Below, piece after piece: positions 1-64,000 of a stretch of 64,000 bases of DNA. How positions within the stretch are numbered: position 1 is the stretch's first letter; every line of letters begins with the position of its first letter. The stretch lies in assembly GCA_030446715.1 (NCBI GenBank), contig JAUJMU010000005.1:329709-393708 (forward strand), written 5' to 3'. This DNA is from Cytophagales bacterium. Its GTDB lineage: Bacteria; Bacteroidota; Bacteroidia; Cytophagales; 172606-1. Under the pieces are notes generated by a model. That model worked only from the letters and a program-made list of their open reading frames with translations. It searched no databases and was not told the origin of the DNA. Both the position numbers and the translations under genes were made by a program.

Positions 1-2899
1 ATTCCTGGTCAATGAGCGACAGCGTAACGGCTTTTTCAAGGGCCAGCATCAGGTCGCGGCCTTCGGTTTCCACCACTTTCTTCAGGTTGGCGGCTACGGT
101 CAGCTGACGGATACCGTCGGTGAAAGGCACCACTACTTCTTCGATGGTCGCACCGCGCTCCCGGTACACGTCCCGCAGGACGGGCATCGCCTTCTGCACG
201 ATGCGCTTGTTTTTTTCGAAGTAATGTTTTTCAGTTTCGATGTAAAGCTTACCGGCCAGCTGACTCACGTTTCCTTTGCCGAACTCCTCGGCAGTAATGG
301 CGCTTTCCATGCCGAAGGTGCTCAGCACACTGAGCCTGAATCCGTCGAAGTTACCCAGGTTGTTGCTGATGATGTCCTCGCCGGTATCGTACGTGATGTT
401 GAGCAGATCGAGTTGTAAACGGTCGCCGAACAACGCGTTGCGGCGGCGCTTGTAAATGGCCTCCCGCTGGTAGTTCATCACGTCGTCGTATTCGAGCAGG
501 CGCTTGCGGATGCCGAAGTTGTTTTCTTCTACCTTCCGCTGGGCTCTCTCGATGGACTTGGTAATCATGGAATGCTGGATTACCTCGCCTTCTTCGAGTC
601 CCATGCGGTCCATGAGGCGGGCAATGCGGTCGGAGCCGAACAGGCGCATGAGGTTATCATCCAGCGATACGAAAAACTGCGAGGAACCCGGGTCACCCTG
701 ACGACCCGCACGGCCCCGCAACTGGCGGTCTACCCGGCGGGCTTCGTGGCGTTCGGTACCGATAATGGCCAGACCACCCGATCCTTTGGATTCCGGCGTC
801 AGCTTGATGTCCGTACCCCGGCCGGCCATGTTGGTGGCAATGGTCACGGTGGAAGACTTACCGGCTTCGGCTACGATTTCGGCTTCCTTCTGGTGGTATT
901 TGGCGTTGAGTACCTGATGCCTGATTTTACGCAGGGTAAGCATCCGGCTCAGCAGTTCGGAGTTTTCTACGGAAGTAGTACCCACCAGCACCGGCCGGCC
1001 GGCCGTAGTCAGCTCTTCGATTTCCTGCACTACGGCGTTGTATTTCTCCCGCACGCTGCGGTAAACCTTGTCTTCGCGGTCGGCCCGCACAATGTTGCGG
1101 TTGGTCGGAATCACCACCACGTCCAGCTTGTAAATCTGCCAGAATTCACCGGCTTCGGTTTCGGCCGTACCGGTCATACCGGCCAGCTTGTGGTACATCC
1201 GGAAATAGTTCTGCAGGGTAACGGTGGCGTAGGTCTGGGTAGCTTCTTCCACCTTTACGCTTTCCTTGGCTTCAATGGCCTGGTGCAGCCCGTCGGAGTA
1301 GCGGCGGCCTTCCATGATCCGGCCCGTCTGCTCATCCACAATCTTTACCTTGCCTTCGATGATCACGTACTCCACATCCTTCTCAAACAGGGCATAGGCT
1401 TTCAGCAACTGGTTGATGCTGTGAATGCGCTGAGATTTTACCGAATAATCGGAAATCATGGCCTCCTTTTTCATCAGCCGGTCGTGATCCGACAGCGACC
1501 TGTCATTTTCCAGCGCTGCCAGTTCGACGGCAATGTCGGGCATGATAAAGAAGGTGGGGTCCTCGCCGGAACCGGTAATGGCGTCAATGCCTTTTTCGGT
1601 CAGTTCTACGTTGTTGTGCTTCTCGTCGATGGTGAACAGCAGCGGCTCATCGGCTTCGGGCATCATCTTCTGGTTGTCCTGCAGGTAGAAGTTTTCCGTT
1701 TTCTGCAGCAGCACCTTGATGCCGGTTTCCCCGAGGTACTTGATCAGGGGCTTGTATTTGGGCAGGCCACGGTAGGCCCGGAACAGCGATTTGCCTCCTT
1801 CTTTCTCGTCGCCGGCAGCAATTTTCTTTTTGGCATCAATCAGGAAATCAGAAACAATCTTCTTCTGGGCATCGATCAGCCGGGCTACGCGGGGCTTAAG
1901 TTCGTAAAATTCGTGCTCATCGCCACGCGGCACGGGGCCGGAGATGATCAGCGGCGTACGGGCGTCGTCCACCAGTACGGAGTCTACTTCATCCACCATG
2001 GCGTAGTGGTGCCTGCGCTGCACGAGTTCGTCGGTGCCGCGGGCCATGTTGTCGCGCAGGTAGTCGAAGCCGAATTCGTTGTTGGTGCCGTAGGTAATAT
2101 CGGAGAGGTAGGCGTTTTTACGCGCTGCGGTGTTGGGCTGGTGCTTGTCGATGCAGTCAATGGTGAGTCCGTGGAACTCAAACAGCGGTGCCATCCACTC
2201 GGAATCCCGCTTGGCGAGGTAATCGTTGACGGTTACGATGTGTACACCGCGTCCGGCAAGGGCGTTGAGAAAGGCGGGTAGCGTGGCCACGAGGGTTTTT
2301 CCTTCACCCGTTGCCATTTCTGCAATCTTGCCCTGGTGCAGCACCACGCCACCGATCAGCTGCACGTCGTAGTGCACCATGTCCCAGGTGATTTCGGTGC
2401 CGGCGGCCAGCCAGCGGTTGTGCCAGATCGCCCGGTCGCCTTCAATCTGTACGTTCTGCTTCGTGGCGGATAATTTTTTATCAAACAGCGTGGCTTCTAC
2501 TTCCAGCCTGCCGTTTTCCTTGAAACGGCGGGCCGTTTCCTTCACTACGGCAAAAGCGGCGGGCAGCACTTCCAGCAACACCACTTCCAGCCCTTTATTG
2601 CGTTCCTTTTCGAGCTGATCAATCTGGTTGAAAATCTCCTCTTTCTCAGTCACATCCAGCCCCTGCTCTTCGGCAATGCGCTTTTGCAGCGCGGCCAGCT
2701 GGTCGTCAATATTCTGCAGTGACTGCTGAATGGCCAGTTTTATTTCGGCGGTTTTGCCCCGCAACTGGTCGTCGGTGAGCGGCTGTAACCGGGAAGACTC
2801 CGCATTGACCTTCCCCACGTACGGCGTCAACTCCCTGATGTCGCGATCAGATTTGGTGCCGAATATTTTCGTTACTCCCCTGGTTAGAAAATCTAACAT
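1..2899 (-). CDS. secA: Preprotein translocase ATPase SecA (3' end outside window)
   Basis: SecA is the cytoplasmic motor ATPase that pushes unfolded preproteins through the SecYEG channel. Translating the minus strand from ATG 2899-2897 gives an N-terminus [20 protein letters not shown], then a Walker A (ATGEGKT), a DEAD-like DEVD box ([17 protein letters not shown]), the helicase II region (NMAGRGTDI) and [10 protein letters not shown]. About 966 residues are visible without a stop; Bacteroidota SecA is usually around 1,100 residues, so only the C-terminal linker and zinc tail are missing. The long open frame on the opposite strand (572-2281) is a shadow. Identification is certain from motif order and length. 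Confidence 0.97.
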
Positions 2900-2963
2900 A
2901 TATACTTGAATCTATGAGCTGTAGTCGGAATTTATAAACAAAAAACGGGCAATACCCGGTCTG

Positions 2964-2971
2964 CAAAGTTA
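2964..2971 (-). promoter_or_regulatory. secA: Bacteroidota -7 promoter box upstream of secA
   Basis: The minus strand reads TAACTTTG here, an exact match to the TAnnTTTG -7 consensus used by the Bacteroidota primary sigma factor. It lies about 65 bp upstream of the secA start. No convincing -33 TTTG is seen at the usual spacing, so this is a moderate call. Confidence 0.5.
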
Positions 2972-2994
2972 CATTTTTTTTGGGCAAGAAAAAG

Positions 2995-3122
2995 AGTCGT
3001 AAGTCACCAGTCGTAAGTCGTAAGGGGTTTGGCGTGGGGGATCAGCGGCGTCGGCCACTTGCCCACTGCTACTGCTTACTGCTACTGCCGGCTTTGTCCC
3101 TTACGACCGGCGACTTACGACT
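2995..3122. repeat. 23-bp near-perfect inverted repeat between secA and the PLP-enzyme gene
   Basis: The arms at 2995-3017 and 3100-3122 are reverse complements apart from two mismatches. They are themselves built from repeats of AGTCGTAAG. The roughly 80-bp centre contains further short repeats (actgct, actgctt). The right arm overlaps the stop codon of the neighbouring gene. The whole block could fold into a long hairpin; a MITE-like or REP-like origin is possible but untested. Confidence 0.7.
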
Positions 3123-4275
3123 CTCCCAAAGCTTGTTCCAGGTCACTGATCAGCACTTCCGGCTCTTCAAGGCCGACGTAGAAGCGGATTAGCCGCCAGT
3201 TGAGGTTCGGGTTGGCGTAATTGGAAGCACCGGCCAGCACGGCCATCGGATACACCAGCGACTCATAGCCGCCCCATGACGTAGCCAGCACAAACCGTTT
3301 CAGATTATCGCAGAAGCGTTCTACTTCGGCAATGGAGTCCGCTTTCAGTTCGACGGAAAACATGCCGCCGGGCCGTTTCATCTGTTTCTGCGCCAACGCG
3401 TATTGCGGGTGCGACGGCAAAAACGGGTAGTACACTTTCGCAACCCGCGGATGATTCTGCAGAAACTCCACCACCTTTGGCGTGCTTTGCGCCGACCGTT
3501 CCATGCGCAGGTGCAGCGTACGCAGCCCCCGGAGAATCAGCCAGGCATTGAAAGGAGAAATCACGCCGCCCAGGGTCATAAACTCGGCGTCAAACAGTTT
3601 GGCCATCATGGCCCGGGTGCCACAGACCACTCCGGCAAGGGCATCGCTGTGACCGCACAGGTATTTGGTTGCTGAATGTACCACCAGATCCACCCCCATC
3701 GCCACGGGCTGCTGGTTAAGAGGCGTGCAGTAGCTGTTGTCCATCACCGTCAGCAGGCCGTGTTTGCGGGCAATGGCCGTTACGGCCTCCACGTCCTGCA
3801 GGCTGAAAGTGAGCGAATTCGGCGATTCAAGGTAAAGCAGCTTCGTGTTGGGCTGGATGGCCTTTTCGTAGCCGGCGGCATCGGTGCCGTCCACGAAGGT
3901 AGCCGTAACGCCGAAGCGGGGCAGTAGTTTCTGCAGTAGCTTCGCCGTCCAGCCGTAAGGTTTCTGCACGCATACCAGGTGGTCGCCGGCGTTCAGGTTG
4001 CCCATTACGGCCGCCGTTACGGCCGCACCGCCGCTGGCAAAAATCAGGGCATCTTCGGTGCCTTCCAGAGCCGCCATCTTTTTCCGCAGGATTTCGACGG
4101 TGGGGTTGTTGCCACGGGTGTAAAAGTAGGCATCGGACTCATTTTCCAGTTCTTTCCGCATCTGCCCCACCGACCGGAAGGCAAAGTTGGTGCTCTGGAT
4201 AATGGGCGGCGTAACGGCGTTGAAATACGCCTCGCGGTCTTCGCCAAGGTCATTTAGAATATAGGAAAGATCCAT
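3115..4275 (-). CDS. Cys/Met metabolism PLP-dependent enzyme (cystathionine gamma-synthase/beta-lyase family)
   Basis: The 386-residue protein belongs to the fold-type I Cys/Met PLP family, which forms or cleaves C-S bonds in transsulfuration and methionine metabolism. Visible family features are the N-terminal YFYTRGNNPTVE segment, LEGTEDALIFASGGAA in the cofactor pocket, the aspartate in VMDNSYCTP, and the Schiff-base lysine at about residue 204 in VHSATKYLCGHSD. Length is normal. The precise reaction (synthase, gamma-lyase or beta-lyase) cannot be read from sequence alone. It is convergent with nothing and lies in the same direction as secA, separated by the inverted repeat. Confidence 0.9.
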   Translation of the reverse strand: MDLSYILNDLGEDREAYFNAVTPPIIQSTNFAFRSVGQMRKELENESDAYFYTRGNNPTVEILRKKMAALEGTEDALIFASGGAAVTAAVMGNLNAGDHLVCVQKPYGWTAKLLQKLLPRFGVTATFVDGTDAAGYEKAIQPNTKLLYLESPNSLTFSLQDVEAVTAIARKHGLLTVMDNSYCTPLNQQPVAMGVDLVVHSATKYLCGHSDALAGVVCGTRAMMAKLFDAEFMTLGGVISPFNAWLILRGLRTLHLRMERSAQSTPKVVEFLQNHPRVAKVYYPFLPSHPQYALAQKQMKRPGGMFSVELKADSIAEVERFCDNLKRFVLATSWGGYESLVYPMAVLAGASNYANPNLNWRLIRFYVGLEEPEVLISDLEQALGES

Positions 4276-4399
4276 TGGGAATAAGTAGGGAGAAGTGAGA
4301 ATAGGATTGGTGTCGTAAAATTATCCGGACTCCATAAAGCTGAGAGGTTTATGAGCAGCTTTATTTCCGGAAGTTTGCTGCGGAGTATGCCAGCCGCAA

Positions 4400-4858
4400 T
4401 CAGTAATTTGTCTTTGGCTCCCTACTCAGCGCCAGCCGCAGGCTGAACATGGCAAGCAGCAGCGTGACCGGGGTAAACAGCATCTGCTCCAGCCGGTCGT
4501 TGGAAAACACGTTGCCAACTGTATTGAGCAGGAACAGCACGGCCATCAGCCACAACGCCACTCTGAGGATCGTCCGGCCGATGGACCATGCCCCCGGCCG
4601 GGAAACAAATTCTTTAAACTCTGCGCCGAAGCCAAGGTGCTCCACGAGCCGGCCGCGTTCGGGCAGCAGCACTTTCAGGCCCTTCTGCGTGAGTTCTTCG
4701 GCCCAGCCGCCGCTGATGCCAGAGCCAACCACAATGGCGTCGCAGGTGTTTTCTCTTTTTGCCTTGCCGGGGATGTTCATTACCTGAAAAACTCTGTTGC
4801 CGTACGGGAGTGAAGTTTCAAGATAGTTAATTTTCAGGTAGGTTTCTCGCAGATTCAT
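4400..4858 (-). pseudogene. Chimeric remnant: GMC oxidoreductase N-terminus joined to a small membrane-protein tail
   Basis: From an internal Met at 4780 the frame reads like the start of a Bacteroidota GMC (glucose-methanol-choline) oxidoreductase, with the FAD dinucleotide motif VVGSGISGGWA followed by KGLKVLLPERGR. At LGFGAEFKEF it switches abruptly to a different protein type. The rest has two hydrophobic segments (VALWLMAVLFLLNTVGNVF and LFTPVTLLLAMFSLRLAL) and resembles the last helices of a small integral membrane protein. GMC enzymes are normally over 500 residues, so this 126-153 residue frame is best read as a deletion fusion of two genes. A functional hybrid is unlikely. Confidence 0.65.
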
Positions 4859-5007
4859 GCTGATTCATGCTGATCAAACCGCAGATTTTCGCTGATCAAC
4901 AAATATTCTGCGCCCATCTGCGCCCTTATGCACGAACATCGGCGAGCATCTGTGAGAAACTCCTTCTGTAAATCCATGTCCGGAAATTGTCTTTTCTTTG
5001 CAGCCGC

Positions 5008-5814
5008 ATGAAAGACAAAGTTGTGATCATAACCGGGGCCTCATCGGGAATCGGGAAAGCCTGCGCGGAAGCATTCGGCAGAGCCGGTGCCAGCGTGGTA
5101 ATTACCGGCCGCAATGCCGCCAACCTGCGGGAAGCAGCCGCCGCCCTGACGGCGCAGGGCATTCAGAATCTGCCCGTTATCTCTGATGTAAGCCTGGAAG
5201 CCGACAACCGGCGGATGGCAGAAGAAACCCTCCGTGCCTTCGGCCGCATTGATGTGCTGATCAACAACGCGGGAATCTCCATGCGGGCCCTGTTCGAAGA
5301 CGTGGACCTCGACGTGATCCGCAAGGTGATGGACATTAACTTTTACGGAACCCTCTACGCCACCAAATACTGCCTGCCGCACATCATCAAAGCCAAAGGC
5401 TCCGTGGTCGGCATTTCGTCCATTGCAGGCTTTCGCGGCTTGCCGGCCCGTACGGGCTATTCGGCTTCCAAGTTTGCCATGCAGGGTTTTCTGGAGACGC
5501 TCCGGACGGAAATGCTGAGAAAAGACGTGCATGTGCTGATTGCCTGCCCCGGCTTTACGGCCTCCAATATCCGCAACGCGGCCCTGTCCGGAGACGGCAC
5601 GGCGCAGGGCGAATCGCCGCGTGACGAAGCGGAAATGATGACTTCGGAAGAAGTGGCTGGTCACATCATGAAGGCGGTGCAGGGGCGCAAAAAATACCTG
5701 ATCCTGACCACGCAGGGAAAACTGACGGTGTTTCTCAACAAATGGCTGCCCGGCTGGATGGACAAGATGGTGTACAATGCCATGGCCAGGGAGCCGGACT
5801 CGCCCCTGAAGTAG
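5008..5814 (+). CDS. Short-chain dehydrogenase/reductase (SDR)
   Basis: The 268-residue protein is a classical SDR, an NAD(P)H-dependent oxidoreductase with a Rossmann fold. The cofactor motif TGASSGIG is at residues 10-17, NNAG follows, and the Ser-Tyr-Lys triad is S138 (GISSIAG), Y151 and K155 (YSASK). The chosen start MKDKVVIITG places the first beta strand at the terminus as in the family; an upstream in-frame ATG at 4987 would add seven residues. The C-terminal 50 residues (KYLILTTQGKL, WLPGWMDKMVY) match the SDR subgroup with a membrane-proximal tail. Substrate is unknown. Confidence 0.9.
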   Translation: MKDKVVIITGASSGIGKACAEAFGRAGASVVITGRNAANLREAAAALTAQGIQNLPVISDVSLEADNRRMAEETLRAFGRIDVLINNAGISMRALFEDVDLDVIRKVMDINFYGTLYATKYCLPHIIKAKGSVVGISSIAGFRGLPARTGYSASKFAMQGFLETLRTEMLRKDVHVLIACPGFTASNIRNAALSGDGTAQGESPRDEAEMMTSEEVAGHIMKAVQGRKKYLILTTQGKLTVFLNKWLPGWMDKMVYNAMAREPDSPLK

Positions 5815-5848
5815 TTTACCGTGACTTCAAATCAGGCTTCATAAAAAG

Positions 5849-6136
5849 CTACCCGCTTACTTTCACCTTCATAACCCGCCACGAACGGAAAAAGATAACC
5901 GCAAGATACACTGCCGTATACCCTGCGAGCCATACAATGCTCATCTCCGGGTGAAAGTGCAGGGCGCTGAAATACAGGATACTGGCCCACAGAACATTGA
6001 ATACAAAATCAATTGCCTTTTTGGCAACGTTGTACCGGCCCGGAAGCATAAACTTTGCCAGGAAGACCAGCATTCCTAACAGCACGGCTACGGAAAATGC
6101 GGTTACGAAGGGGTCGGAAAGAGAGATGTTAACCAT
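5849..6136 (-). CDS. Small integral membrane protein, unknown function
   Basis: The 95-residue protein starts at MVNISLSDPF (ATG 6136-6134). An earlier in-frame ATG at 6238 would add a basic, non-conserved-looking leader and is less likely. Three hydrophobic stretches are visible: AFSVAVLLGMLVFLAKFML, VFNVLWASILYFSAL and VWLAGYTAVYLAVIFF. No catalytic or binding motif is seen. It sits between a convergent SDR and the GH13 gene that reads in the same direction. Confidence 0.6.
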   Translation of the reverse strand: MVNISLSDPFVTAFSVAVLLGMLVFLAKFMLPGRYNVAKKAIDFVFNVLWASILYFSALHFHPEMSIVWLAGYTAVYLAVIFFRSWRVMKVKVSG

Positions 6137-6238
6137 GTTTGCAGGAGGTTTATTAATTGATAAGCGAATACCGGGCGGGCTCCCTAATGTAAATAATAAA
6201 TAATATTTCCCAGCATTGCGGCGTCTACTCCCGGTCAA

Positions 6239-7885
6239 TTATTTTTCTGCACGTAACTCAATCACCACCCCCTCATTGCCCGACAGTTTCAGGCAGTGAT
6301 GCAACTCCTCTCCTTCGCGCCGGTGGTCGGTGCCCAGCACGATGCGGCCGTTGAATCTGAACTGCTCCGGCTTGTATTCTACGGGTTGCTCCCCCATATT
6401 CAGCACCACCAGAAACCGCTTGCCCTCTCTTTCCCTCAGGTACGCTACAATGTCGCCGTCGGCCGGGGCCGGGGCATAATCGCCGATGTGCAGGGCCGGT
6501 TCAGCACGGCGCAGGGCAATCAGCCGGCGGTACAGGGAGAGCATGGAAGCCGGATCTTCGCGCTGCACTTCCACATTTTCTTCCTTATAATTCTCCGACA
6601 ACGGCAACCACGGCTCTCCGGTCGTAAAACCGGCATTGTCACTGCTGTCCCACTGCATCGGCGTCCGCTGCGGGTCGCGGCTTTCGCCGCCATTCAGGCC
6701 CTGCGGATCTACCATCTGACCAGGTGGAATGGGCACGTCGCGCATGCCGGTCTCATCACCGTAGTACAAGGTAGGCGTACCGCGCAGCGTCAGCAGCAGC
6801 GCTGCTGCCACCCGGGCCTGCGCTTTGCCTACCCGGGTGGCAATCCGGGGCTGATCGTGGTTGCCCAGTACCCAGTTGGGCCAGCTGCCGCCGGGCAATG
6901 CCCCTTCGTACTGGTCAATGGCAAGGGCAATTTCGCGGGCCTTCCACGGCAGCACGATCAGCTGAAAGTTGAAGGGCAGATGTGCGCCGCGGTTGTTTTC
7001 GCCGTAGTAGGTCACCAGCCGGTGAATGGGCAGGTAAATTTCGCCGATCATGACCCGTTCACTGTATTCGTCCATTACACCCCGCATCATGGCTACAATC
7101 TCGTGTACTTCCGGCTGATCGGTGGAATAGGCCGGAATCTGCTGATCGTAGGCAGACATGCCCTGGCGGTAATCCGGATTGGGCGGGTTGTTACGCAGTT
7201 GCGCATCCTTGATCACGTGGTAGATCACATCCACCCGGAAGCCATCTACGCCTTTGCCGAGCCAGAAGCGCATGACGTCCAGCATGGCCTGCTGCACTTC
7301 GGGGTTGCGCCAGTTGAGGTCGGGCTGCTCCTTCAGGAAGGCGTGGTAGTAATACTGGCCCGTTTTTTCGTCCCACTCCCACGCCAGGCCGCCGAATACG
7401 CTGAGCCAGTTGTTGGGCGGGCCGCCATCGGGGGCCGGGTTCTGCCACAGGTACCAGTCCCGTTTGGGATTGTCCCGCGAAGAACGCGACTCCAGAAACC
7501 ACGGATGCTGACCGGAGGAATGGTTGGGCACCAGGTCCAGAATCAGCTTCATCCCAAGCCGGTGCACTTCCTCCAGCAGCCGCTCGAAATCTTCCATCGT
7601 GCCAAACAGTGGATGCACGGCCGTGTAATCAGAGATGTCATATCCGAAGTCGGCCATCGGCGATGAGAATATCGGTGACAGCCAGATTGCATCCACGCCC
7701 AGCCACTGCAGGTAGTCCAGCCGGCTGAGTATTCCCTTCAGGTCACCCACGCCGTCATTGTTGCCGTCCATAAAGGAGCGGGGATAAATCTGGTAGATGA
7801 TTCCTTCCTGCCACCAAAGGTAGTTGCCGGGTGCAGGCGTGACGGGTGCAGTTATGGGATGAGGTACCGTTGCGGAGTTGGTCAT
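6239..7885 (-). CDS. GH13 alpha-glucosidase (oligo-1,6-glucosidase type)
   Basis: The 548-residue protein is a glycoside hydrolase family 13 enzyme that hydrolyses alpha-glucosidic bonds in short malto- or isomalto-oligosaccharides. The four conserved GH13 regions are visible: DLVPNHSS, GFRVDVIYH with the nucleophile Asp, MIGEIYLP with the acid/base Glu, and LGNHDQPRIATR with the transition-state Asp. IYQIYPRSFMDGNNDGVGDLKGI at the N-terminus is typical of the GH13 alpha-glucosidase subfamilies. There is no signal peptide, so it is probably cytoplasmic. The proline-rich first 20 residues may be a start-site overcall. The Asp/Glu/Asp triad is complete. Confidence 0.93.
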   Translation of the reverse strand: MTNSATVPHPITAPVTPAPGNYLWWQEGIIYQIYPRSFMDGNNDGVGDLKGILSRLDYLQWLGVDAIWLSPIFSSPMADFGYDISDYTAVHPLFGTMEDFERLLEEVHRLGMKLILDLVPNHSSGQHPWFLESRSSRDNPKRDWYLWQNPAPDGGPPNNWLSVFGGLAWEWDEKTGQYYYHAFLKEQPDLNWRNPEVQQAMLDVMRFWLGKGVDGFRVDVIYHVIKDAQLRNNPPNPDYRQGMSAYDQQIPAYSTDQPEVHEIVAMMRGVMDEYSERVMIGEIYLPIHRLVTYYGENNRGAHLPFNFQLIVLPWKAREIALAIDQYEGALPGGSWPNWVLGNHDQPRIATRVGKAQARVAAALLLTLRGTPTLYYGDETGMRDVPIPPGQMVDPQGLNGGESRDPQRTPMQWDSSDNAGFTTGEPWLPLSENYKEENVEVQREDPASMLSLYRRLIALRRAEPALHIGDYAPAPADGDIVAYLREREGKRFLVVLNMGEQPVEYKPEQFRFNGRIVLGTDHRREGEELHHCLKLSGNEGVVIELRAEK

Positions 7886-8071
7886 ATTTTGTGCGAAGCC
7901 AGACAGAATCCGGAATGCTGAATTTTAAATTATGGGTTTGGAATGTTTATCAGGCCGGAACCGGCAAACTTTTGCGGCCGAAGCAAGTATCATATAAGAA
8001 GTATTTTCCCGTTTGCCCGGAAGGCAGAGCGGTACTTGCCCTTATTATACTTATCTGTAAAGCTTTGGGTT

Positions 8072-8251
8072 ATGAAAGATTTCGTAAAAGTGCTGATCAT
8101 GCTGGTGCTGGTATTTGCGTCCATGGCGCTGGTGGTGTACCTTAACTACGCGTTGAATGCAGTTGCCCTGTCGGTGCTGGCGGCTGTCATTGCGGTGGTT
8201 ATTTTTCTGGTGGTGTACCGGAATTTCCACCGCTGGTTCGGGCCAGGGTGA
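8072..8251 (+). CDS. Small two-helix membrane protein
   Basis: The 59-residue protein begins MKDFVKVLIM and has two hydrophobic helices (VLIMLVLVFASMALVVYL and VALSVLAAVIAVVIFLVVY), ending in a basic tail. The next gene starts 6 bp after its stop, so the two are probably co-transcribed. Function is not recognisable. Confidence 0.55.
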   Translation: MKDFVKVLIMLVLVFASMALVVYLNYALNAVALSVLAAVIAVVIFLVVYRNFHRWFGPG

Positions 8252-8257
8252 AAAAAT

Positions 8258-8767
8258 ATGAAAAGCAAATCGCTCTTTATGCTCCTCCTCCTGGGTACGG
8301 TTGCCTGCCAGAGCCAAAGCCGGTGCGGTGAGGAACTGTTTATGGTGACGGAAGGAAGCAGTCTCAGCCTGACGCGTATCACGGCGGGCAATAAGCTGGT
8401 ATTTGAATACGTCTGCCAGACGAAAAACTTCCGCGAAACAATTAAAGCCGGCCGGGGCAAAAGAGAAAGCATTCTGTTTGAAGCAGACGCGGGCAATCAC
8501 GCGTTCTTTCTCGCTGACGAGCAGTTGCAGCGGGCAAACGCCAGAATTTCCCGCACCTGTTCCTGTCGGCCGGCCGGTTGGGAACGGCTCAGAGGCACCA
8601 TCGAAGGCCGGCAGACGGCACCCGGTCAGTGGGAGGTGAACATAGATGTGGCGGCGGCAGATGCAGAAGGCCGGGAAGTGATCCGACCCGGAGTTCGGGC
8701 CTGTATAAGTTGTAATGCCGCAAAACGGATAAATCTGTATGAAAAAGACCGCTCTCCTGATTATTGA
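8258..8767 (+). CDS. Putative lipoprotein, unknown function
   Basis: The 169-residue protein has a lipoprotein signal sequence, MKSKSLFMLLLLGTVAC, with the lipidated Cys at residue 17 after a short hydrophobic core. The mature part is rich in Cys (for example RTCSCRPAGW and ACISCNA), suggesting disulfides in the periplasm or at the outer membrane. No domain is recognised. The last 29 bases overlap the start of the broken hydrolase gene that follows. Confidence 0.6.
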   Translation: MKSKSLFMLLLLGTVACQSQSRCGEELFMVTEGSSLSLTRITAGNKLVFEYVCQTKNFRETIKAGRGKRESILFEADAGNHAFFLADEQLQRANARISRTCSCRPAGWERLRGTIEGRQTAPGQWEVNIDVAAADAEGREVIRPGVRACISCNAAKRINLYEKDRSPDY

Positions 8768-9070
8768 CATGCAGGTGGAGCTGCCCGCTGGGACGCACCG
8801 CCGTTTTTTGGCATGGACGATCTGATTGGGAGACTGAAAAGACTGATCCAAAAGGCACCAACAGCTGGCGTACCGGTTTTTTACGCTCAGCACCACAACC
8901 CAAACGGATTTCCGGCCTATGGCAGCCCCGACTGGCAACTGATTACCGAAACCGGCCCTCAGGTTGGCGAGGTGGGGTCTTCTCCCTGCAATAGGTTGAG
9001 CTATCAGTACAGCGAAGAAGTGATGCCAAGCAATTACAACATGCTGCGGCCTCATATGAGTTGCTCTTAG
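8739..9070 (+). pseudogene. Isochorismatase-like cysteine hydrolase, frameshifted and truncated
   Basis: ATG 8739 opens MKKTALLIIDMQVEL, the hallmark start of isochorismatase-like hydrolases with the catalytic Asp in LLIIDMQ. The frame is lost near 8785 and continues in another frame as MDDLIGRLKRLIQKA, then AGVPVFYAQHHNPNGF, the next conserved strand. The remainder ends within about 75 residues without the catalytic Cys. A full-length member is about 180-200 residues, so this is a broken copy. Confidence 0.75.
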
Positions 9071-9079
9071 TTACCTCCT

Positions 9080-9405
9080 GCTCTGGCTCACCGGTTCGGA
9101 GGTACCAAACAGCCTGATTGCGAGAAAGCTCTGGAAGAGAAGCCCAGCCTGAAAAGTTCCCTTCCTGCCACCCATACTAAGAAGGATTAAAGAAAGCATT
9201 AAGTATTGAGAGTATTCGGATCTGCCGGCCTTATCCCCTTTCATGCAAAGTTATGCCGCAGTGCTCTGGCTCACCAGTCAAGGAGCCTTTATATAAACTG
9301 GAAGAGTGCCTGAAAAGCCCTTCCTGGCATGATGATTAAAGAAAGCATTAAGTATTGAGAGGGATCTGCCCGCCTTTTCCCCTTTCATGCAAAGTTATGC
9401 CGCAG
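9080..9405. repeat. Two imperfect direct repeat units, noncoding
   Basis: Units at about 9080-9261 and 9262-9405 share blocks in the same order: TGCTCTGGCTCACC at the head, CTGAAAAG with CCCTTCCTG, GATTAAAGAAAGCATTAAG, then CCCTTTCATGCAAAGTTATG and CCGCAG at the tail. Unit 2 is shorter because of deletions in the first half. Each tail contains a TAACTTTG box on the minus strand, like a Bacteroidota -7 element. No open frame covers them. Confidence 0.75.
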
Positions 9406-9471
9406 TAACTCCCTCAAGGGTATATAAACGGCTCGTGCCTCGCCGCCCCTGAGGGAGGCTTACTGCGGCAT
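9397..9471. repeat. Inverted repeat closing the 9-kb repeat block
   Basis: ATGCCGCAGTAACTCCCTCA at 9397-9416, continuing to about 9420, pairs with a near reverse complement at 9446-9471 (CTGAGGGAGGCTTACTGCGG), giving a stem of about 24 bp with one or two mismatches and a loop of about 25 nt. It starts inside the tail of the second direct repeat, so the two structures are linked. A short direct repeat, CTGAACTAAGGAT, follows twice at about 9531-9561 before the nitrilase gene end. Confidence 0.65.
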
Positions 9472-9610
9472 GAAGAGGCACTCAAGAGGAAAAGGCTCAC
9501 AACTCCAACCTGGTCAAGGAGCCAATCAACTCTGAACTAAGGATGGTCTGAACTAAGGATAACTTCGGGTCTTATCCGCAAAGGAAATAAGGGAACAACT
9601 TCCCATCCGG

Positions 9611-10582
9611 CTACGATCCCTTATCTTCATCTTTGATAATTAAAACAGATTGACGTTCGCGGTTAACTGTCAGTTTGGTAACATCAGGCCGGGAGTAATG
9701 GCCTGAAACATCAAAGTTTTGCCTCTCTTCCAGTACACGGTTGAAATTCAGGGTTTCAATAATGAGCCCTTCTTTGCCCGTAACAGGCGCAATGATCCAT
9801 TCTCCGTCGGGACCGGCAATACAGGAACCTCCGTTAGCCAGAACAGCAGGAGCATTTTCCAGGATCTTTTCCAGGTGAGGGGTACCGGCCGGAAAATCCT
9901 CCCTTTTCATCAGACCTGATACCGATATGACAAAGGATCTGGACTCTTTGGCAATAAAGTGGGTGATGTCAGTTGTATTTGTTTCCGAGCCGGGCCAGAC
10001 GGCAACGTGGAGATTTTCTCCCAGTCCGTATAAAGCGGTTCTGGCCAAAGGCATCCAGTTTTCCCAGCAGTTTAGCCCCCCCACGCAAAACTGTTTCAGC
10101 GAATGCACCCGCAGGCCGTTTCCGTCACCGGCCGACCATGTCAGTCTTTCTTCATAAGTAGGCTGCAATTTCCGGTGAACCGATTTGATTCTCCCTTCCT
10201 GATTGATGTACACCAGAGAGCAATACAAACTGTGTCCGCCCCGGTCGCGGGCCCGTTCAATAATACCAAGGTAAACAGCAATGCTATACTCTTGGGCTAA
10301 TCTACAGATGTCCTCAAGCTCTCCGGCCTCAATCTGTACGGCATTGGAAAGATAATGGGCGTGCAATTGTTTTTGTACCGGCGAATTGAACTGGGCGCCG
10401 CTGGTCAAAGACAACCAGAAAGGATACCCCGGCAGTATCCCCTCTCCGAACACAACCAATTCACATGCTTTAGCCCCTGCCTCTGCAAGGGAGGCTTTTA
10501 TTTTGTCCAAAGTCCGGTGTTTATCCAACCATACCGGCGCAATCTGGGCCAGTGCTACTTTTAATGTATTGGGATTATTCAT
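9611..10582 (-). CDS. Nitrilase-type carbon-nitrogen hydrolase
   Basis: The 323-residue protein is a carbon-nitrogen hydrolase of the true nitrilase type, converting nitriles to carboxylic acids and ammonia. The catalytic triad is visible: Glu47 in VVFGEGILPGYPFW, Lys138 in HRKLQPTYEERL, and Cys172 in GGLNCWENWMPLA. The CWENWMPL context is that of nitrilases rather than amidases. No signal peptide. It follows an unknown 224-residue gene by 112 bp on the same strand, with a flavin amine oxidase divergent upstream. Substrate preference cannot be read. Confidence 0.9.
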   Translation of the reverse strand: MNNPNTLKVALAQIAPVWLDKHRTLDKIKASLAEAGAKACELVVFGEGILPGYPFWLSLTSGAQFNSPVQKQLHAHYLSNAVQIEAGELEDICRLAQEYSIAVYLGIIERARDRGGHSLYCSLVYINQEGRIKSVHRKLQPTYEERLTWSAGDGNGLRVHSLKQFCVGGLNCWENWMPLARTALYGLGENLHVAVWPGSETNTTDITHFIAKESRSFVISVSGLMKREDFPAGTPHLEKILENAPAVLANGGSCIAGPDGEWIIAPVTGKEGLIIETLNFNRVLEERQNFDVSGHYSRPDVTKLTVNRERQSVLIIKDEDKGS

Positions 10583-10694
10583 CGTGTTTACGTCCCTTTA
10601 ACAGTCCAGCTGCCAATGCCGGCTTCCACGAAGATAGCCAGAAGCTGGAAAAGTGAAGGCCCGGAATTACGTCTGGTGAAATGGGCACACCCGT

Positions 10695-11369
10695 TTATAT
10701 TCCCGAGAGTTTATCCTTTATCTTTTCAACCGCCTGGTGGAACATGTTATCCACGATGGTCACCTGGTCCGTATCCCGGGTATTGCCCCCGGGCAACTGA
10801 AACTGGAGTTTCTCGGCGTAGGGAGCCGGTCGGCTCAACACGTAAGCCGCCGTTTGCTCAGTGTATACTTCCCGGGCCTTTTCAGCAGTAAGCCGGCCGG
10901 TCACGATCTGGTGCATCATATTGAGGGCAAGAATGTTGGCAGCCTCCATGTCACAGCGGGCCGATACTTCTCCCTTGGTTCTTTCCACAATCACGCTGCC
11001 GTCAAACCGGGCCAGTTCGCTGAACAATTCGGGTGGTACCTTGTAATCAATAAAATTCTCGATTACGTCGGAGTGGGGCTGGGGAAAGTTATGGGGTACT
11101 TCATCACGGTAGACGATGGTGCGCTTCCAGGGGCCGTTGTTGTACCAGATGAGCCGGCTGGAAACGGCCTCGTTGGGAGGACCGTACTGATCAATGGTCT
11201 GATTAGCCGATTTTTTAGACATGGCCGGCCAGTTTTCAATGATCATCCGCACCGTATCGATAGGAGCGTAAGTGGGCGTGGGTTGTTCCCCGGCTTCTCC
11301 CACCGTTTGGGTCTTCAGATTGCTCATCATTCCCGTCGCCGCTGTACTAAGTCTTTCTTTAGGATCCAT
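10695..11369 (-). CDS. Unknown 224-residue protein linked to the nitrilase gene
   Basis: The start at 11369 is supported by a good Shine-Dalgarno site, GGAGG, 7 bp before ATG; this is unusual for this window and argues against the longer frame. The protein has no signal peptide or membrane helix. It contains SKKSANQTIDQYGPPNEA and LIWYNNGPWKRTIVYRDEVPHNFP, which recalls proteins that sense or bind small ligands, but I do not recognise the family. It shares its 5' region with the divergent flavin oxidase gene and is probably transcribed with the nitrilase. Confidence 0.7.
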   Translation of the reverse strand: MDPKERLSTAATGMMSNLKTQTVGEAGEQPTPTYAPIDTVRMIIENWPAMSKKSANQTIDQYGPPNEAVSSRLIWYNNGPWKRTIVYRDEVPHNFPQPHSDVIENFIDYKVPPELFSELARFDGSVIVERTKGEVSARCDMEAANILALNMMHQIVTGRLTAEKAREVYTEQTAAYVLSRPAPYAEKLQFQLPGGNTRDTDQVTIVDNMFHQAVEKIKDKLSGI

Positions 11370-11605
11370 AATATACCTCCGTGATAGTTGCAATCAGTTT
11401 GATACATATGTGGAACGGAATTTTGAAGCAGAAGTTGGGTTCCCTTTACTACTGCTCATCCTGACTGTAGGACGAGAATGGTGCCTGAGCCTGGGCTTTT
11501 TGAGCGGCAAAGGCAATGCTCGTCCTCCGGCAAACCGCAGTCCCTGTGAATGCACTACTTTTGTGTAATCACACCTCCTGTTATGCAATCAATGGAAGAA
11601 GCTGT

Positions 11606-12682
11606 ATGGAAGATGTAATCATTGTGGGGGCCGGTTTGAGTGGGCTGACGGCGGCGTATTATCTGAAGAAAGAGGGGATCAATGCCCTCGTGCTGGAGGC
11701 AAGGGAAAGATGGGGTGGAAGAATACTGACCGCTCATGCCGAAGCCAACGGCACACCGGTTGAGATGGGAGCTACCTGGTTTGCCGATAAGCACACCTAT
11801 CTGATGGCGCTGCTTGCGGAATTGAAGCTTCCTTTTTTCGAGCAGTTTCACCAGGGAATCTCCGTGATGGAACCGGCCGGTTCAGCACCTGCCCAACTCT
11901 TTGAGGTGGCCCAAAACACCCTGCCCTCCTACCGCCTGGCCGGAGGGACATCAGCCCTGGTACACGCCCTGACCCGTTGCCTCGCCAAAGACCGGGTAGT
12001 GCTTGGTTCCCCGGTAAGCGAGGTGACCGACGAGGAAGATCACGTGGAAATAACCAGTACCGGCAGCACCTACCTGGGCAGACAGGCAATCCTCACCATT
12101 CCCCCTTTTCTGGTTTATTCGCAGCAGATCCGGTTTTCGCCCCCACTGCCTGAGGGGCTCCCTGAGGTTATGCAGCATACGCATACCTGGATGAGTGATG
12201 CCGTAAAATTTGCCCTCTCATACCCGTCTCCTTTCTGGCGGGAAAAAGGCTACTCCGGCACAATCCTCAGTCAGGCAGGCATTGCTCAGCAAGTGTATGA
12301 CCATACCAATAGAGAAAACACCCGCTTTGCCCTGAAAGGTTTTCTTTCCCCTTCTGCCTATGCTTTGCCCCGGGAAGAAAGAAAACAAAGAGTAGTCCGT
12401 CAGCTTTCGGGACTCATGGGCAAAAGAGCGCAGCAATACCTGTCTTACACGGAAAAGCTCTGGAAAGATGCAGTATATACGCACGGTGATTACACCCAGG
12501 TGGTATTGCCTCATCACAACAACGGGCACCCGATCTTCAGCCAACCCCTCATGAACGGCAAGCTGTACCTTTCAGGCACGGAGACTTCTCCCGTTTTTGG
12601 CGGGTATATGGACGGGGCCGTTTATAGTGGCCTTGCTGCCGCCCGGCATATCCTGTCTGCGGCGGGCAGCTGCCGTGAGTAG
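11606..12682 (+). CDS. Flavin monoamine oxidase family protein
   Basis: The 358-residue protein is an FAD-dependent amine oxidase. It opens with the dinucleotide motif DVIIVGAGLSGLTAAYYL, followed by the second FAD motif ARERWGGRILTA and EMGATWF. The C-terminus has the typical GTETSPVFGGYMDGAVYSG FAD-contact segment. The start MEDVIIVGAG is chosen because the motif normally lies within the first ten residues; an upstream extension to 11516 looks non-coding. It oxidises an amine (or related CH-NH bond) to an imine. Divergent from the nitrilase pair across 236 bp, so a shared regulatory region is plausible. Confidence 0.9.
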   Translation: MEDVIIVGAGLSGLTAAYYLKKEGINALVLEARERWGGRILTAHAEANGTPVEMGATWFADKHTYLMALLAELKLPFFEQFHQGISVMEPAGSAPAQLFEVAQNTLPSYRLAGGTSALVHALTRCLAKDRVVLGSPVSEVTDEEDHVEITSTGSTYLGRQAILTIPPFLVYSQQIRFSPPLPEGLPEVMQHTHTWMSDAVKFALSYPSPFWREKGYSGTILSQAGIAQQVYDHTNRENTRFALKGFLSPSAYALPREERKQRVVRQLSGLMGKRAQQYLSYTEKLWKDAVYTHGDYTQVVLPHHNNGHPIFSQPLMNGKLYLSGTETSPVFGGYMDGAVYSGLAAARHILSAAGSCRE

Positions 12683-12732
12683 TCTGCCTGGGTATTCCAA
12701 AAGGTACAGGTGCAAGCGCGTAAGGAGGCCTT

Positions 12733-13287
12733 TCAGTAAGTAAAAGGAACTTCAACCGCTGTCTTTTCCCAGGCCAGTTTCATGGTGCCTCTTTTATCGC
12801 CTTCGCTCTGGAACCCGATAGTAAAGTGCTCTACGCTATCAGTTAATTCTTTAGCAGAAGCAGTTACCCTGACCACATCATTTTTGGGGTTGTAGCTGTA
12901 GGCGCCCCAGTAGTCAAGGTCAGTGTTCAAGATAAGGGTCCATTCTTTTTCCTGCGGAATGGTAAAAAGCGAATAGGTGCCGGCCTTCACCTTTTTTCCG
13001 CCCAGGACCACGTCCTGGTAAAACTTGATTTCGGTGGCTTCGTTGGCTCCCGTACGCCATACTTTCCCATAGGGAACCAGTTTACCGAAAACCTCTCTTT
13101 CCCCTTTCATGGGCCGGCTGTAAATCACTCTGGCAACTGCCTTTTCCCCCGGCTTGCGGTCATGGGCGAAATTATCGGGAAAGTAGGCCATGTCCATGGG
13201 ACTTTTGTCGGGTTTGGGCAGATCCTGACCAAAAGATGCCAGGGAGAAGAAAAGGACAAGCAGGGCGGATACTGGTAAGGTTCTCAT
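12733..13287 (-). CDS. DUF2911 domain protein, exported
   Basis: The 184-residue protein has a signal peptide (MRTLPVSALLVLFFSLASFGQ) and the DUF2911 signature, VIYSRPMKGEREVFG, VPYGKVWRTGANEATEI, KAGTYSLFTIPQEKEWTLI and NTDLDYWGAYSYN. The family is common in Bacteroidota and lacks a known biochemical role. It is convergent with the amine oxidase gene (50 bp between stops). Confidence 0.9.
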   Translation of the reverse strand: MRTLPVSALLVLFFSLASFGQDLPKPDKSPMDMAYFPDNFAHDRKPGEKAVARVIYSRPMKGEREVFGKLVPYGKVWRTGANEATEIKFYQDVVLGGKKVKAGTYSLFTIPQEKEWTLILNTDLDYWGAYSYNPKNDVVRVTASAKELTDSVEHFTIGFQSEGDKRGTMKLAWEKTAVEVPFTY

Positions 13288-13708
13288 AGATGGTGTTTAA
13301 GGAGTAAATGGCAGTAAGTAAATAGCAGTAGCTGAGGGGACACAGTGCAGGATTAAGAATCAGTCAGGGCTGCCTGTGTTTTTACCGGGTTACGGGAAGC
13401 TACTGCAATAGTTTGGGTAGGGCTCATGATAAAGGAACACGCTGCGGCTTCCCCTCAAAAGGACGCCGCAGCAGACTATTGCTATTTTAACTCACTTGTT
13501 CTGCGTTTACCGCGGGCTTTGCAGGCACCTGCTGCTTGAATCCTGAATTAATTTGCTGATCTCGAGCAGGCCCCCGAAAAATAGTCTTTCGTATCTCTTT
13601 CGCGTCTTCAGTACCCCTTGCCCCATATGGGTTTGAATAGTGAAAAAAAATAGCAGTTTATTGATAAAATTACTATCTTCCTTATATTTAGTGTAAAGAT
13701 GAGACCGC
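13288..13708. other. Intergenic stretch without a supported gene
   Basis: About 420 bp. It contains one 8-bp inverted repeat, GCTGCGGC at about 13441 and GCCGCAGC at about 13465, that could act as a terminator or protein site. The rest has no convincing open frame. Confidence 0.5.
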
Positions 13709-14041
13709 ATGAGCCCAAGCGCCCTCGAATTGCAATGGTTATGGACAAAATTTAAGGAAGGAGACCGGCTGGCTTTCTCGCGGCTGTACCAACTATACGC
13801 CGCTGAACTCGGCAAGTATGGCTCCCGGCTGGTGCCGGATAAGGAACAGGTCCGCGACGCAGTGCAGGATTTGTTCGTGAATCTGTGGCACAGCCGCCAA
13901 AACCTGGGCGAGGTACAGTCGGTGCGCTCCTACCTGTACGCCAGCTTACGCCGCGAAGTGTTAAAGCATTGCAGGCAGCAATTTCTTTCCGATGGAGAAC
14001 CGGAAGGCAGCAATCACCTCGTCTCCGGAGTACCTGCGTAA
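13709..14041 (+). pseudogene. ECF sigma factor, N-terminal half only
   Basis: The 110-residue frame carries the sigma-70 region 2 of an extracytoplasmic-function sigma factor of the Bacteroidota FecI/SusR-associated type: FKEGDRLAFSRLYQLYAAEL, then QVRDAVQDLFVNLWHSRQNL, then SVRSYLYASLRREVL. It stops in the linker and lacks region 4, the helix-turn-helix that binds the -35 box. The sequence immediately downstream is a SusD interior, so a deletion has removed region 4, the anti-sigma gene, the TonB receptor and the SusD head that normally follow. Confidence 0.85.
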
Positions 14042-14750
14042 TGGATTTGAACGTGTACCGCTTGGCGCCCAACTACGCCGATAATTTTGCCAAGAAAAAC
14101 GGCCCCGAATCCATTTTTGAAGGGCAGGCACTGGCCAATACCGGCGACAACGACGTGGGACGAATCTATACCAACTTTGCCCCCATGCCCCAGAACGAAT
14201 ACGGGCAACGGCCCTATGGCGGCTTTCTGCCCTGCCCTCGAACTGTACAACAGCTACGAACCCGGCGACGTACGCAAAGAACTTTACCTGACCGGGGACT
14301 ACACGACCCCAGCCGGGGTAAAAGTTAAGGTGGATCGGCCGCACATCAATAAATACGTGGACCCCAGCGGCACCGAGAACAACAACAGCAACAACTGGCC
14401 TACCTGCGCTACGCCGACGTGCTGCTCATGTACGCCGAGGCGCAGAACGAACTGGGCAATGCGCAGGAAGCCGCCTCGTACCTGAACCAGTCCGCAGCCG
14501 GGCCAATTTGCCCAATACGACGGCCGCTACGCAGGCCGGACTGCGCGAAGCCATTGAAAAAGGAACGCCGCCTGGAACTGGCCTTTGAGGGCCACCGGTG
14601 GTTCGACCTGGTGCGTACGGGCAAGTTGGTAACCACGATGCGGGCAAAGGCAAAACCGGCATCCAGGAATACCACGTACTGTATCCGGTTCCGCAGCGGG
14701 AACGCGACGTCAATCCCAGCCTCACCCAGAACGACGGGTACTGGGTAATG
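14041..14750 (+). pseudogene. SusD/RagB nutrient-binding lipoprotein, C-terminal remnant with frameshifts
   Basis: SusD-family C-terminal sequence runs through three frames: VYRLAPNYADNFAKKNGPES, then ELYNSYEPGDVRKELYLTGD and HINKYVDPSGTENN, then LRYADVLLMYAEAQNELG and KKERRLELAFEGHRWFDLVR, then HVLYPVPQRERDVNPSLTQN. The last motifs are diagnostic (LRYADVLLMYAEA; ELAFEGHRWFDL). Breaks are at single-base changes in short runs, for example a lost C at about 14399 and an extra A at about 14560. SusD proteins sit at the cell surface and pass glycans to the TonB-dependent SusC, which is absent here. Confidence 0.85.
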
Positions 14751-16267
14751 CGTATGAGGCATCCTGCTATGTGTTCACTGGTGAAATGGCTTCTGCTCAT
14801 TACGGGATTACTGGCGCTGCCGGGCTCTGGTACGGCTCCCGTTGCGCCAAAGCCCAAAGACTACCTGTATTACGTGCAAACCTTCGCCAGCACCCTGCTG
14901 AACAAGGGGACTGGACCGGTACGGTTCGCGGAGAACTGCACTGTGGTGCGCCGTAATGGATGCCCGTGATCTATCCGTTCCGCGGCAAAACGTGCCCTTC
15001 GTGGAAGGCATCCGACCCGGCGACCGGGCCGTAGGGGGCAGTAACCTCTACCACGACGTGGCAACGCTGAAAGCATTTCGGGTCCTAAGTGATGTTACGG
15101 GTAATTCCCGGTACGCGAATGCCGCTACGGGCTACCTGCGGGACTTTCTCACCCATGCCCAGAGCCCGGTTACGGGACTGCTGGGCTGGGGCGAACACCT
15201 CTACTACGACGTGTACGAAGACCGGGTGCGGGTAGAGGAGGCCTACGGAAACCGGCAGTACGGTGGCCTGTGGCACGAGTTTTTGGGGAATACCCCCACC
15301 CTGGGCGGCGCTTTGGGAAGTTGATTCAGTGCGAACGCAGAAGGCCATTACCGGCATCCAATATCACTTTTTTGAACCTGAGCCGGACACTTTCCTGTTC
15401 AACCGCCACGCCCACTGGGACAAGGCGCAGTACCAGACGGCCGACAAAGCCCAGCCATGGATCAAGCATGCCGGACTGTACACGTACTCCTACGCGTTTC
15501 TGTACGGCAAAACGGAGAACGAAACCTGGTTGCGGCGGGCCAAAGGCACCGGTGCACTCTACTGGGATCGCCGGCATCCCCAAACCGGTTTGACGCTTAG
15601 TTGCATCGGCGACAAGCGGCCCTTTGCGCAGCACGCCTCCCTGAGCAGCATGACCATGCTGGCGTATTTTCTGCACAAAGCCGGCCGCTTGGTTCCCGCG
15701 GAGGAAACGTGGCGGGCACACGCTTTGGCTTTTCTGCGCAGCATCAGTCACTACGCCTGGGACCCGGCCGCGCAAATGTATTACAGTGCATTGACAGTAG
15801 AAGGCAAACCGGTAGCGGATGAAACAGACGGCAAGCCTTTGTACCTGAAGGCTTGGGTATCCGGGTACGGCGTGTCCAGCGTACTGAACGCGGGACGCAT
15901 CGCCGCGTATTTTGCCCGGCAGGGGAACGACCCGCAGTTCCTGGAAATGGCCCGGCGTGCGGCCCTGATCGCCAGCAGAGAACCTTTGCCGGATCATTTC
16001 GTAGCCGAAAACATGGCCGATGCCATCCACCTGAACCTGGACCTCCATGAGTTGACCAAAGAGCAGGTATATTTGACCAACGCCCGAACATACGCGGACC
16101 TGGCTATCGGGAAACTGTGGCGGAACGGACTGTTCACCCGGCAAACCGACGACCCGTACTACGAGGCCAAGCTGGGCATCGGAGACCTGGTTGCAGGCTT
16201 GCTCCGTCTGCACCTGCTCTTGCATCCCGGCTCAACCAGTGCCGGAGCATACGACTGGGACCTATAG
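14748..16267 (+). pseudogene. Secreted polysaccharide-active enzyme, (alpha/alpha)-toroid-like, two frameshifts
   Basis: A signal peptide (SLVKWLLLITGLLALPGSG) leads into YLYYVQTFASTLLNKGT. The frame shifts near 14910 (continuing MDARDLSVPRQNVPF, LLGWGEHLYYDVYEDRVR) and again near 15310 (continuing VDSVRTQKAITGIQYHFFEP). The final 320 residues are open to the stop at 16267. Repeated helix-hairpin patterns rich in Trp, Tyr and His suggest an alpha/alpha-barrel lyase or hydrolase, and the neighbours (SusD, GH2, sulfatase) fit glycan breakdown. I cannot assign a CAZy family. If the frameshifts are sequencing errors the gene would be a normal 500-residue enzyme. Confidence 0.65.
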
Positions 16268-16322
16268 CTGGCCGGTTAGAAATGGGATAAGCAAGCCCAC
16301 AACGGATTTACCCAATACATCA

Positions 16323-19300
16323 ATGAGAATTATCGCTTTTATTCTTTTTGCGTTGCCTTTCTCCCTTTTGATGGACGGCAAGCAGCTGGTCCAACCCGGG
16401 TCGCTGCCGGCTCCCCGGATGACCGGCCCAACCGTACCACTGTCCCCCGGCCGCGTCGAACAAACCATCAATACGGGGTGGACCTTCAATTATTTCCCGC
16501 AGGAAGACACGACTGCCGGCTACGGGCATCCCGGCTTCGACGATTCCCGCTGGCCGGTGGTGGCCCTGCCCCACACCTGGAGCACCTACGAGACGACCAG
16601 CGAGTTGCACCCCTTCATCAAAAACCCCTCCGAGAAAGATGACCCCTACTGGTGGCACGGCTGGGGCTGGTACCGGAAAAAATTTGTGGTTGACCGGCGG
16701 CACGCGGGAAAAAAGATATTCGTGGAGTTTGACGGCGTGATGAAGAACTGCCGCCTGTGGCTCAACGGCAAGGCGCTGGGCGATCACAAAGGCGGGTACG
16801 CTTCGTTCTACTTCGACCTGACCGAGGGCGTGCAACCTGGCGATACCAATACGCTGGTGGTGGCCGTCAGCAACCGCCGCGACGACCCCTACCGGACGCC
16901 CCCCATGACGGCCGGTAATTTCAACGTATACGGTGGCATCTACCGCGACGTGCGCCTGGTGATCAAAGACAAGCTTTACATTCCTTTCCAGGGTTCCTAC
17001 AAGCACGAAGGGGGCACCTTCGTCACCACGCCGCACGTGTCGGCCGGGCAGGCGGTGGTACGGGTGCGCACCTGGGTGAAAAACGAGTACGATACCCCGC
17101 AGCAATGCCGGCTGCGGACTACTGTCACCGATTCCAGCCACCGGGTAATCCAAACCCTGGAAAGCCGCGCAACGATCAAGCCGGGTGAATTGTACGCCTT
17201 TGACCAAACGGGCAAACCCATCGCCAACCCCAGGCTATGGTCGGTGGAAAGCCCGTACCGGTACCGCGTGCAATCGGAGGTGTTCCGGGACAGGCAAAGG
17301 ACGGATGCCCTCGAAAGTCCGCTGGGCTTCCGGTATTTTGAATGGAATTTCGATGAGAAGCGCCTCTACCTGAACGGCGAAAAACAGCACATCCACGGCA
17401 CCAACCGGCACCAGGAATACCCCTGGCTGGGCGACGCAATTCCCAAGTGGCTGCACGAACGGGATTTGCGGGACATCCGCTTCAACCTGCACCACAATTT
17501 CCTGCGCACGGCGCACTACGCCCAGGACCCCTGCGTGTACGACCTGTGCGACCGTTACGGCATCATGGTGTGCGAGGAAGTGCCCAACATCAAGTCCATC
17601 GATTTTTCGGAGGAACTCCAGGCGCAGATGGTGCGCGAGATGGTGCGGCGCGACCGAAACCACCCCAGCATTCTGTTCTGGAGCGTAGGCAACGAGACCA
17701 ACGACGCGGCCGATTCCCGGTGGGTGCGGGAAGAAGACTCGACCCGCATCATCCACGCCCGGCACGTGAAGGGCAATTCGGCCGGTGATTTCGCGCCCCA
17801 TACCGACGCGCAGATGGACATGGAGAACCTGCTGCGCTGCACGGTGAGGGGCTGGTACAACGAGGACGTCAAAAACCTGGCGCCGCCCGACAACCAGGAC
17901 ACGGGCCACGAGGAGCACCAGCACGCCACGGCCCGCATTGCCGGCGCCAGCCAAAGGGGCCGGATTGACATGGGCAACGGCGTGATGTGGATTTACGCCG
18001 ACCACGGGGCCGACCGGGAGTACACCGACAACCCTCTCAAACACCTCAACCCGAAGGGCTGGGTGGACGCTTACCGGGTACCCAAATACATTTACCACTT
18101 GTGGCGGGCCAATTACGCCCCGGAGCCGGTGGTGTTCATCCACCCACACCACTGGCGGAGTCAGTATTTGGGCCAGTCCAAAGACATTGTGGTGGATTCC
18201 AACTGCGAAAGCGTAGAATTAAAGGTCAACGGCGAAAGCGTGGGTACGCTGCGACCCGATTCGGCCGGCTTTTTTACGGTTACGTTTAAAAATGTGCCGG
18301 TTACCCGGGGCACCCTTACTGCGGAAGGGCGGAAAAACGGCAAAACGGTCAGTCACCGGGTGATAATGGCCGGCCCACCCGCCCGGATCATGCTTACGGC
18401 TTCCCATCCGCGGTTAACAGCCCGGCAAAACGAAGTAAGCATCGTTACGGCCGACATTGTGGATGCAGACGGTGTGCACGTCTACGGCGCCACCCATCCC
18501 TTGACCTGGAAAGTTTCCGGTCCGGCTACCCTGGTGGGCGCCGCGGTCTACCAGAGTGACCTCGATAAGCACGAAGCCACGGAAGGCGCCATGTACATTG
18601 ACGCACCCGTCTCCAACGTAATCCGTTCCACGGGACAACCGGGCACCATCACCGTGCGGGTCCGCTCGGGTAATCTGATTGCCGGCACCGTCCGGATCGA
18701 AGCGCAGCGGGAAGCGCCGGTAGCGGCAAGCGGCATTGCGGAACCGGCACTGCCAATGGGTCGAAGGGTAGCCGTAGCCCGTAACCAGGCGCCGGCCGGC
18801 ACTGCCAAAGCGGCACCGCGGGAAATCCGTGAGGCGCAGGCGGACCTGTTTCTGAGGGAGAAAGACGAACATAAACTTGCCTTGCAGGTAAAGCAAAAAC
18901 TGCTGGAACAGAATCCGCGGGTAGATACGGGTTCTGTAGAACTCGCCCTGCTGACGGAAGTGTTTACCCGCCACCTTTTGCAGAATAAAGGAGAATTGGT
19001 GGCCGATGATTACAACTTCAGCGTGGCGCGGTACCATACGTCCCGGCAGATTACCCGGCACATTGACGCCAGGAACCTGCCCGAGCCGTTTAAAAGAGTC
19101 CTGAAAAACCATTACGCCCGGCGAATCATCCGGCAGGGTGCGGAAGTGGATGTAGCGCAGGAGCAAAACCGCATTGACCGGATACCCGCCGCTGGAAAAC
19201 TGGTGTGGACCGGGCCGCCGGCTGCCGCTCTGAAAGATGCCGTTGCGTCGGAGGGCCGGGATCTGACTGGGATTGTGGCGCAGGTCTACCCGGCATTCGG

Positions 19301-19472
19301 CAAACTGTCCGGGGAAAAACAGGCTGAATACCTAACTTACGTGGCAAGTATCAATCCGCACCTGGAACACCGGGCCGCTGCCGGGGGAAACGCGTCGGCG
19401 ATGCGCAGTTACCCCGTACCTGAAGGGTGTCTCGTTCTGGTACCGGAACCGGAAAATGCAAAAAAGTACTAA
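16323..19472 (+). CDS. GH2 glycoside hydrolase (beta-galactosidase/beta-glucuronidase-like)
   Basis: The 1,049-residue protein starts with a signal peptide (MRIIAFILFALPFSLLMDG). It shows the GH2 order: sugar-binding jelly roll (DDSRWPVVALPHTW; WYRKKFVV), Ig-like domain, and a TIM barrel with LRTAHYAQDP, VCEEVPNI and WSVGNETND, whose Glu at about residue 458 is the acid/base. The nucleophile is probably in the GHEEHQH segment near residue 530. A second Ig-like domain (VVDSNCESVELKVNGESVGT) follows. The last 200 residues, from about 840 to the end, are an extension I do not recognise. It acts with the downstream sulfatase on a sulfated glycan (inference from context). Confidence 0.9.
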   Translation: MRIIAFILFALPFSLLMDGKQLVQPGSLPAPRMTGPTVPLSPGRVEQTINTGWTFNYFPQEDTTAGYGHPGFDDSRWPVVALPHTWSTYETTSELHPFIKNPSEKDDPYWWHGWGWYRKKFVVDRRHAGKKIFVEFDGVMKNCRLWLNGKALGDHKGGYASFYFDLTEGVQPGDTNTLVVAVSNRRDDPYRTPPMTAGNFNVYGGIYRDVRLVIKDKLYIPFQGSYKHEGGTFVTTPHVSAGQAVVRVRTWVKNEYDTPQQCRLRTTVTDSSHRVIQTLESRATIKPGELYAFDQTGKPIANPRLWSVESPYRYRVQSEVFRDRQRTDALESPLGFRYFEWNFDEKRLYLNGEKQHIHGTNRHQEYPWLGDAIPKWLHERDLRDIRFNLHHNFLRTAHYAQDPCVYDLCDRYGIMVCEEVPNIKSIDFSEELQAQMVREMVRRDRNHPSILFWSVGNETNDAADSRWVREEDSTRIIHARHVKGNSAGDFAPHTDAQMDMENLLRCTVRGWYNEDVKNLAPPDNQDTGHEEHQHATARIAGASQRGRIDMGNGVMWIYADHGADREYTDNPLKHLNPKGWVDAYRVPKYIYHLWRANYAPEPVVFIHPHHWRSQYLGQSKDIVVDSNCESVELKVNGESVGTLRPDSAGFFTVTFKNVPVTRGTLTAEGRKNGKTVSHRVIMAGPPARIMLTASHPRLTARQNEVSIVTADIVDADGVHVYGATHPLTWKVSGPATLVGAAVYQSDLDKHEATEGAMYIDAPVSNVIRSTGQPGTITVRVRSGNLIAGTVRIEAQREAPVAASGIAEPALPMGRRVAVARNQAPAGTAKAAPREIREAQADLFLREKDEHKLALQVKQKLLEQNPRVDTGSVELALLTEVFTRHLLQNKGELVADDYNFSVARYHTSRQITRHIDARNLPEPFKRVLKNHYARRIIRQGAEVDVAQEQNRIDRIPAAGKLVWTGPPAAALKDAVASEGRDLTGIVAQVYPAFGKLSGEKQAEYLTYVASINPHLEHRAAAGGNASAMRSYPVPEGCLVLVPEPENAKKY

Positions 19473-19506
19473 ACACATAATCTTTATGCACGGCAAGTTG
19501 CATCTT

Positions 19507-21201
19507 ATGAAACCTCAACTACAAGCGGGTAAAAATCCCGGTAACTCCGTCTTTACTCCTATCCGGGTAGGGCCTTTTCGCACAGTATTTCTCCTCGTGC
19601 TGCTCTTTGGAGCGATGCTTCCTCTGGTCAACGGCTTTGCTCAGGTGCCCGGCAGGGCCAGCCGAGGCGCCGTCTCCCGCCCGAACATTCTCTGGATTAC
19701 CTGCGAGGACATGAGCCCCAACCTGCCGTCGTTCGGCGATTCAACCGTAGTCACCCCAAACCTGGACCGGCTGGCTGCGGAAGGCATCCGTTTTACGCAT
19801 TTGTTTTCCGTATCGGGCGTGTGCGCGCCGAGCCGCTCAGCCATCATCACCGGCATGTACCCTACCTACATGGGCACCCACCACATGCGGACGGGCTCCG
19901 GCGCCAGGGGCGGACTGGCGGATTACCAGGCCGTGCCTCCGCCCGAAGTGAAGTGTTTTTCCGAGTACCTGCGGGCCGGCGGCTACTACTGCACCAACAA
20001 CGAGAAAACCGACTACCAGTTCGGTACGCCGTTTACGGCCTGGGACGAAAACAGTCCGAAGGCCCACTGGCGGAACCGGCCAGAAGGCATGCCTTTCTTT
20101 GCGGTCTTCAACATCATGCGCACCCACGAGTCGCAGATCTGGGTACACCGGGATAAGCCCCTGCGGGTGGATCCGGCGGAGGTAAAGCTGCCGCCCTACT
20201 ACCCCGATACGCCCCTCGTCCGGCAGGACATAGCCCGTTATTACGATAACATCATGGTGATGGACAGCACGGTCGGGGGAATCATGCGCGAGTTGGCCGA
20301 AGACGGCCTGCTGGAAAAAACCATCATCTTTTTCTTCAGCGACCACGGGGCCGGCTTGCCCTGGTACAAACGGGAAGTCTACGACCGGGGACTGCGGGCC
20401 CCGCTCATCGTACGGTTTCCCGACCAAAGGGATGCGGGTACCGCCGAAAGTACCCTGCACAGTTTTGTAGACCTGGCCCCGACGGTTCTTTCTCTGGCTA
20501 ATCTGCCCATTCCCGGGCATTTGCAAGGCCAGGCTTTTCTGGGCGAGCAGCGGGCCAGGCAACCCCGGCAGTATATTTTCGCCGCCCGGGACCGGATGGA
20601 CGAACTCACCGACCTGGTGCGGGCCGTACGGGATGAGCGGTTCAAGTACATTCGCAACTACCAGCCCGACAAGCCGTATTACCAGGATTTGCCCTACCGC
20701 CGGCAAATGCCCCTCATGCAGGAAATCCTGCGGCTGTACCAAGCCGGTCAGTTGCCGGAGATCACCGGAAGATGGTTTGAAACCAAGCCGGCCGAGGAGT
20801 TGTACGATACCCAGAAGGACCCTTACGAATTGCGCAACCTGGCCCGGGACACCGCTTACCGGCAAGAACTCGACCGGCTGCGGAACGCTTTAACCGAATG
20901 GACGGTTCGCATGCGGGACAAAGGGTTTATGGCCGAAAAAGACCTGGTCGAAATTATGTGGCCCGGCCTGCAGCAGCCCCTTACGGCAGCGCCGGAGGTA
21001 GCTGGAACAAGTAAGTCCGGGAAGGGCATCCTGGTAAAGCTAAGTTGTGCAACGGCCGGCGCCTCCATTGCGTACCGGTTACACAACAACGGCCCGTGGC
21101 AGTTGTATCATGCCCCTATTCCGGTTCCCAAAGCGGCCAGCCTGACAGCGCGTGCGGTTCGGTACGGTTACAAACCAAGCCCTGAAGTTATACTTTTCTA
21201 A
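19507..21201 (+). CDS. Formylglycine-dependent sulfatase with C-terminal CHB_HEX_C-like domain
   Basis: The 564-residue protein is a type I sulfatase. RPNILWITCEDMSPNLPSFG supplies metal ligands, and the modification motif is Cys-Ala-Pro-Ser-Arg in SGVCAPSRSAIITGMYPT, whose Cys at about residue 106 becomes formylglycine. DHGAGLPWYKREVYDRGLR is the second metal/sulfate site. A hydrophobic leader (TVFLLVLLFGAMLPLVNGFA) indicates export. After residue 500, KLSCATAGASIAYRLHNNGP and ARAVRYGYKPSPEV resemble the beta-hexosaminidase C-terminal domain. The start at 19507 avoids overlap with the GH2 stop; in-frame ATGs at 19456 and 19486 are alternatives. It is probably co-transcribed with the GH2 gene. 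Confidence 0.9.
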   Translation: MKPQLQAGKNPGNSVFTPIRVGPFRTVFLLVLLFGAMLPLVNGFAQVPGRASRGAVSRPNILWITCEDMSPNLPSFGDSTVVTPNLDRLAAEGIRFTHLFSVSGVCAPSRSAIITGMYPTYMGTHHMRTGSGARGGLADYQAVPPPEVKCFSEYLRAGGYYCTNNEKTDYQFGTPFTAWDENSPKAHWRNRPEGMPFFAVFNIMRTHESQIWVHRDKPLRVDPAEVKLPPYYPDTPLVRQDIARYYDNIMVMDSTVGGIMRELAEDGLLEKTIIFFFSDHGAGLPWYKREVYDRGLRAPLIVRFPDQRDAGTAESTLHSFVDLAPTVLSLANLPIPGHLQGQAFLGEQRARQPRQYIFAARDRMDELTDLVRAVRDERFKYIRNYQPDKPYYQDLPYRRQMPLMQEILRLYQAGQLPEITGRWFETKPAEELYDTQKDPYELRNLARDTAYRQELDRLRNALTEWTVRMRDKGFMAEKDLVEIMWPGLQQPLTAAPEVAGTSKSGKGILVKLSCATAGASIAYRLHNNGPWQLYHAPIPVPKAASLTARAVRYGYKPSPEVILF

Positions 21202-21202
21202 A

Positions 21203-21381
21203 AGTGGTCTGCCGGTGCGCTTGAGGTCAAACCAGCGGTGTCCCTTCCCGGCCAGTTCTACCATCCGCTCCCGCAGTAAGGCTTCCAGGAACGTCGCCTG
21301 GCTCAGTCCTTCCGGCAGGTCGGGCAGATCGGCCCGCCTGCGCACCTGATTCACCGCCGCGTTTTTGGGCAGATGAAAAAC
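21203..21381 (-). pseudogene. Second SusD/RagB C-terminal fragment, cut by an IS
   Basis: The minus strand encodes AAVNQVRRRADLPDLPEGLS, then FLEALLRERMVELAGKGHRW and FDLKRTGRP, the diagnostic SusD C-terminal helix. It begins exactly at the truncated edge of the IS5-type element and ends at the sulfatase stop. It is a different SusD from the 14-kb remnant and has opposite orientation, so two SusD genes once flanked or entered this locus. Confidence 0.8.
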
Positions 21382-22015
21382 TGATGTGATCCTGGTAAAG
21401 AAACAAAAAGATGATTGTACGGATGTCATCATAATCGTAGCCCTTGTCAGCACGGAAGTGCTGCGGATTTTCCTCATCAGGCAAAGGTGGCAGCAGGGGC
21501 ATGCTATCCGGCAGGGGTTTCACCTGCTTCTTGTCATGCACATTGGCACCGGTTACCGTCAGGGCGATTGGTAAGCCGCGGGCCTGGGTAAGAATGTGTC
21601 TTTTGGTGCCTCCTTTGCCTCTGTGGGTTGGATCAGGCCCTGCGTCTTGTCCTCCCGGGGGGGCTTTGCCGGAAGCAGAGTCTATGCATTGCCACTCCCG
21701 GTCCGGATTCCCTTCCACCTGATTGTGCATCAGACCAGGGTGCCAGAGTTGATAAAACACCCCTGCCTTTACCCACTCCTGATAACGGTCATGGGCAGTA
21801 GAACAGGCGGCTAACTGCCGGGGCAGCGCCTGCCACTGAATACCGGTTCTGAGCACGTAGAACATGGCCTGAAACAGTTTGTAATCATCCACCCTCCTTC
21901 TGCCTCCCCGTGGTTTTGGTTTTTCGGCTGGCAAAAGCGGCTGGAGGGCCAGCCATAGTTCTTCTGTTGGTAAACAGATCGGGTTTACCGTACTTTCACG
22001 TTCCGATGGCTTCAT
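21382..22015 (-). pseudogene. IS5-type transposase, C-terminally truncated
   Basis: Reading from ATG 22015, the protein begins MKPSERESTVNPICLPTEEL and includes CIDSASGKAPPGGQDAGPDP, the first catalytic Asp region, and RADKGYDYDDIR, the second. It loses the conserved Glu segment (present in copy 2 as RRVCERTHSWMNRFRRI) and runs into neighbouring sequence in an irrelevant frame. It differs from copy 2 at one seen residue (YDYDD versus YDYED). It cannot be active by itself. Confidence 0.9.
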
Positions 22016-22081
22016 GGAGATGGTGTTTTGTTTGAGTCGTGTCTTTCAAAATTACCATTCTCCTGAAGTTTTCGGATAGAC
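21382..22081 (-). mobile_element. IS5-type element, copy 1, truncated
   Basis: The transposase start and the outer terminal repeat GTTTTCGGATAGAC (22068-22081) are present. Sequence matches copy 2 at 30.6-31.5 kb almost base for base until position 21382, where it jumps to SusD sequence. The C-terminal 70 or so transposase residues and the other terminal repeat are missing. The two copies are in opposite orientation. Confidence 0.9.
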
Positions 22082-22421
22082 TCTCAATAACCCAAGCCGT
22101 TGTTGTTGGAATTCGCTAAAGTCCTCTCTGCTGGTCGGCTCAATAAGCCGTGGGCAAACTTCACCCTGAACTACAGCAGCCGGGCAAGGCGTCGCCTGTG
22201 GATAGTATGGCAGGTGGTCGAGGTGTACGATTGGTTGGACGTGTAGGGTGCCGCCAAGTTGCGCGGGTGGGAGCAGCCCCGGCAGACAGAAGTTCGGCAG
22301 GACTGGAAAACGGGCTTGGAAAACAGTTCGCCAAGGGGTATTATTACTTTGACAAAAGAGGATCGTCAACGACCCTTTAACGCCGCAGTAAAACGCCTTT
22401 GACAAACCCGGGCCACTAAAC
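22082..22421. other. Region between IS5 copy 1 and hsdM
   Basis: About 340 bp. The plus strand holds a short frame at about 22139-22246 (LNKPWANFTLNYSSRARRRL) that looks like a gene scrap but cannot be assigned. No complete gene and no hsdR are present; the promoter for hsdM presumably lies in the second half. Confidence 0.4.
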
Positions 22422-24020
22422 ATGTCCAGCGAACAGAAACGCATATTAGAGCAACAACTTTGGAACATTGCCAATGCCCTCCGGGGTAAGATGGATGCCG
22501 ATGAATTCCGGGATTATATTCTCGGGTTCATCTTTTACAAGTACCTCTCCGAGAAGATGGAGGCCTACGCCAACGAGATTCTGAAGCAGGATGAGATTGC
22601 CTTCGTGGACATTGATGAACACACGCCCGACGGACAGGAGTACCTGGCCGTAATTAAGGACGAAGCCTTGCTGAAGCTGGGCTATTTTCTCAAACCGTCT
22701 GAGCTGTTCCGCATGATTGCCAGGCGCAGCAACGCCAAACCGGACAAGGAAAACCAGTCGGAGGGCGACCAGACCGCAACCAACTTCATCCTGGCCGACC
22801 TTGCGGCCATCCTCAACAACATCGAGCAAAGCACAATGGGAACCGACAGCGAAGAAGATTTTAATAAGCTCTTCGAAGACCTGGACTTAACCTCCAGCAA
22901 GCTCGGCCGCACGGAATCCGCTAAAAACGCCCTGATTGCCAAAGTGCTGGGGCACCTGGATGCCATCGACTTCCAGTTGAGCAACAGCGACGCCGACGTG
23001 CTGGGCGACGCCTACGAATACATGATCGGGCAGTTTGCCAGCGGCGCCGGCAAAAAGGCCGGTGAGTTCTACACCCCGCAGCAGGTCTCGAAGGTGTTGG
23101 CCAAGCTGGTGACTACGGGGAAAACCAAGCTGCGGTCGGTCTACGACCCTACCTGCGGTTCGGGGTCGCTGCTGCTGCGGGTAGCCAAAGAGGTACAGGA
23201 AGTGTCCAACTTTTTTGGGCAGGAACTCAATCGCACCACCTACAACCTGGCCCGCATGAACATGATTCTGCACGACGTGCATTACCGCAAGTTCGACATC
23301 CGCCAGGACGATACGCTGGAGCACCCGCACCACCTCAACAAGCGGTTCGAAGCCATTGTCGCCAACCCGCCCTTCTCGGCGCAGTGGAGCGCCAACCCGC
23401 TGCACCTGTCCGACGACCGCTTCGGCCAGTACGGCAAGCTGGCCCCGGCATCGAAGGCGGACTTTGCCTTTGTGCAACACATGGTGTACCACCTGGCCGA
23501 AAACGGCATCATGGCCGTGGTAGTGCCGCACGGGGTGCTCTTCCGGGGCGGGGCCGAAGGCCATATCCGCCAGCACCTGGTGGAGGATAAGAATTACCTG
23601 GACGCCGTGGTCGGCTTGCCGGCCAACATCTTCTACGGCACGGGTATCCCCACGGCCATCCTGGTATTCAAGAAGTGCCGCGAAAACCCGGAAGACGTGC
23701 TCTTCATTGACGCCAGCGCCCATTACGAAAAGGCCAAAAACCAGAACGTGCTGCGCGACACCGACATTGAAAAAATCGTCTCTACCTACCGGGGGCGGCT
23801 GACCGAAGACAAGTACAGCTTCCGGGCGAGCCTGGAAGAGATCAAGGAGAACGAATTCAACCTCAACATTCCGCGGTACGTGGATACGTTCGCCGAGGAA
23901 GATTCGATTGACCTGGGCGAACTGTCGGCGCAGTTGCAGGCCCTCGACAGCGACATGGTTGCCACGGACGCCACGATTGCCGACTTCTGCCGGCAACTGA
24001 ACATCCCCACGCCTTTTTAA
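22422..24020 (+). CDS. hsdM: Type I restriction-modification system, modification subunit HsdM
   Basis: The 532-residue protein is the adenine-N6 methyltransferase subunit of a type I system. The N-terminal helical HsdM domain (ILEQQLWNIANALRGKMDAD, FIFYKYLSEKMEAYANEIL) is followed by the catalytic domain with the SAM site DPTCGSGSLLLRVAKE near residue 241 and the catalytic ANPPFSAQW near 314. Length is normal. Its stop overlaps the start of the kinase-like gene by one base (TAATG), and hsdS follows. No hsdR is in the window. Since hsdS is interrupted by an IS, methylation from this locus is probably lost. Confidence 0.95.
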   Translation: MSSEQKRILEQQLWNIANALRGKMDADEFRDYILGFIFYKYLSEKMEAYANEILKQDEIAFVDIDEHTPDGQEYLAVIKDEALLKLGYFLKPSELFRMIARRSNAKPDKENQSEGDQTATNFILADLAAILNNIEQSTMGTDSEEDFNKLFEDLDLTSSKLGRTESAKNALIAKVLGHLDAIDFQLSNSDADVLGDAYEYMIGQFASGAGKKAGEFYTPQQVSKVLAKLVTTGKTKLRSVYDPTCGSGSLLLRVAKEVQEVSNFFGQELNRTTYNLARMNMILHDVHYRKFDIRQDDTLEHPHHLNKRFEAIVANPPFSAQWSANPLHLSDDRFGQYGKLAPASKADFAFVQHMVYHLAENGIMAVVVPHGVLFRGGAEGHIRQHLVEDKNYLDAVVGLPANIFYGTGIPTAILVFKKCRENPEDVLFIDASAHYEKAKNQNVLRDTDIEKIVSTYRGRLTEDKYSFRASLEEIKENEFNLNIPRYVDTFAEEDSIDLGELSAQLQALDSDMVATDATIADFCRQLNIPTPF

Positions 24021-24550
24021 TGCCCGGCGTCATGAAGTACCCCCGACAACTTTCGGCCGGAGCCAATAACACCGTGATTGCGCTTTCGGAAACTGAGGTA
24101 GCCAAGCTCTACACCGGTGATACGCGTTCGGACATCGGCTCGGAGGCCGAGAAGATGAAGTTTGCCAATGCCGTAAACGGCTTGGTGGTTAAGTTCGTGC
24201 GGCTGGACTTTCACGAGGCGCTGCAAGCCGAGATGCTGGTGATGGAACGACTCAAACCGCTTGATTTCCGGGCTTATGAAGTAGAACGCCGCGAACTCTG
24301 GCTTGATGTGTTTGAAGATGAACTGACCCAGTTGCACCGGGCTGGTTTTGTGCACCGCGATTTGCGGCGGCCCTCCGACATTGGCGGACTGGTCTTCGAC
24401 AACATTCTGCTGACCGAAGGGGGGCTGCGGCTCATTGACGTGGGCATATCGGCCCTGCGCCACCAGGTTGGCGACCGGATTTTTGCGAAATACCTCGAAA
24501 CCGAGCAAGGGGAACTCCAGCAGTTCAAAACGTATTTTATCAACCGTTAA
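24020..24550 (+). CDS. Small protein-kinase-like protein coupled to hsdM
   Basis: The 176-residue protein has a stripped-down kinase layout. AKLYT with Lys29 could be the ATP-contacting lysine and SEAEKMKFAN the helix C glutamate. The catalytic loop is H112-R-D in GFVHRDLRRPSDIGG, a metal-binding Asn may be N128 in FDNILL, and D140-V-G stands where DFG would be. Between HRD and the Asn there are nine more residues than in ordinary kinases. At 176 residues it is well below the usual 250 or more. Start overlaps the hsdM stop by one base, so it is translated with the methylase. It could be a kinase, a pseudokinase or an AMPylase-like regulator of the restriction system. Confidence 0.65.
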   Translation: MPGVMKYPRQLSAGANNTVIALSETEVAKLYTGDTRSDIGSEAEKMKFANAVNGLVVKFVRLDFHEALQAEMLVMERLKPLDFRAYEVERRELWLDVFEDELTQLHRAGFVHRDLRRPSDIGGLVFDNILLTEGGLRLIDVGISALRHQVGDRIFAKYLETEQGELQQFKTYFINR

Positions 24551-24619
24551 CGTGGGTGCGGCGACTGTGGTGCAAAAACGTGTTTGGACTTACCTGCACT
24601 TCCCGGATCATTTTGCCTT

Positions 24620-24732
24620 GAGTTGTGGCAAAATTGGGAAATACGCTGTTTTCCAATTGATTGACAAAATATGTACAACAGAGCGTGCTCACCAGTGAAG
24701 AGATTGAAAAAGAATTAGACCCGAATAAGTAG
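24620..24732 (+). pseudogene. Unidentified C-terminal gene scrap between the kinase-like gene and hsdS
   Basis: In one frame the plus strand reads GKIG, then VAKLGNTLFSN interrupted by a stop, then LTKYVQQSVLTSEEIEKELD to a stop at 24732, 3 bp before hsdS. The last 20 residues look like a genuine acidic protein C-terminus. Genes often inserted between hsdM and hsdS (for example RhuM-like or Fic-like proteins) are candidates, but there is too little left to tell. Confidence 0.35.
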
Positions 24733-24735
24733 AAC

Positions 24736-25166
24736 ATGGAATTAGCTATTGAAGAACAAGTGCCTGTATTGCGGTTCCCGGAGTTTGATGGGGAGTGGAA
24801 GGAGAAGAAGGTTAAAGACGTATTGAAGCGAGTATCACTACCCGTTAAGGTCGCTGAAAGTGAATATTACAGAGAGATTGGAATACGGTCTCACGGAAAG
24901 GGAGTCTTCCATAAAGAACCGGTAACCGGTAAATCGTTGGGCGATAAGCGGGTGTTTTGGGTTCAAGAAGATACATTTATTGTAAATATTGTTTTTGCTT
25001 GGGAGCAAGCGGTAGCAAAAACGACTAAAGACGAGGTCGGCTTTATAGCTTCCCACCGTTTTCCAATGTATGAACCGCTGGATAACCAGTCTTACCTGGA
25101 CTACATGGTATATTTTTTCTTGACAAAAAGAGGAAAAAGTCTTTTAGAATTAGCGTCGCCGGGAGG
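24736..25166 (+). pseudogene. hsdS: Type I specificity subunit HsdS, N-terminal half, interrupted by IS21-type element
   Basis: The frame starts with VPVLRFPEFDGEWKEKKVKD, the canonical HsdS entry (RFPEF.GEW), and covers most of the first target recognition domain, ending at LLELASPGG, the stretch that normally leads into the first conserved spacer helix. The IS left end follows at once. No second half of hsdS is found after the right IS end at 27927, so an adjacent deletion accompanied or followed the insertion. Confidence 0.9.
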
Positions 25167-26104
25167 TGAGCATACTGCGAAAAATTGAGCCACCCCTGCC
25201 GTTTTCTGTTGAGCAGGGGGTAACGGAGTAAACTGAGCCAGTTGTGGATAAGCAGGCAGGTCAAAAAATAATAGTTTGAAAGTGCTTTGGCTGATAACCA
25301 TTCCAGCCAGCGTCTTTCAAGCCATGGCCAACCTGAGAAAACCCATGTTTCAGATCCGCCGCCTGCCAGAGTTAAAAGTCCAGGGTAAAAGCAAACGCAA
25401 GATTGCCACTGTCCCTAGGCTTTCCCGCAATACCGTCCAGAGTTACCTTGATAGTTTTGAGGGCCACTTTCCGGATCTGTCGGAAGTGCTTCTCTGGAGC
25501 GATGAAGCCCTTGACCGGTTTATCCGCCTGCCCGCAAAAACGGAGACTGTCCCTGATCCGGCTCATGCCGGGTTATACAGGCTTTTTGAGGGCTACCCGA
25601 AAGAACTTGCCAGAACCGGCGTGAGCCGCTACACGCTCTGGATGGAGTACCGGAAGGTGAATCCGGAGGGGTTGAAGTACTCTCAGTTCTGTACCCTTTT
25701 CCGCACCTGGCAAGGGGCCCGGAAGACGGTGATGCACCTGGAGCATAAAGCCGGTGAAAAACTTTTTGTGGACTTTGCCGGCAAGAAGCTGTATCTGACC
25801 AATGCCATCACCGGAGAGGTAACAGCGGTGGAATTCTTTGTGGCCATTCTGCCCTGCTCACAACTGTGTTTTGCCCTGGCGGCAGGTTCCCGGCAGAAAG
25901 CTGATTTCATACCGGCGCTACAAAAGACACTTGAATACATTGGAGGCGTACCCCAGGCTATTGTACCGGACAATCTGAAAACAGCCGTTACCAAAGCTGA
26001 CCGTTACGAGCCACAGATCAACGAGACGATGGAGGACTTCGCCTCCCACTACAAAACCTGCTTTCTGCCGGCAAGAGCGGGTAAACCAAAAGACAAGGCG
26101 AAGT

Positions 26105-26131
26105 GGACCTGACACCTCGTGTCATCGGTCC
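26105..26131 (+). repeat. Hairpin insertion A in istA (GGACC...GGTCC)
   Basis: 27 nt, with outer stem GGACC/GGTCC, inner stem GACAC/GTGTC and loop CTC. It sits after codon AAG of the conserved KDKAK segment. Expected protein here is KAKVE-SAVNILYG; the observed distance is 31 nt too long and a stop appears at once (KAKWT, stop). The flanking T and ACAGGA may also be part of the insertion. Confidence 0.8.
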
Positions 26132-26383
26132 ACAGGAGAATCGGCAGTAAATATTCTCTACGGCCGCATTTACGCTCCCCTGCGAAACCGCGTCTTTCAT
26201 ACCCTTGCTGAACTCAACCAGGCCGTCAGGGAATTGCTTGACCAGCATAACCAGCTGCTCTTTCAGGGCAGGGACTACTCGCGCAGGTCTTACTTTGAGG
26301 CAGTTGAAAAACAGACGCTGCTGCCCCTGCCCGGCCAGCACTACCAGTTGCGCAGTTTCTCCTTTGGCAAAGTACACCCCAAT

Positions 26384-26413
26384 GGACCTGCCAACCATGA
26401 GCATCTGGGGTCC
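26384..26413 (+). repeat. Hairpin insertion B in istA (GGACC...GGTCC)
   Basis: 30 nt, with outer stem GGACC/GGTCC and inner pairing CCA/TGG and ATG/CAT around AG. It lies between codons for VHPN and HVLLKEDKHHY. Replacing it by a single base restores VHPN-x-HVLLKED in frame (net +29). Confidence 0.85.
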
Positions 26414-26614
26414 GCCACGTGCTGCTCAAGGAGGACAAACACCATTATTCCGTACCCTACTACCTGACAGGCAAGCAGGTCAAGCTGATCTGTACAGAGG
26501 AGACAGTGGAGATATATCATCAGCACAAGCGGGTAGCGGTTCACGTGCGGAACGTGCGTAAGTACGGCTACCCGACTCAAAAAGAGCACCTGCCGGCTAA
26601 TCAGCAGTGGGTGT

Positions 26615-26640
26615 GTAGCCGATCTTTGTCGCAGAGGTAC
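26615..26640 (+). repeat. Hairpin insertion C in istA, in frame, different termini
   Basis: GTA-CC-TCT pairs with AGA-GG-TAC around a 7-nt loop with two small bulges. It encodes about ten residues (CSRSLSQRYD) between QQWV and WSVEYFVERA, a junction where IS21 transposases normally have one to three residues. It lacks the GGACC/GGTCC ends and keeps frame, so it may be a relative of the others or ordinary length variation. Confidence 0.5.
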
Positions 26641-26800
26641 GACTGGTCAGTGGAATACTTTGTGGAACGGGCCAGCCGCATCGGCAGCAGTACCCGTTCA
26701 GCCGTGGAAGACTTGCTCTCCGGACGTCCTTACCCGGAACAGGCATACAAAAGTTGTGCAGGTGTGCTTTCCCTGGAGAGGAGATACGGCAAAGACCGGC

Positions 26801-26832
26801 GGACCTCACGATAAGATCGTGATCTCAGGTCC
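26801..26832 (+). repeat. Hairpin insertion D in istA (GGACCT...AGGTCC)
   Basis: 32 nt, with outer stem GGACCT/AGGTCC, inner stem CACGAT/ATCGTG and loop AAG. It splits the conserved SLERRYGKDR / EKACERALLYRA boundary. Replacing it with one base gives KDR-(CNG)-EKACE in frame (net +31). Confidence 0.85.
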
Positions 26833-27067
26833 GGAAAAAGCCTGTGAGCGGGCTCTTTTGTACCGGGCCACTTCCTGCCGGCTGATCTGCACGATTCTGG
26901 AAAAGGAACCCGACCGCCTTCAAACAGATCCACCAGAGAGGAAAGAAGAGAAAATCATCCTGCATGAAAACATCCGCGGGGCACTGGCTTACCAGTAACG
27001 CTGCCATACCGGAACTACTCAATCCATTCTCAATCCCTTATCCTTTCATTTACCTGACTTCTTCGCT

Positions 27068-27840
27068 ATGAACAATCAGGCAACCCTGGACCCCGAGCCT
27101 ATCTTCGTAGTAGAGATACAATGCGTGAACTCTCCCTTACGGGTATGGCTCAGGCCTTTGAGAGTTTACTTTCCCTGCCAGTAGACAAACAACCTGCCAC
27201 CGACATGACAGTGGCTCAGTTAGTAGAAGCTGAGCATCTGCACCGATGGCACCGCAGAACACAGCTATCGGTTAAAAATGCCCGCTTCCGCTACAAAGCC
27301 GGCATTGAAGAAGCGGAGTATCCCCAGGAGCGGAATCTGGACAGGAATCTGGTGCTGCGGCTGGCTGACACCAGTTTCATTACCCGTCACGAGAATGTGC
27401 TCATTACCGGGGCTACCGGCTGCGGGAAGAGTTTTCTGGCCACTGCCCTTGGCTATCAGGCCTGCCAGAGCGGCTCTAAAGCCGGCTATTTTGCCCTGCC
27501 CAAACTCCTGCAAAAGCTTCACCTGGCTACCGCTGATGGCTCCTATGCCAGAGAGCTGGCCCGGCTGGAGAAACTGCACTTGCTGATACTGGACGATTGG
27601 GGCCTGACTGCTGTAGACCTTCCTGCCCGCATGGCCATCCTGCAGATCATGGAAGACCGCCATGGGAAAGGCTCTACCATCATCACTTCTCAACTACCCG
27701 TGAGTAAGTGGTACGAGTACCTGGCTGATCCAACGCTTGCCGATGCCATCCTGGACCGTATCCTTCATCAGGCTCACCGGATAGAGCTCAAAGGTGGCTC
27801 CTTGAGAAAAAGAAAAAACCTCTCGGAAATTACCGGTTGA
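27068..27840 (+). CDS. istB: IS21 helper ATPase IstB, 5' end disrupted by an insertion
   Basis: IstB is the AAA+ ATPase that helps IstA choose and capture target DNA. The intact body from ATG 27121 (239 residues) has Walker A GATGCGKSFLATAL, Walker B LLILDDWG, sensor STIITSQLPVSKW and the C-terminal RIELKGGSLRKR. The natural start is probably ATG 27068 (MNNQATL), but a 26-nt insertion at 27091-27116 shifts the frame; removing it gives MNNQATLDTMRELSLTGMA. Translation from the internal Met may still give a working protein lacking nine residues. Confidence 0.9.
27091..27116 (+). repeat. Insertion F at the start of istB
   Basis: 26 nt placed within the codons for MNNQATLD-TMREL; the junction reads GGACC like the other insertions but the matching GGTCC is absent. 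A 5-bp stem TATCT/AGATA (27100-27104 with 27114-27118) is present. Exact removal restores the frame to the downstream istB. Confidence 0.6.
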
Positions 27841-28076
27841 TTGATACTTTTGTACCCGCCTGCCACTTATCCACAGGTGGCTCAATATCCCGCCGTTACC
27901 CCTGGCTCAACATCTCCGGTATACTCACCCATCACGCCAAGGCCAATTACTGTTACAGCTTTTTGTTGTGCCATAGAATTATTCCGGATTATATTATTTT
28001 CAGCTCAAAAATAGCAGGTAGCCTGCATTGTTATACCTTTACAACCAAATGTACGGTACTAACAAAAATGTAAGTA

Positions 28077-28436
28077 ATGGCAAAGATCAAAGAATCTTCC
28101 ACCAATTTCGGGAATAAGCAAACGCTCAGCAGTTGCTGTACCGAAGTTTATGCCATCAACCTGATTGGCGGACAATGGACTTTGGCCATATGTTGTGCCC
28201 TGGCCAACGGGAAGCTGCGTTTTGGCGAGTTGAAAAAAAGCATTCCCAACATCACCGAACGAATGCTGACGTTGCAGTTAAGGAAGATGGAAGCCAATAA
28301 GTTGGTAAAACGCATTGTATATGCTGAAGTGCCGCCCAGGGTAGAATACGAACTGACGAGAAGCGCTCAGGAACTAACCCCGATATTAAATCAACTGGAA
28401 GCTTGGGGCGAAAGGCACAAAATAATCGGGGAATGA
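28077..28436 (+). CDS. HxlR-family winged-helix transcription regulator
   Basis: The 119-residue protein matches the HxlR/MarR-like family: a Cys near the N-terminus (SSCCTEVYAINLIGGQWTLAI), LRFGELKKSIPNITERMLTLQLRKME as the recognition helix region, and VPPRVEYELTRSAQELTPILNQLEAWGE as the wing and dimer helix. Such regulators respond to redox or electrophile stress. It begins 150 bp after the IS21 right end and has no obvious partner gene, the next gene being convergent. Confidence 0.9.
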   Translation: MAKIKESSTNFGNKQTLSSCCTEVYAINLIGGQWTLAICCALANGKLRFGELKKSIPNITERMLTLQLRKMEANKLVKRIVYAEVPPRVEYELTRSAQELTPILNQLEAWGERHKIIGE

Positions 28437-28565
28437 ATAAATTACCAACGCCCAACAAAGGCTCGGCAATCATCCTACACTTAACATTGTTATTTGGACG
28501 GGCTTACTGTTTTAATCAACTCCTGTAATAAAGACAGAGCTGATTACACTACCATTTCTTTCAGG

Positions 28566-29663
28566 CTACTTTTTGTCTACTGCCAGTGGGCGAACCTGGT
28601 TTACCAGGGTTAGCAGCGTTTTGCCCGGTTCTTCCAGAAACATCAAATGGGCAGAGTGCTCAAACCAGACTCCCCTCTTAATGGGGGCATTTACGTTTTT
28701 TAGCCACTGCTCGGTCGGTTCGTTGGGAGTGGTATAGTCGTGCCGGCCCATGAACATGAATACAGGAACGGGAAAGCTTTTGACGTTGGTGAAGTTAACG
28801 TTCAGGAATTCTGGTAAAATGCGCCCTAGCGTAAAGAGGCTTCCCTGATCAATGGCTGCACTTTCTTTTTCTGAATATTCCGGCGAAAGCACGGGGGCGT
28901 TGAAAAAATAGGCCGAGTTGTTCCGGTAGGCGGTCAACCCCCCAAAGTACTGTGGCCATTTCCTGGCGATGATGATTCTTTCCCGGGTGATGGGTTTATC
29001 CCCCGGGTAAGGCGCAATGGATTGCAATTCTTTTAAAGCAGTATCATTCCTCAACCGGGTAGCTGTTGCAACACCGTAGTTGAAGCTCAGGCGTTCATTC
29101 TCCCTGGTGTTGATAATTTGCCCCATGCCTACGTAAGCATAAAACAAATCCGGTCTTTTCAGGACGGCTTTCATGGCAACAATCGTTCCCCAGCTGTGTG
29201 CCACCAGAATCACCTTCCGCTTGTTATACTTTTCTTTGATGAATTGGGTCAGTTGGATGGCATCGGTTACGTATTGCTCGATGTTGATGGTTTTCCCCAG
29301 GCCCGTGGTGTCATTGGCCAGGTAGGTTTTTCCGGAAGCCCTCTGGTCGTAATTGACTACGGTGAAGTATTCTTCAAGGGGTCTCTGGAACATCCACATC
29401 AGAGGGGAGACGGGAGAGGCCGGCCCGCCGTGTATAAACAAAATAACCGGATTGTTTTTATCCCGGCCCCTTACGTACACCCATTGCCTGATCCCGCCGA
29501 TGTCTGCCGTGTAGCTCTCCTGAACTCCGTTGGGAGTAACAATGGAGTCCAGATCTTTTATGACCTCTCTGGCTTTATCATATTTATCATTGGAATCTCT
29601 TTTTTGCCCAAAGGAAGTGATTGAGGCAGAAAACAACAGGATAATCAGGAAGATACTTTTCAT
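28566..29663 (-). CDS. Exported alpha/beta hydrolase, proline iminopeptidase-like (S33)
   Basis: The 365-residue protein has a signal peptide (MKSIFLIILLFSASITSFGQ). Family S33 features are IHGGPASPVSPLMW (oxyanion hole), YDQRASGKT, the nucleophile elbow LVAHSWGTIV, a likely acid in GRHDYTTPNEP, and the catalytic His in HSAHLMFLEEPG. It probably removes N-terminal residues from peptides or hydrolyses small esters in the periplasm. Confidence 0.88.
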   Translation of the reverse strand: MKSIFLIILLFSASITSFGQKRDSNDKYDKAREVIKDLDSIVTPNGVQESYTADIGGIRQWVYVRGRDKNNPVILFIHGGPASPVSPLMWMFQRPLEEYFTVVNYDQRASGKTYLANDTTGLGKTINIEQYVTDAIQLTQFIKEKYNKRKVILVAHSWGTIVAMKAVLKRPDLFYAYVGMGQIINTRENERLSFNYGVATATRLRNDTALKELQSIAPYPGDKPITRERIIIARKWPQYFGGLTAYRNNSAYFFNAPVLSPEYSEKESAAIDQGSLFTLGRILPEFLNVNFTNVKSFPVPVFMFMGRHDYTTPNEPTEQWLKNVNAPIKRGVWFEHSAHLMFLEEPGKTLLTLVNQVRPLAVDKK

Positions 29664-29718
29664 TTAATGCCGGTTAACGGTTCATTGTTTCTCTTTTGGC
29701 CCCTTGTTGGCTATCGGG

Positions 29719-29945
29719 TTAGTTGCTGTATAAACAAAATTCTTCCCGGCTACCCGGGAAATCAACTGTCCTGATGAAGGTAAGCCCGATTTTTTCCAGC
29801 AGCCGGATTGAATTTTTATTATCTGGCAACGTAACAGCCCACATCGTGGAAATCCCCAACCGGTCTCTGGCAAAAGACAAGGTGGCACTGCCTTCCAGAG
29901 CCGAAAGTAAGTCAATCACCGGGTAAGCACTATCTCCTGCGGCAA
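29719..29945 (-). pseudogene. GNAT acetyltransferase C-terminal fragment
   Basis: The frame DSAYPVIDLLSALEGSAT..., MWAVTLPDNKNSIRLLEKIG, TFIRTVDFPG is the C-terminal third of a RimJ/RimL-type GNAT; the N-S-x-R-L-L-E-K-x-G segment is diagnostic. The head has been replaced by the IS701-type fragment that abuts it at about 29940. Confidence 0.75.
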
Positions 29946-30560
29946 TTACTTTTTCTCTCAGGTAACCATCGTTTTACTTGCAGGAGCATCTGCCGAGCCC
30001 AGCCGGTTATCTTTTTATGTCTTTTCCCTTCCTGTTGATTATACCGTTCACCGGGAGCCGGTACCGAGAGAAAGGGCAGTGCCCGGATTCTATTGGCCCA
30101 ACTCACTGGCACTAACAGCATAAGGCTAATCCAGCGTAAACCACTGCTTTTGACAAAATGCGAACCACTGCTTCGCACACTGTCCCGGTAGATGCCTCTT
30201 TGCCTGATCATCTTGCCCCAACGTCGTTCCAGAGTTTCATCAATGCCGATGATAACTTCTCCTGCCGGTAGAAAGCAAGCCGGCAAGAGCAGAAGCAAAA
30301 CACGGGCAGCGGCTAAAGCTGACCACTCCACCAGACTCAGCACCCGGTGATATTTATGAAATCTTTTCTCCTCACTCAGTCCCATAATCCGTAACACTGA
30401 ACTCACCGTTCGTTTGCCTGGTGCCGGAATGGCTCCCGTTACTGATACTTTCACATGTGCAAACACTCGTTTGGAAAACAACTCCTGAAAGGGTAGTATT
30501 ACTCCTGAGAACTCCTGGCAGCATAAACAGGGTACAGCTTGTTTGGCGATAAGCGTATAC
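29930..30560 (-). pseudogene. IS701-type DDE transposase fragment
   Basis: The minus strand encodes FQELFSKRVFAHVKVSVTGA, IPAPGKRTVSSVLRIMGLSE and IIGIDETLERRWGKMIRQRG, then LRWISLMLLVPVSWANRIRA, a pattern of IS701-like transposases with the first catalytic Asp in GIDETLERRWG. The frame is open upstream to a TAG near 30560 with no clear ATG. The C-terminal two thirds are missing after WLPERK at about 29950. Confidence 0.8.
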
Positions 30561-30627
30561 TAGTTACCGCTCCAGGGGTTCTTTTTTGTATTATTTCTCC
30601 TCCTTAAATGCGAAAGTCGAGCTGAGA

Positions 30628-31547
30628 GTCTATCCGAAAACTGGGAGAGAATGGTAATTTTGAAAGACACGACTCAAACAAAACACCATCTCCATGAAGC
30701 CATCGGAACGTGAAAGTACGGTAAACCCGATCTGTTTACCAACAGAAGAACTATGGCTGGCCCTCCAGCCGCTTTTGCCAGCCGAAAAACCAAAACCACG
30801 GGGAGGCAGAAGGAGGGTGGATGATTACAAACTGTTTCAGGCCATGTTCTACGTGCTCAGAACCGGTATTCAGTGGCAGGCGCTGCCCCGGCAGTTAGCC
30901 GCCTGTTCTACTGCCCATGACCGTTATCAGGAGTGGGTAAAGGCAGGGGTGTTTTATCAACTCTGGCACCCTGGTCTGATGCACAATCAGGTGGAAGGGA
31001 ATCCGGACCGGGAGTGGCAATGCATAGACTCTGCTTCCGGCAAAGCTCCCCCGGGAGGACAAGACGCAGGGCCTGATCCAACCCACAGAGGCAAAGGAGG
31101 CACCAAAAGACACATTCTTACCCAGGCCCGCGGCTTACCAATCGCCCTGACGGTAACCGGTGCCAATGTGCATGACAAGAAGCAGGTGAAACCCCTGCCG
31201 GATAGCATGCCCCTGCTGCCACCTTTGCCTGATGAGGAAAATCCGCAGCACTTCCGTGCTGACAAGGGCTACGATTATGAGGACATCCGTACAATCATCT
31301 TTTTGTTTCTTTACCAGGATCACATCAAGGCCCGGGGAGAAGAAAAACAGGAACTTAAAACGCCTGGTTACAGAGCCAGAAGACGGGTCTGTGAGAGAAC
31401 CCACAGTTGGATGAACCGCTTCCGGCGTATCCTGATCCGATGGGAAAAGAAGGTGGACAACTATCTGGCCTTTCTTCACCTTGCCTGTGCCCATATCGTC
31501 TGGAAAAATTGCACTCTTGCCGATCCTTTCCAGGTTTTCGGATAGAC
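30628..31547 (+). mobile_element. IS5-type element, copy 2, complete
   Basis: The ends are GTCTATCCGAAAAC at 30628-30641 and its exact inverse at 31534-31547, flanking one transposase gene; length about 920 bp. A clear target-site duplication is not visible. Both copies in the window have TGAGA just outside the transposase-proximal end, so the true tip may lie a few bases further out. Confidence 0.9.
30694..31545 (+). CDS. IS5-family transposase (full length)
   Basis: The 283-residue protein has the N-terminal IS5 DUF4096-like region (CLPTEELWLALQPLLPAEKP, RRRVDDYKLFQAMFYVLRTG), first Asp in QCIDSASGKAPPGG, second in FRADKGYDYEDIR, and the Glu segment RRVCERTHSWMNRFRRILIR. The catalytic triad appears complete and there is no frameshift, so this copy could be active. 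No hairpin insertion of the kind seen in the IS21 and IS3 elements is present. Confidence 0.93.
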   Translation: MKPSERESTVNPICLPTEELWLALQPLLPAEKPKPRGGRRRVDDYKLFQAMFYVLRTGIQWQALPRQLAACSTAHDRYQEWVKAGVFYQLWHPGLMHNQVEGNPDREWQCIDSASGKAPPGGQDAGPDPTHRGKGGTKRHILTQARGLPIALTVTGANVHDKKQVKPLPDSMPLLPPLPDEENPQHFRADKGYDYEDIRTIIFLFLYQDHIKARGEEKQELKTPGYRARRRVCERTHSWMNRFRRILIRWEKKVDNYLAFLHLACAHIVWKNCTLADPFQVFG

Positions 31548-31709
31548 ACTAAGTACTGTTCAGATTCAGGAAAGGAAAGCAGAAAGGTTATACCTGGGGT
31601 ACAGTATCACCTTTTGGGTGTACTTGATCAAGCCTCCATTTACCTGTTCTGCTTTCGGTTTCGTTACTTACAAAATTGCACTTTCTGCTGTTGCCTCTAA
31701 GATATGAGA

Positions 31710-32320
31710 TCAAGCCCTGGTTTGAGGTCCGCCTATGCCGTCCATGGAAACCCGGATGTTTTGATCCAGCAGCGTGTCCACAAACGCATCACTGGTGAAC
31801 TGCACTCCCTGATCAGTGTTAAATATGTTGGGCCTGCCGAACCGCTCAAGGGCTGTCAGCAAAGCCTTCACGCAAAAACCGCTTTCCATGCTGTTGGACA
31901 ACTCCCAGGAGAGCACGTATCTTGAATACCGGACCTCCGCTGTTCAGGATGTGCAGGTCCATCCATTACCGCTACCAGGTAGAGAAACCCGTTCTTCATA
32001 GGAATTTAAGTAATATCGGTGGACCACACCTGATTGATGAGCATGTTTCTGAGCAGGTAAGAGTACTTCTTATGGGCTTTATTGGCCTTACTCAAATCGG
32101 GCTTGGGATAGATGGCCACGAGTCCCATCAGCCGCCCGAGCCTTCTTACCCGCTTTTCATTTACCATCTCCCCCTGCCTCCTCAGCAACTCGTTCATCAT
32201 CCGGTAACCGGCAAAAGGCGTCTTGAGGTACTGCTCATCAATCTTGCGCATCAACTGCAGGTTCTGCTCACTTTCCCCTTTGGGCTGGTAATACAGCCCT
32301 GATTTGTGCAAAGACGACAA
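31710..32320 (-). pseudogene. IS3-type transposase OrfB, nonsense mutation plus hairpin insertion
   Basis: The frame starts SSLHKSGLYYQPKGESEQN and continues TPFAGYRMMNELLRRQGEMV (HTH_21-like) to NQVWSTDIT with the first catalytic Asp. A TAA then replaces the expected Tyr codon; reading on gives IPMKNGFLYLVAVMD, then a 30-nt insertion, then YSRYVLSWELSNSMESG in a shifted frame and NTDQGVQFTSDAF with the second Asp. The final Glu region is gone. Confidence 0.85.
31931..31960 (-). repeat. Hairpin insertion E in the IS3-type orfB (GGACCT...AGGTCC)
   Basis: 30 nt; on the coding strand the outer stem is GGACCT/AGGTCC and the inner stem CTG/CAG around AA. It falls between codons for VAVMD and the conserved (W)YSRYVLSW; substituting one base (as TGG for Trp) restores the frame, net +29, exactly as for insertion B in the unrelated IS21 element. 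Confidence 0.85.
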
Positions 32321-32351
32321 CTCGCACTGACGGCTCAGGGAAAAGGGCCTT

Positions 32352-32573
32352 TCAGGCCGGTTTACACAGTCCTGCCTTACGGCTCCTGGAAGCGTTGATA
32401 TTTTTTTTGAGCCACTCCAACTCTACTTGTAACTTGCCGATCTGCTCGTAGAGCCGGCTTCGCTCTTCATCAAAAGCCTGTTTTTCTTCCTGACCCGTAC
32501 CTGACTCCTGAAAAATGCTGCTTGCCGAACCCAGCAGCAGCCCTTTCCAGGTGGAGATCTGATCGGGATGCAA
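32352..32573 (-). pseudogene. IS3-type OrfA fragment
   Basis: HPDQISTWKGLLLGSASSIF followed by a coiled coil (RSRLYEQIGKLQVELEWLKK) is the typical C-terminal half of an IS3 OrfA. The part upstream (32573-32700) can be partly read as EVALAR...SQLYPAQQFNLHPDQIS but in broken frames, so no complete OrfA remains. OrfB lies in a different frame, as expected for the programmed frameshift in this family. Confidence 0.75.
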
Positions 32574-32930
32574 ATTGAATTGCTGGGCGGGATAAAGCTG
32601 CTAACTAATTTCTGCTTGAGGGCTGCCGTACCGGACCAGCACGTGCCAGAGCAACTTCAACCTGGAATTGCTCCCTTTTCCTGTAAACATAATCTCTTTT
32701 TCGTTTTTCCGGCAGCAAAAAAACTGCCGGGAACCCTGGCTTACACACCGCTTTGTTCTTCCAGCTAGGCCAGCTTAATCTCAAGAATAATCCGCAGCAG
32801 GCTAATTACCTCCCTAACCGCTAACAAGAATAACCCGTATAATTACAATGCAGGTGAGTTATCTCAGATTGGATGAAGCGATAGTAAAAATGCTCACAGA
32901 AGGGATAAAAGATTGAATTTGCACAGCTCT

Positions 32931-33725
32931 ATGCTATTAGATGCAGGAAAGTATTATGGCAATACAGTCAAAGAATTGGAACTTGACCATTTTAACCTGA
33001 CGCTGACGGTGTACCGGCCAGGAGAGACCGTGCCCAAACACACCCATGAAAATTCTTATCTGAGTCTGCTACTTGCAGGAAGCTATTCGGAAGAAGGGGG
33101 CAAGCTCCAGCATATTTTGAAAGCGGGGAATTCCATATTCCGTTCTTCAGTACATGAACATACCAACACTTTTGGTAAGGTCACCGGAAAATGCTTTAAC
33201 CTGGAGATAAAATCGGATACTAGCCACGTCCTCGACCCTTGGCTACCAAAGGATAGGTCTTTTACCCTTAAGCATCCGCTACTGGAGCTCTACCGGCTCT
33301 ACTACCTCTTTCTCCAAACGAGCTCATCTGATACCCTGGATCTGCTTTCATTTGAGGTAATTTCCCAGCTTACCCAAACCCAGCGTACGGAAAAACATGG
33401 TAAAGCCGTCTGGATTAGTCAGGTGAAGGAACTCATTCATGATACCCCCGAAAAGCAACACCGCCTGGAAGAAATAGCCCATCTGGTAAAGGTGCATCCC
33501 GTGTATCTGGTGCGGAAGTTTAAAGAAAAAACCGGACTCCGGCTTTGGGAATACATTACCAGAGTCCGTTTGGAAAAATCGGCTATCCGGATTATCACTG
33601 GAGAAATGAATCTGACGCAGGTCGCCTACGATTGCGGCTTTTACGACCAAAGTCATTTTTCGCGCAGCTTTAAGGCTTACTTTGGCACTTCACCGAATCA
33701 GTTTAGGAAAGTACTCAGGGGTTAA
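32931..33725 (+). CDS. AraC-family transcription regulator
   Basis: The 264-residue protein has an N-terminal cupin (VYRPGETVPKHTHENSYLSL) that may bind a small ligand and a C-terminal AraC double helix-turn-helix (HRLEEIAHLVKVHPVYLVRKFKEKTG; MNLTQVAYDCGFYDQSHFSRSFKAYFGTSPNQFRK). The ATG at 32931 is chosen; a TTG at 32913 is also in frame. The gene 62 bp downstream in the same direction is the likely target or operon partner. Confidence 0.9.
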   Translation: MLLDAGKYYGNTVKELELDHFNLTLTVYRPGETVPKHTHENSYLSLLLAGSYSEEGGKLQHILKAGNSIFRSSVHEHTNTFGKVTGKCFNLEIKSDTSHVLDPWLPKDRSFTLKHPLLELYRLYYLFLQTSSSDTLDLLSFEVISQLTQTQRTEKHGKAVWISQVKELIHDTPEKQHRLEEIAHLVKVHPVYLVRKFKEKTGLRLWEYITRVRLEKSAIRIITGEMNLTQVAYDCGFYDQSHFSRSFKAYFGTSPNQFRKVLRG

Positions 33726-33787
33726 TCAGGTACAAGTTTATCGTTATGCCTTCCTTTTTATTTGCATTTCTATCAGACTGAAGTGCA

Positions 33788-35674
33788 ATGAAGAAACTAG
33801 CTTGCCTCTGCGTGGTACTGATCCAGCTCTGGGGTAATTGCCTTGCCCAGCAGCCGGAAATATCCCTGGAAAAAGCCGAACGGTTATTCAACGGGTTAAA
33901 CCTTAGCGGATCCCGCAAAGTCTTATTGGCCTTGCTGGAAACAGATACCTTACCAGCGAAAACACGGGCCGGTGCACTTATATATCTAGCCCGGCAGAAT
34001 TGGAAGTTTTTCCGAAATTATGACCAGGCAGCCCGCCGGCTGGATAGTGCTGTCACACTTAAGGTGTTGCCCCATCGCTCCTGGCTCCTGCGCAGCCGAA
34101 TCGAAAGGGAGAAGGGAAATTATTCCGCTGGCCTTATGGCCGCCGAAAAAACACTAATCTACGCCCAATCAGAGCAGGAAAAGATCAATGGGCAGATTGC
34201 TTACGCAGCTACTGTTTATGATTGGTCCTTATTCAAGCTTGCGCAAAAGACGGCACCCGATTCGGCGTTACTCCGAAAGGGAGCTCAGCAACTAGAAAAT
34301 ATACTTCAACTGATACCGGTTCACGCCGAGGCGGCCAAGCTACTGTTGGGCACGGCCATCCTGCGGCAAAACGGTAAACAAGCCCTACGGGCATGGCTGT
34401 CTTATTTCCATTTCGTTTCTGCCGATAGTGCCAATGCCCATCTGCATACGCCGGCACAAACCTTGAGTAAAATAATGCCCCGCTGGAAAGGCAATACCTT
34501 ATCTGCATGGGAAACCAAGCAGATGTGCAGCGCGTTGGCAGCTTCTGGTTTTTATACCTACGCGGCTCTTGCCGCAACTACCTTAAGCCAGAAAGCAATT
34601 CGCTCCGATTCTAGTCTTCTGGCAATTGTCCTGTATGCTGACTATCTGAAAACAGTAGAAAAGCAAACCCAGGAGTATTACCGGGCAGTGGCACTGGGGC
34701 AGGGAGAGGAAAAAGAATTTGTTCAGGCGTTAGAAAAAAACAGCATCATGTTGTTAGAGAAGCTGAAGTTACCCCAAAAAGGGAAGTTTGAATTTTCGGA
34801 TTTCCTCGCCGTGATGGAGCCCCGCTTTGGAACAGCAGGCTACTTAGGGAAAACCTCCGCTTTTGGCGGGCAAGAACTTGCTTTGGGACACGTAGTAAAC
34901 CGCCAAACAAAAGTAGTTCATCAATACGGTTATGAAGGCAAGTTAACCTTCACCCAACTGGACCTGATGATTTCCAACGGATATAAAACCTGGTTTACGG
35001 AGGTGGCAGGCAATGGTGGCTGGTCAAGCGGGGATAACATTGTTCAGATCCGGTCCCGGTATCTGGATGAGCCGGCAGAAGCCTGGTATATGATCAGGGA
35101 TAGCAGCACCCGAAGCGAGAAGGAAGCATTGATTAAAAATACATTGATGGATCCTGCCGTAACTGATACGGCTGCGATCCTGGAAGGACTTTCGGCAAAG
35201 CTACGACTGGATGCCTTAGACCAATTGTACTCCCGCTTGTACGAGCAGGGGGTGCGAGGAAACCAGTTACGCGCTCAGTTCCTGACCACCTTTGAAAAGC
35301 TACTGCTGAATGCTTCCATATTTGCACACGAAGGCAGGCATAGTATTGACCAAATCTATTTTTCGGCAGAATTCGAAAAAGCAAGCCTTGCTGAACGGGA
35401 ATACCGCGCCAAACTCTCAGAAATTGTTTTTTCGGGGTTCCCCAAATTCATTCTCAGCATGTTGGTAAATAAAATCGGGGAATCAGGCCATGGTCAGGCC
35501 AATCGAAAAATTATCAAAACCGCTACGGAATGGCTGTCTACCCATTCCAAACAGGTGGCCGGTTACAAGTCAAGCCAGGAGCCACTAAAACAAATCTACC
35601 GGCTAACCGCTGAACAAATCAAAAGCTGCTACCAATCGGCTGATCCGTTATTTGAGGGAATATCAAGTAGGTGA
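33788..35674 (+). CDS. Exported TPR-like protein with an HExxH metallopeptidase motif
   Basis: The 628-residue protein begins with a signal peptide (MKKLACLCVVLIQLWGNCLA). Residues 25-320 are all-helical, with repeated A-x-x-A/L patterns suggestive of TPR-like repeats. Near residue 515 is FAHEGRHSIDQIYF, an H-E-x-x-H zinc site, followed after about 20 residues by LAEREYRAKLSEIVF, whose Glu residues could give the third ligand. LDLMISNGYKTWFTEVAGNG lies in between. I do not recognise a named family; a periplasmic or surface peptidase is the best reading. It follows an AraC gene. Confidence 0.65.
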   Translation: MKKLACLCVVLIQLWGNCLAQQPEISLEKAERLFNGLNLSGSRKVLLALLETDTLPAKTRAGALIYLARQNWKFFRNYDQAARRLDSAVTLKVLPHRSWLLRSRIEREKGNYSAGLMAAEKTLIYAQSEQEKINGQIAYAATVYDWSLFKLAQKTAPDSALLRKGAQQLENILQLIPVHAEAAKLLLGTAILRQNGKQALRAWLSYFHFVSADSANAHLHTPAQTLSKIMPRWKGNTLSAWETKQMCSALAASGFYTYAALAATTLSQKAIRSDSSLLAIVLYADYLKTVEKQTQEYYRAVALGQGEEKEFVQALEKNSIMLLEKLKLPQKGKFEFSDFLAVMEPRFGTAGYLGKTSAFGGQELALGHVVNRQTKVVHQYGYEGKLTFTQLDLMISNGYKTWFTEVAGNGGWSSGDNIVQIRSRYLDEPAEAWYMIRDSSTRSEKEALIKNTLMDPAVTDTAAILEGLSAKLRLDALDQLYSRLYEQGVRGNQLRAQFLTTFEKLLLNASIFAHEGRHSIDQIYFSAEFEKASLAEREYRAKLSEIVFSGFPKFILSMLVNKIGESGHGQANRKIIKTATEWLSTHSKQVAGYKSSQEPLKQIYRLTAEQIKSCYQSADPLFEGISSR

Positions 35675-35720
35675 ATTTTGAAGCAGCAGCTTGCCAACTT
35701 GAGTTTTGGCTGAGGACCCT

Positions 35721-36386
35721 TTATACTTTAAACGAAATTATAACTTGGCTCGCGGCGAAGATGTCTTCCAATATCGCCAGTGTCCCCCTTTCGGCCGGGT
35801 TGCGGTGGGAATCCAGGTACGAGAAAGTACACCGTCCGCACACGACCGGCTTGAGCACCAGGTAGCACGAGCCGAAGCGGGGGGCCGGACCATCGGGGTG
35901 GCGCAAAAGGTCCAGGGCGCCGTACTTGGGCCTTTCGGCAGCAGCAATGCCCGTTGCCGCGTACCCGCCCCCAAACAACTGATTCTCCCATACATCTCTG
36001 GGCCCACCCCGGTGAGGCGAAAGCTTGCCGCTTGAAACCCCGGTTTCGGACTGGTTCCGGTAGTGACCGCACTCGGGCAGGGACTGGGTTACGCTGCGCC
36101 CCTGGTTGTCGAGCCGGTCGGGGTGAAAATGGAGTACCGCCCTCCCGTAGATTCTTATGGCCCATAAGGTATGTGCTACCTGGGCCGGCGTTGCGTTGCA
36201 CATGGCCCGTACTTCTTCAATGGCTTCCCTTGCCTGCTCCCTGCGGCCCAAAGCGTACTTCTCTACGTATGTAATGGCGGCTTGTTGGGCAGGTGTCAAG
36301 TGCATGACTGATCTCATTTGGGGGCAGGTTTCGCAGCGCTTCCAGTGCTCATAGTACGGGAGAACTGACCCAAAGGTATTCCACAA
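35721..36386 (-). CDS. DUF3626-type protein, probably C-terminally shortened
   Basis: The 221-residue frame has the DUF3626 pattern: LTPAQQAAITYVEKYA, then a nucleotide- or metal-site-like LHFHPDRLDNQG, then GHYRNQSETGVSSGKLS, WENQLFGGGYAATG, RPKYGALDLLRHPDGPAPRF and GSCYLVLKPVVCGRCTFSYL. Family members are usually longer; the frame here ends in ILEDIFAASQVIISFKV soon after the last conserved block. The start is uncertain (36386, 36317 or 36305). Function of the family is unknown. Confidence 0.7.
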   Translation of the reverse strand: MWNTFGSVLPYYEHWKRCETCPQMRSVMHLTPAQQAAITYVEKYALGRREQAREAIEEVRAMCNATPAQVAHTLWAIRIYGRAVLHFHPDRLDNQGRSVTQSLPECGHYRNQSETGVSSGKLSPHRGGPRDVWENQLFGGGYAATGIAAAERPKYGALDLLRHPDGPAPRFGSCYLVLKPVVCGRCTFSYLDSHRNPAERGTLAILEDIFAASQVIISFKV

Positions 36387-36625
36387 AGTTATGCCTATTT
36401 ACCATTGGTTTGTAGATCTGCTCGGTGTACCGTCCGTCCGGCTCCTCGGCGGACGCTGCAGCGAAGGTATCCTCCCCTTGGTGGGTCAAGTCTTCAGCCC
36501 TTACAATAGCCAGGTGACTTACCCGGGCAGGCCGGGCGTCCACTTGCTCATTGACTTGTTTAATCGGCCGATTGTGCTGCATCACCTGATAACCTAAGCT
36601 CTTTCCCCAACTCCAAAGGGTACTT
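36387..36625. other. Unassigned stretch downstream of the AraC gene
   Basis: The minus strand is open in one frame (GYQVMQHNRPIKQVNEQVDA, RVSHLAIVRAEDLTHQGEDT, PDGRYTEQIYKPMVNRHNF) and looks coding in composition, but has no start of its own and I cannot assign a family. It may be a gene scrap. Confidence 0.35.
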
Positions 36626-37558
36626 TTAAGACATTTCCGTCCCGGTTTTCGCCCATCTGGCCTCTTGCCGGAACTGGCCCGGGGTCTTATGTACCTGTTT
36701 CTTGAAGAAGCTGCTGAAGTAAGCCGGCTCTTCAAATCCCAGCCCGTAGGCAATCTCGGCAATGTCCCAGTCCGAGTGGCTGAGCAGGATTTTGGCTTCC
36801 CGTAGTAGTCGTTCACTGATGCACTGGGAAGTGGTTTTTCCAAGTGTAGCCTTCAGGGCCCGGTTTAAATGATTGAGGTGCAGGCCGAATTGCCGGGCAA
36901 AATCCTGCGGCTTTCGCAGTTGTATCCCGGCACCGGGAGCCTCCAGCGGGAATTGCAGTTCGAGCAGTTCCTGGAACAGGGACGCAATCCGGGCGTTGGC
37001 AGGGGTAGCGGGAGCGGCAACTACCGGCGCCGGACTTATCTTCATGACCAGGTGGACCAGTTCGTAGACCAGGTTGCGCAGCAAATCCCATTTATAGGCG
37101 TAACCAGAGGCCAGTTCGGTTTCCATCGCCTGGTAGATTGAGAGCACCTGCACTACCTGGGCGTCACTCAGAAAATAGACCGGATGACTGGCAGGGTCAA
37201 ACACCGGGTATTGCCTGATCGGTCCAAACGCGTGAAAGAAGCCCTCCGTGAGGATGCAGGCGTATTCGGAGGGCTCCTCGTCAAGCCATTCCAACTGGTA
37301 AGGAATCAGGGGACTGGCAAAGAGCAATGCGTTTTGGGTAATCTCAATCGTTTTGTCGGCAAAGTAGCACCGGCTCCGGCCCAGGATGAGCTTGATTTTG
37401 TAAAAAGCCTTCCGGTGGAAAGGCGTTGGAATGAGGTGCCCCCCTACCCAATGCCCCATTTTATACACGTTAAAATGTCCAGGTTCCTGCCCTGAACCGC
37501 CGGGTAAGAGTTGTCGCTTCTTGGCGTAGAATTCTTCCAGGCTTTCGGTATGTTGCAT
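36626..37558 (-). CDS. AraC-family transcription regulator divergent from aldo/keto reductase
   Basis: The 310-residue protein starts at MQHTESLEEFYAKKRQLLPG. An N-terminal cupin-like region (FYKIKLILGRSRCYFADKTI) precedes the AraC domain (KPQDFARQFGLHLNHLNRALKATLGK; SDWDIAEIAYGLGFEEPAYFSSFFKKQVHKTPGQFRQ). It faces the aldo/keto reductase gene across 216 bp, the usual arrangement for an activator and its target. Confidence 0.9.
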   Translation of the reverse strand: MQHTESLEEFYAKKRQLLPGGSGQEPGHFNVYKMGHWVGGHLIPTPFHRKAFYKIKLILGRSRCYFADKTIEITQNALLFASPLIPYQLEWLDEEPSEYACILTEGFFHAFGPIRQYPVFDPASHPVYFLSDAQVVQVLSIYQAMETELASGYAYKWDLLRNLVYELVHLVMKISPAPVVAAPATPANARIASLFQELLELQFPLEAPGAGIQLRKPQDFARQFGLHLNHLNRALKATLGKTTSQCISERLLREAKILLSHSDWDIAEIAYGLGFEEPAYFSSFFKKQVHKTPGQFRQEARWAKTGTEMS

Positions 37559-37774
37559 GACTACGAGGAACAAGTCTATGAAATAAATATCCGTAGGGAG
37601 TAGGCGAATCCCGATGCGGGCAGTGGCGCAAAAATGCCGCTTTCTTCCGCTACCCGGCAAAGATTGAACGCCAATTGTTTGATTCCTGATAGCATCGGTT
37701 TCAAAATTGATACCTCTGCCTGGGCCTTTCCGTCCATTTTTGCAACCGGATACTTCAAACCCCGATATTAACGC

Positions 37775-38866
37775 ATGAATCTGGCCTCTTACAGAACCCT
37801 TGGAAAATCCGGTTTGCGGATCAGCCCGCTCACGCTGGGCACAATGACTTTCGGGCAGGAATGGGGGTGGGGGGCAACGCCTGACGAAGCAGCCGCCATG
37901 CTGGCGTACTACCTGGAAAGGGGCGGAAACAGCATTGATACGGCCAACGTCTACACCAAGGGCCATTCGGAAAAAATCATTGGCAACTTTATCCGGGGAA
38001 AAACCGTGCGGCGGGATTTCCTGGTGCTGTCCACCAAGTTTTTCTGCAACCTCTACCCGGGAGACCCCAACGGTGGCGGTACCAGCCGGAAAACCATCAT
38101 TTCCTCCCTGGAAAATTCCCTCCGCCGGCTCGGGACCGACTACGTGGACCTGTACTGGATGCACGCCTTCGATCCGCACACGCCTATTGAGGAAACCTTA
38201 TCGGCGCTGGACGACCTGGTCCGGAGCGGTAAAGTGCGTTACATTGCCGTATCCGATACGCCGGCATGGAAAGTAGCCCAGGCCCAGGTGCTGGCGCAAC
38301 TCAGGGGCTGGTCAGCGTTTATCGGACTGCAAGCAGAGTACTCCCTGCTGGAGCGGACCGCGGAAGGGGAACTCATCCCGATGGCCGGGGAACTGGGACT
38401 GGGCGTGATGTCCTGGTCGCCGCTCAAAGAGGGAATCCTGAGCGGCAAGTACACCCGGGAGCACCACCAGCAACCGCAAAGCGGGCGGGATACCTCCCGC
38501 ATCCAACCGCAGCTGAACGCCCGGACGTACGCCGTCCTGGACCGCTTGCGGGAACTGTCCACCCAAACCAACGCTACGCCGGCGGCAATCGCCCTGGCCT
38601 GGGTGATGGGCAAGCCTTTCATCGCTTCTACGCTGCTGGGAGCCCGTACCCTTGCCCAACTGAAGCAGAACCTGGAAGCATTGGCCGTCGCCTTGCCGCC
38701 CGGGTCGGTTGCCGCCCTGGATGCGATCACCGAACCGGTGCTCAACTTCCCGGTGCCTTTCCTGCGCAGTGGCGTGCAACACCTGGCCCAAGCCGGGACA
38801 ACTGTCAACGGCCTGCCTTCCCCGGTACCGGCCCTGTTGCCCGCCAATGACAGCGAGGTATACTGA
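37775..38866 (+). CDS. Aldo/keto reductase
   Basis: The 363-residue protein is a (beta/alpha)8 NADPH-dependent aldo/keto reductase. LGLKSG-like start (YRTLGKSGLRISPLTLGTMT), catalytic Asp and Tyr in SIDTANVYTKG, Lys in VLSTKFFCN, and His in LYWMHAFDPHTPIEE form the tetrad. EAEYSLLERTAEGELIPMA and WSPLKEGILSGKYT are typical of the AKR11/YajO-like branch. Regulated probably by the divergent AraC protein. Confidence 0.92.
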   Translation: MNLASYRTLGKSGLRISPLTLGTMTFGQEWGWGATPDEAAAMLAYYLERGGNSIDTANVYTKGHSEKIIGNFIRGKTVRRDFLVLSTKFFCNLYPGDPNGGGTSRKTIISSLENSLRRLGTDYVDLYWMHAFDPHTPIEETLSALDDLVRSGKVRYIAVSDTPAWKVAQAQVLAQLRGWSAFIGLQAEYSLLERTAEGELIPMAGELGLGVMSWSPLKEGILSGKYTREHHQQPQSGRDTSRIQPQLNARTYAVLDRLRELSTQTNATPAAIALAWVMGKPFIASTLLGARTLAQLKQNLEALAVALPPGSVAALDAITEPVLNFPVPFLRSGVQHLAQAGTTVNGLPSPVPALLPANDSEVY

Positions 38867-38946
38867 CGGGTTTAGTTCCTATTGACGAAGGGGCAGAAAA
38901 TGCCTCCGCTTTCACAATTTTTCTCCAGCCAAATACAACCCCGCCC

Positions 38947-39564
38947 ATGAATGTAAAAACCGCCTACGACCAATGGTCTTCCCAGTACGACACCCAGCCC
39001 AACAAAACCAGGGACCTGGAGGCCGCCGCCTTGCGCGAAACGCTGGCCGGCATGCATTTTACCCATTGCCTGGAAGCCGGCTGCGGGACTGGAAAAAATA
39101 CCGAGTGGCTGCTTGATGTTGCCACCAAAATTACCGCCCTTGATTTCTCCGCCGGCATGCTGGCAAAAGCAAGGGCCCGAATTCCATCGCCCCGGGTGGC
39201 ATTCGTGGAGGCAGATCTGCTCGGGGAGTGGCAGTTTGCCGTTGGCAGCTATGACCTGATCGTCTTCAGCCTGGTGCTGGAGCATGTTAAGGACCTGGAC
39301 GCCCTCTTCCGGAAGGCGTCCGGCGTCTGTAAGCCCGGGGGGTACGTGGGCGAGTTGCACCCATTCAAACAATACGGCGGCTCCAAGGCCCGCTTCCAGA
39401 CGGGGGAGGGAACGCAGGTGGTCACTTGCTATACTCACCACGTTTCCGACTTTGCGCAGGCGGCCACGCGCAACGGATTTTCCCTCGTCAGCATCAGCGA
39501 ATACTTCGATGACCAGGACCGTGCAACGATTCCCCGAATCCTGATCCTGCTGCTTGCGAAATAA
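38947..39564 (+). CDS. Class I SAM-dependent methyltransferase
   Basis: The 205-residue protein shows motif I (CLEAGCGTGKNTEWLL), motif post-I (ITALDFSAGMLAKA), the acidic FVEADLLGEW, and motif IV/V (YDLIVFSLVLEHVKDLDALF). YDQWSSQYDTQPNKTRDLEA is a typical N-terminus for small-molecule methyltransferases of the UbiE/BioC sort. It lies 80 bp after the reductase and may be co-transcribed. Substrate unknown. Confidence 0.9.
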   Translation: MNVKTAYDQWSSQYDTQPNKTRDLEAAALRETLAGMHFTHCLEAGCGTGKNTEWLLDVATKITALDFSAGMLAKARARIPSPRVAFVEADLLGEWQFAVGSYDLIVFSLVLEHVKDLDALFRKASGVCKPGGYVGELHPFKQYGGSKARFQTGEGTQVVTCYTHHVSDFAQAATRNGFSLVSISEYFDDQDRATIPRILILLLAK

Positions 39565-39616
39565 TCCGCTTCGCACTTGAGCATCGGCCGAATGCGCATA
39601 ATCTTCAAATACAAGT

Positions 39617-39829
39617 TTGAGCTTTATTCATATCCCCATGCTTGACCGTTTTTTCCCCGGGGATGACGTGGAAGCCCACAAAGAACCATTGAACCAATAC
39701 GCTCCCGCCGGACGGCTTGGCCAGCCGGAAGAGGTTACGCGATTGGTTTTATGGTTAAGCAGCCCGGCCGCTTCTTTTGTAACCGGTGAATATATTTTGG
39801 TGGATGGTGGGCTAGCCATTGGGGGCAAC
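39617..39829 (+). pseudogene. SDR C-terminal fragment
   Basis: RLGQPEEVTRLVLWLSSPAA followed by SFVTGEYILVDGGLAIGG is the C-terminal signature of a classical SDR; the Rossmann half and active site are absent. The open frame then continues without a stop through non-SDR sequence into the next gene. It is a deletion remnant. Confidence 0.85.
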
Positions 39830-39958
39830 GATCAATCATCAACCTATGCTCAGCTAAGAGGTGGGACGATGACTCTCAGAAATGATTTTATAGCGATCTG
39901 CCCGCTCAACTCACTCAATCCCATTCACACCATCCCACTAATTACCACGACTCGCATT

Positions 39959-40261
39959 ATGATTTTCATTACCCAACTTCTTTACGTGAAGGAGGACCAG
40001 GGCGAAGTCTTCCGGCAATTTGAAGCCCTTGCCATTCCCATTATCGGGAAGTACAATGGAAAGCTTTTGCTCCGCATCAAGCCCGGGCACGACAGCGTCA
40101 TTGAAGCCAATATGGAGGTGCCTTACGAGATTCATTTGGTATCTTTTGCATCAGAAGACGATTTTGAGAACTTCAAACGGGATGAGGAGCGAAAACAATT
40201 TCTGTACCTGAAAGACCAGTCCATCCGGGAAGCCATTCTTATTCAGGGAGCCCGGCTGTAG
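39959..40261 (+). CDS. DUF1330/YCII-like small protein
   Basis: The 100-residue protein begins MIFITQLLYVKEDQGEVFRQ and contains a ferredoxin-like pattern (EALAIPIIGKYNGKLLLRIK; PYEIHLVSFASEDDFENFKR). Such small alpha/beta proteins are common next to SDR and AraC genes in this phylum; a function is not known. The start is set by the domain boundary since the reading frame is open further upstream. It ends before a strong bidirectional hairpin. Confidence 0.7.
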   Translation: MIFITQLLYVKEDQGEVFRQFEALAIPIIGKYNGKLLLRIKPGHDSVIEANMEVPYEIHLVSFASEDDFENFKRDEERKQFLYLKDQSIREAILIQGARL

Positions 40262-40330
40262 CCTTTCATACCTGATCCGTATTGGCATTCATCTGGTTTT
40301 AATACGGTACTGGTCCGGCTAAAATACTGC

Positions 40331-40384
40331 CTTTAACCGGCTCAATGGGTACCAACCGTTTGGTACCCATTGAGCCGGTTAAAG
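40331..40384. terminator. Perfect 25-bp hairpin between convergent genes
   Basis: The left arm 40331-40355 (CTTTAACCGGCTCAATGGGT and on) and right arm 40360-40384 are exact reverse complements with a 4-nt loop. It sits between the convergent 39959-40261 gene and the AraC gene ending at 40402, so a two-way terminator is likely. The stem is much longer and more perfect than needed, so a recent palindromic insertion is possible too. Confidence 0.75.
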
Positions 40385-40401
40385 GAAAAACTGGTGTATG
40401 A

Positions 40402-41385
40402 TCAGGCCTTTACCTGGTTGGGCGACACGCCGAACTTTTTCTTGAATGCACTGCTGAAATGCGGCAGGGAGGAGTAGCCGAGTTCAAAAGCAATCTCCGT
40501 GGCTGATTTCCGGCCGGCTAAAATATCCTCTTTCGCCAGTCCGAGCCGAACGTCTGCCACGTATTGAAAAGCGGACAAGCCAAACATCTCTTTAAACCCC
40601 TTCTTTAATTTATACTCATTCATGCCGGCTAATTTCGCCAGCTCCGTCAGCGACGGGGGACAAGCCAGGTGTTTGAGCAGGTAGTTACGGGCAAAAGAGA
40701 TCCGCTCTTTGTCATAATCGGTTTTCAGTACGGTTGCCTTTTTACTCAGCACCTTGTCGAAAGATTCTGCCTGCATCACCAGCATCTCAATTGATTTCGA
40801 CAGCAAATACATCCGCTTCAGGGAATCTGCGTAAGGACAGTTCAGCACCGAACCGATGCATTGCCCGATGGAAAAATCAATCGGCAGGTTGGCGTCAGAG
40901 AATGCGGCCGCCTGATCTTTTGCAACCGCATCGGCAAAACGCCGGATGACATCATTGCCGTTACCGGCGATTGTAAAGAAAGCCTCTTTTGAAAACTGGA
41001 CCAGAAACAGGCTCATTTGCAAGTCCTCGTTTTTCATGACCCCTGCTGCTTTTCTGCCGTAGAAAATATTGTGCTGATTGTTTGAAAAGGCAAAGGTTTT
41101 GCTGGTCTCCGGATCGGTCATGGAAACTTTACCTTTCAGGTTGAAGTGCATGGTGACCATCTCCGTGTCACCGCTCCATTCCAGTTCCGCACACTGGTTG
41201 AATCTGCTTTCCGAATGGATCATCCGGATGCCGTCAAAGGTCCACTGCCTGCCCCTGATCTCTCCGTAAGGCAAACAAAAGTGTAACTCATCAGACCGAA
41301 AGCCGCCGGTGTGGAAGTCTTCTGCGGTAAAATCCTGCCGGAAAGCGACCTCCCCTGCTGCAGGGTTTTTTACTTCAAATGACAT
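40402..41385 (-). CDS. AraC-family transcription regulator
   Basis: The 327-residue protein starts at MSFEVKNPAAG, supported by AGGAG 5 bp upstream of the ATG. The C-terminal AraC domain is clear (PSLTELAKLAGMNEYKLKKGFKEMFG; KSATEIAFELGYSSLPHFSSAFKKKFGVSPNQV). The N-terminal 200 residues are beta-rich and match the family that regulates siderophore or exporter genes (PchR-like), including a short FYGRKAAGVM stretch. It is divergent from the FAD monooxygenase across about 200 bp. Confidence 0.9.
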   Translation of the reverse strand: MSFEVKNPAAGEVAFRQDFTAEDFHTGGFRSDELHFCLPYGEIRGRQWTFDGIRMIHSESRFNQCAELEWSGDTEMVTMHFNLKGKVSMTDPETSKTFAFSNNQHNIFYGRKAAGVMKNEDLQMSLFLVQFSKEAFFTIAGNGNDVIRRFADAVAKDQAAAFSDANLPIDFSIGQCIGSVLNCPYADSLKRMYLLSKSIEMLVMQAESFDKVLSKKATVLKTDYDKERISFARNYLLKHLACPPSLTELAKLAGMNEYKLKKGFKEMFGLSAFQYVADVRLGLAKEDILAGRKSATEIAFELGYSSLPHFSSAFKKKFGVSPNQVKA

Positions 41386-41592
41386 TGCTCCTTTTTCTGT
41401 AAGTGATAATCCATTTCCTGTAACTCCCGGCAGGTGAACTAAACCTAGTTTTGAAACATCAGCTGTAACGCAGCCAAAGCGGTACCCGCGATCCTGTTCC
41501 GAACCCATGTACCAAAGGCAAGATATGCGTTACGGCGTTCATTCAATCCTCTGAGGAAAAATAAGGAGCAAAACTTTTGCTCATCCCAAAAC

Positions 41593-42786
41593 ATGAAAAC
41601 CAGAAAAGCAATCATCATTGGCGCCGGCATTTCGGGTCCGGCCATGGCATTACAGCTCAGAAGAATCGGTATAGAGTCCGTTGTGTACGAAGGCCGCTCC
41701 CATTCAGACACCAGCGAAGGGGTTTTTCTCGGCCTCACGCCCAACGGGCAAAATGCCGTGCGGGATCTGGTCGACCTCACCCTCCTGCGGGAAAAGTATA
41801 CGCCGGGCAAAATGGAATTTTACAATGCCCTCAACCGCAAGATCGGCCAACTGGACACGGCCCGGCAACGGGAGCAGTTCGGGGCCGAAACCATCCAGCT
41901 CAAAAGGGGTAAACTCAACGGTCTGCTCCGGCAGGCGGCCCTTGCGCAAAAAATACCCATCTGCACGGGCAAAAAACTCACCAGCCTCCGGCAAACGGGT
42001 AACGGCGTATCGGTGACCTTTGCTGACGGCACGGGTGACGCGGCCGACCTGCTGATTGGCTGTGACGGCGTGCATTCAGCTACCCGTAAACTGCTCTTTC
42101 CCGGCGCCCCCCTGCCCCGCTACACGGGTCTGCTCTCTACCGGGGCATACGCCCGCCTGCCGGGCATGGAATCCCTCTTCGGCGCCATTCATATGGTGTT
42201 CGGGGAAAAAGCCTTTTTTGCCTACGCCGTTTCCAATCAGGGCGAGGTGTGGTGGTTCAACAACTACCGTCGGGCTGAGGAACCTTCTCCGGGCGAGGTG
42301 GAAGGCGAACTCACGGCAGAAATCAAACGCCGGCTGCTGCAACTGCACCGCAACGACCCCCACCCGATCAGGGCTATCATTGCGGCGACTGATGCCATTG
42401 CTGCCTATCCGGTTTACGAACTGCCGTTCCTGGAACGGTGGCATCGGGGGGCTGCATGTTTGGTGGGCGACGCTGCCCATGCTACCTCTCCCCACATCGG
42501 GCAGGGCGCCTCGCTGGCCCTTGAGGACACAGTCGTGCTGGCCAGGTGCCTCCGCGACATTCCCGACGCGGAAAGGGCCTTTGCCGCTTTCGAGGCCCGC
42601 CGGCAGGAACGGGTGCGGCGGATTGTGCAACAGGCCCGCAAAGTCGGCGACAATAAAACCTCACCCGGTAAAATCGGGCAGTTCCTCCGCGACCTGCTAC
42701 TGCCCTTTTTCGTACGGAGAGAAGCTAAAAAGTCAAATTGGGTCTACGCCTACCGGGAGGACTGGCTGCGGCCCGTAACGGGTTAA
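41593..42786 (+). CDS. FAD-dependent monooxygenase (PHBH fold, TetX/UbiH-like)
   Basis: The 397-residue protein has the three group A flavin monooxygenase motifs: GAGISGPAMALQLRRIGIES at the N-terminus, DLLIGCDGVHSATRKLL in the middle and LVGDAAHATSPHIGQGASLA near residue 295. It hydroxylates an aromatic or polyketide-like substrate using NAD(P)H and O2; some members inactivate tetracyclines, but nothing here proves that. The AraC gene next door is divergent and a plausible regulator. Confidence 0.92.
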   Translation: MKTRKAIIIGAGISGPAMALQLRRIGIESVVYEGRSHSDTSEGVFLGLTPNGQNAVRDLVDLTLLREKYTPGKMEFYNALNRKIGQLDTARQREQFGAETIQLKRGKLNGLLRQAALAQKIPICTGKKLTSLRQTGNGVSVTFADGTGDAADLLIGCDGVHSATRKLLFPGAPLPRYTGLLSTGAYARLPGMESLFGAIHMVFGEKAFFAYAVSNQGEVWWFNNYRRAEEPSPGEVEGELTAEIKRRLLQLHRNDPHPIRAIIAATDAIAAYPVYELPFLERWHRGAACLVGDAAHATSPHIGQGASLALEDTVVLARCLRDIPDAERAFAAFEARRQERVRRIVQQARKVGDNKTSPGKIGQFLRDLLLPFFVRREAKKSNWVYAYREDWLRPVTG

Positions 42787-43115
42787 ACCTGATCTCCCCC
42801 ATCACCTTGCCAAAGCACCCTGCCCAAAGCAGCTCCCTCTGACGAGGTCAGTTCCAAAACCGGCTTCGGAAAGGGCAGAAAAAAGTATCATCCAACTGCA
42901 CTGCACCAAAGGCCCGGATCAACTTTTTTTTGTCCGCCACCCGGGTGCGTTAGAATTGAAAAAGCATTTGATTGCATGCCGCATAGCGAAAAAAGGAGGA
43001 AATTTATTTCCCACTGCTGACATAGGGCTGTCACCTGCCTTGCTTTTCTTTGCAGGGCAATTATGTGAACCGGTCAGGCGTGCACTCGGTACCCCGGCCA
43101 CAACCCCTTTGAGCT
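42787..43115. other. Intergenic stretch, no supported gene
   Basis: About 330 bp without a convincing frame on either strand. It presumably holds the promoter of the DJ-1/PfpI gene; no clear TAnnTTTG box was picked out. Confidence 0.5.
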
Positions 43116-43715
43116 ATGAAAAACCGAACCTGCGCCCTTTTTTTGTTTGACGGCTATGCCGACTGGGAACCGGCCCTGGCTATTGCCGGCCTCAGCCAGT
43201 ACAGCGACGTTGCCATCCAGACTTTCTCTCTAACCGGCAAACCTGTTACTTCAATGGGTGGTCTGGAAGTGAGACCGCAAAAAGCGCTGCCGGAAATGCG
43301 GGCTGATGCCACTGACTTACTGCTGATTCCCGGGGGCGACGCCTGGGAACAGGAGGGTGGTGCGAACCAGGAAATCGGGCCGCTGGTAATGGAGCTGAGG
43401 CGAAAGCAAAAGCCGGTAGCCGCCATTTGCGGGGCTACCATCCTGCTGGGTAACTTAGGTTTACTCGACGCGATCCCGCACACCAGCAATGGCCCCGGCT
43501 ACCTGGACGGACACTGCCCGACGTATCAGGGACAATCTTTTTACCAGCACCAGCCCTGCGTCTCGGCTGAGGGCATCATCACGGCCAACGGAGCGGCCAT
43601 GACTGAGTTTGCCGGTGAGATTTATAAACACTTCCGCGTTTTTGACCAGGCTACCCTTGAAGGGGTGCTGGAAATGTACAAAAGCGGGGGCATGGTGAAT
43701 AAACTCCGTGCTTAG
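43116..43715 (+). CDS. DJ-1/PfpI family protein
   Basis: The 199-residue protein has the nucleophile elbow VAAICGATILLGNLG with Cys105, the Glu in FDGYADWEPALAI that pairs with it, and LLLIPGGDAWEQ. The family includes glyoxalase III, deglycase-like and amidotransferase-related enzymes acting on reactive carbonyls. It is followed 43 bp later by a VOC protein and then a methyltransferase on the same strand. Confidence 0.9.
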   Translation: MKNRTCALFLFDGYADWEPALAIAGLSQYSDVAIQTFSLTGKPVTSMGGLEVRPQKALPEMRADATDLLLIPGGDAWEQEGGANQEIGPLVMELRRKQKPVAAICGATILLGNLGLLDAIPHTSNGPGYLDGHCPTYQGQSFYQHQPCVSAEGIITANGAAMTEFAGEIYKHFRVFDQATLEGVLEMYKSGGMVNKLRA

Positions 43716-43758
43716 GGCGACAACGCCCCTTTTCTTGCCGTAACCAAACCAGATCCCT

Positions 43759-44160
43759 ATGTACGATTCACCAATGCCCACTTTATCCATTCCGGCGGGT
43801 CATCAGCCCCTCATGCCTTACCTGATCCTGCGGGATGCGGCCCGTTTCAAAACCTTCGTGGAAAGCGTTTTCGGCGCCCACCAAACCGCCCTCTATCCCC
43901 GGGAAGACGGCACCATCGTGCACGCCGAAGTGCAACTTCAGGGCTGTACCGTGATATTCGGTGAAAGCAAAAATACCTGGCCGCCCCGGACGGCGGGCCT
44001 CTACCTGTATGTGCCTGACGTGGATGAAACGTTCCAAAAAGCACTGGCCCACGGGGTTCAATCCGTAATGCCGGTGGCCGAGAAAGACTACGGCCGGAGT
44101 GGCGGCGTGCAGGCCCCCTGCGGCAACGTCTGGTGGCTCACGCAACTCTCCGCTTCCTGA
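43759..44160 (+). CDS. VOC-superfamily protein (PhnB/glyoxalase-like)
   Basis: The 133-residue protein shows the PhnB-like VOC pattern: PYLILRDAARFKTFVESVFG, AEVQLQGCTVIFGESKNTWP, LYLYVPDVDETFQKALAHG and a C-terminal APCGNVWWLTQL. Members bind metals or small molecules and often detoxify or modify aldehydes or antibiotics. Start 43774 (MPTLSIPAG) is an alternative. Confidence 0.85.
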   Translation: MYDSPMPTLSIPAGHQPLMPYLILRDAARFKTFVESVFGAHQTALYPREDGTIVHAEVQLQGCTVIFGESKNTWPPRTAGLYLYVPDVDETFQKALAHGVQSVMPVAEKDYGRSGGVQAPCGNVWWLTQLSAS

Positions 44161-44171
44161 CCTCGCTCTCA

Positions 44172-44831
44172 ATGGATCCAAACACGCTTAAACAAATTGC
44201 CGCCCAGCTCCGAAAACCGGAAGGGGAAATGGCCGCGCAGGTAGGCGAAAAAATGAACGAAGGCAACCGGCTGCTCAACCTGCGGACGATTGGCCGGCTA
44301 TCGGTGTCATCAGGGGACCACATCCTGGAAATAGGTATGGGAAACGGCTCTTTTGTGCCGGTTATCCTCTCGGTCGCCCCTACGGTCCGCTACACGGGTT
44401 GTGACTACTCACCGGAAATGGTCGGGCAAGCCCTTGCCCGTAACCAGGTTGCAGTGGAGAACGGAAGAGCCCGTTTCCTGGTCGGGGATGCCGGGTCGCT
44501 GCCGTTCCCCGAAAGCCATTTTGACAAAGTGCTTACGGTGAACACGATTTACTTTTGGGAGCAGCCGGAGGCGGTACTTGCCGGGCTATACCGGGTGCTC
44601 AAGCCGGGCGGCACGTTGCTCATTGGTCTCCGGCCCAAAGCCTCCATGCAGCACTACCCTTTTGTGTCCTACGGCTTCCGGCTCTACGATGCGGGCGAGG
44701 TTACGCGCCTGCTCCCGGCTGCCGGCTTCCGGGTACTCAGTACCGAAGAGGAGCAGGAGCCCGACCAGGAGATTGGCGGGCAACCCGTACGGGTAGACGG
44801 CCTGGTGGCGGTTGCCCAAAAACCGGGCTGA
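44172..44831 (+). CDS. Class I SAM-dependent methyltransferase
   Basis: The 219-residue protein starts MDPNTLKQIAAQLRKPEGEM and has motif I ILEIGMGNGSFVPVIL, post-I YTGCDYSPEMVGQA, FLVGDAGSLPFPESHFDKVL and YRVLKPGGTLLIGLRP, the UbiE/Methyltransf_11 layout. It starts 12 bp after the VOC stop, so the three genes from 43116 likely form one operon. Confidence 0.9.
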   Translation: MDPNTLKQIAAQLRKPEGEMAAQVGEKMNEGNRLLNLRTIGRLSVSSGDHILEIGMGNGSFVPVILSVAPTVRYTGCDYSPEMVGQALARNQVAVENGRARFLVGDAGSLPFPESHFDKVLTVNTIYFWEQPEAVLAGLYRVLKPGGTLLIGLRPKASMQHYPFVSYGFRLYDAGEVTRLLPAAGFRVLSTEEEQEPDQEIGGQPVRVDGLVAVAQKPG

Positions 44832-44989
44832 TTGCATCTCGCCGGGGCGCAAAGCGGCTACGGGTGCGAACCGCTGCCCGATTGAAGCGCTCTCTCCTAT
44901 TTATGCGCTGCGCCTGAATCAGTCTGCGCGGCCTTGGGAGCACATTGAAAGGGAATTTCAAATCAAACCTCAATGCATACGAATGAAAA

Positions 44990-45903
44990 TTAGCGGTACC
45001 CAGTGGCATCGGCGGGTTTGCCCGCATCCTGTACTTCGACGACGTACCGCCAGGCGTCGGGCTGCGAACCGTCCAGGTCGGTGAAGCCGTACACCCCGGA
45101 CAACTCTCCACTGGAGAGGGAAAGGCCGTTGTAGCGGGCCACGGCCGGGTCAGCGGCCAGGGCGGCTACGGCCCGGCCGACGTAGCGGGGCGTCTCGGAG
45201 ATGACAAAGTGCGGCTCCTTTTCGAGGGCGTCTTGCCATTTGGCTTCGCTTACGCCATATGTGTCCAGCATAATCTCCGAGCGCAGCAGCCCGGCGTCAG
45301 CGACAGGGCCGTGCAGCCGTGGGGCTCCAGTTCCTTAGCCTGCGCCCAGGCCAGGCGGATAACGGAAGTTTTGGCCAGGTCATAAAAGGCCGACAGCCGG
45401 TAGTGCGTCTGGTTGTAGGCGGCCGTGCCGTCGGTGACTTCCACCAGCAGGCCGCCCCGGTTCCGGATGAGCAGCGGCAGGGCAAAGTGGCTCGTGATCA
45501 GGTGTGTGTCAACCGCCAGCCGGAGCATCCGAAGTCCGTTTTCCAGCGAATGTTCCCAGATGGGTTTGTGCCATTCGACCAGGAACTCGCCGCCCCAGAT
45601 GTCGTTGACCAGCACGTCGAGCCGGCCGCTTTCTTTTTCGATCCGTGCGACCAGTTCGCGTACCTGCTCCGGTACCAGGTGGTCGGTGGGCACGGAAATG
45701 CCTTTGCCGCCGGCTTCAGTCACCAGTTGGGCCGTTTCCTCAATCGTTTCGGGTAGGTTGTATTCCGACCGCCGGCCTTTGGTAGACCGGCCGGTCACGT
45801 ACACGGTAGCCCCGGCGGCGCCCAGCTCTACGGCAATGCCGCGGCCGGCGCCCCGGGTCGCCCCGGCTACCAGGGCTACTTTACCAGTTAATGGTTTTTT
45901 CAT
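44990..45903 (-). pseudogene. SDR family oxidoreductase with one frameshift
   Basis: Starting MKKPLTGKVALVAGATRGAG (ATG 45903), the protein follows the SDR pattern to SAFYDLAKTSVIRLAWAQAK and TALSLTPG. At about 45282 one G seems missing from an expected TGG codon; the next frame continues LRSEIMLDTYGVSEAKWQDA and ETPRYVGRAVAALAADPAVA to the stop at 44990. Both halves are well conserved, so the break is either very recent or a base-calling error. The Tyr-x-x-x-Lys motif appears as YDLAK. Confidence 0.8.
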
Positions 45904-45916
45904 CGTATGATCTCTT

Positions 45917-46369
45917 CTACAGGTGATCAATCGGATAGTGGGTAATGACGTTGCCCTGCCCGTCGAGGGGCACGAAGGGATTATAAGCCACCTCCCAGCT
46001 ATTTTCTTCAATATCCGCAAAGCAGAATATTGTTCCGCCAAAAGGAGGCTTGAATGGCTCTTTGAGGATTTTCACTCCTTTAGTGTGCAAGCTTTGGTAC
46101 AAATCCAGCACCTCTGCGGCAGTGTTCACATTGTAAGCCAACGTAAAACCACGGAAGCCAATAGGACTGCCCGGCAGTGGCAGGTTCATAAAGGCGGCCA
46201 GTTGCTTCCTATCGTAGAGGCTTAGCAATAATCCATTTAATTTAAAGAAAACAATGTCCCCGCCGGCCGCCGCCGGCTGCCAGCCCAGCTTGTCGGTATA
46301 AAATTGCCGCATGGCCGGTAAATCCTCCACCCCCAGGGTAACCACACTCAGTCTCTGTTCCATCTTCAT
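45917..46369 (-). CDS. VOC-superfamily protein (glyoxalase-like)
   Basis: The 150-residue protein matches the VOC fold: VVTLGVEDLPAMRQFYTDKL, DIVFFKLNGLLLSLYDRKQL, FTLAYNVNTAAEVLDLYQSL and FADIEENSWEVAYNP with the usual C-terminal Glu metal ligand. It lies 13 bp upstream of the frameshifted SDR on the same strand, suggesting one operon. Confidence 0.88.
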   Translation of the reverse strand: MKMEQRLSVVTLGVEDLPAMRQFYTDKLGWQPAAAGGDIVFFKLNGLLLSLYDRKQLAAFMNLPLPGSPIGFRGFTLAYNVNTAAEVLDLYQSLHTKGVKILKEPFKPPFGGTIFCFADIEENSWEVAYNPFVPLDGQGNVITHYPIDHL

Positions 46370-46461
46370 CCCAAAAAGCCGGATTGAGCAGCCGGCACGG
46401 GGGCAAAGGTAGCCAGTGCGCTACCGGAATGCTTTGTACAAATCCGACAATCGGCCGGCGA

Positions 46462-47230
46462 TTATTGCACCTGGGAGGGCAAAAGGCCGGCGTACCGTTT
46501 GACGTGTTTGGTCAGGTGGGCGTGGTCGTAGTAGCCGGCCTGGAAAGCAATGTCGAGCAGGCTCCGTTCGCCCCGGTTTTGGATCAGGTGGTAAGCGTGC
46601 TGGAAGCGCGTCAGGTTGCAAATCTCCTGGAGGGTAACGCCTACGATGTCCCTGAATTTGCGTTCCAGTTGCCGCTCGGTGGTGTGTTACTGCCGGGCCA
46701 GCCCGCCCACGCTTACCTTCCCTTGCGCGTCGAGAATGGTGCCGATCAGCCTGTTCATCAGCGTATTGTCCTGGCCGTTGAGCCGGCCCAGCAACCAGGC
46801 GTTCAGCTTCTCCGTGGCTTCCTCATGCCCTTTGCGCTTGCCCAGGGAATGGCAGTAGCCGTACTGGAGAGAGAATGTTTTCCGGTCGAGTTCTTCGATC
46901 TTGTTGGCCGCTCCCTGCATGCGGATGCCCAGCAGCGCACTCATTCCGAAAGGTTTAGAAGCGGATTGCCACCAGGTTTGCGCCGGGTTGCAGCAAGGTG
47001 TCCTGAAAGGTGGTCATCGTACCGGCCAGGCAGGCGCTTTCGGGCTTCAGCCGGTGGTGCTGCCCGTTCCATACCCGTACTTCTTCCCCCAGGTTGAGGA
47101 TGATATCGGCGCAGATGTCGGGAATAACTCTCCTGGCGACCGTTCCTCCATTACCGGCCCTCAGGATCCAGTAGCAATCAATGAAGGGAACCAGCCGGGG
47201 GCCGGCGTGTATTCCTGGTATTCCATGCAA
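46462..47230 (-). pseudogene. AraC-family regulator, frameshift plus nonsense codon
   Basis: The N-terminal part (LVPFIDCYWILRAGNGGTVA, ILNLGEEVRVWNG) stops at VAIRF where an extra T breaks the expected FKPFGMSALLGIR. The second part ends at a TAA inside the AraC domain (VSVGGLARQ, stop, HTTERQLERKFRDIVG). The remainder (LTRFQHAYHLIQNRGERSLL; GYYDHAHLTKHVKRYAGLLP) is intact to 46462. Two independent defects make this a likely true pseudogene. Confidence 0.8.
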
Positions 47231-47677
47231 TGCTCAGGGTGAAGATACAGTTTCAAAGGTAGCCGCTGTGCCGGAACTGCTCTGCGAATAAAGTTAAATT
47301 CCGCAAGGCGCAGGGATTGAAAACGTCCACCAAGGCAAGCCCTGTTGCAATTACCCCCGCAAAATGCCGTTTTCACCCCTTTCCCGGCCCACCTTCAGAT
47401 TTGAAACTTCAGCAAAAGATCAAAGACGCTGGGATGCCTACCCTGGAAAAAATGGTTGTTTGAGCACGAACGAAAAACCTTGAACGTAAACCTTATCCGG
47501 TGAAAGTCATAGCCAGGCGTAGAGTCCTGAGTGATGGCCGCGGTCATAATCGTCCTCCAAAATGGCAAACGTATCCTCGTCAGAGAGGTTGATTAAGTGC
47601 ATTATTGCCATACCTTTCAAGAACTACCCACGCAAAATCCCTGAAAAGTGCAAAGAGACTGCGTTCCTGAGTTTGAC
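47231..47677. other. Intergenic stretch with one doubtful short frame
   Basis: About 450 bp. A 34-residue frame on the minus strand (47507-47611, starting MAIMHLINLSDEDTFAILED) reads like protein sequence but is too short to assign and may be a gene scrap. Nothing else is seen. Confidence 0.4.
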
Positions 47678-48175
47678 TTAAGGAGCAACGGTTTTTTTCA
47701 ACAACTGCGCCAGCCGCGCCGGCTGCCCGGCAGCAAGGTCTACGCGGGGATTATGGATCTTTTCCACCAGTGACATAAACGCGGGAGGATGCACCGCCTT
47801 GCGGCCACTGGCGGTACTCACGCAGTAATACTTGGTCCACAGCAGGGCTTTTACCTGTAGTTTTGCTTCGTCCAGCATGAGCGCCTCTACCTGCACAAAG
47901 TGGTCTGAATGTCCGATCAGGGACGTTCGGATCCAGACGGGCTCGTAGTAGCGGGCCGGTTTGAGGTACACCAACTCGTGTTGCCCGATCACCCAGCCTA
48001 CCCCGTTCCTGATGAACTCCTGGATGTCAAACTGGTAAAAGTCCCGCAAATGATCTTCGCGGGCTGAAACCAGGTAATCCAGGTAACGGGCATTGTTGAG
48101 GTGGCCGAAAGGATCACAGTCCCCGAACCGGATTACGTACCGGGTGCAAGGTTCAATGTCAAGGGGTAGCTGCAT
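47678..48175 (-). CDS. Acyl-CoA thioesterase (4HBT hot-dog fold)
   Basis: The 165-residue protein has the hot-dog thioesterase signature RFGDCDPFGHLNNARYLDYL, with Asp in the DCDPFGH motif as the likely catalytic residue, and further strands at LVYLKPARYYEPVWIRTSLI and LMLDEAKLQVKALLWTKYY. It sits 39 bp downstream of a TetR gene; a TetR-type palindrome lies in that gap. Confidence 0.88.
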   Translation of the reverse strand: MQLPLDIEPCTRYVIRFGDCDPFGHLNNARYLDYLVSAREDHLRDFYQFDIQEFIRNGVGWVIGQHELVYLKPARYYEPVWIRTSLIGHSDHFVQVEALMLDEAKLQVKALLWTKYYCVSTASGRKAVHPPAFMSLVEKIHNPRVDLAAGQPARLAQLLKKTVAP

Positions 48176-48182
48176 AGAGAAT

Positions 48183-48196
48183 AGACCGATCGGTCT
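48183..48196. promoter_or_regulatory. TetR-type operator before the thioesterase gene
   Basis: AGACCGATCGGTCT is a perfect 14-bp palindrome of the class bound by TetR/AcrR-family repressors. It lies 8-21 bp upstream of the thioesterase start codon and a near copy precedes the TetR gene. Confidence 0.8.
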
Positions 48197-48214
48197 TTTT
48201 ATAGGTAAAAAAAT

Positions 48215-48811
48215 TTATGCTTCCAGCTCTTTTTCCACGTATTGCCGGAGGTGATCCAGGATCCGGTTCAGCTTTCCGGGGTTGCCCGTTATTTTGGCCA
48301 ACATAATGCCCCCTTCAATCTGGCTAAACATCAGTTCGGCGGCTTCTTCTGCATTCACCTGCGGCTTTATTTCTCCTTTCGCCTTACCTTTTTCCAGAAT
48401 ATGCACCAGCCCGTCGAGCATTTGCTGCACGGCTTGGGCTACCTGTTCACGCATCTGGGGCAAGGTATCGTCCACGTCGCAGCTCGCATTAAGCAGGGGA
48501 CAGCCTCCCGGAATGGTCGGATTGACCGAGTAATTTTTGTAATAGTCAAAAATGGCCTTCAACTTATCGGGAGCAGTATTTTTAGTGCGAACTTTCAGGC
48601 GAACTTCCCCCATCACCTGCTCAACGGCGTAATTAAAGGCGTGCAGGGCTATTTCTTCTTTGCCGCTGAAATTACCGTACACGCCGCCCTTGGCCAGGCC
48701 CGTCGCTTCCAGTATATTGCCCATGGAAGTTACGTAGAAGCCCTTGGTATTGAATAACTGTGCTGCCTTCTCAATGATGAACTGCGTGGTTCGGTCCGCT
48801 TTCGATAACAT
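48215..48811 (-). CDS. TetR-family transcription repressor
   Basis: The 198-residue protein starts MLSKADRTTQFIIEKAAQLF and has the TetR helix-turn-helix (FNTKGFYVTSMGNILEATGL, AKGGVYGNFSGKEEIALHAF). The C-terminal domain (GGCPLLNASCDVDDTLPQMR) matches the TetR_C_33 type found near acyl-CoA and fatty-acid genes. The two operators suggest it represses itself and the thioesterase. Confidence 0.92.
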   Translation of the reverse strand: MLSKADRTTQFIIEKAAQLFNTKGFYVTSMGNILEATGLAKGGVYGNFSGKEEIALHAFNYAVEQVMGEVRLKVRTKNTAPDKLKAIFDYYKNYSVNPTIPGGCPLLNASCDVDDTLPQMREQVAQAVQQMLDGLVHILEKGKAKGEIKPQVNAEEAAELMFSQIEGGIMLAKITGNPGKLNRILDHLRQYVEKELEA

Positions 48812-48898
48812 ATCGTTCCGTTGAATAATTGCTTTATTACGCCTCTTGTTGACACTAACCTTGTTGCAGTACGGAATAATGAAGCTTGCAGCAAATAT

Positions 48899-48912
48899 AG
48901 ACCGATCGGTTT
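48899..48912. promoter_or_regulatory. TetR-type operator before the TetR gene
   Basis: AGACCGATCGGTTT differs from the 48183 palindrome at one base and lies about 90 bp upstream of the TetR start, the right place for autorepression. Confidence 0.75.
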
Positions 48913-49065
48913 GTATTTGCAAGCCCGTACTGCTTTTTTAGCTGCCTGAGGCCCGCGCAAACCCATCCTTCGAAAGGGTCGGTCCTGCTTGTGTTAAGCA
49001 GCTCAGGTTTATCTCCGGGTATTGATCGCCTGTCCAATGCGCATGGCAGCCTCTGCCAACTTGCT

Positions 49066-50046
49066 CTATACCGCCGCTTGCCGGTTGTACTTCTGGCGGT
49101 ATTCGATAGGCGACAGGCCGGTAATCTTTTTAAAGGTCGTACGGAAGGCTTTCGTATCCGTGTAGCCCACGTTGAACATTACTTCCATCACGTTTTCCCG
49201 GCCCGATTCCAGGCTCAGCTTGGCCGCTTCCATGCGTACCCGTTGCAGGTATTCTACTACCGAATTGGCAGTAGCTTTCCTGAACCGCCGTTCCAGATTG
49301 CGCCGGCCCAGGGCCAGCTGGTCGGCCAGTTCGTCCACCGTGATTTTACCGGAGTAATTCTGCTCAATGAACTCCTGGGCCTTCAGGACGGCATCATCCT
49401 CGTGTTCCCTTTGCCCCTGGAAGATGATGAAGGGGGACTGGCTTTCCCGGTCAATGTCGATCATAAAGGTTTTCGCGGTAAGTATTGCCATGTCCCGGCC
49501 GGCGTATTTTTCAATCAGGTACACCACAAGGTTCTGGAAGGAAAGTGCCCCGCCGCTCGAATAAATGCCCCGGTCGTCGGTAATGATCTTGTCGGGCACT
49601 AGTTCTACCTCCGGGAACATCGTCCGGAAAGCGTTGGCAGCGCTCCAGTGGGTAGTGCATTTTCTACCGTCCAGCAGGCCGGTGGCGGCCAGTAAAAAAG
49701 AACCAAGGCACAGACTCGCCAGGGACGCCCCCTGTTTATACTGTTTGACCAGCCAGGGGATAAATTCCCCATTAGCCTCAAGTGCTTTGCCGATGTCTCC
49801 CTGAATGGCCGGTATGATGACAAGGTCCGTCCGGGTGATTTCTTCCGTGACTGCATCCGGATAGACGCTGAATAACCCCTTTTTAATGCCAGTCTCTTTC
49901 CGCAGGCCCACCAGCTGCACCGTCCACAGGGGCGGCTTGCCCCTGCCGGCCAGAAAAACATTGATCTCCGAAAGAATCTGGTGGGTGGCATCGATGTGGG
50001 TCAGGCTGCAATCGCCCTCCGGAATGAGAATACTGATGTGAATCAT
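49066..50046 (-). CDS. GlxA-type transcription regulator (DJ-1/PfpI plus AraC domain)
   Basis: The 326-residue protein joins an N-terminal DJ-1/PfpI-like domain (MIHISILIPEGDCSLTHIDA; GASLASLCLGSFLLAATGLL with the elbow Cys) to a C-terminal AraC domain (ITVDELADQLALGRRNLERR; NVMEVMFNVGYTDTKAFRTTFKKITGLSPIEYRQ). Start MIHISILI is chosen at the domain start. It is divergent from a VOC gene across 180 bp. Confidence 0.92.
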   Translation of the reverse strand: MIHISILIPEGDCSLTHIDATHQILSEINVFLAGRGKPPLWTVQLVGLRKETGIKKGLFSVYPDAVTEEITRTDLVIIPAIQGDIGKALEANGEFIPWLVKQYKQGASLASLCLGSFLLAATGLLDGRKCTTHWSAANAFRTMFPEVELVPDKIITDDRGIYSSGGALSFQNLVVYLIEKYAGRDMAILTAKTFMIDIDRESQSPFIIFQGQREHEDDAVLKAQEFIEQNYSGKITVDELADQLALGRRNLERRFRKATANSVVEYLQRVRMEAAKLSLESGRENVMEVMFNVGYTDTKAFRTTFKKITGLSPIEYRQKYNRQAAV

Positions 50047-50225
50047 CGGGTAGATTACTGTTTTTAGGGGTGAATGTACGCCTAAACGCTGTCGCAATCA
50101 ACCCCTTTAATTGACGTTTTAACACCCGCTTTGGCCGAATCGGGGGTACTAATTTTGGGGCAGCCTATTCTCTGCGGTGGGAAAATCATGAGCAGTCCAG
50201 GAGTAACAATCCCTTAAACCCGAAA

Positions 50226-50651
50226 ATGATGGTCCCCAAGATGCACAATATAAGCATTTACGTGCTCTCGCTGCAGAGCGCCGTATCCTTCTACGTGGAT
50301 AAGCTCGGTTGCAAGGTGCATACGGATGTTTTCATCGAACCGGATACGCACTGGGTACTGGTTTATCCCCCCAATCAACCCGATCTGCAACTGCTACTGA
50401 TTCCGGTGGAAGAAGGCCTGCTCTTTAGGGGTAGCCAGGTGCAGCAAATGCGCAAACTCATTCAGCAGCAAGTCTTTAGCCACGGGGTTTTCAAGTGCGG
50501 ACACCTGCATGCTACCTATGAGCAGCTAAAAGCCAAAGGGGTGAAGTTTCTGGCTGGGCCGGGGGAGGGGTTCCTGGGACAATACGAAGCGGCGTTCCTG
50601 GACGACTCGGGCAACTGGTTCCGGCTCACCGAGGACGAAACTGCAGTTTAG
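50226..50651 (+). CDS. VOC-superfamily protein
   Basis: The 141-residue protein shows the VOC pattern: HNISIYVLSLQSAVSFYVDK, HWVLVYPPNQPDLQLLLIPV, HLHATYEQLKAKGVKF and EAAFLDDSGNWFRLTEDE. Probably controlled by the divergent GlxA-type regulator. Confidence 0.88.
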   Translation: MMVPKMHNISIYVLSLQSAVSFYVDKLGCKVHTDVFIEPDTHWVLVYPPNQPDLQLLLIPVEEGLLFRGSQVQQMRKLIQQQVFSHGVFKCGHLHATYEQLKAKGVKFLAGPGEGFLGQYEAAFLDDSGNWFRLTEDETAV

Positions 50652-50784
50652 GTGAGAAAACCCATTCAAAAAGAACATGACCGCATCTTCCGCTGCGCAA
50701 GTCTTTTTGGAAAAAGCAACAAGTACAATGCTAATGTTTCTGCCGAGTGCCCGGCATGGCACGATATTCCGGAAGGAATTTATG

Positions 50785-50940
50785 AGAATTATCCAGAGGG
50801 TGCAAGTCCCCTACATCCGAGTTGGAGAAGCCTGTCAGCAAGCGGCAAGGGCGTCACTGGTAATAGTGGGGCTGAAGGTAGCGAGCACGGGGGTGCGAAG
50901 GTATCACCCGAAGGCCGAGGCATGCTCCTGCGAGTGAGCA
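50785..50940 (+). ncRNA. Possible group II intron domain I fragment
   Basis: The segment contains GGGTGCAAGTCCCCTACATC, then AGCCTGTCAGCAAGCGGCAA, then a GGGGCTGAAGGTAGCGAGCA block and GGTGCGAAGG. The order and spacing resemble the 5' part of bacterial group II introns (GUGCAAGUC, CCUGU..AGC.AACGGCAAGG, CUGAAGGnAGC). No intron-encoded reverse transcriptase is nearby and neither end can be completed. The adjoining alpha/beta-hydrolase frame stops making sense exactly at its edge. Confidence 0.4.
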
Positions 50941-51406
50941 CTTGGTTCTGCCAGAAAATAGCCTGGCCGTCGCGGAAACTGATAATGCCGCTGCGGTAGT
51001 TTCCCCGGGCGTTTTGGTTCATTGGTTCCGGTTCGATCAGGACCAGTTGGGTTACCGCGCCGGGATGAGTTGCCGCGTACTGGGTGGCCAGTTGCCCGAC
51101 GTACGAATGGCCGCTGAGGGTAAGAGACTTGCCGGGAGCCACCGCATGCCGAACCTCGTCAGTCCCTTCGTTGAAGCTTTCCAGATCCAGTTTCTCCTCA
51201 GGCACCCGTTCTGATAATCCGGCTCCCCGCTGGTCGCATATGACCACGAAGTAGCAGTCCGACAAGTCTTTGAGGGGCAACAGCCGGCGAAAATCTTCGC
51301 CCTGACGGCCCGGTAGCACGGAAGCCGGTGGATTGGCCGGGTTACCGAACGTCTGCAGGTGAATGGTACGTTGTCGTCGGGCTACTACCTCCTTGCTTGG
51401 ATACAC
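50937..51406 (-). pseudogene. Alpha/beta hydrolase, truncated
   Basis: The frame has LPLKDLSDCYFVVICDQRGA, GLSERVPEEKLDLESFN and the nucleophile elbow TLSGHSYVGQLATQYAATHP, typical of an S33-like hydrolase of about 300 residues. After IISFRDGQAIFWQNQVLT it runs into unrelated sequence at about 50937, so the cap and the Asp and His of the triad are missing. The start is also unclear (a GTG directly after the stop of the upstream gene). Confidence 0.8.
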
Positions 51407-51901
51407 TTAAATGTGAGCTTGGACATTGCAGCCCGTACTGTTTCTTATCAGAGTACCGCCATCTGCTGAACTTTTATCGCTTTGAAGTTTCCAAAAACTC
51501 ATTGAATAAGCCATCAAAGCGATCAGGGATAATGCCTGGGGCATGATAATGAAGTACTTCAGGGAGAGAATAAAGGTGATTCCGGCAAGTAAAGCGGGCA
51601 GGAGCACGCTACCTTTATGCTTATCAAAGGCATAGTTGAGGCTGCCGGAGAGGAAAAAATTCTGCAAGCCTGTAAAGAACAGCAGTACTCCCATGGCAAT
51701 GCTAAAGCCTTGGTGAAAGTCCAGCAGGCTAGGGCTTCCCAATCCAAATACGCTAAGTTTAAAAGCTTCCATTTGTGAAATGACAGGAGCACCGGCCGGG
51801 TCATTACCAGCAAGGGCAAAATGGAGAGCGGTGTGCCCGGCACCCATAATCATCATTGATACAGAGCCGGTTTTATACAGGGTTTTCGCCGTGATATTCA
51901 T
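51407..51901 (-). CDS. Four-helix membrane protein, unknown function
   Basis: The 164-residue protein has hydrophobic segments at KTGSVSMMIMGAGHTALHFA, FSIAMGVLLFFTGLQNFFL, VLLPALLAGITFILSLKYFI and ALSLIALMAYSMSFW. The GAGHTALHF segment is typical of small Bacteroidota membrane proteins of the LIC_13387 kind. The hydrophilic last 20 residues look added by a frame extension. Confidence 0.65.
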   Translation of the reverse strand: MNITAKTLYKTGSVSMMIMGAGHTALHFALAGNDPAGAPVISQMEAFKLSVFGLGSPSLLDFHQGFSIAMGVLLFFTGLQNFFLSGSLNYAFDKHKGSVLLPALLAGITFILSLKYFIIMPQALSLIALMAYSMSFWKLQSDKSSADGGTLIRNSTGCNVQAHI

Positions 51902-51993
51902 CGCGTTTTTTTCTGTAAATATATCCGCACCGATTGCGATAGTGCTTAACCTGGGTTAAATAAGCAGGCGTTTGAAGATGGATATTCCTTTCC

Positions 51994-52581
51994 TTACTGG
52001 TGAGTACTGATCCTCTTGCGTATTCTGCTCAAGGACTGAGGCCTCATATTTAAATATTCAGCAATATATCGCAGCGGAATCTTTTGGAAGATCTCCGGAT
52101 GCTGGCTAACCAGCTTCAGATACCTTTCCTCAGCACTGAGCAGCATAAAATCCTCTACTCGTTTTTTGGCCAGAACATATAACTCTTCGGCTACCAGTCG
52201 GCCTATCTTCTGAAAGGGCGGTATCTTTTCATAGATCGTCATGGCTGAGGTATAATCTAAACTTACCAGGGTAGCCTCGCGAAGACATTCTATATAGTAT
52301 TTGGAGGGGCGCTGGCAAAGGAAGCTTTCATAATCTGTCACAAAGGAGCCCTCAAGCTGGAATAAGAAGTTTTTCTCGTTGCCCTTCTCATCGATGGCAT
52401 AGACGCGGAAAATACCATTGGGGTTAAAGCCTACCATGGTACAAACTTTATTAGGCGTAAGCAGAAATTCGCCCTGCCTGCAGTGAACGACCTTGAAACT
52501 GCTATAAATAAAATTCCACTCCTCTTCAGAGAGGGCAGAACGGTCGTTGAAGTACTGTTTTAAGAAGTCTGTAGGGGTCAT
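51994..52581 (-). CDS. Crp/Fnr-family transcription regulator
   Basis: The 195-residue protein starts MTPTDFLKQYFNDRSALSEE. It has the cyclic-nucleotide-binding-like beta barrel (HCRQGEFLLTPNKVCTMVGF; EKNFLFQLEGSFVTDYESFL) and a short C-terminal helix-turn-helix (IPLRYIAEYLNMRPQSLSRI). This is the small-ligand Bacteroidota type that often controls a neighbouring membrane or SDR gene; the membrane protein gene follows on the same strand. Confidence 0.88.
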   Translation of the reverse strand: MTPTDFLKQYFNDRSALSEEEWNFIYSSFKVVHCRQGEFLLTPNKVCTMVGFNPNGIFRVYAIDEKGNEKNFLFQLEGSFVTDYESFLCQRPSKYYIECLREATLVSLDYTSAMTIYEKIPPFQKIGRLVAEELYVLAKKRVEDFMLLSAEERYLKLVSQHPEIFQKIPLRYIAEYLNMRPQSLSRIRKRISTHQ

Positions 52582-52740
52582 GGCTGTGTCCTCAATAAAG
52601 TATAGGTTCCGGTTCGGCAAATTGCGGGTAGTTTCTCGGAGGGTTACATCTCCATGCTGCCCCAATTATACTTCATTCCCGGTTTTGTCTACCTATTGCT
52701 CCATTGCAGCAGGCTTGCTGCACGGGTAAGACCCGGCAAT

Positions 52741-52765
52741 AAAACTGACTAGCGAAGTCAGTTTT
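52741..52765. promoter_or_regulatory. 10-bp perfect hairpin upstream of the Crp/Fnr gene
   Basis: AAAACTGACT and AGTCAGTTTT are exact inverse repeats around AGCGA. It lies about 160 bp upstream of the regulator and could be an operator or a terminator of a lost gene. Confidence 0.5.
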
Positions 52766-52772
52766 AGTTACA

Positions 52773-52916
52773 CATGACCAACCTGGCGTCTACCCCGGCA
52801 GCATTTACGCGCACCTGCTCTGCTTCTTTGACAACGAGGTGCCCCACTGCGGGCAGGACAACGTCTACCTCCGCGCCCTGGGCATTGAGCCGCCCCACTT
52901 CTGGGAACGCGACTGA
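52773..52916 (+). pseudogene. Unidentified C-terminal gene scrap
   Basis: The plus strand reads QPGVYPGSIYAHLLCFFDNE, VPHCGQDNVYLRALGIEPPH, FWERD then a stop, clearly protein-like and followed by a terminator hairpin. There is no start codon or upstream homologous sequence, so the 5' part has been lost. I do not recognise the family. Confidence 0.5.
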
Positions 52917-52938
52917 TCCGGCATCACCCGGCTTACAG

Positions 52939-52976
52939 GACAAACCTTTCGGGATCGAAACAACGAAAGGTTTGTC
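52939..52976. terminator. Terminator hairpin after the 52.9-kb gene scrap
   Basis: GACAAACCTTTCG (52939-52951) pairs exactly with CGAAAGGTTTGTC (52964-52976) around a 12-nt loop and is followed by TTGTTAAT. It lies between convergent reading directions and may serve both sides. Confidence 0.75.
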
Positions 52977-52997
52977 TTGTTAATCCTTTTTAGCCTC

Positions 52998-53624
52998 TCA
53001 GTAAGAGAGCCCTGGCGTACGCTTCAGGTACGCCTCATCGGTCAATTGCCTGAGCATGAAATCGGCCACGTCGGCCCGGGAGATTTTGAGTCGGGTCGTC
53101 TTGTCACCCGCCGGAAAGCCGTGCCGGTAGGTGCCCGTGAGGGGGCCGTCGGTAAAGGCCCCTGGCCGGACGATGGTCCAGTCGAGCCGGCTTTTTTTCA
53201 CGTATTCCTCCTGCACTTGATGATCCGCGTACGCCTCCTTGAGCAGCAGCCCGAACATGACGTACTTCCAGAAGAAGTCTAAGTTGCCCCGGCTCTCGCC
53301 GGCACCTAGCGTGGTCTGGCACACCAGCCGTTTCACCCCAGCGCTTTCCATGGCCCGGATGATGTGGCGGGTTCCTTCCGCGCGGACCCTGCCCTGCCGG
53401 CCCGCTCCGAGGGCGCAAAGAACCGCCTCCTGGTTTTGTACGGCTTTGGCAACTAAATCGTAATCGAGCACGTCGCCCTGCACCAGCTCCAGGTGGGCGT
53501 GCCGGATGCCCAGCTTTGCCGGCGTGCGGGCAAAAGCAGTGACTGAGTATCCTTTTTGCAATGCTTGCTGGACCAACTGCCGGCCTACGCTGCCGGTTGA
53601 TCCGAAAATAAGTAGTTTTCTCAT
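52998..53624 (-). CDS. NAD(P)-binding atypical SDR (NmrA/SDR_a5-like)
   Basis: The 208-residue protein begins MRKLLIFGSTGSVGRQLVQQ, the glycine-rich nucleotide motif, followed by VTAFARTPAKLG, LELVQGDVLDYDLVAKAVQN and LCALGAGRQG. The family includes NAD(P)H-flavin reductases and redox sensors. It follows an AraC gene by 83 bp on the same strand. Confidence 0.88.
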   Translation of the reverse strand: MRKLLIFGSTGSVGRQLVQQALQKGYSVTAFARTPAKLGIRHAHLELVQGDVLDYDLVAKAVQNQEAVLCALGAGRQGRVRAEGTRHIIRAMESAGVKRLVCQTTLGAGESRGNLDFFWKYVMFGLLLKEAYADHQVQEEYVKKSRLDWTIVRPGAFTDGPLTGTYRHGFPAGDKTTRLKISRADVADFMLRQLTDEAYLKRTPGLSY

Positions 53625-53707
53625 CGTTTGTTTTAGGGCAAAACTAAGATGGCTACCACCCGCCAAAATAGAACAAAACCGACAGTCGGTCACCGGATCA
53701 GTGCCGG

Positions 53708-54514
53708 TTATCGCATTAGTGCCGGAAAGTTGTCGATCAGCCCGCAGGTTTGTTGTTGCCACTGGGAAGGGGCTACCCCGGCAAATGCCCGGAAGGTGCG
53801 GATGAAGTGGGATTGGTCGGCGTAGCCGTTGTCGTAGGCCACGTCCGAAAGCAGGGCATAGCGGCTGTGTTTCAACTGGGTCAGGGCAGCCTGAAACTGA
53901 CATACCCGGGCAAACAGCCTGGGCGGGATGCCCACGTGCTGATTGAACCGCCGCTCCAGGCTTCTTTCCGTAAGCCCTAGTCCGTGCCGCAGTTGCGGCA
54001 GGGAGAGTTGACCGTGAGCCCCCATGATCCGGGTAAGGGCAAACCCGGTGAGGGCATCCACCGGCAGGTCCGTTTTACGGAGCAGCCCCGAGAGCCAGCC
54101 GGCCAGTACCCCGATCTGTTCGCTCACCGATGCAGCATTGCGCAAACGTTCGGGCAGGTGGGCCGACAGCAAGCCTACATCCAGGCAGGCGTCGGTGAGC
54201 TCAATGGCATCGAACCCGAACAGGGGCTTTATGGTGTTGGGAAAGAAACAGACGCCCACGGTCCGGAACCGCCCGAGTAAACTGATGCGGGTACGCGTCA
54301 GGGTTTGTCCGTACAAAAAAAGCTCCGGCAGTTGCTCTTGCGTGTCCTCGTAATAGGCGCCCTCCGCGGCGGGCTGGAACAGCAGCCCCGGGCAACCGTC
54401 GGCCAGCGGACCCAGGGCTACCGGGCTCCCGTAGGCGCAATGGCTTTCCAGCGTCCAGAAATACTGAATGTAGTCCTTCAGCGAAGCGGGCGGCAGTATG
54501 CTTTTGAATTCCAT
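53708..54514 (-). CDS. AraC-family transcription regulator
   Basis: The 268-residue protein has a DUF6597-type N-terminal domain (LKDYIQYFWTLESHCAYGSP; GPLADGCPGLLFQP) and a C-terminal AraC domain (LSLPQLRHGLGLTERSLERR; RYALLSDVAYDNGYADQSHF, FAGVAPSQWQQQ). It likely controls the downstream NAD(P)-binding gene. Confidence 0.9.
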   Translation of the reverse strand: MEFKSILPPASLKDYIQYFWTLESHCAYGSPVALGPLADGCPGLLFQPAAEGAYYEDTQEQLPELFLYGQTLTRTRISLLGRFRTVGVCFFPNTIKPLFGFDAIELTDACLDVGLLSAHLPERLRNAASVSEQIGVLAGWLSGLLRKTDLPVDALTGFALTRIMGAHGQLSLPQLRHGLGLTERSLERRFNQHVGIPPRLFARVCQFQAALTQLKHSRYALLSDVAYDNGYADQSHFIRTFRAFAGVAPSQWQQQTCGLIDNFPALMR

Positions 54515-54555
54515 TGGCAGCGGTTTTCACTCCGGGCTGCTATCCGGCAAAGTAA

Positions 54556-55641
54556 TTACTTTACCTTTTGAAATACTTCCGTATTCTCATTTAAAAATTG
54601 TCCCAATCCACCGGCCGCTTTTTCGATCAGCTCCTGGAGGGGTGGGCCGGGCGGCCGGAAAAGCTCCGTTTCGACCTGTATTGTCCCTCTTTTCATCGTC
54701 CGTTTCCAGGTGCCGGCTACCTGCCCGTTTACCAGGACTACCGGCCGGAAAACACCATTACTTGAAATGACCCTTGCCGGACTTTGCGATGGGAGTGAAG
54801 GGCTGCGGTCTTGGTAGCTGATGAGAAACTCGTCGTACGCGGGCAGCAAAAAGACCCCTTCCCCGCCTGCATCCGGATCAAGAGCTGACTCAGGCAGCCA
54901 GTACGTTTGCCCGTCAACCGTACGGGAAACAAATTCCGGCCCCAGCCCGGCCACGCCTTTTCTCACTTCGGCGGCCGGCAAACCCGACCACCAGGCAAAG
55001 TCCTGGGCCGTGGCCGGACCATGGCTGGCAAAGTACCGCCGGGCCAGCCGGCTCAATGCTTCTTCCCGGCAGAGGGCTTCGGTTTGGGGCACCCGCTGGG
55101 CCAGCAGGGCGTACGTCTGTTTGTTTCCCTTTGCCCGGCCGCTGCACACGAGGCCGTCGAGTTCGGCCCGCAGCATCAGGTGCGTTGCCCTGCCTTCATC
55201 GGTAGCCATGTTCGCTTTCACCAGTTCGCTCACCAGTTCCTGCCGGGTCAGGTGCCGGCCGCCGGCCAATGCGCTTTCAATGATCCGTTGGCTCTTTGCA
55301 ATGGTGGCTTCGCTAAGGCCCAGTTCGCGGTGGCGCGAGGCGAGTGCCGACCGGATGTGGGGGGCGGTTAAGGAGAGCATCCAGCGGATGTCTTCGGCGA
55401 CCACCAGGTGCCAGGTGGGCCTTAGCACGTGGGTCCGGATAATTTCCCCGTCGTTGAGGGCGGTTTCTACGGTAGGGTCAGCAAGGTCAGGCAGGCGTAC
55501 GCCGAGGGCCCATTTAGCCATCGGATAATCCTGAGCCTGCACGGCGCCCATCCAATGCACCAGGTCTTTGGCCGTATTCAGCCGGGTGCCGGCAAGGCGT
55601 TGGGTTACCAGCCGCAGTGCGGCAATGTGAGTTGCTTTCAT
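54556..55641 (-). CDS. AlkZ-like winged-helix DNA glycosylase family protein
   Basis: The 361-residue protein matches the HTH_42/AlkZ family: RLAGTRLNTAKDLVHWMGAV, then QAQDYPMAKWALGVRLPD containing the Gln-x-Gln/Asp site used for base excision, then HVLRPTWHLVVAEDIRWMLS. FASHGPATAQDFAWWSGLPA and LLPAYDEFLISYQDRS are family hallmarks. AlkZ proteins unhook DNA crosslinks, and related ones accompany genotoxin biosynthesis. Start MKATHIAALRLV is chosen at the domain edge. Confidence 0.82.
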   Translation of the reverse strand: MKATHIAALRLVTQRLAGTRLNTAKDLVHWMGAVQAQDYPMAKWALGVRLPDLADPTVETALNDGEIIRTHVLRPTWHLVVAEDIRWMLSLTAPHIRSALASRHRELGLSEATIAKSQRIIESALAGGRHLTRQELVSELVKANMATDEGRATHLMLRAELDGLVCSGRAKGNKQTYALLAQRVPQTEALCREEALSRLARRYFASHGPATAQDFAWWSGLPAAEVRKGVAGLGPEFVSRTVDGQTYWLPESALDPDAGGEGVFLLPAYDEFLISYQDRSPSLPSQSPARVISSNGVFRPVVLVNGQVAGTWKRTMKRGTIQVETELFRPPGPPLQELIEKAAGGLGQFLNENTEVFQKVK

Positions 55642-55868
55642 GAAGTGATGAGCTGTAGCGTTATGCCCCTCCCCCAGCGGATGCGTATTTATTGCGCACC
55701 GGCTGATTCCCACTTTCCCTTCTGTTTGGCAATATCGATTAATTTCTGTCCGTGATCGGTCATCAATCCTTCTTTTATCATGCGTGGGTATTTTACAAAT
55801 AAACACCCGGCCGGCGACAACCCTATGTCAGGAGGCGCGTGAAAAAAATGCATTTTTTTCATCCGTTC

Positions 55869-56865
55869 TTACCGCATTCCTACCCAGTGGGGGTAGAGCG
55901 GCTTTTGCCTGCTTGCTGCATCCAGTTTAGCCACCTGGGCAGGGGTTAAATTCCACCCCGTTGCCCCCAGGTTTTCGAGCAACTGCGCTTCATTGCGGGC
56001 TCCGATTACCACGTTGCAAACCGTTTTTCGTTGCAGGAGCCGGTTCAGCGCCACCTGCGGGATGCTTTTTCCGTTCTGCTCCGCTATTTCTGCCAGCGCA
56101 TCCACAACCCCGTAGAGCAGTTCTTCATCGACCTCCGGCCCGCCTACCGTACCGCCTGACTTGATGCGGCCCTCCTGCAAAGGTTGATTCCGCCGTATTT
56201 TACCCGTGAGCCGCCCCCACCCCAGAGGACTCCAAACCATCAGCCCGAGGCCCTGATCTTCGGCCAGTGGCATCAACTCCCACTCGTAGTCACGCCCAGC
56301 CAGGGAATAGTAGCCCTGGTAAACGACGTATTTCTACAGCCCATTTTTTTCTGAAACGGCGAGTGATTTCATCAACTGCCAGGCGGCGAAGTTTGAACAA
56401 CCGATGTACCGGACTTTACCGCTACGCACCAGGTCATCAAGGCAAAAGCGTTTCTTCCACCGGTGTGAGGGGATCAAAACCATGCATGAAAAACAGGTCA
56501 ATGTAGTCGGTGCCGAGCCGTTTCAGGCTGGCTTCGCATTCCCGGATGAGATGATAACGCGAAGCCCCTTTATCGTTGGGACCATCACCCATTGAGAAGG
56601 TCGCTTTGGTTGAGATGAGGGCTTGGTGGCGTTTGCCTTTGAGGGCAGCGCCTAAAATTTCTTCCGCCGCGCCTCCTGAGTAGACGTTGGCCGTATCAAA
56701 GAAATGAACCCCGTGCGCCAGGCAGATGTCCACCAGCCGGGTGGCTTGATTGAGGTCCGTTTCTCCCCATCTTCTGAAGAATTCATTGGTTCCCCCAAAG
56801 GTAACCGTACCAAAACTCAGACTGGGAACGCGCAGTCCGGCGCTTCCTAATTGCCGATATTCCAT
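55869..56865 (-). pseudogene. Aldo/keto reductase with frameshift and nonsense codon
   Basis: The N-terminal half ([60 protein letters not shown]) is intact. Near 56440 the frame shifts to [20 protein letters not shown], near 56335 a TAG replaces an expected Gln codon, and then YSLAGRDYEWELMPLAEDQG, LMVWSPLGWGRLTGKIRR continues to the stop at 55869. Two defects argue for a real pseudogene. Confidence 0.85.
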
Positions 56866-57011
56866 CTTTTCTCCCGTTTAAGTGAGTAATGCAAGGAGGC
56901 AAAGCTAGCGCCGCAGCCCGGCGCTTTTGCAGGAGAAAGTACGGGATCACGGGTACTTTTCACGGGTAGTGACTCAGCGGTAGTCGGATGGAGATTTTCC
57001 GGTTTGGCTTT

Positions 57012-58379
57012 TAACAATAGTACGAAATAGATTAGGATAGGATCATCAGCAGAGAAGCGGCGATTCTGGCGTAATTGAGCAGTTGTTGATAAGCCGGGTT
57101 CTTTTTAGCGGTATGGGCACAAAGGCCGAAGGCTTGAAAAAACGTTGGAGCAGATGTTCATTGGCATATTGGGTTTTAATGTCTGGCAGGGAGAAGGCGC
57201 CTCTGTGGGTAAGGAGCACTGAGAGGTAGTGGACGATTTTGGCTAAAGAGATCAAAGAGAGAGAGAAGTTGAATTGGAAGTTGAGGCGGTTGTCTTGCCG
57301 GCTCTGGCAATGCTCCAGGCCCAGGAGTTGTTTGGCATCACGGTAAAGGAATTCGATCTGGAAACGCAAGTGGTAGTAGTACCAAAGGTCAGTCCCGGAA
57401 ATACTCGTATCGGTAGAGGCAAACAGTTTGCTGCTCCTGAGCCGGCCATCGGGATGATAAGTATGCAAGAGGACCACTTTGAGCAGACACTTGAGGGATT
57501 TGCAGTACAGATTGGCTTGATAGGCCTGCCAGTCTTGTTCCTGGATGCAGAGGCGGAAGCAGGAGGGGTCTGGTTGAGTGGCATTGACTTTCCCGGCGTA
57601 CTTTCTTTGACGTCCCCTGCCGGCTCTTTTGGGCCCCAGGCAGGGTAAAACAACACTGCATCATTACGCAGACGGGTAATCACATGAAAGCCGGCCTGAG
57701 TGAGGGGATTGATGAAAGAGAACTTAGCAAAGTAAGCATCTACGGCTACATAGCGGGAAAGACCAGGCAGCTGAGTAGCCTGACTGGTAAGCAAGCGCGC
57801 ATAGTAAGCCAGCAAAGTTTGGCCGGCTGGCAGTACTGTCTGAGTGGCATGGTAATGAAAAGCCGTATGATTAACTACATCTACCAGGGCGATTCCAGCT
57901 ATTTGCAGGCCTCGCTTTACGGCCTGAGCACACCCGGACCAGAAGTAGCCTAATCCGCAAGTATGCTTGCCCGACTTACGGATGAAACTCGGATCGAAAG
58001 CCAACAGGCGCTCTTTTTGCGTATACTCGGTGAGCAGCAAGTGGTTGAAGGCTCGAAAGTCAAAGCCTTTGCTGAACCACTTACGGTAACTCACCGCACT
58101 TAAAGGACTTTGTCTTGCCAGGTTCTCAAACGTGTAGCCGCCTCTCAAGCTCAGCCAGGTGAGCACTAACTGCACAAAAAAGTCCCTTTGCCATTTGCCA
58201 ATCCCTGCCATTTTGCTCAATATTGACTCGGTGAGTGTTTCGATGCTCATTGGGTAAAAGTTTAGTGTTGGTCTCGCAACCCAAACCTACGCTTTTACCC
58301 CTTTTATTGCTTACCCTTCCGCCATCAACAGCCCTTTGGCCAATTTTTACTGCCCACAAACCCTTTCGTACTATTGTTA
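57012..58379 (-). mobile_element. IS4-type insertion sequence
   Basis: Terminal inverted repeats TAACAATAGTACGAAA at 57012-57027 and its exact inverse at 58364-58379 enclose a single transposase gene; length about 1.37 kb. A target duplication is not evident. Confidence 0.85.
57032..58250 (-). pseudogene. IS4-type DDE transposase with two frameshifts
   Basis: The protein begins MSIETLTESILSKMAGIGKW and shows DPSFIRKSGKHTCGLGYFWS, VAVDAYFAKFSFINPLTQAG and, in a second frame after about 57620, YYYHLRFQIEFLYRDAKQLL with the IS4 Y..R...E-type motif. A third frame after a run of six T at about 57140 gives CAHTAKKNPAYQQLLNYARI to the stop. The breaks are single-base changes, so the gene may be intact in reality. 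Confidence 0.85.
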
Positions 58380-58555
58380 CAGGATAATTCTATTCTATAC
58401 AATATGCATTTTTCTAGAGCTATGAACTGATAAAGCTCGTCCTTTCAAATGCATCTGGAAATTAATAAATGGTTTCTGGGGAAGCTAGTAGAATTTTATA
58501 TAATTTATAGTATATAAACTGAGGGGTGAATGATATTATGCAAAGAAACTCTACC

Positions 58556-59254
58556 TCATACAGCCGAAAAATTCGCAATACGTTGCATTATAGCCTTGAT
58601 GATCCGTAACCGGCCTTCGCCCGACCCATATGGCAGCGCACATGTGATTCCCTCATCTGTTTCACCACTGCTCAGCAGGAGTTTACACTGATCTTGTATG
58701 TACGTTCTTACAGTAGAAGGAGCTGCGTGTATTTCATCTTCTAAAGAGGGCCTGCTGTCAAAAAGGTAGATGATATCTTCAAAATCCGTACTGGTACGAA
58801 TATCTTTTTGCCCCCTGTTTCTGAATGCCTCCAGCTTGGAAGCAACAAAGTAAGGCGGCGTAAATATCCGGACGGATTGCTCACCAGGTAGCTGATGCCA
58901 GACAGCTTCTTTTATTCCCTCTTCATACCATCGGTTACTAAACCCGAGAATGTCGGGATCAGTAGGCATGATGTCCACTGTGGTCGTCTGGTATACCCAC
59001 CGGCAAATTGGTGCCCTTTCTCGTGTATCGTTGCGGAATCCCATTTCACGAAGCCGGTCTTCCAGTGCATAGTACTCACCACGGGATGCGAGTTCAATAA
59101 TGCAGTCTACATCATCGGTTGGTCTTACCTCCGTGGCAGCAGGATCAGTAGCATATAAACTTACTGTGGCTCCGCCCACAAATACTACTTCCTGAAGTAA
59201 GGGACCCAATCCATTGGCCACTACTTGTAACCGAACAATATTTTGGTGGGACAT
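58556..59254 (-). CDS. AbiEii/AbiGii-like nucleotidyltransferase toxin
   Basis: The 232-residue protein has the nucleotidyltransferase core of AbiEii-type toxins: VVFVGGATVSLYA at residues 23-35 and RPTDDVDCIIEL with Asp48 and Asp50 as metal ligands, then VDIMPTDPDILGFSNRWYEE and PPYFVASKLEAFRNRGQKDI, DFEDIIYLF. It lies 3 bp downstream of its partner. Such enzymes block growth by modifying tRNA or other targets in type IV toxin-antitoxin or abortive-infection pairs. Confidence 0.85.
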   Translation of the reverse strand: MSHQNIVRLQVVANGLGPLLQEVVFVGGATVSLYATDPAATEVRPTDDVDCIIELASRGEYYALEDRLREMGFRNDTRERAPICRWVYQTTTVDIMPTDPDILGFSNRWYEEGIKEAVWHQLPGEQSVRIFTPPYFVASKLEAFRNRGQKDIRTSTDFEDIIYLFDSRPSLEDEIHAAPSTVRTYIQDQCKLLLSSGETDEGITCALPYGSGEGRLRIIKAIMQRIANFSAV

Positions 59255-59257
59255 CAG

Positions 59258-59779
59258 CTATACTATTTTGATAAGTCTGGTCAGTTCCTCTGCCGCTATA
59301 TTTTGTTCCCTTGCCCGGCCTACCCGGATAGCATCCACCAACGCCAGTAATTCGTGCAATCGTATATTTTGCTTTACCGCTTTGGGAACACTGCTGTACA
59401 AAGGTTCAATAGCCTGCCCTCTGACCGTGCCAGCTTCATCGGGCCACACGTATACATCACTGGCATACTTAATTATTTCTGCTAATGAGCCTACTGAATG
59501 AGCAGTGGGCACACCACGTACAACTGGTCCCGGTTTTACCGGAAAGACGTATTTTAAGCCGTGGATGAGAAACTCCAGCAATGATAGCCGGTGTACAGAT
59601 TTTTTCTCGTTATTTATTAAACCGGCGAAAGCGGATCGGTGTAAAGATTCCGAAACCTCTGATTGACTTATATGTAGTTCATAAGAAAGAGTAAGATGGT
59701 TCCAGAACTCAGAGTTCTGGGCTATTATATTAAGCAGGATTACCACATCCTGTGGCCGCATTCCTTTATGTTTCTTCAT
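59258..59779 (-). CDS. Winged-helix protein partnered with the AbiEii-like toxin
   Basis: The 173-residue protein has a helix-turn-helix in its first 70 residues (RPQDVVILLNIIAQNSEFWN; SYELHISQSEVSESLHRSAF) and a helical C-terminal half (LAEIIKYASDVYVWPDEAGT; LYSSVPKAVKQNIRLHELLA). By position it should be the antitoxin and regulator; it does not look like the known AbiEi antitoxins. The inverted repeats just upstream may be its binding site. Confidence 0.65.
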   Translation of the reverse strand: MKKHKGMRPQDVVILLNIIAQNSEFWNHLTLSYELHISQSEVSESLHRSAFAGLINNEKKSVHRLSLLEFLIHGLKYVFPVKPGPVVRGVPTAHSVGSLAEIIKYASDVYVWPDEAGTVRGQAIEPLYSSVPKAVKQNIRLHELLALVDAIRVGRAREQNIAAEELTRLIKIV

Positions 59780-59791
59780 ACTTCTACATGG

Positions 59792-59819
59792 AATATCGTA
59801 AATCGCGATATGCGATATT
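59792..59819. promoter_or_regulatory. Inverted repeat upstream of the toxin-antitoxin operon
   Basis: AATATCG and CGATATT are exact inverse repeats flanking a smaller palindrome, ATCGCGAT. The centre is 27 bp from the operon start, a good place for autorepression by the winged-helix protein. Confidence 0.6.
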
Positions 59820-60098
59820 ACTTAAATGATTTTAAAGATCAATGAAAGTTCTACCATTAGTTTCAAAGTAGCTTTGTGCATCTCCCGAGCTTTCAGATAA
59901 AAGATGAATCAAGGAAAAGCTTTGGTTTTACTGCCCACTTAGCTGCCTTTCGGGTTTCGAATCATTCACCTACCGGCAATACTTGAAAAATACCTTTAGC
60001 CGTTTTGCTATTCTAGGAACTGGAGTTTAATTTGAGGAACGCAGCCAGGGCTGCTCATTCAACATACCATGGCTACGCCGCATTTCTTATTTATTCTT

Positions 60099-61415
60099 TT
60101 ACCCTGCCTTCGAGCGGCTCCACACCTCAAGCATCACTTTATGCTTGTATTCATCCACTATCTTGGCATAAGTCATAGTAGTTCTGATATCGCTGTGGCC
60201 TAAGATTTCCTGTAACACCTTCAGATCCATCCCCCGCATCAGACTTTGTGTAGCAAATGTGTGCCGGGCAGTATGGGTGCTGACGCAGGTCCATTTGGGA
60301 ACAAAAACAGATTTAGGAACCCCCTGCTCATAAACCACTGTCTGAACCGGGTACTCCAGGCCCGCCAGACGGGCAATCCATTTCAGATATTCATTCAATC
60401 CGTTGATTGGTAATGACTGGCAGGGATTTGATACTGCGGCCCTGATAACGTTCGATGATTTCCAATGCCTGTGGCACTAGCACAATTTCAACCCGTTTAT
60501 TCAATTTCTTCTGAGTGCTCATTGTCTTTTGGGGCATTATGTTGATCACCTTGTAAGGACCTTTGTCTACTATGTGATTTGTCGAAAGATTGAACAGATC
60601 CGAATAGCGGAGGCCGGTATAACAGGCGAACAGGAAGGCATCACGCACTTTGGACAACTTATGGTTCATTTCCAGTCCCATAATTTTGTCAAGCTCCTCC
60701 TCCGTTAGAAATATCTTCTCCGGCTCAATATAGGCAGCCCTGAGCTTCAGGTAATCAGCATGCAGATTGATGCCTTTTTCTTCCCGGCAGAATTTGAAAA
60801 AGACCTTCAGGTTCTTGACCATGCTGGCGATGGTATTGGGATGAAAATCGTAACCCTCCGCCAGGAACACCAGGAAGGTATTGTGGACCTGCAGTGTATA
60901 GGCCTCAATGTCCACCGGCTCCCGCTCCTTATGGTACTCCCGGAAGTGATTCAGGGTACTGTTGTATTTTTTGAGCGTATTGGGCTTGTAGCCGCGCTGC
61001 CTGAGCAGCAACACAAACTCCTCCAGCAGTTCGAGAAAGTTCTTCCTGGGGGCAGTGGTCTGAGGTGATTCGGGCAGCAGCTCCGATTTCAACATGGCCG
61101 GCGCAGGAACAATCCCCTTCTGCATGTACTCCCGGTACGCCTTCACCGTTTTTTCGGCGAGTGTTTCCAGAAACGTCTGGGCATCCTGATAGCCCGGCAG
61201 TGACCGGCGAAACTTTCCTTTGTCTGCATCCCAGTGCCTGGGCTCGCACTTTTCGCCCGTGAAATACTTGAGTTGATAATTCTTAGGGCCTTTTCAAATA
61301 TACACGAAAAGGCCCTTTTTGATTCCCTGACCGGAAATTTCCGGACCCAGCCGACACGCTCCATTCTCCGGGCTGTCCTTTTTTGCCGTGGCCACCGGTG
61401 TTTCATTTGCAGCAT
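60099..61415 (-). pseudogene. Tyrosine recombinase (integrase), frameshifted
   Basis: The core carries PNTLKKYNSTLNHFREYHKE (SAM-like domain), then FACYTGLRYSDLFNLSTNHI with the first Arg. The frame breaks near 60398 and resumes as STHTARHTFATQSLMRGMDL (His-x-x-Arg) and ILGHSDIRTTMTYAKIVDEY with the Tyr nucleophile. Upstream of 61146 the N-terminal arm-binding region (NYQLKYFTGEKCEPRHWDAD, GKFRRSLPGYQD) is open but separated from its start by another shift near 61290. It is of the Bacteroidota conjugative-element type. Confidence 0.85.
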
Positions 61416-61459
61416 GATTCGTAGCCTATCTACCTTATCTACGTAATCGGCTACAAAGT

Positions 61460-62320
61460 ATGAGATCCGTACACATCCGCTTTCCGCTCAGCCTCCACAG
61501 TCGCCACCTCGGGTACCAGACCCTGCGGCGAAGCGTGGCCGCCGGGTGGAACGAACTTAACGCCCGGCAGCTGGCAGACGTGGCCGAAGCCCTCTTCACC
61601 ATCTCCGATCCTTACGCTCGCAACCTGCAGCTGATCCGGATCCTGCTCAGGCTCCCGTGGTACCGCCTGCTGGCCCTGTCGGGCGAATACATGCTGGATC
61701 TGGAGCAACTGATCACCTTTCTGTTGGAAGAAAATACCCTCACCCGCAATCTGTTTCCGGTGCTGCGTTTCCGGTCTCCGGTCTCCCTTCTCCGGTCTCC
61801 TTTGTATGGCCCGGCTGATGGTTTTTCAAATATCAGATTCAATGAGTTTGTCTACGCCGAAAGCTGGTTTATGAGCTATCAGGAAACCGGTGAAACCGCT
61901 GACCTCGACCGGCTTATTGCCGTGCTGTACCGGCCCAAAGACAAGAAGTGTGACCCTGCCAGCCCCACCTTCGGAGGCGACGTGCGGGAGCCCTTCAATG
62001 ATACCCTGATCGAAAAGCGGGCCCGATGGGTCAGCCGGCTGCCCCGCAAAGTCAAGCTGGCCATCCTGCTCTGGTACACCGGCTGCCGCATGGATCTGGT
62101 GGAGAGCTACGAAAATGTATTCTCAGGGGACAAGGAGAACGCAAAGGCAAAGCAGCCCTGGCTCACCATGATCAGGCACGTACCCAGTGAAAAATTCGGC
62201 CTTATCTCCCAGATCGAAGCCGAACGGGTGCATACCGTACTCTACCACCTCGACGAGATGATGGCCGAGTCCGAAGAGCAGCGCAGGGAAATGGAAGCCC
62301 AACGAGTCAATAACCGATAG
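61460..62320 (+). CDS. Unknown 286-residue protein, first gene of the 61-64 kb operon
   Basis: It is a soluble, mainly helical protein without a signal peptide (MRSVHIRFPLSLHSRHLGYQ; LLLRLPWYRLLALSGEYMLD; KVKLAILLWYTGCRMDLVES). A stretch at residues 103-113 (RFRSPVSLLRSPLYG) is encoded by three near copies of CCGGTCTCC and looks like a small internal duplication. I do not recognise a family. The next gene starts 2 bp after its stop. Confidence 0.6.
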   Translation: MRSVHIRFPLSLHSRHLGYQTLRRSVAAGWNELNARQLADVAEALFTISDPYARNLQLIRILLRLPWYRLLALSGEYMLDLEQLITFLLEENTLTRNLFPVLRFRSPVSLLRSPLYGPADGFSNIRFNEFVYAESWFMSYQETGETADLDRLIAVLYRPKDKKCDPASPTFGGDVREPFNDTLIEKRARWVSRLPRKVKLAILLWYTGCRMDLVESYENVFSGDKENAKAKQPWLTMIRHVPSEKFGLISQIEAERVHTVLYHLDEMMAESEEQRREMEAQRVNNR

Positions 62321-62322
62321 AT

Positions 62323-62919
62323 ATGCAAAAACAAATGGATGCCCGGTACCTTTCAGAAGCATCTCTTTTAGAATGCCTGAAACAAAACGACCCGCGGGCC
62401 TTTAACTATCTGTACAGCCATTACAAGAACTTTTTTGTAAAGTCTCTGATGTACAGATTTCCAGGCTTCAACAGGCTGGAAATTGAGGATGTATACCATC
62501 AGGTGATTGTTCTTTTCAACCGTCAGCTGCAGGAGGAAAAAATCAGGCTGACCTGCAAACTGAGCAGTTACCTGTACTCAATAGGGTACCGTTTATGTGC
62601 AGCTTATTATCTGAAATATTACAAGCGGTTTGTGTTTAACGCGGTTGAACGAATGCCCGATTCTCATGCCGAAACACCGGAAGACGGCCCGGATGATCTG
62701 CTGTACGCCAGACAGCAGTACGTCCGCAAAGTCATGGACAGCCTGGGTGAAAACGAAATTGCCCTGGTGGCCAGCAATGACTCACTAGCCGATATAGCCC
62801 GCAAAACGGGCTATGCCAATGAACATTCGGCCAAAAGCAGAAGGTATAAACTGCTGCAGACGCTGCGCAACAGTGATGAAGCCAGAGCACTCCTGCAAAT
62901 GGAAAGAGGTTTCAACTAA
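62323..62919 (+). CDS. ECF-like sigma factor
   Basis: The 198-residue protein resembles an RNA polymerase sigma-70 family member: region 2 in LLECLKQNDPRAFNYLYSHY and FNRLEIEDVYHQVIVLFNRQ, then a linker, then a region 4-like helix-turn-helix (LGENEIALVASNDSLADIAR, KTGYANEHSAKSRRYKLLQT). Region 2 is divergent, so it might be a dedicated regulator for this operon rather than a housekeeping one. Confidence 0.7.
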   Translation: MQKQMDARYLSEASLLECLKQNDPRAFNYLYSHYKNFFVKSLMYRFPGFNRLEIEDVYHQVIVLFNRQLQEEKIRLTCKLSSYLYSIGYRLCAAYYLKYYKRFVFNAVERMPDSHAETPEDGPDDLLYARQQYVRKVMDSLGENEIALVASNDSLADIARKTGYANEHSAKSRRYKLLQTLRNSDEARALLQMERGFN

Positions 62920-62950
62920 TCATGAAGCCATCCCAAATCTATACTCCCAA

Positions 62951-63478
62951 ATGCGACACTCAGAGTACACCCGATACTTCCGCAACATAGCCAGCCTCCA
63001 CCCGGCCCTCCGGCACAGCGAAGCAGAAATGCACTTTGCCCGCATCGTGCTGGCACGGGATGAGCTTGGAAACGACAACATCCAGGAGTTTATCTCCTCG
63101 CTCCGGAGCAGGATACACCCGCCCTTCATGCTCCTTGTGGCCTACGATCACGGCGACCAGAACAACGGCGGCGACCAGCGCCGCAAGGTGTATCAGTGCG
63201 CCTTCCTGATTCTGGATAAGGCTCCGGGCGGCGACTTTGACGCTGAAGAAGCCGTCTACGACTCCACCGAAGAAATCGGGGAGCAGATCCTGGCTTACAT
63301 CCTGCACGACTTTGAAGAAGGTACCATGAGCGGCAATGGCCGGCTGGTACTGGAAAATGAAATGGGTGGCGAGAAGATCGGCAAGGTGGAAGGCTTCACC
63401 GGCACCCGCTTCACCCTATCCTTCTGGCAGAACTACAATGGTCCCCTGTACCACAACCCCCAAAACTGGACCATCTGA
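62951..63478 (+). CDS. Unknown 175-residue protein
   Basis: Start MRHSEYTRYFRNIASLHPAL is chosen because upstream residues overlap the sigma gene in another frame. The middle (PPFMLLVAYDHGDQNNGGDQ; YQCAFLILDKAPGGDFDAEE) and end (RFTLSFWQNYNGPLYHNPQN) look like a compact alpha/beta protein. The stop overlaps the next start (TGATG), so the two are translationally coupled. Family not recognised. Confidence 0.65.
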   Translation: MRHSEYTRYFRNIASLHPALRHSEAEMHFARIVLARDELGNDNIQEFISSLRSRIHPPFMLLVAYDHGDQNNGGDQRRKVYQCAFLILDKAPGGDFDAEEAVYDSTEEIGEQILAYILHDFEEGTMSGNGRLVLENEMGGEKIGKVEGFTGTRFTLSFWQNYNGPLYHNPQNWTI

Positions 63479-64000
63479 TGGCAAATGTATTACTCACCAG
63501 GCGCCGGTTCGTCCACTCCACCGGGATTCGTATCGTTGAACGGAACTACGATACCGATGACCGTTCCATAAAGGAAACGGAGTTTATCATTCCCCAGTCG
63601 CAGAGTTTCAACTATCCCAACTACTCCAAACCCGCCGGCGAACGGGTGCACGCCTACGTGGGCGACATATTCAACAACGGACCCACCGGCGAGTACGGCT
63701 TCCACGAGGTCTACCACGACGGAAACGGCGGCGTTACGTTCACGGTCAGCCCGCCGGTCAGCGGTGAGCTGACTATTACAAATGCCCTCTGCAAGGGAGC
63801 CGCCACCGGCTCTGTCTTGGTGAGCAACCTTCAGCACGGCAGCGGTCAGTACCGCTTCCTCTGGAATGACTTTGCCACAGGTCAGAACCGCATCAACATC
63901 CCGGCCGGCGACTACTGGTTGGACATCTCCGACGCGGCCGAGCCCCTCAATACCTTCCGCTACCACGCTTCCGTGGCTGAGCCGGCCACGGCCATCACCG
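63478..64000 (+). CDS. SprB-repeat-like adhesin or surface protein (3' end outside window)
   Basis: 174 residues are visible. After MANVLLTRRRFVHSTGIRIV there is a beta-rich section, GELTITNALCKGAATGSVLV, then GSGQYRFLWNDFATGQNRIN, IPAGDYWLDISDA, close to the SprB repeat pattern (C.G...GS..V....G..PY.Y.W) of gliding adhesins and other large Bacteroidota surface proteins. No signal peptide is seen at this start. It is coupled to the gene before it. Confidence 0.65.
   Translation, partial: MANVLLTRRRFVHSTGIRIVERNYDTDDRSIKETEFIIPQSQSFNYPNYSKPAGERVHAYVGDIFNNGPTGEYGFHEVYHDGNGGVTFTVSPPVSGELTITNALCKGAATGSVLVSNLQHGSGQYRFLWNDFATGQNRINIPAGDYWLDISDAAEPLNTFRYHASVAEPATAIT

What the first reader, a model, noticed from the sequence alone, without database searches (positions are those of the whole stretch)
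26104..26833. Family of about 30-nt GGACC...GGTCC hairpins inserted into the IS21 transposase gene
Three short blocks (A 26105-26131, B 26384-26413, D 26801-26832) break istA. All begin GGACCT and end GGTCC. All enclose a second, different stem (GACAC/GTGTC; CCA..ATG/CAT..TGG; CACGAT/ATCGTG). Each falls inside a conserved protein segment, with net insertions of 31, 29 and 31 nt that predict the observed frame order 1-2-1-2. At B and D one base must be put back after removal, and T fits both, as if the element replaced or borrowed a T. Known analogues are small palindromic elements (Rickettsia palindromic elements) and the translationally bypassed byp elements of yeast mitochondria. I know of no such family in Bacteroidota IS elements. 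The sites and structures are seen; mobility or bypassing is inference.
Basis: partly seen in the sequence, partly recalled or inferred. Interest (0 to 1): 0.93.

Follow-up and report, generated by a model that had tools for sequence, protein, structure and literature searches.

The report
Tiny hairpin elements invading bacterial transposases
A previously unrecognised family of roughly 30-letter folded DNA elements sits in the jumping genes of a few related bacteria, nearly always swapped in for a single letter at the most conserved points of the transposase, where it usually breaks the reading frame; how it moves and why it chooses those points is unknown.

Summary
The three GGACC...GGTCC blocks are real insertions. 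A 77%-identical istA copy in the same genome is empty at all three sites, and other IS21 copies carry the same or related hairpins at the same sites. The blocks belong to a dispersed family (50 structured copies in about 0.6 Mb of selected loci of this genome, about 1 expected), also found in three other genomes of the same family of Cytophagales, one a complete single-contig genome.

Most members have the architecture a-b-c-b'-c'-a': an outer 5-bp stem around two crossing stems, both with compensatory changes. Nearly all sit inside transposase genes (at least 11 IS types) at recurrent conserved codons. At most sites the element stands in place of exactly one base, usually T, in a RY-T-RY target.

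I read them as miniature site-selective mobile elements, MITE/RUP-like in behaviour, that mostly disrupt transposases and hitch-hike on insertion sequences. Codon-matched bypassing, or splicing at fixed element positions, does not fit: bases lost vary (0-3), codon phase varies, and element length varies at one site. Some other bypass- or intron-like readout is not excluded. The mobilising machinery was not found.

The parts
25324..26998 (+). istA-like transposase gene of an IS21-family element, broken by the hairpins
   Evidence: open frames; Mu-transpos_C_2 Pfam hit on 26401-26814; aligned with four other istA copies of the same genome
27121..27840 (+). istB (IS21 ATPase), uninterrupted
   Evidence: IstB_IS21 Pfam hit, E 1.1e-63
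26103..26133 (+). Element A: 27-nt core 26105-26131, with the GT...AC flanks usual in its subfamily = 31 nt
   Evidence: absent in C23 and C10 copies, present in C21 copy with 1 mismatch; same subfamily in IS110 and other places with inner-stem compensation
26384..26413 (+). Element B, 30 nt, replaces the T of a TGC (Cys) codon: N|C|H
   Evidence: empty site CCCAACTGCCAC in the C23 copy; a different hairpin at the same junction in the C10 and C21 copies
26614..26640 (+). Fourth, related element (GAGCC...GGT[C]C subfamily), 27 nt for 3 nt, net +24, in frame
   Evidence: shared with the C10 copy, absent in C21 and C23; same subfamily in a multi-copy IS3 of G004
26801..26832 (+). Element D, 32 nt, replaces the T of a CTG (Leu) codon: R|L|E
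   Evidence: empty in C21 and C23; 1-mismatch copy at the same nucleotide in the C10 copy whose host gene is about 65% identical
31931..31960 (-). Family member in a second transposase (IS3 type, minus strand) at MD|W|YSRYVLSW; a T in place of the element would give the Trp codon
   Evidence: host gene also has a nonsense codon (DIT*IP)
31708..31730 (-). 3'-truncated family member further along the same IS3-type gene (SMDG site)
   Evidence: GGACCTCAAACCAGGGCTTGATC...

Best explanation
The blocks are members of a family of miniature (about 25-33 nt), structurally constrained, non-autonomous mobile elements. Each inserts into transposase genes at a RY-T-RY-like spot and takes the place of one base pair, usually T:A in the coding orientation. 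Most members are selected to keep an outer GGACC/GGTCC stem and two inner crossing stems, an architecture that is the same on both strands. They recur at the same conserved codons of many insertion-sequence families, usually disrupt the reading frame, and so most likely inactivate the transposase in cis; copies spread further by riding on insertion sequences that are moved in trans. Shown: insertion relative to empty copies, single-base replacement, structural covariation, recurrence at the same codons, near-restriction to transposases, identical elements in diverged hosts, occupied IS copies that multiplied. Inferred: mobility of the element itself, inactivation, trans-mobilisation. Unknown: the enzyme and the cause of site choice.
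For: Empty versus occupied copies in one genome and in the complete genome G004 (IS3, IS256, IS1182), with one base replaced. 50 structured copies in own loci against about 1 in shuffles (selected loci); specific subfamily pattern 17 hits against 0 in control, and 0 of 394 other Bacteroidota genomes sampled. Covariation of both crossing stems: 16 both-side changes, 0 of 500 shuffles, lost when slid, and a second subfamily. Target consensus: 39/42 pyrimidine before, 40/42 purine after. Identical or 1-mismatch elements in hosts with high synonymous or overall divergence, for example the same 30-mer at the IS3 GN|C site in two genera, which indicates recent independent arrival. Signs of decay in many hosts: stops in C21, Gly for the Glu of the catalytic motif, and frameshifts. 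E1-IS, 8 copies practically identical, carries hairpins plus an extra +1 frameshift, so it probably moved in trans; intact hairpin-free relatives exist in the same genome.
Against: No mobilising enzyme was found; Y1 transposase genes show no consistent link. Two istA copies carrying the identical element at the same nucleotide show dN/dS 0.07-0.12, zero indels and no conversion tract, which fits long-term function with the element in place as well as two recent independent insertions. The multi-copy IS families examined in G004 are hairpin-bearing, whereas the intact relatives found were single copies, and transposases of the IS3 type act preferentially in cis (PMC5009743). Random inactivating insertion does not explain why conserved codons are hit, nor the excess of T over A on the coding strand.
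Confidence: 0.6

Rival explanations
1. The element is silent: it is removed from the RNA or skipped in translation and counts as one nucleotide (U), so the transposase is still made, perhaps at a low level that suits an insertion sequence.
For: A U in place of the element gives the conserved residue at the single-base sites (Cys, Tyr, Trp, Leu, Ile, Phe, Ala) in all three codon phases. dN/dS 0.07-0.12 on both sides of an element in two copies that share it. Occupied IS families are multi-copy in a complete genome. Both inner stems are maintained. A 29-nt translational hop was once reported in Prevotella loescheii, another Bacteroidota species, and never followed up (PMC5009743).
Against: Several sites need 2 or 3 bases, not 1 (VAR, NETFED, TDNGSA, the GWA site of G003 and G004). 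The junction differs between lineages at the same codon. E1-IS has an additional plain frameshift yet 8 near-identical copies. No matched take-off/landing codons seen. Some members leave a readable in-frame insert instead (E4-IS).
Confidence: 0.15
2. Host-directed or targeted inactivation: a defence-like system writes hairpins into conserved codons of transposases.
For: Nearly all hosts are transposases of at least 11 IS types, and hits fall on conserved motifs, several near catalytic residues (TD|I|TYI, VERS|x|AWL, GN|C|xDNA, DK|L|FVDFAG). A handful of codons account for the IS3 hits seen. The RUP MITE of pneumococcus is a precedent for an element found preferentially in IS (PMC2229807).
Against: No system, guide or template array was found. 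Identical elements also behave as ordinary repeats (deletion between two copies, L066/L031). One copy lies between an antitoxin-like and a ParE-like gene.
Confidence: 0.12
3. Spread mainly by gene conversion or recombination between IS copies from a few founding insertions; the element itself is not mobile.
For: Junctions are constant at most sites; identity looks raised around hairpins in the C7_15k/C2_702k IS3 pair (by eye); recombination between elements occurs.
Against: No raised identity around the shared element in L026/L064; at IS21 site A the homology ends within a few bases of the element; the same element is found in unrelated IS families.
Confidence: 0.1
4. Chance palindromes or assembly artefacts.
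For: The bare pattern occurs at near-background frequency genome-wide; homopolymer indels suggest some sequencing noise.
Against: Empty sites, repeated identical copies, covariation, and occurrence in a complete single-contig genome.
Confidence: 0.02

Closest known systems
RUP, repeat unit of pneumococcus (IS630-Spn1-related MITE)
   Same: small non-autonomous repeat, found in many IS families and inactivating transposase genes (PMC2229807)
   Different: RUP is 107 bp with TA target duplications and termini like those of an IS; these are 25-33 nt, lose one base instead of duplicating, have crossing stems, and no related IS termini are known
RPE, Rickettsia palindromic elements
   Same: palindromic elements inside conserved protein-coding genes
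   Different: RPE are about 105-146 bp, inserted in frame and translated, in ordinary host genes (PMC2229807); these are about 30 nt, mostly break the frame and sit in transposases
byp elements of Magnusiomyces capitatus mitochondria
   Same: short inserts scattered at many positions of coding genes, often disrupting the frame
   Different: byps are bypassed by the ribosome (PMC5009743); here codon phase, lost bases and length vary with no matched codons, and no readout is shown
REP/RAYT systems
   Same: 20-40 bp palindromic repeats in high copy
   Different: REPs are extragenic and linked to a Y1 transposase; these are intragenic, with no RAYT linkage seen
Group I/II introns and inteins
   Same: recurrence at conserved codons, identical elements at the same site in diverged hosts
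   Different: no coding capacity, 30 nt, and a base is lost on insertion, so plain exact removal would leave the frame broken

Membership tests
MITE (RUP-like) | terminal inverted repeats | tested here: met
   GGACC/GGTCC ends; invariant (but the searches selected for them)
MITE (RUP-like) | target-site duplication | tested here: not met
   empty/occupied alignments show loss of 1 base (0-3 at some sites), no duplication
MITE (RUP-like) | ends match those of an autonomous IS in the genome | not tested
Rickettsia palindromic element | about 105-146 bp, in-frame, translated insert | tested here: not met
   25-33 nt; most net insertions are not multiples of three; E4-IS is an exception
byp element | skipped by the ribosome | not testable with these tools
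   needs RNA and peptide data
byp element | a skipping rule that restores the frame | tested here: not met
   required residual bases are 0, 1, 2 or 3 depending on site
REP/RAYT | extragenic location | tested here: not met
   nearly all inside transposase reading frames
REP/RAYT | physical linkage to a Y1 transposase gene | tested here: inconclusive
   Y1 genes occur in 6 of 8 family genomes; of 27 loci around them only a few hold an element
Intron-like element | exact removal restores the gene | tested here: not met
   one base is missing at most sites; only subfamily 1 (GT..AC form) would restore exactly
H-type pseudoknot architecture | two crossing stems with compensatory changes | tested here: met
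   subfamily 1 (27 nt) lacks the second stem; that both stems form at once is not shown

The most novel reading that the evidence does not exclude
The elements are mobile 30-nt 'micro-introns': the cell reads each hairpin as a single uridine (by RNA removal leaving U, or by structure-driven bypassing), so a bacterium tolerates dozens of frame-breaking inserts in transposases and the inserts can home to conserved codons.
Probability: 0.1. Interest if true: 0.97.

Novelty: new variant of a known kind. Interest (0 to 1): 0.84.

Why it matters
If the mobile-element reading is right, these would be among the smallest mobile DNA elements proposed, with an integration that swaps one base pair for a structured 30-mer and a strong preference for the most conserved codons of transposases; that would add a natural brake on insertion sequences and an unfamiliar integration chemistry. 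If the silent reading is right, it would be a large set of bacterial genes read across structured inserts, and would bear on the old unexplained 29-nt hop report in another Bacteroidota species. Either way a complete genome with several multi-copy occupied IS families makes the question directly testable.

Tried and rejected
Chance palindromes: rejected by empty copies, shuffles and covariation. Codon-matched bypassing: no consistent take-off/landing pairs (checked by eye, not by a scored test) and variable phase. Exact excision: leaves most sites one base short. Fixed element-dependent residual: the same subfamily 5 element needs 1 base at one site and, as translated, 2 at another. 'Occupied IS are multi-copy, so the transposase works': weakened by E1-IS, which has an additional plain frameshift, and by intact relatives in the same genome. 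Y1 transposase as mobiliser: no consistent linkage. Presence in viral or plasmid collections: none found for the patterns tried (the seven matches look like chance). Wider distribution: in the genome collection the only matches with the IS3-site context and the structure are contigs of one Cytophagales MAG of the same genus; 3 of 291 genomes of the order.

Full report
1. The observation. Blocks A, B and D are present as described. The simple GGACC-N-GGTCC pattern is common enough that the window count alone is weak, and genome-wide it is near background. What settles the matter is comparison. A 77%-identical istA copy on contig C23 of the same genome is empty at all three sites, and a 63-68% copy on C10 has hairpins at the B and D sites but not at A. 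A five-way alignment shows that B and D each stand exactly where the empty copies have one T, that A occurs with one mismatch in the C21 copy, and that a fourth, related insertion (26614-26640) is shared with C10 and absent from C21 and C23. The window genome is 6.43 Mb in 25 contigs. Its nearest named relative found here is a Cytophagales MAG (YX2bin28); that this MAG is genome G001 rests on matching contig lengths and positions.

2. A family. Scanning about 0.6 Mb of loci drawn from this genome gives 50 structured copies against about 1 in shuffled sequence (most of these loci were chosen because they contain the motif, so the contrast is inflated). A check over whole genomes with one subfamily pattern gives 9+8 hits in the own genome against 0+0 for the reversed control, and none in 394 other Bacteroidota genomes sampled (that draw did not include the other family members). 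Elements also occur in G001, G003 and G004, with G004 a complete single-contig 8.98 Mb genome, and are rare or absent in G002, G005 and G006. In the order at large, the version in the conserved IS3 motif was found in 3 of 291 genomes. Of 64 pattern matches in the 84,980-species collection, only those on contigs of the same-genus MAG show both the IS3-site context and the element structure.

3. Structure. Most members read as six blocks a b c b' c' a', for example GGACC TGAGA TCAGA TCTCA TCTGA GGTCC. In eight members of this subfamily 98% of cells pair, with 16 both-side changes (0 of 500 shuffles), and the signal collapses when the partner is slid by one base. A 29-nt subfamily (TAAAC...GTTTA) shows the same in its second stem. 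37 of 77 distinct elements have more crossing pairs than nearly all shuffles of their own interior. The 27-nt subfamily to which block A belongs has only the simple inner stem, but that stem also changes in step (GACAC/GTGTC versus GAAGC/GCTTC). The reverse complement of the architecture is the same architecture, and both orientations occur at one site. Whether both inner stems form at once is not known; with no linkers between them they may be alternatives (inference).

4. Hosts and sites. Nearly every copy I could place lies inside a transposase gene; Pfam evidence covers IS3, IS5, IS21, IS66, IS256 and IS1182 types, with a sub-threshold hit for ISL3, and translated motifs suggest IS1, IS4, IS110 and IS630 types (names from motifs are my reading). 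One copy sits just before the GTG start of a ParE-like toxin gene. In IS3 genes the insertions that I could place fall on a few conserved codons: RD|L|KKA, AVGI|F, R|Y|GSP, VAR|L|M, D|I|TY, GW|A|M and GN|C|(Y/W)DNA, with MD|W|YSRY in the window's second IS3. Flanks are pyrimidine before (39/42) and purine after (40/42) (sites compiled by hand). The replaced base, where an empty copy exists, is T at IS21 B, D and the C21 site, IS256, two IS1182 sites and IS3 RYG, GNC and RDL; it is C at the E1-IS TD|I site, A at GW|A and TG at VAR. At the GW|A codon three lineages show three different junctions, as do the two IS21 lineages at NETF(A/E)D, so insertion at the same codon has happened more than once.

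5. Mobility. Elements are far more alike than their hosts: identical in istA copies with dS 0.5-0.9, one mismatch between hosts about 65% identical, identical between hosts 68% identical, and identical at the same codon in different genera and IS subgroups. Since the family as a whole varies freely, this points to recent arrival at the same sites rather than to long inheritance. A deletion between two identical elements (upstream flank of GW|A joined to downstream flank of GN|C) suggests that they also act as ordinary repeats.

6. What happens to the gene. In most cases the frame is broken. Elements of 29, 30, 31 and 33 nt occupy the GN|C site with the same junction, and the number of bases needed to restore the frame is 0, 1, 2 or 3 depending on site and lineage. 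This argues against any fixed skipping or excision rule. Many occupied hosts show further damage: stops in the C21 copy, a Gly in place of the Glu of the DNAxxESF motif and extra indels in IS3 copies (several indels are in homopolymers and may be sequencing errors). Against simple inactivation stand two facts. Two occupied istA copies have dN/dS of 0.12 upstream and 0.07 downstream, no gaps in 1,620 nt and no conversion tract. And in the complete genome, four IS families are multi-copy while carrying elements: E1-IS 8 copies, E2-IS 5, E3-IS 3, E4-IS at least 7. E4-IS has a net +27, so its reading frame stays open with nine extra residues beside the catalytic Glu. E1-IS, however, also has a plain +1 frameshift, and intact element-free relatives exist for E1-, E2- and E3-type elements, so movement in trans is the simpler account, although such transposases act preferentially in cis (PMC5009743). 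I did not survey all IS families of G004, so whether occupied families are more numerous than empty ones is not settled.

7. Verdict. I judge the existence, structure, single-base replacement and near-restriction to transposases as established by these data (about 0.95), mobility as likely (about 0.85), inactivation as the usual outcome as more likely than not (about 0.6), and a silent, intron- or bypass-like readout as unproven but open (about 0.1-0.15). The family fails defining features of RPE, byp, REP and intron families and lacks the target duplication of MITEs; RUP is the nearest precedent in behaviour (PMC2229807). In the searched library I found no description of such a family; subscription journals are not covered.

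Noticed in passing
L227:2771-4108 (G004 C1:1603270-1604607) and two identical copies: Besides its hairpin, the E3-IS IS256-type transposase carries a 49-nt palindrome (AAAAGGAAGCAGCCTCAGTGGC-TATC-GGCCACTGAGGCTGCTTCCTTTT) that replaced conserved codons present in the empty relative; it looks like a template-switch inversion.
   Followed up: partly
L070:8274 (G000 C19:83273): A family member lies directly before the GTG start of a ParE-like toxin gene, after an antitoxin-like frame: the only non-transposase host recognised.
   Followed up: no
L224 (G004 C1:8504043-8505614): E2-IS carries a third, different hairpin of 23 nt (ATTGACCACGGAATCGGGTCAAT) at a site where the empty relative has none; possibly a second family with TTGACC/GGTCAA ends.
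   Followed up: partly
L065:3967, L030:11923, L059:11629, L059:9829, L069:8581, L179:6452: A further 25-26-nt class with one GGATC-type end (for example GGATCCGACACTAGTGTCGTGGTCC), also in transposases; one case fits exact insertion with no base lost.
   Followed up: partly
L214:90-1326 (G004 C1:130090-131330): A fully intact, hairpin-free IS3 that is the empty counterpart of the most occupied IS3 of the window genome.
   Followed up: yes
G000 C2:702k versus C7:112k IS3 copies (L024, L029): 99% identical copies differ mainly by homopolymer indels, which suggests sequencing noise in the window genome.
   Followed up: no
literature, PMC5009743: A 29-nt translational hop reported in a Prevotella loescheii adhesin gene, never followed up; the net length equals a 30-nt element replacing one base. 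I could not obtain that gene to check for a hairpin.
   Followed up: no
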